From: Candidatus Methylomirabilota bacterium
GTDB taxonomy: Bacteria > Methylomirabilota > Methylomirabilia > Methylomirabilales > Methylomirabilaceae
Direction of reading: 5' to 3'
Assembly (NCBI GenBank): GCA_016200385.1
Contig: JACQEV010000094.1
Coordinates: 1 to 13,377 of the forward strand
DNA length: 13,377 nucleotides
The notes under the pieces are model-generated. The model searched no databases. It was given only the letters and a program-made list of their open reading frames with translations, and was not told where the DNA came from. Position 1 is the stretch's first letter. Every line of letters starts with the position of its first letter. This document shows, piece after piece, positions 1 to 13,377 of the stretch. A program made the position numbers and the translations under genes.

Positions 1-20
1 AGCGGGGGATCATGTGTATA

Positions 21-55
21 GGAATGCATTAAAGGATAATTGGGTCTTAATATCC
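21..55. promoter_or_regulatory. Candidate operator upstream of the Rrf2 gene
   Basis: Two symmetric elements lie just before the chosen rrf2 start. One is the 8-bp palindrome AATGCATT (23-30), which resembles the ATGCATT half-site known for the Rrf2 protein NsrR. The other is a GGATA...TATCC inverted repeat (34-38 and 51-55). The region is AT-rich compared with its surroundings. Rrf2 regulators often autoregulate through such sites. The second NsrR half-site is poorly matched, so the assignment is only suggestive. Confidence 0.3.
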
Positions 56-70
56 AGACTCCCAACTCCC

Positions 71-469
71 ATGCACCTCAGCCGACACGCCGGTTACGCC
101 TTACGGATCGTCCTCGATCTGGCCCTGAGGCCCTCCTCCCGGATCGGCGACATCGCCCAGAGGAGGGCGGCGCCGTCCGCGTTCCTGGCCAAGATCGCTC
201 GCAGCCTTGTCAGGGCTGGTCTTCTCCAGAGCCTTCGCGGCAGGAATGGGGGGGTGGCCTTGGCGCGCCCCGCCTCCCGGATCACGGTGCTTCAGGTGAT
301 CGAGGCCGTCGATGGACCACTGGCTCTAAATCGCTGCGTCCACGGTGGAAGCGGCTGCCCTCTGAGCGGAAGCTGCCCTGCTCACCCCTTATGGAGGAGG
401 CTTCAGAAGCTCGTGGCGGACGAACTGAAAGCTGTGACCATCGAGAGCCTGCTCAAGGAGGCGAGTTAG
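71..469 (+). CDS. Rrf2-family transcriptional regulator with probable Fe-S cluster
   Basis: 132-aa DNA-binding regulator. The N-terminus (MHLSRHAGYALRIVLDLA) is the typical Rrf2 opening, followed by a winged helix (residues about 10-70) with the family motif RGRNGGVALARP (56-67). Three cysteines, C89, C96 and C102, with H105 reproduce the C-x(5-6)-C-x5-C-x2-H arrangement used by IscR and NsrR to bind a [2Fe-2S] or [4Fe-4S] cluster, so it probably senses iron-sulfur status, NO or redox state. I chose the ATG at 71 because the family begins with M-x-L-S; a GTG at 14 would add 19 residues not typical of the family. It lies upstream of and parallel to the oxidase operon (269-nt gap), so oxidase control is an attractive inference, not shown. 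The exact subfamily is unresolved. Confidence 0.9.
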   Translation: MHLSRHAGYALRIVLDLALRPSSRIGDIAQRRAAPSAFLAKIARSLVRAGLLQSLRGRNGGVALARPASRITVLQVIEAVDGPLALNRCVHGGSGCPLSGSCPAHPLWRRLQKLVADELKAVTIESLLKEAS

Positions 470-489
470 AAACAGATGACAGGACCCTA

Positions 490-684
490 ATGGGACGCGC
501 CGTTCCCTTGCCCGCAGGGCTTCGCCTCGGGTCTGGGCAATGTCCTGACGGCGGCAACTTTGGCGGCATCGACTTGCCTTTGACCGTCAGGATCCTCGGC
601 GGGGCCGAGTTCAGGTGGAACGCGACGGAGGATTCGCGCGCCGACTTTGGGACGTTTGGCGGCAAGGTCGGGTTCCTCTTCTGA
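490..684 (+). pseudogene. Possible C-terminal remnant of an outer-membrane beta-barrel protein
   Basis: A 64-aa open frame between the regulator and the oxidase operon. Its last 35 or so residues alternate hydrophobic and polar positions (LPLTVRILGGAEFRWN) and end FGTFGGKVGFLF with a terminal Phe, as the last strands of outer-membrane barrels do. An AGGA precedes the ATG, so a short product could be made. There is no signal peptide and the length is far below any barrel family, so a decayed or truncated gene is the better reading. A 6-bp inverted repeat (672-677 and 685-690) overlaps its stop and could act on coxB transcription. It may also be a chance frame. Confidence 0.3.
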
Positions 685-738
685 AGGAACAGTCGAACGG
701 GAGGCACGACATGAGTAGGAAAGGAGGGAGAGATACCG

Positions 739-1410
739 ATGTTTAGGTGGCTTCCTGAGATGGTTTCGACCTATGGGGGAGATATCGACGCCATGATGTA
801 CCTGATCTATTACATCGTCGGGGCCTGGTTTCTCCTCACCTGCGGAGCTATGCTTCTGTTTCTGATCCTGTATCGTCGCCGGGAAGGGCGGCGGGCGACC
901 TACATCGAGGGAAACAGCTTGAGGGAGGCTGCCTGGATCCTCGTTCCATGTCTCATCGTCCTTGTCCTCGACCTGTGGATCGATCTTCGCGGCGGAGAAG
1001 TGTGGGCCAAGGTCAAGCGCCATGCTCCGCCAAGTGACCACCGAGTCCAGGTGACGGGGAAGCAGTTCAATTGGGAAATACTGTATCCTGGGCCCGACGG
1101 GCAGTTCGGGACGGGGGACGATCTGCAGTTGGACAACGAGCTTCATGTTCCCGTCAACAAGGTGGTTTGGGTCGTCCTCAAGTCAAAGGATGTCATCCAT
1201 AGCTTCTTTCTACCCCATCTCCGCCTCAAGCAAGACGCCGTGCCGGGACGGGCGATCGAGGCCTGGTTCAAGGCGACCAAACCCGGACGGTACGAGATCC
1301 CCTGCGCTGAGCTGTGTGGGTTTGGACACTCCGGGATGAACGGTTTCCTCATTGTGCATCCCGCCGATGAGTATGAGAGGTGGGTAAAGGAGCACTGGCC
1401 ATCTTCCTAA
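739..1410 (+). CDS. coxB: Cytochrome c oxidase subunit II (CuA)
   Basis: 223-aa electron-entry subunit of an A-type heme-copper oxidase, accepting electrons from cytochrome c through the binuclear CuA centre on the outer face of the membrane. Two transmembrane helices (about 22-45 and 64-82) are followed by a cupredoxin domain (about 100-210). All CuA ligands are visible: H154, then C189, E191, C193, H197 and M200 in CAELCGFGHSGM. E191 also corresponds to the Mg ligand. E63, in the L-x-E-x-x-W segment before helix 2, matches the Glu that opens the K pathway in other oxidases. There is no fused cytochrome c domain at the C-terminus, so it is aa3-like and not caa3-like. A strong Shine-Dalgarno (AAGGAGGG) precedes the ATG. 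It is the first gene of the operon; coxA follows 12 nt later. Confidence 0.97.
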   Translation: MFRWLPEMVSTYGGDIDAMMYLIYYIVGAWFLLTCGAMLLFLILYRRREGRRATYIEGNSLREAAWILVPCLIVLVLDLWIDLRGGEVWAKVKRHAPPSDHRVQVTGKQFNWEILYPGPDGQFGTGDDLQLDNELHVPVNKVVWVVLKSKDVIHSFFLPHLRLKQDAVPGRAIEAWFKATKPGRYEIPCAELCGFGHSGMNGFLIVHPADEYERWVKEHWPSS

Positions 1411-1422
1411 AGGAGGCGATCA

Positions 1423-3114
1423 ATGAGCGCGAGGGTTGAGGTCGAAGAGCGGGTGAGCTTCTTCAGGACGTACGTCTTCTCCATCGATCACAAGATGATC
1501 GCCAAGCAATACCTCGCCATAGGCCTATTCTGGGCCGTCGTGGGAGGGCTGCTGGCGTATCTGCTGCGCTGGCAGCTCGCGTATCCTGACACAGAGGCCC
1601 CAGGATGGGGATTCATTGGGCCGGAATTCTACAACATGCTCGTCACCATGCACGGGACGATCATGGTCTTCTTCGTGGCCATGCCGATCCTCCTTGGGGC
1701 GTTCGGTAACTTCCTGATCCCTCTCATGGTCGGAGCCCGGGACATGGCTTTCCCCCGGCTCAATATGCTCTCCGTCTGGACCCTTGCCCTGTCGTCGCTC
1801 GTCCTTTTGATCTCGTTCTTCGTCCCCGGCGGGGCCGCGTCCGCCGGCTGGACCGGATACCCGCCCCTTTCCGCCAAGCCCATCTACACCGGAGTCAACT
1901 GGGGGCTGAACCTGTGGATCCTGGCGCTCGCTCTGGAGTTCGCCTCGTTCTTGATGAGCGGGATCAATTTCCTGACCACACCCATCAACCTGCGGGCCCC
2001 TGGGATGTCGATGTTCCGCCTGCCCCTCCTTGTTTGGATGCAAATGACTGCGGCCATCCTGTTTATGCTTTCTGTAGGGCCGCTCATTGCAGGGGCGATC
2101 ATGCTTCTACTAGACCGGGTGGCGGGAGCCAGCTTCTACCTCCCGCAAGGGGGTGGCGATCCGCTCCTGTGGCAGCACCTCTTTTGGTTCTTCGGCCATC
2201 CGGAAGTCTACGTCATTTTCCTGCCCGGCCTCGGGATCGTTCTGGAGATCTTCCCCGTCTTTAGCCGGAAGCCGATCTTCGGATACCGCCCGATCATCTA
2301 CTCCACGATCGCGGCAGGGATCTTGAGCTTCACCGTCTGGGCTCACCATCAGTTTATCAGCGGCATGGACCCTCGGCTCGCCATGCCCTTCAGCGTCACC
2401 ACGATCCTCATCTCAGTGCCCTTCGCCCTCATGGTCTTCGCCATGATCGCCACCCTCTGGGGCGGATCGATCAGTTTCCCAACCCCCATGCTCTTTGCCT
2501 TAGGTACGCTGGCCGTATTCCTGATCGGGGGCTTAACAGGCATCTTCAACGGCTCGGCTCCGGTGGACATCTACATCCACAGCACCTACTTTGTGGTTGC
2601 CCACTTTCACTACACCCTCTTCAGCGCCCTCTTCTTTGCGGGGTTTGCCGGCCTCTACTTCTGGTTCCCGAAGATGTTCGGCCGCATGATGAACGAGGCG
2701 CTAGGGAAGCTCCACTTCTGGCTGACCTTCCTGCTCTTTAACGCGGTCTTCATCCCGATGTTCTTGCTGGGCGCCGGGGGGATGATGCGGCGTATCGCCA
2801 ATCCGATGCAGTATGAGTTCCTGCGGCCACTCCAGCCACTCAACACATTTGCCACCATCGCGACGATCCTCCTCCTCCTTGCGCAGCTCCCCTTCGTGGT
2901 CAACTTCTTCTGGAGCCTGTTCGCCGGGAAAGTGGCGGAGCGGAACCCCTGGCAGGCCAACACGCTGGAGTGGAGCGCGCCCTCGCCCCCGCCCCACGGC
3001 AACTTCGACACCGTCCCGGTCGTCTATCGGGGGCCTTATGAGTACAGCCACCCTTCGGTCTCAGAAGAATGGCTCCCGCAGGACCGTCCGACTATGCCGA
3101 CGGCGACAGCATAG
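1423..3114 (+). CDS. coxA: Cytochrome c oxidase subunit I, A1-type but lacking K-pathway residues
   Basis: 563-aa catalytic subunit, usual family length, with about 12 transmembrane helices; it reduces O2 to water at the heme a3-CuB site. Metal ligands are complete: H77 and H396 (low-spin heme), H259, H308 and H309 (CuB) and H394 (heme a3). The cross-linking Tyr is Y263 in GHPEVY, with E261 marking the A1 subtype. D-pathway residues are kept: D107, N96, N114, N182 and E261. The K pathway is not. By eye alignment to the Rhodobacter/Paracoccus enzymes, K362 is M337, T359 is F334 and S299 is L274. The Mg ligand Asp (412) is S387. R456-R457, at the heme propionates, are present. AAAGGAGG precedes the ATG. 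It is an O2 reductase by ligand set; reduced pumping or an altered reaction cycle is inference. Confidence 0.97.
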   Translation: MSARVEVEERVSFFRTYVFSIDHKMIAKQYLAIGLFWAVVGGLLAYLLRWQLAYPDTEAPGWGFIGPEFYNMLVTMHGTIMVFFVAMPILLGAFGNFLIPLMVGARDMAFPRLNMLSVWTLALSSLVLLISFFVPGGAASAGWTGYPPLSAKPIYTGVNWGLNLWILALALEFASFLMSGINFLTTPINLRAPGMSMFRLPLLVWMQMTAAILFMLSVGPLIAGAIMLLLDRVAGASFYLPQGGGDPLLWQHLFWFFGHPEVYVIFLPGLGIVLEIFPVFSRKPIFGYRPIIYSTIAAGILSFTVWAHHQFISGMDPRLAMPFSVTTILISVPFALMVFAMIATLWGGSISFPTPMLFALGTLAVFLIGGLTGIFNGSAPVDIYIHSTYFVVAHFHYTLFSALFFAGFAGLYFWFPKMFGRMMNEALGKLHFWLTFLLFNAVFIPMFLLGAGGMMRRIANPMQYEFLRPLQPLNTFATIATILLLLAQLPFVVNFFWSLFAGKVAERNPWQANTLEWSAPSPPPHGNFDTVPVVYRGPYEYSHPSVSEEWLPQDRPTMPTATA

Positions 3115-3139
3115 CCGTCTACAAACAGGAGGCACAAAC

Positions 3140-3750
<611 letters not shown>

Positions 3751-3751
<1 letters not shown>

Positions 3752-4026
3752 TGGCTCGCGAACTGGTGCATCCCAACTACGTGGCCGTGTGGGTGTGGCT
3801 GGTGGCGCTCCTGATCGCGTCCGTGGGGGTAACAACCCTCCCCATTTCGACAGGGATTGTCCTACTTCTGATCTTCGCCATGGCTGTCGTGAAGGCCATC
3901 TTGGTGGCCCTCAACTACATGCATCTCAAATCTGAGCAGCTTCTCATCTGCGCGATGGCGATCGTCCCGCTTGTGATCTTCTTCATCCTGTGGATTGTGC
4001 TGTACCCCGATATCGCCCTCCATTAG
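3751..4026 (+). CDS. coxD: Cytochrome c oxidase subunit IV, prokaryotic type
   Basis: 91-aa, three-helix membrane protein of the prokaryotic subunit IV family, a small accessory subunit of A-type oxidases. Helices lie at about 11-30, 35-56 and 64-86. The conserved family signature ALNYMHLK (residues 53-60) is at the end of helix 2. The start is the ATG at 3751, overlapping the coxC stop (TGATG), with its ribosome site AAAGGAGG inside the end of coxC; an upstream ATG at 3730 would only re-read coxC sequence. A paralogue (10496-10816) in the second oxidase locus shares the MHLK motif. Confidence 0.93.
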
Positions 4027-4090
4027 CGGGATTGCCGTGTCGAACCGAGGTCCTCGCACTGAAGAATTGGCTTCAAGTGGTGTCTGCGTG

Positions 4091-4987
4091 ATGCCCAGGA
4101 CGGAGACCGCGCACGCCGAACAGAGACCCACGCGCCGACGCGCTGTGGATTTTCTCGCCCTCACCAGGCCCAGGGTCGTCCTGATGGTCTTGGTCACGAC
4201 CTTGGTCGGGTTTTTCCTAGCCTCTCAGAGAGCGGTGGATGCTGTCCTTCTTTTGAAGACGCTCCTCGGCACGGGGCTGGCAGCGGGCGGAACGGCAGCT
4301 CTGAACCAGTACCTTGAGCGCGATGTAGATAGAAGGATGGCGCGCACGCGTCTGAGGCCTCTGCCCGATGGGCGGCTCAAGCCATCCGAGGCGCTCATCT
4401 TCGGGATGGCGATAACCGCTTTGGGCCTTCTGGACCTTCTCCTGGCCGTGAGCTCGCTGAGTGCCCTTGTAACGGCGATCAGCGTGGTGAGCTATCTCTT
4501 CCACTACACGCCGCTCAAGCGAAAGTCTCCCTTGAGCACCCTCGTCGGAGCGATCCCGGGAGCCTTGCCGCCGGTGGCCGGCTGGGCAGCGGCACGAGGC
4601 GAACTGAGCCTTGAGGCCTGGGTCCTCTTTGCGATCCTGTTTCTCTGGCAGATCCCCCACGCGCTGGCGATCACCTGGCTCTATCGTGAGGACTACGCCG
4701 GGGCTGGGTTTCGGCTCCTTCCGGTCATCGACCCGAGTGGGAGGAGGACGGCACTTTCGATCATCAGCCACTGCTCGGCACTCCTCTTCGTGGGCCTTCT
4801 GCCGACCGCGATAGGGCTGGCGGGCTCAGTCTATTTCTTTGGAGCCTTCGTGTTGGGGGTTGTGTTCCTTGGATGCGGAATCGGTCTGGCGAGCTCCCAC
4901 TCGGCCAAAGCCGCCCGGCGCCTACTTCACGCTTCCCTCCTGTATCTCCCGATGCTGCTCCTGCTGATGGCTCTCGACAAGGCTTAG
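4091..4987 (+). CDS. ctaB: Protoheme IX farnesyltransferase (heme O synthase)
   Basis: 298-aa polytopic UbiA-family prenyltransferase that adds farnesyl to heme b to give heme O, the precursor of the heme a used by the oxidase. The first Asp-rich motif LNQYLERDVDRRMARTRLRP, the cytoplasmic loop YTPLKRKSPL, GAIPGALPPVAGWAAARG and the second motif REDYAGAGFRLLP are all present, with about nine hydrophobic segments. The ATG at 4091 gives the usual family length; a GTG at 4037 in the same frame is an alternative. Neither has a strong ribosome site. It ends the first oxidase operon, 64 nt after coxD. A second, diverged copy (roughly two-thirds identical over the shared part) lies at the right end of the window. 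No ctaA (heme A synthase) is seen here. Confidence 0.95.
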   Translation: MPRTETAHAEQRPTRRRAVDFLALTRPRVVLMVLVTTLVGFFLASQRAVDAVLLLKTLLGTGLAAGGTAALNQYLERDVDRRMARTRLRPLPDGRLKPSEALIFGMAITALGLLDLLLAVSSLSALVTAISVVSYLFHYTPLKRKSPLSTLVGAIPGALPPVAGWAAARGELSLEAWVLFAILFLWQIPHALAITWLYREDYAGAGFRLLPVIDPSGRRTALSIISHCSALLFVGLLPTAIGLAGSVYFFGAFVLGVVFLGCGIGLASSHSAKAARRLLHASLLYLPMLLLLMALDKA

Positions 4988-5123
4988 GAATGCTCGCCAT
5001 TCGCCAAGAGTTCCTTAGGCGGCCATGTGGCGACTGGTCCCGGCTACTCTACCGCCAGCGGGCTTCGGTATGCCTGCCGGGAATAAGGAGCGTGGGGGTT
5101 GTAGCAGCGAGTCTACTCCTCTA

Positions 5124-5150
5124 AGGCCGCCTGTAGGTTGGCCTAGCTCT
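5124..5150 (+). terminator. Weak terminator-like hairpin after ctaB
   Basis: AGGCC (5124-5128) pairs with GGCCT (5140-5144) around an 11-nt loop and is followed by a pyrimidine-rich tract (CTCTCCCTCCTTT). The stem is short and the tract is not a clean T-run, so it is only a candidate for ending the oxidase transcript. Confidence 0.2.
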
Positions 5151-5226
5151 CCCTCCTTTCATCGCTGCTCCCCTCGTTCCCCCCCATCCTAACCCTGACT
5201 CTGACAGATATCCACTTCTCACGGGA

Positions 5227-5264
5227 GGCAGTCTATCGGTTGCTCTCGGACCTGGTAGACTGCC
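5227..5264. repeat. Perfect 9-bp inverted repeat (hairpin)
   Basis: GGCAGTCTA (5227-5235) is matched exactly by TAGACTGCC (5256-5264), with a 20-nt spacer. It lies about 80 nt upstream of the tetR promoter and is not near a stop codon, so it is not an obvious terminator. It could be an operator with widely spaced half-sites, a structured RNA or a fossil element. It overlaps the start-less open frame noted for this gap. Confidence 0.45.
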
Positions 5265-5346
5265 GTAGAGTCTTTACAAGCGACAGCGTCCTCTCCTGTG
5301 TGGATGCAGGGCTGACCGATGTTGAACGACTTTTCGACTTTTCGGC

Positions 5347-5375
5347 TTGACAGGACGCCGCATAAGCTGGATAAT
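5347..5375 (+). promoter_or_regulatory. Near-consensus housekeeping promoter of tetR
   Basis: TTGACA (5347-5352) is a perfect -35 box, followed at exactly 17 nt by GATAAT (5370-5375), five of six matches to the -10 consensus. This is the best sigma-70-type promoter in the window. Transcription would start at about 5382, inside the palindromic operator, leaving a leader of only about 16 nt before the tetR ATG. Confidence 0.75.
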
Positions 5376-5376
5376 G

Positions 5377-5390
5377 ATACCAATTGGTAT
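5377..5390. promoter_or_regulatory. TetR operator 1, autoregulatory
   Basis: Perfect 14-bp palindrome ATACCAATTGGTAT directly after the -10 box and over the likely transcription start of the TetR gene, the classic place for an autorepressor to block RNA polymerase. A related palindrome with the same ACCAA/TTGGT half-sites follows the gene at 6034-6047. Confidence 0.7.
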
Positions 5391-5397
5391 GTAAAAG

Positions 5398-6009
5398 ATG
5401 CGAATTGCCCAGGAACACTCCCCAACGAAGGAGAAATTGCTTGAGGCGGCCCAGCGACTCATGCTCGCTAAAGGGTTTGCTGCCACCTCCTTGGAGGACA
5501 TCTGCGGGGAAGCCCGGCTCACCAAAGGCAGCTTCTTTCATTATTTTAAGAGCAAAGAGCAGCTTGGCAAAGAGGTCTTGGAGCGCTTCTGTCGCATGAT
5601 GCGAGAGCGGCTCAAGCAGGCCCCGTTTCAGGCCAAACGCGATCCCATTGACCGCCTTGATGGGATACTGGAGTTCATGATCCAAATGTCGAAGGAGCCG
5701 ATCGCCAAACAGGGGTGCCTCTTGGGCTCGTTCTCGCAAGAGTTGACACAGACTCACCCGGAGATTCGGCAATGCTGCGCGGGGCAATTCCAGCAATGGA
5801 CCGAGGAATTTAAGCGTGAACTCGATGCGGTCAAATCCCACTATGCCCCCAAGACGGCCATCGACACCGAGAGCTTGGCGCAGCATTATATCGCCATCGT
5901 AGAGGGCTCTCTGATCCTTGCCAAGGCCCAGCAGAAGACCTCCGTGATGGCTGAGAACCTCCGGCATTTTAAGCGGTACTTGCACAGTCTGTTCCGTCAG
6001 CAATCCTGA
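5398..6009 (+). CDS. TetR/AcrR-family regulator, NemR-like
   Basis: 203-aa repressor. The N-terminal helix-turn-helix domain (about 10-57) has the family run SLEDICGEARLTKGSFFHYF (31-50) and then KSKEQL. The C-terminal ligand domain contains KQGCLLGSFSQEL; C107 in GCL aligns by eye with the redox-sensing C106 of E. coli NemR, and C126-C127 follow. Electrophile or reactive-chlorine sensing is therefore a reasonable guess, but the ligand is unknown. The ATG at 5398 is 7 nt after operator 1, and the leader has no clear Shine-Dalgarno, so translation may be leader-poor. Matching palindromes before and after the gene suggest it controls itself and the downstream Cys-rich gene. A T-rich run follows the stop at 6013-6021, without a hairpin. 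Confidence 0.92.
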   Translation: MRIAQEHSPTKEKLLEAAQRLMLAKGFAATSLEDICGEARLTKGSFFHYFKSKEQLGKEVLERFCRMMRERLKQAPFQAKRDPIDRLDGILEFMIQMSKEPIAKQGCLLGSFSQELTQTHPEIRQCCAGQFQQWTEEFKRELDAVKSHYAPKTAIDTESLAQHYIAIVEGSLILAKAQQKTSVMAENLRHFKRYLHSLFRQQS

Positions 6010-6033
6010 CGTATTTTTTTTCTCATATGAAGG

Positions 6034-6047
6034 ACCAACCGGTTGGT
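6034..6047. promoter_or_regulatory. TetR operator 2, upstream of the Cys-rich gene
   Basis: Perfect 14-bp palindrome ACCAACCGGTTGGT 25 nt after the tetR stop. It shares the ACCAA/TTGGT half-sites and the flank TTGGTAT with operator 1, but the half-sites are 4 bp further apart. A TTGACG (6055-6060) follows at once and could be a -35 box, though no good -10 is seen 17 nt on. It is likely the site through which the TetR protein controls the gene at 6190. Confidence 0.6.
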
Positions 6048-6189
6048 ATTTACCTTGACGCAATCTGAGTGAAGGGAGGTGATGCGTTGTGGGGGAGGTC
6101 ATTGCAGCGTAAGATTCTGTGTGGTGTCATGGTAGAGTAGTTGATCACGAGAGGAACAACACCGAGGAGAGGAAAGGAGTCAAACGACC

Positions 6190-6552
6190 ATGGGATCTGC
6201 TTGTTCAACAGAGCAAGGTGTACGTGAGTCCCAGAGTGGATCGTGCTCAACCTCAGGCACGGGCCAACCTGGAGAGGTCCGGTGTCCGGGTTGCGGGCAA
6301 ACCTCCTGCCCGGATCCTTACCAATGCGGAATGGCCATGTGGGCCGGCTCGTTCTTCCAGGCCATGAAGGCGGTCCAGGTGGACATCCTCAAGGCGAAGA
6401 TCCAGAAGGCCTGGGGCCCGATGATGGACAAGGCCGCTGACGGCATTGTGCAGTCGATGGGAACCTGCTGGCAATCCATCGTCGCGCAGGCCAAAGCCAA
6501 GGAAGACTTCAAGGAGCTCTTGAGAAGTCTCTGGACGCAGGGCCACAAGTAG
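6190..6552 (+). CDS. Small Cys-rich hypothetical protein
   Basis: 120-aa protein of unrecognised family. The N-terminal half is Ser/Gly/Cys-rich with C5, C19, C32, C35, C40 and C46; RCPGCG (31-36) is a CxxC knuckle suited to zinc, Fe-S or thiol chemistry. The C-terminal half (about 50-118) is amphipathic and helical (FFQAMKAVQVDILKAKIQKA) with C93. There is no signal peptide or membrane helix. The start is set by AGGAAAGGAG 10 nt before the ATG. It lies 180 nt after tetR, behind operator 2, and ends 8 nt before a very strong hairpin, so it appears to be a single-gene transcript under TetR control. Given the NemR-like Cys in that regulator, a metal- or thiol-stress role is possible; this is inference. 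Confidence 0.7.
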   Translation: MGSACSTEQGVRESQSGSCSTSGTGQPGEVRCPGCGQTSCPDPYQCGMAMWAGSFFQAMKAVQVDILKAKIQKAWGPMMDKAADGIVQSMGTCWQSIVAQAKAKEDFKELLRSLWTQGHK

Positions 6553-6560
6553 TTCGCCAT

Positions 6561-6618
6561 CCACGAGCACGGAGGCCCGAGGGAGACCCGTGCGTCACGG
6601 GTCTCCCTCGGCTCGTGG
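6561..6618. terminator. Very strong hairpin after the Cys-rich gene
   Basis: CCGAGGGAGACCCGTG (6577-6592) and its exact complement (6596-6611) form a perfect 16-bp stem with a 3-nt loop. An outer 7-bp stem, CCACGAG (6561-6567) with CTCGTGG (6612-6618), adds to it with a 9-nt bulge on the left side only. It begins 8 nt after the stop codon. No T-run follows, so it is either a non-canonical terminator or a 3-prime mRNA-stabilising structure. Confidence 0.65.
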
Positions 6619-6760
6619 GGCTGACCGAGACGATCCATTGCCGCGAAAATCATGGTCACATCTCTACCGGTCTGACTCGGTATCCAAGCGCTGTTCCACA
6701 CCATACAGTTTGTGTTGGCGGTCGTGGTTATCGGACTGGCGTACAGAGGAATTGGTAGGG

Positions 6761-7099
6761 ATGGCGTATGACGCAGCGCTGGTCAAGCGGATTGGCAATT
6801 TCCTCCGACGAAGGGAGGGCATCACGCAGAAGAGGATGTTCGGCGGTATAGCCTTTATGCTGCGCGGCCATATGTGTTGCGGAATCGTGAACAACGACTT
6901 GGTCATTCGGGTCGGCCCCACACGTTACGAGCAGGCACTGGCTCAACCCCACGCCCGCCCAATGGACTTCACTGGCCGCCCGCTCAAGGGGTTCGTCTAT
7001 GTCGGCCCCTTGGGATACAGGACGGACAACGCGCTTCAGAAGTGGGTCAAGCAAGCGGTTGAGTTTGTCGCATCACTGCCACCGAAGAAAGACCGGTGA
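6761..7099 (+). CDS. TfoX/Sxy N-terminal domain protein
   Basis: 112-aa cytoplasmic protein matching the whole TfoX N-terminal domain. Its characteristic runs are KRMFGGIAFMLRGHMCCGI (24-42), NNDLVIRVGP (44-53), QPHARPMDFTGRPLKGFVYV (62-81) and the C-terminal helix WVKQAVEFVASLP. Only the single domain is present, without the C-terminal domain of the competence regulator Sxy. Such stand-alone proteins are widespread and of uncertain function, so a competence role should not be assumed. The start at 6761 is supported by AGAGGA 10 nt upstream and by domain length; a longer frame from 6590 has no support. It stands alone between long gaps. Confidence 0.92.
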   Translation: MAYDAALVKRIGNFLRRREGITQKRMFGGIAFMLRGHMCCGIVNNDLVIRVGPTRYEQALAQPHARPMDFTGRPLKGFVYVGPLGYRTDNALQKWVKQAVEFVASLPPKKDR

Positions 7100-7553
7100 G
7101 GCAGGACAGTGGGCCCGATCACCCGACCGGAGAGTGTGCGCCTTTATCGCCCTGAATGCGATTGCAACGCTGGCGAGATGTGAAGCGTTCAGATCGTCTT
7201 TCGGGACCCCAGCCACAGCTTAGGCCGTCCAAGGCGTTCGAAGAGGAGTGGCCTGAGCACCGATGCAATCACCAGCCTCTGTCCCGGTAGCCTTCCCTGC
7301 ACGTTACACTCAAGTCTTGCCCTCTCCTTTGAGCTCGCGGCTTGCCTTGGAACTGCGAGAGAGGTATCATGGAACGTGCTCGAGCAGTTTGAGCGGGAGA
7401 GCTTGGTTCACCTGCGCACGGTTTGGCTCGTTCTTCTCGATCTCTCCCGCTTCGAAGAGACTCTCAGGGCGCACGAGCCGGCCAAAAACGCTTTTCGGTG
7501 ACTGTAGTCGGTGAAACCGCTATAACATTCTATCCAAATATAGGGAGAGAGTC
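7100..7553. other. Intergenic stretch before thiO
   Basis: No recognised gene. The best coding-like frame is plus strand 7376-7501 (GTG start, GAGAGAGG about 7 nt upstream), giving 41 aa with a protein-like helical composition (VLEQFERESLVHLRTVWLVL). The same frame stays open to the left without a good start, so it may be the end of a decayed gene. A 9-bp inverted repeat, GCGGGAGAG and CTCTCCCGC, lies within it. No TPP riboswitch motif is visible although the next gene is thiO. Confidence 0.35.
7498..7526 (+). promoter_or_regulatory. Candidate promoter of thiO
   Basis: TATAAC (7521-7526) is a good -10 box, and GTGACT (7498-7503), four of six matches to the -35 consensus, lies exactly 17 nt upstream. 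The predicted start would be at about 7533, some 20 nt before the thiO ATG. Confidence 0.4.
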
Positions 7554-8669
7554 ATGGCCAGAGGAGCGGACGTCATCATTATCGGAGGCGGGATCATCGG
7601 CGTCGCATGCGCGTACGCCCTCACGCGTGCTGGGGTGCGCCGGGTGGTGCTGGTTGAGAGGGGAGAGCTGGGACGAGAAGCCTCGCGAGCTGCTGCGGGG
7701 ATGTTGGCGCCACAGGCGGAAGCGGAAAGCCTCGGGCCCTTCCTTGACCTATGCCTGGCCGCGCGGGATCGTTACCGGACGTTGGAGGGCGAACTTCGGG
7801 ACGCCACCGGAGAAGACATCGAGTATTGCAATTGGGGACTTCTCTACCTCGTTGACCCGGCTGAGCATGAGGCGGCGCGAGGGCGGGCGCGATGGCAGCG
7901 GGAAGCGGGGCTCCGAGTCGAGGAGATCTCCGGCCAGGCATTGCGCTCCTTGGAGCCCCTTCTGAATCCGGAGATCGGCGGCGCCCTCCTCTTTCCGGAC
8001 GAGGCCCATGTCCGCCCGTGCGCGGTTGTCCGAGCGCTCACAGCTGGTGCGCGGGAACGAGGCGCCCAGGTCTTCGAGAAGGTGGAGGCTGTCGATTTCA
8101 TCATCGGCGAGGATCGGCTTCGCGGGGTCAGGGCCGGAGGGGAGACAATCCTGGCCGACAGCATTGTGGCCTGTGCCGGCCCGTGGACCGGCCGCCTCCT
8201 GGATCTGGTTGGGCACGGGCTTCCCACAGAGCCTGTCCGGGGTCAGATCGTTCGGGCCAGGTTCGACCGCCCTCCCCTCACTCATCTTGTTTGGGGTCCA
8301 CGAGGATACCTGGTGCCTCGACTCAATGGTGAGCTTTTGATAGGGGCTACAGTGGAGCGGGCGGGATTCGATGCGACCCCCACGCTGGGGGGTGTGGCGG
8401 GCCTGTGCGAAGCTGCAAGGGCCATGGCCCCAGGTCTGATGGCCGCCCCTTTCGACAAGGCGTGGGCAGGGCTGCGTCCGCGACTGCCGGATGGCCTGCC
8501 AGCCATTGGCCGATTCGCCGATATTCCCAATCTGTACGTGGCCACCGGCCACTACCGCAACGGCATCCTCCTGGGCCCCCTGACTGGAGAGTTGATCGCC
8601 GACCTCGTGGTGGGAAAGGAGCCGCCGCTCTCCATGGAACCATTCTCCCCAGACAGGTTTGCCAGGTAA
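7554..8669 (+). CDS. thiO: Glycine oxidase ThiO-like FAD-dependent oxidase
   Basis: 371-aa flavoprotein of the D-amino-acid-oxidase fold. ThiO oxidises glycine to iminoacetate for the thiazole part of thiamine. The Rossmann FAD site is at the N-terminus (IIIGGGIIG, G11-G16, with E35 at the end of beta-2). It is followed by the ThiO-like ASRAAAGMLAPQAE (43-56), PVRGQIVRA, GYLVPRLNGELLIGATVE, WAGLRPRLPDGLPAIGR and C-terminal ATGHYRNGILLGPLTGELIA, whose R335 corresponds to the substrate-carboxylate Arg of the family. GGGAGAGAG precedes the ATG. No thiS, thiG or thiE is adjacent, so the thiamine assignment rests on sequence alone; another amine substrate is possible. It converges with the small gene on the opposite strand, with an 11-nt gap. 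Confidence 0.88.
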   Translation: MARGADVIIIGGGIIGVACAYALTRAGVRRVVLVERGELGREASRAAAGMLAPQAEAESLGPFLDLCLAARDRYRTLEGELRDATGEDIEYCNWGLLYLVDPAEHEAARGRARWQREAGLRVEEISGQALRSLEPLLNPEIGGALLFPDEAHVRPCAVVRALTAGARERGAQVFEKVEAVDFIIGEDRLRGVRAGGETILADSIVACAGPWTGRLLDLVGHGLPTEPVRGQIVRARFDRPPLTHLVWGPRGYLVPRLNGELLIGATVERAGFDATPTLGGVAGLCEAARAMAPGLMAAPFDKAWAGLRPRLPDGLPAIGRFADIPNLYVATGHYRNGILLGPLTGELIADLVVGKEPPLSMEPFSPDRFAR

Positions 8670-8680
8670 TGTCCGATAGC

Positions 8681-8983
8681 TCAGCGGACGTTCTGCCGCC
8701 GGGCCTCTTCCACCTCTGATTCCGACCGAACACAATCCTGCGCGCACTCTTTCCGTTCCGGCCATAGGGAGCAGTTTTTTACGCGTAGGAGCGCTCGACC
8801 GAAGGCTGAGGTCAATGCCGCCCGACCGGCATCTATACCCACCTCTGCCTCCCTACCTGTTTCGGGGCACCTGAGTGACTTCTTGGTGCGGAAGCGACGG
8901 AAGGTGTCGGCGACCACAGGAAGCAAGACGTAACACACTGCGACCGCAATGATGGCGGCGATGACGACCCAGGGAGCGCTCAT
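8681..8983 (-). CDS. Small membrane-anchored Cys-motif protein
   Basis: 100-aa protein with one N-terminal membrane helix (about 5-25) and a soluble tail. The tail carries four cysteines in a regular pattern: C39 in RCPETG, C71 in CSLWPER, then C80 and C84 (C-x3-C). The pattern resembles a metal-binding site (zinc or Fe-S) and looks like a recurrent motif of uncharacterised small proteins, although I cannot name a family. The start is fixed by AAAGGAGG 6 nt before the ATG at 8983; a longer frame to 9025 lacks this. It is transcribed toward thiO and separated by 317 nt from the second oxidase operon, which reads the same way, so it could be co-transcribed with it. Confidence 0.8.
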   Translation of the reverse strand: MSAPWVVIAAIIAVAVCYVLLPVVADTFRRFRTKKSLRCPETGREAEVGIDAGRAALTSAFGRALLRVKNCSLWPERKECAQDCVRSESEVEEARRQNVR

Positions 8984-9300
8984 CTCGTCCTCCTTTCGCG
9001 ATCTGTTGAACGCTGTACACCCCACCCCTTACCCGCCCGGCTAAGCATTCTGAACGCCAGAGCCCTGCAACTCTACACCTGCGCTCAAGTAAATGAGAGA
9101 TTGATAGGACAGCAGCTCCGAGCTTTCTCCACATAATACATGATCTCATGACCCATCCCCAATGAGCAAGACTCGAGGACATCTTAGCTTCCGTCGGAAC
9201 GGCGGTCAAGCAAAACCGCTGGAAATGAGATAATACAATCCGGAAGGTGGCCACCCGACCAATACAGCCCTGGAAGGGGAATGCGTTTCTGAGGGGACAG
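8984..9300. other. Gap between the DUF420 gene and the small Cys-motif gene
   Basis: I see no gene here. A 10-bp palindrome GGTGGCCACC (9246-9255) lies some 45 nt beyond the DUF420 stop. No clear terminator for the second oxidase operon and no good promoter for the 8983 gene could be identified on the minus strand. Confidence 0.4.
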
Positions 9301-9735
9301 TCACGAACGGGGATAGAGATGATACAGCATCCAATAGACAATGACCCCGGTGACCGACACGTAGAGCCAGATAGGAAGGGTCCAACGGGCGATCCGAACG
9401 TGCCTGTCGAAGCGCCCTCTCAATGCCCGAGACACCGTGATCAGGGCCAAAGGGAGAATCGCCGCGGCCAGGATCGTGTGGGAGGTCAGGATCGAGAAGT
9501 AGAGCATTCGAATCCCTCCCCGGCCCGCGAATCGGATCGATCCCACGTGATAGTGATACGTGAGATACGAGATCAGGAAAAGGGTGGAGGTCCCGAGGGC
9601 CGACACCATACAGACCTTGTGCGGGGTGATCTTCTTCTTCCGGATGAAAAGGTACCCCACCGCCAGCAAGAGGGCGCTGGTGGCGTTGAGTGCAGCATTG
9701 ACGGCGGGCAGGAACGAGATGGGGAGGACGGTCAT
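9301..9735 (-). CDS. DUF420 membrane protein, oxidase-associated
   Basis: 144-aa membrane protein with four to five helices, matching DUF420. The family includes CtaM of Staphylococcus, needed for assembly of a heme-copper oxidase. Conserved His residues sit at helix ends: H39, H61 and H63 in YHYHVG, H86 in SHT, H112 in RHVRIARWTLPIWLYVSVTG and H139. They could bind heme or copper. The start at 9735 overlaps the sco stop by 4 nt (ATGA), so the two are translationally coupled. It is the last gene of the second oxidase operon. An oxidase-assembly role is inferred from the family and the neighbours. Confidence 0.88.
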   Translation of the reverse strand: MTVLPISFLPAVNAALNATSALLLAVGYLFIRKKKITPHKVCMVSALGTSTLFLISYLTYHYHVGSIRFAGRGGIRMLYFSILTSHTILAAAILPLALITVSRALRGRFDRHVRIARWTLPIWLYVSVTGVIVYWMLYHLYPRS

Positions 9736-10409
9736 TCCTCCTGCAGCAGAGCTTTCACGTCCCGGCGGAGCCTCTGGAGAGAGTCCGCGTCGGTGCTGTC
9801 ACAGTAGCTTCGGATCCTTGCCTTCCGGTCAACGAGGACAAACCTGGAGCTGTGCAGTACCGCGATGCGCCCCGCCCCTTCACTCGCCATCGCGGGCCCA
9901 GGTTCGAGAACCCCAGCCTTGTTTCTTGGATCAAGGATGGGTAGCCGTAGGCCCTCCTGAGCAAGACGATAGATCGCCTCTTTCTCTCCAGTAAGGAAGA
10001 GCCACCGTACGTGGTCGGCCTTGAAGCGGTCAGCGTAGCGAGAGAGGACTTGAGGAGTGTCCCGTTCCGGATCGACAGTGATCGAGGCCAGCCTGACATC
10101 CGATTCGGCCGCGAGGTCAGCCTGAAGCCTGGCCATCTCGGCGCTTTGCAGAGGACACGTATCGGGACAGCGGGTATACATGAAATCGACGACCCAGATC
10201 TTTCCGAGGAACTCTAACCGCTCTACCCTTCGGCCGCTCCGCTCGATCAGGGAGAAATCTGGCAGAGAACCGTACACGGGCAACCGGGATGACCCTCCCG
10301 CCAATCCTCTCACTGCGGCCGTGCGGCCTCGGACCAAGGACCAAGCTCCTGCGCCGCCTACCCCGATCAGGACAAGGATCAGCCCCGCCCAGAGCGCCCT
10401 CTGGAGCAT
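9732..10409 (-). CDS. sco: SCO1/SenC copper chaperone
   Basis: 225-aa membrane-anchored thioredoxin-fold protein that delivers copper to, or reduces the cysteines of, the CuA site of oxidase subunit II. One N-terminal helix (about 6-25) is followed by the Sco domain. It has the copper motif YTRCPDTCP (C81, C85), VDPERDTP (112-119) and the distal ligand H186. The usual distal His is present, so the protein looks functional. I chose the ATG at 10409, with GGAG 5 nt upstream, because a longer frame to 10589 would run into the subunit IV gene and adds unrelated basic sequence. It lies 86 nt after that gene and overlaps the DUF420 start by 4 nt. Confidence 0.93.
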   Translation of the reverse strand: MLQRALWAGLILVLIGVGGAGAWSLVRGRTAAVRGLAGGSSRLPVYGSLPDFSLIERSGRRVERLEFLGKIWVVDFMYTRCPDTCPLQSAEMARLQADLAAESDVRLASITVDPERDTPQVLSRYADRFKADHVRWLFLTGEKEAIYRLAQEGLRLPILDPRNKAGVLEPGPAMASEGAGRIAVLHSSRFVLVDRKARIRSYCDSTDADSLQRLRRDVKALLQEE

Positions 10410-10495
10410 AGGCTCTCCAGGCTGTCTTCTCTGTGCGCTCTGTTTCACCTTTCGACCGAGCCCCTGCCGCGGCGCCAGCGAGCGAGCAGGATGCC

Positions 10496-10816
10496 TCAAT
10501 GGGGAGTTGCGGAGACCTGGGAGGATTCTGTGGTTCGGTGTGGGGTTGCGGAAAGGTCGGGCAACAGCGCAAAAATCAATAGCACACACAGGAGCAACGG
10601 GGTCATGGCAATCAATCCGAGCGTCCGCGCCTCAAATTTGAGGTGCATAAAGTACATCGCGACGAGCGAGGCCTTGGACAGCGCCAGTCCGACGAGAAGG
10701 ATCCCGATGAGGAGTCTCGCAATCGGGAGGAAGATCACTGCCACCTCGATGACCGTGAGCGCGAGAAGCCACCAGAACACACCGATGTAATTTGGTTGTT
10801 TATGAGCAGACGCCAT
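10496..10816 (-). CDS. Cytochrome c oxidase subunit IV, prokaryotic type (second locus)
   Basis: 106-aa three-helix membrane protein homologous to the subunit IV of the first operon: both have a PNY near residues 8-10 and the signature MHLK (AMYFMHLKFEARTLGL here, residues 53-68). Helices are at about 13-30, 35-55 and 64-85. A polar tail of 20 or so residues (TPHRTTESSQ) is absent from the other copy. GAGGAAAAG stands before the ATG. It lies 19 nt after the subunit III gene. Confidence 0.9.
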   Translation of the reverse strand: MASAHKQPNYIGVFWWLLALTVIEVAVIFLPIARLLIGILLVGLALSKASLVAMYFMHLKFEARTLGLIAMTPLLLCVLLIFALLPDLSATPHRTTESSQVSATPH

Positions 10817-10835
10817 CGCTTTTCCTCACCCCTTA

Positions 10836-11453
10836 TTATAACAGATAGACGAAGGTGAATACCAGGATCCACACGAGGTCCACGAAGTGCCAGTACAGCG
10901 CTGCGATCTCAATCGCGTTGGCATTCGCCTGGGTCACTCTCCCCAGGAGGGCCCGAACCAGGTAGCAAGACAGATAGATGACCCCGCCGGTGACGTGAGC
11001 GCCATGAAAGCCCGTGATGATGAAGAAGGTGGTTCCGAAGAGCCGAGCCCCGAATGGGTTACTGGAAAGGGTGAGGCCGCGGTGGATCAGGTGACTCCAC
11101 TCGTAGGCCTGCATGCCCAAGAACATGAGCCCGCCCAGAATCGTCAACAACAGGAAGGTCCGCAGGCCCCGCAGATCCCCCCTCTGGATTGCCGCAAGCG
11201 CAAAGACCATCGTCACGCTGCTGCAAATTAGGAGAAACGTCATGAACGCGGTAAGACCTATTCCCAGCACGCCAGCCGGCACCGGCCAGTCGGTGCTTCC
11301 ATACCGAAGGGCACCGTACCCGGCGAGCAGGGCACCGAAGGACATCGCGTCAGCGGCGAGGAAGATCCACATCCCAAGCTTGCCCCAGCTCTCGGGCGTG
11401 AGGGGCGACTCGGCAGGTTCGACAGCAGTCGTTATCGCAGCGACTTGACTCAA
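10836..11453 (-). CDS. Cytochrome c oxidase subunit III (second locus), TTG start
   Basis: 205-aa five-helix subunit III. It has YEWSHLI (E118), TTFFIITGFHGAHV (H150, H153) and the closing ALYWHFVDLVWILVF. The N-terminal 20 residues are soluble. The start is a TTG at 11453, overlapping the TGA stop of the preceding gene (TTGA), with AAGGAG 8 nt upstream; no ATG in frame would keep the family N-terminal helix, so the TTG is well supported. It is one of two subunit III-like genes in this locus; this is the canonical one. Confidence 0.93.
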   Translation of the reverse strand: MSQVAAITTAVEPAESPLTPESWGKLGMWIFLAADAMSFGALLAGYGALRYGSTDWPVPAGVLGIGLTAFMTFLLICSSVTMVFALAAIQRGDLRGLRTFLLLTILGGLMFLGMQAYEWSHLIHRGLTLSSNPFGARLFGTTFFIITGFHGAHVTGGVIYLSCYLVRALLGRVTQANANAIEIAALYWHFVDLVWILVFTFVYLL

Positions 11454-11809
11454 CTCCCGCTCTCCTTATGTGTCAACTCAGGATTCAAGAAGGGCTCCTC
11501 GCTTCGTGGTTTATCCCTGTGCCAAGGCCGATACATGTAGAAGAGCCACCCCCCGATCAGACCCGCGATCGTGAATGGCATGGTCATCATGAACAGGATC
11601 CCCCAGTTGATGCCCCTGGAAAACGGATCGTCGGGCGAAGAGCCAAAGCAGACCGCGCACGCATGGGCAGCAACCGGACTGAGCAAGGCAATAGTTGCAG
11701 CCGCGATCGCAATGCGCCTAGCGACCGGCGCACATCGGTCATCCAGACCACACCGCGCGCCCACGGCCTGCGCTCGCCCGCGTACGTCTCTGAGCTCTTG
11801 CGGATTCAT
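11450..11809 (-). CDS. Small CAVC-motif membrane protein of the oxidase operon
   Basis: 119-aa hypothetical protein. A basic N-terminal stretch leads to an Arg-Arg and a hydrophobic segment (about 31-49) ending AHA, a likely signal peptide or anchor. HACAVCFGSS (C51, C54) comes next, then a second membrane helix (about 69-93) and a polar tail. Short proteins with a CAVCFG motif occur in oxidase operons of several phyla, as I recall. The external CxxC could bind heme or copper or act on thiols during CuA assembly; its function is not established. The ATG at 11809 overlaps the previous stop by 4 nt (ATGA), and its own TGA overlaps the TTG of the subunit III gene, so it is tightly coupled on both sides. 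A longer frame to 12055 only shadows the neighbour. Confidence 0.8.
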   Translation of the reverse strand: MNPQELRDVRGRAQAVGARCGLDDRCAPVARRIAIAAATIALLSPVAAHACAVCFGSSPDDPFSRGINWGILFMMTMPFTIAGLIGGWLFYMYRPWHRDKPRSEEPFLNPELTHKESGS

Positions 11810-12510
11810 CTCATATACACCAACGCGAAGAGAACGGGCCAGATGGCGATCACGAAGTACCAGTACATCCCGCAGAGATCGACAGCGACGTGATTGCGGG
11901 CCGAGAACCGATTGCCCCGCGCCCCGATAAGGACGATCAGGAGCCAGACCACCGCGCCGAGAACGTGAAGACCATGACAGCCGATTAAAGTATAAAAGGT
12001 CGCGCCGTAGATCCCCGCCGACAACGTGAGGCCGTGCCGAATAAGGCGAACCCATTCGGACCCCTGAATCGCAAGAAACATCGTCCCGATCAACGCTGTC
12101 GCCGAGAGGCCGGTCGCCAGCCCTTTGCAGTCACCGATGCGGATGGCCCGCAGAGCAGAGCGCATCGTATAGCCACTCGAAAGCAAGAAGGCCGTGTTCA
12201 CCAACGTCACCGCGATCGGCAGGCGAGGACGGCCCAACGGGGGCCAGAACGCACTTCCCAGACGAAACACAAGAAACGCACCGATCAATCCGGCGAAGAA
12301 CATCGCCTCGAATCCTAAGAATACCAGCATCCCCAGTCGAGCGTTGCTGACCGGTGGCGCTGCCTTGGGCCCAGGAGACGACGGGAAGGGATCCTCACCA
12401 AAGGGTGGTCCCGGGGGAAGCGGCGGCCCCGCTCCCAGGTTCGGGGAGACCGGCCTGGCTTCATCGACTATCGTGTCGACCACGGAAGTTATCACGTCTG
12501 CACGTGGCAT
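11806..12510 (-). CDS. Cytochrome c oxidase subunit III-like protein, divergent
   Basis: 234-aa membrane protein of the subunit III family with five helices, preceded by an unusual Pro/Gly-rich soluble N-terminus (GAGPPLPPGPPFGED, about 26-40). Family features are GFEAMFFAGLIGAF (E68), SEWVRLI (E152), ATFYTLIGCHGLHVLG (H179, H182) and MYWYFVIAIWPVLFALVYM, in which the usual YWHFVD has become YWYFVI. It is thus diverged from the canonical subunit III two genes downstream; together they may form two bundles or one may act in assembly. AAGGA lies 8 nt before the ATG. It overlaps the CAVC gene by 4 nt. Confidence 0.9.
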   Translation of the reverse strand: MPRADVITSVVDTIVDEARPVSPNLGAGPPLPPGPPFGEDPFPSSPGPKAAPPVSNARLGMLVFLGFEAMFFAGLIGAFLVFRLGSAFWPPLGRPRLPIAVTLVNTAFLLSSGYTMRSALRAIRIGDCKGLATGLSATALIGTMFLAIQGSEWVRLIRHGLTLSAGIYGATFYTLIGCHGLHVLGAVVWLLIVLIGARGNRFSARNHVAVDLCGMYWYFVIAIWPVLFALVYMR

Positions 12511-12553
12511 CTCATGATCCTTCAGGGTGCTGGAGGATGTGCGTCCGCTCCCC

Positions 12554-12679
12554 CTACCCCCAATGCCGTATCACGATGAAGAGTACCGACCCTACCCAGA
12601 GCGCGATAAACACCCCGGCCAGGATGATCCCCACGCGCCGATTCCTCTGCCGTATATCGAAAGGCACAACCCACGACAT
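12554..12679 (-). CDS. Short one-helix membrane protein of the oxidase operon
   Basis: 41-aa protein from this start: SWVVPFDIRQRNRRVG, one membrane helix (about 16-36) and a short tail ending RHWG. It resembles the short cytochrome oxidase assembly proteins found in such operons (basic segment plus one helix), though this is by pattern only. The start is uncertain. The frame stays open upstream, with ATGs at 12700, 12718 and 12835, all inside or at the edge of an inserted repeat element. I prefer 12679 because removing that element joins the ctaB stop to this ATG with 2 nt between. None of the starts has a good ribosome site, so coupling to ctaB is likely. It could be longer by up to 52 residues if the element is translated. 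Confidence 0.6.
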   Translation of the reverse strand: MSWVVPFDIRQRNRRVGIILAGVFIALWVGSVLFIVIRHWG

Positions 12680-12682
12680 CCC

Positions 12683-12853
12683 TAGTACCGTTCCAACCAT
12701 TTGTGGCGACTTCGCCATTCCGCGCGGTCGCGACCATTGCCGCCTCGTAGGGGGGCGACCCGCCGGGTCGCCCCTACCATTCGGCGCATCCCGTTCCAAC
12801 GCCTTGGCGTGGGGACCCATGCCATACGGTGGCATCCCGTTGGAACGGTACTA
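12683..12853. mobile_element. MITE-like structured element with 15-bp terminal inverted repeats
   Basis: TAGTACCGTTCCAAC (12683-12697) is repeated exactly in inverse at 12839-12853, bounding 171 bp. The outer TA on each side fits a TA target duplication, as for Tc1/mariner or IS630-type MITEs. The interior is crowded with palindromes: TGGCGA-CT-TCGCCA (12704-12717), GGTCGCGACC (12725-12734), a long G-rich hairpin (12747-12777), ACGCC-TT-GGCGT (12799-12810) and ATGCCA...TGGCAT (12819-12835). The arm core CCGTTCCAAC occurs a third time at 12791-12800. There is no transposase. Its right repeat contains the ctaB stop codon and its left repeat abuts the start of the one-helix gene. Confidence 0.65.
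12747..12777. repeat. G-rich palindromic repeat inside the element
   Basis: GTAGGGGGGCGACCC (12747-12761) pairs with GGGTCGCCCCTAC (12765-12777) across a GCC loop, with two extra G on the left arm. It resembles the dispersed GGGCGACCC-type intergenic palindromes found in many bacterial genomes, from memory, and may be an older repeat nested in the larger element. Confidence 0.6.
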
Positions 12854-13377
12854 AAATGGAACCTTGTCAAGGGCCATCAGCACCAGCAGCGCCGGCAGGT
12901 ACACGATCGACGCGAAGACGAGCCGCCGCGCATCCGCAATCGATCGCGACAAGGCAAGCGCAACTCCGCAGCCGAGCAGGCCAGCGCCAAGCCCTAACGC
13001 GCCAAAAAAATAGACTGAGCCTGCAAACCCGATGAGCGTCGGCAATAAGCCTACAACGAGCAAGGCCAAGCAATTGCTGACGATCTGACGCCCGGTGATT
13101 CTCCCATCCGGATCGACCACAGGGAGGACCCGGATCCCCGCGCGGGCATAGTCGTCGCGATACAGTCTGGCGATCGCCAGAGTATGTGGAAGCTGCCAGA
13201 GAAACAGGATTGAAAAGAGAACCCAGGCTTCGAGGCCAAGCGCGCCCCTGGCTGCGGCCCAGCCGATCACTGGTGGCAACGCGCCAGGAATTGCGCCCAC
13301 AACACTGCAGAGCGGAGTCTTCCGTTTGAGCGGAGTGTACAGAAAGAGGTAGCTGCCCACAATGATCGCCGCCACCA
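12851..13377 (-). CDS. ctaB: Protoheme IX farnesyltransferase, second copy (5-prime part beyond window)
   Basis: The last 175 or so residues of a heme O synthase; the N-terminal part with the first Asp-rich motif lies beyond the right end. Visible are YTPLKRKTPL, GAIPGALPPVIGWAAARG, the second motif YRDDYARAGIRVLPVVDPDG and four to five helices, closing with LPALLVLMALDKVPF. It is clearly a paralogue of the copy at 4091-4987 (about two-thirds identical by eye) and presumably serves the second oxidase. The TAG stop lies inside the right terminal repeat of the inserted element, but the reconstructed pre-insertion sequence still has TAG there, so the protein end is probably native. A GTG near 13375 is internal, not the true start. 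Confidence 0.94.
   Translation of the reverse strand, partial: VAAIIVGSYLFLYTPLKRKTPLCSVVGAIPGALPPVIGWAAARGALGLEAWVLFSILFLWQLPHTLAIARLYRDDYARAGIRVLPVVDPDGRITGRQIVSNCLALLVVGLLPTLIGFAGSVYFFGALGLGAGLLGCGVALALSRSIADARRLVFASIVYLPALLVLMALDKVPF

Follow-up and report, generated by a model that had tools for sequence, protein, structure and literature searches.

It has long been debated why there are two proton inputs in A-type heme-copper oxidases and whether re-protonation of their active-site tyrosine (Tyr288) is possible from the D side, and the tests so far have mainly used mutants. A natural case is offered by the window, the whole 13,377-base contig of a Candidatus Methylomirabilota genome (G000, of the same genus as the closed genome G025), on which an earlier note had seen an A-type oxidase with its K pathway replaced by hydrophobic residues. 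How, then, might such an enzyme obtain its protons? In the A type, the D path carries all of the pumped and most of the chemical protons, and the K path, which ends at the Tyr, brings in one or two during the reductive phase (PMC8079940, PMC8780969). The reading preferred here is that the window enzyme is, on balance, probably a working A-family CuA cytochrome c oxidase whose protons for O2 reduction enter through a modified D pathway only. The broader proposition, of a natural and widespread D-only oxygen reductase in which the path from D132 to E286, together with Glu197, would supply all chemical and pumped protons, is put forward more tentatively, at a little under an even chance.

The window operon and its subunit I

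On the plus strand, positions 739 to 4987 hold the genes for subunits II, I, III and IV and the heme o synthase of an A-type oxidase. Subunit I (1423 to 3114), a CtaD/CoxA-like cytochrome c oxidase of 563 amino acids without the K-pathway residues, matches PF00115 with 478.7 bits; its TIGR02891 (NCBIfam CtaD_CoxA) score of 608.1 bits is below the curated cut-off of 670.75, a shortfall that cannot be pinned on K loss, as the score covers the window enzyme alone. Subunit II (739 to 1410; TIGR02866 above cut-off) contains the CuA motif CAELCGFGHSGM, which fits the ligand pattern C-x-E-x-C-x3-H-x2-M, and has E63 (925 to 927) at the K-pathway entrance. The operon continues with subunit III (3140 to 3751), whose top family matches are oxidase subunit III models, all below their cut-offs, a caa3-type subunit IV (3751 to 4026; TIGR02229 35.7 bits, just below the cut-off of 37.25) and the heme o synthase CyoE/CtaB (4091 to 4987; TIGR01473 above cut-off). 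Upstream of the operon lies an Rrf2-type regulator (14 to 469), and an Rrf2-like gene is also found near the K-less genes of loci L116 and L201. Downstream is an FAD oxidoreductase (DAO; 7554 to 8669), and a DAO gene comes immediately after subunit IV in L199, L200 and L206.

The K channel of the Paracoccus enzyme consists of Lys354, Thr351, Ser291 and Tyr280 (PMC3084760). In the window enzyme the counterparts of Lys354, Thr351 and Ser291, which mark the K channel of A-type oxidases, are M337, F334 and L274. By Rhodobacter sphaeroides numbering, used below for alignment positions, these are K362 (2431 to 2433), T359 in helix VIII (2422 to 2424) and S299 in helix VI (2242 to 2244), as the earlier note had it; alignment to solved structures, gapless at both helices, bore out this assignment and placed no Lys at 362, and position 365 is A340. 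The R. sphaeroides K362M structure (PDB 3om3) ranked second among the structural matches, level with other Rhodobacter entries. Judged by A-type criteria taken from PMC3084760, the other active-site residues that were checked are kept, and so are the D-pathway residues named in the note: the ligands H77, H259, H308, H309, H394 and H396 are present with the cross-linked helix-VI Tyr, Y263 (Tyr-I), and P. denitrificans Asp124, Asn199, Asn113, Asn131, Ser134 and Glu278 are represented by D107, N182, N96, N114, S117 and E261. As to the rest of the published D-channel list, Ser193 is Phe in the window enzyme and Tyr35 lay outside the comparison. The presence of D-channel residues separates the enzyme from the B and C types, which lack them.

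That the residues are misassigned, or that the gene is an assembly error or dying, is scarcely credible: nothing was found to support it, and against it stand 251 non-redundant sequences, the gapless alignment at both helices, and the retained ligands and operon. The alignments to structures ruled out a misaligned helix VIII, and the kept active-site ligands and cox operon ruled out gene decay. NO reductase identity was likewise excluded by motif, as both H-X-Arom-X-E and HH-X-Arom-Arom-X17-E are missing from the window sequence, which has HPEVY and HHQFI instead.

The minus strand from 9301 to 13375 carries another oxidase cluster, separate from the K-less enzyme and truncated where the contig ends, with genes for a DUF420 protein, an SCO-like protein, subunit IV, two subunits III, a small Cys protein and CyoE. 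The genes follow the order (CyoE, small gene, subunit III, small Cys protein, subunit III, further genes) of the clusters behind K-bearing subunit I genes in L004, L011 and L205, the last of which comes from a same-genus genome and had its Lys checked, so the window organism probably also owns a K-bearing oxidase with its subunit I off the contig. A K-bearing subunit I was not found in the 81%-complete G000 assembly. The small Cys-containing protein between the two subunit III genes (11453 to 11806) is a membrane protein. Elsewhere in G000, a weak PF00115 match (20.3 bits, below cut-off; contig C194, 1947 to 2399, L002) falls in a 492-aa frame that is perhaps a NOR-like protein.

Extent and marks of the K-less clade

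As far as sequences tell, the window gene is not one odd gene but belongs to a large bacterial clade. The earlier note had proposed to see whether homologues with Met at 362 form a clade; the Met-bearing protein does belong to one, together with proteins that have Ile, Val, Leu and others at that position. Lys at 362 is absent from all 120 of the best-listed proteins (the best 120 of about 8000 matches, one of them the window's own; P0089 has Ile). Among the named loci (the best 80 of 593), 79 were classified, 21 as K-less clade, 57 as Lys-bearing and L069 as having Phe, and L014 was unclassifiable. With such sampling the distribution counts are lower bounds: a K-less copy is present in at least 25 of 95 Methylomirabilota genomes, among the 30 loci listed, and in at least 13 of the 15 genomes of the window genus. 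Host labels of K-less loci include Binataceae, Deltaproteobacteria, Oligoflexia, Myxococcales, Verrucomicrobiales, Pelagicoccus, Gemmatimonadetes and Saprospiraceae, and protein names extend the clade to Leptospiraceae and Acidobacteria.

The clade sets of 251 and 285 rows were picked as rows without Lys362, which makes its absence there true by construction; the real tests are therefore the lack of any K-bearing leaf within the clade and the pattern at E197, S356 and Glu101. In a FastTree tree built without the trait columns, none of the clade's 120 leaves was K-bearing and support was 0.97; support was only 0.61 in the first tree, trait columns included, and 100/100 on 12 representatives under a site-heterogeneous model with those columns left out. 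The 285 clade rows and 121 Bacteriovoracia rows include near-duplicates, with 251 and 101 remaining at <99% identity, and the 92 K-bearing comparison sequences are Methylomirabilota relatives and named loci, not the whole A-family diversity.

Between these 251 and 92 sequences, the K-path residues are lost jointly throughout the clade, which speaks for an exclusive D input. Position 299 is Ser in 92/92 K-bearing sequences and in 10/251 of the clade; position 359 is Ser or Thr in all 92 and Phe, Ile, Leu or Val in all 251. Position 362 is polar (T, S, N or C) in 11/251, and the Ser kept at 365 in 67/251 counts against the D-only reading. At the entrance, the Glu101 column of a subunit II alignment from the same loci holds Glu in 66/66 distinct K-bearing operons versus 11 of 40 clade operons, the others having Q, H, G, T, K, L, I or V in its place. 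(The first subunit II set had 68 K-bearing rows, a number that includes two second copies of a single gene, and its 28 rows without K include L069, which lies outside the clade and has His at this position; in L203 the Glu seems kept, as read by eye rather than aligned.) The earlier note had remarked that E63 is still present in the window; the Glu is indeed there, but the hint is misleading, as Glu101 is lost in 29 of the 40 clade operons, which makes E63 a survivor, and the idea that it signals an intact K entrance was rejected. These counts indicate that the K route has decayed across the clade from Glu101 through S299, 359, K362 and 365.

Retention of Glu101 is split between 10 of 27 clade operons without Glu361 and 1 of 13 with it, Glu361 being an acid next to the lost Lys that defines a nested group (13/92 rows in the first set, 34/120 in the second). 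This group includes L010, L013, L015, L024 and others, and its subunit II mostly has K/R before Trp, replacing the LE..W motif. Contigs labelled Myxococcota, Gemmatimonadetes and Verrucomicrobiales, among others, carry the Glu361 type, as does L026, labelled a Klebsiella pneumoniae MAG, a label that is probably wrong.

On the D side, D132, N139, S142 and N207 are found in 285/285 clade rows, a conservation that favours D-only operation, and E286, N121 and Y288 in 284/284 aligned rows, near-duplicates included in both counts; the His ligands are kept across the 285 save in one row with Q at 334. Two residues occur in 251/251 clade sequences versus 0/92 K-bearing ones. The first, E172 of the window enzyme (1936 to 1938, helix IV), is a new Glu at S197, and the second, S331 (2413 to 2415, helix VIII), stands at A356 on the upper wall of the K channel. 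S197 is listed as D-channel lining, and A356 and G327 as K-channel lining, in PMC10341450, and the orientation of Glu197 toward the D water chain is taken from its column in that source, not from distance. Less exclusive marks are F176 (1948 to 1950), at the D-channel Ser S201 (Pd Ser193), which is Phe in 226/251 of the clade and Ser in 75/92 K-bearing sequences, and S302 (2326 to 2328, helix VII), at G327 on the K-channel wall, which is Ser in 239/251 and 37/92. In the 285-row set, Arg or Lys at 343 (276 rows) and Tyr or His at 71 (278 rows) are further marks.

Lys362 is also missing outside the main clade. In L069 and 120 relatives, named as Bacteriovoracaceae, Halobacteriovoraceae and Bacteriovorax, position 362 is F or L, and S299, S359 and N365 are kept. 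Glu197 is found in 0/101 of this Bacteriovoracia group at <99% identity, and such loss of K362 without E197 counts against the D-only reading. The group (L069, 9977 to 11698, and P0241 to P0360, including Bacteriovorax sp. PP10) amounts to a near single-site natural replacement of K362; in the L069 genome its oxidase is the only PF00115 match, with no cytochrome bd above cut-off. Two further proteins, L174 (G100) and L183 (G106), have Ile at 362 and Ser356 and lack Glu197; both genomes carry the Glu361 type as well. Ser356 occurs in 101/101 of the Bacteriovoracia group and in both L174 and L183, and accompanies Lys362 loss in 354/355 of the non-redundant K-less sequences here. The exception is a second COX1 in L170 (G095, Pelagicoccus), with Gln at 362 and Ala356; in this 860-aa frame, I121, S139 and E207 are non-standard, and D132 and E286 are kept, according to a 35%-identity alignment.

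The association of Ser356 with K362 loss possibly stems from a single event. Each of the three main K-less groups is a supported clade (100/100) when the trait columns are omitted, and an AU test did not reject one K-less clade, whether for all three groups (p 0.705) or for the main and Bacteriovoracia groups (p 0.712); the tree constrained to hold them together scored 9.4 log units above the quick free one. A careful 32-row tree needs two changes and puts L174/L183 next to the main clade, with support of 84/88. The FastTree result had seemed to show separate losses, with Ser356 reached by convergence; after the AU test, the losses may have been separate or a single one. Within the main clade, a single stem branch gave rise to both E197 and S356, and their link with K loss is thus one correlated event, another point against the D-only reading.

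Proton supply without a K pathway

The contention that an enzyme with this set of residues must use another route, have a changed mechanism or do something other than oxidase turnover holds in part: with the canonical K pathway gone, another proton supply is needed. Under the preferred reading, Glu197 would act with Glu286 as a second internal acid, and with these two acids the D pathway could also deliver the reductive-phase protons. Ser356, along with Ser327 and Thr352, would form a local polar pocket that keeps Tyr288 hydrogen-bonded, and Tyr288, so held, would be re-protonated from the side of the binuclear centre. Should the D input alone supply all protons, an A-family enzyme could reduce O2 without needing the K pathway. 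Counting against this mechanism, no proton-uptake assay of a clade enzyme turned up in the open-access literature, laboratory mutants of the K pathway block heme a3 reduction (PMC12901375), and in the oxidised form no chain of water connects the end of the D channel with the centre (PMC10341450). Additionally, E300, near the old K entrance, is acidic in 250/250 aligned members, and Ser356 and Ser327, plus Thr320, Thr234 and Gln/Glu232 in the window's branch, are on or possibly facing the K side.

These residues are the substance of the main alternative, itself rather unlikely, in which the K route has been relocated, and Tyr288 is protonated from the K side through Ser327, Ser356, then Thr320, Thr234 and Gln232 in the window's branch or Glu361 in the nested subclade, from an entrance other than Glu101. 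Besides the K-lining location and near-universality of S356 and S327 and the acid adjoining 362 in the nested group, the alternative draws on the 79 rows without Glu361 of the first set, where T320 occurs in 75, T234 in 71 and Q/E232 in 63. However, this lower path through helices V to VIII, good in the first alignment, is not kept clade-wide: Thr occupies position 320 in just 165/251 sequences when the clade is sampled more widely, and T234 and Q232 are variable in that sampling. A search for a substitute polar path, which the note had called for, found at the level of sequence no position that is ≥90% polar in the clade, either in helix VI from Y288 to E300 or in helix VIII from S356 to T369, so no common substitute chain is seen in the lower halves of these helices; the frequent loss of Glu101 tells against relocation as well.

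A changed job, with O2 reduced but slowly, without pumping or for high-affinity scavenging, or with NO mainly turned over in nitrite-reducing hosts, is improbable, and non-oxidase roles in general are less likely than either a D-only or a relocated K supply; here the earlier contention fares poorly. Such a job would suit Methylomirabilis, which is thought to make O2 from nitrite via NO disproportionation (PMC3413370, PMC3653055), and would accord with the impairment of K-pathway mutants of known enzymes (PMC12901375). However, clade hosts are also labelled Myxococcales, Verrucomicrobiales, Gemmatimonadetes and others, the NOR motifs are absent, and the enzyme retains Tyr288, the His ligands, E286 and the CuA motif within a normal cox operon. 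Moreover, three Methylomirabilis genomes have no A-type COX1 other than the K-less gene: G025 (closed, one contig, 2,752,854 bases, M. oxyfera-like), G022 and G030. The next PF00115 matches in these three reach at most 180 bits, and no match to cytochrome bd was found in any of them; a putative alternative oxidase is present in G025, a point against D-only supply. As the K-less gene is the sole A-type COX1 of M. oxyfera-like G025, it would correspond to Damo_1162 ff., the aa3-type oxidase of M. oxyfera (PMC6094997). Measurements of O2 uptake and spectra point to a bo-type oxidase in M. oxyfera (Wu et al. 2011, as cited in PMC3653055), which may be the product of this or another gene set. Also in G025 is L159 (675041 to 676318), a 478-aa heme-copper protein with Asn for the helix-VI Tyr, adjoining a CuA-type subunit II (CMEYCGLAHFIM) and possibly a CuA nitric oxide reductase.

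The K-less clade among known oxidases

Loss of the K channel is itself already in print: it is described along several lineages of the archaeal tree of A-family oxidases (PMC8239418), and channel residues are known not to be fully conserved (PMC3084760). Those K-lost or variant enzymes are archaeal proteins, in contrast to the bacterial clade described here, and sections 11 and 12 of PMC8239418 name neither this clade nor its Glu197/Ser356. In the open-access literature, the scope of the search, no description was found of a large bacterial K-less, D-intact clade with Glu197/Ser356; an earlier description elsewhere, as in subscription papers, is possible. The clade is a variant of the A type, given that the K-channel residues are lacking and, for what it is worth, that the TIGR02891 cut-off is missed. 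Its value lies in providing natural enzymes, without the K path and with the D path kept, for testing the two-input and Tyr288 questions, with Glu197 and Ser356 as concrete candidate compensations for K loss, and in being the sole A-type oxidase of three methanotrophs thought to make their own O2.

With A1-type aa3/caa3 enzymes (R. sphaeroides, P. denitrificans, mycobacterial aa3), the clade enzyme has in common the fold, heme/CuB ligands, helix-VI Tyr, D pathway with GHPEV motif, CuA subunit II and subunits III/IV; it differs in being without the K pathway and in having Glu at 197, Phe at 201 and Ser at 356. Among its closest K-bearing relatives, at about 60-63% identity, are the PSAIK-type A oxidases of Methylomirabilota and others (L105, L109, L138, L205), which occur alongside the K-less gene in several Methylomirabilota genomes. 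The PSAIK type keeps S299, S359, K362, N365 and Glu101, with a hydrophobic residue at 197 and Ala356, and its gene order, where seen, includes two subunit III genes. R. sphaeroides K362M (PDB 3om3) has Met at 362 like the window enzyme, but is a laboratory mutant in a background with S197 and A356 (lining lists of PMC10341450). The B and C families also have a single proton input, but one that is K-like, with the D path absent (PMC8079940, PMC3084760). The clade is the reverse, and, if the D-only reading is true, would be the mirror image of these K-only families.
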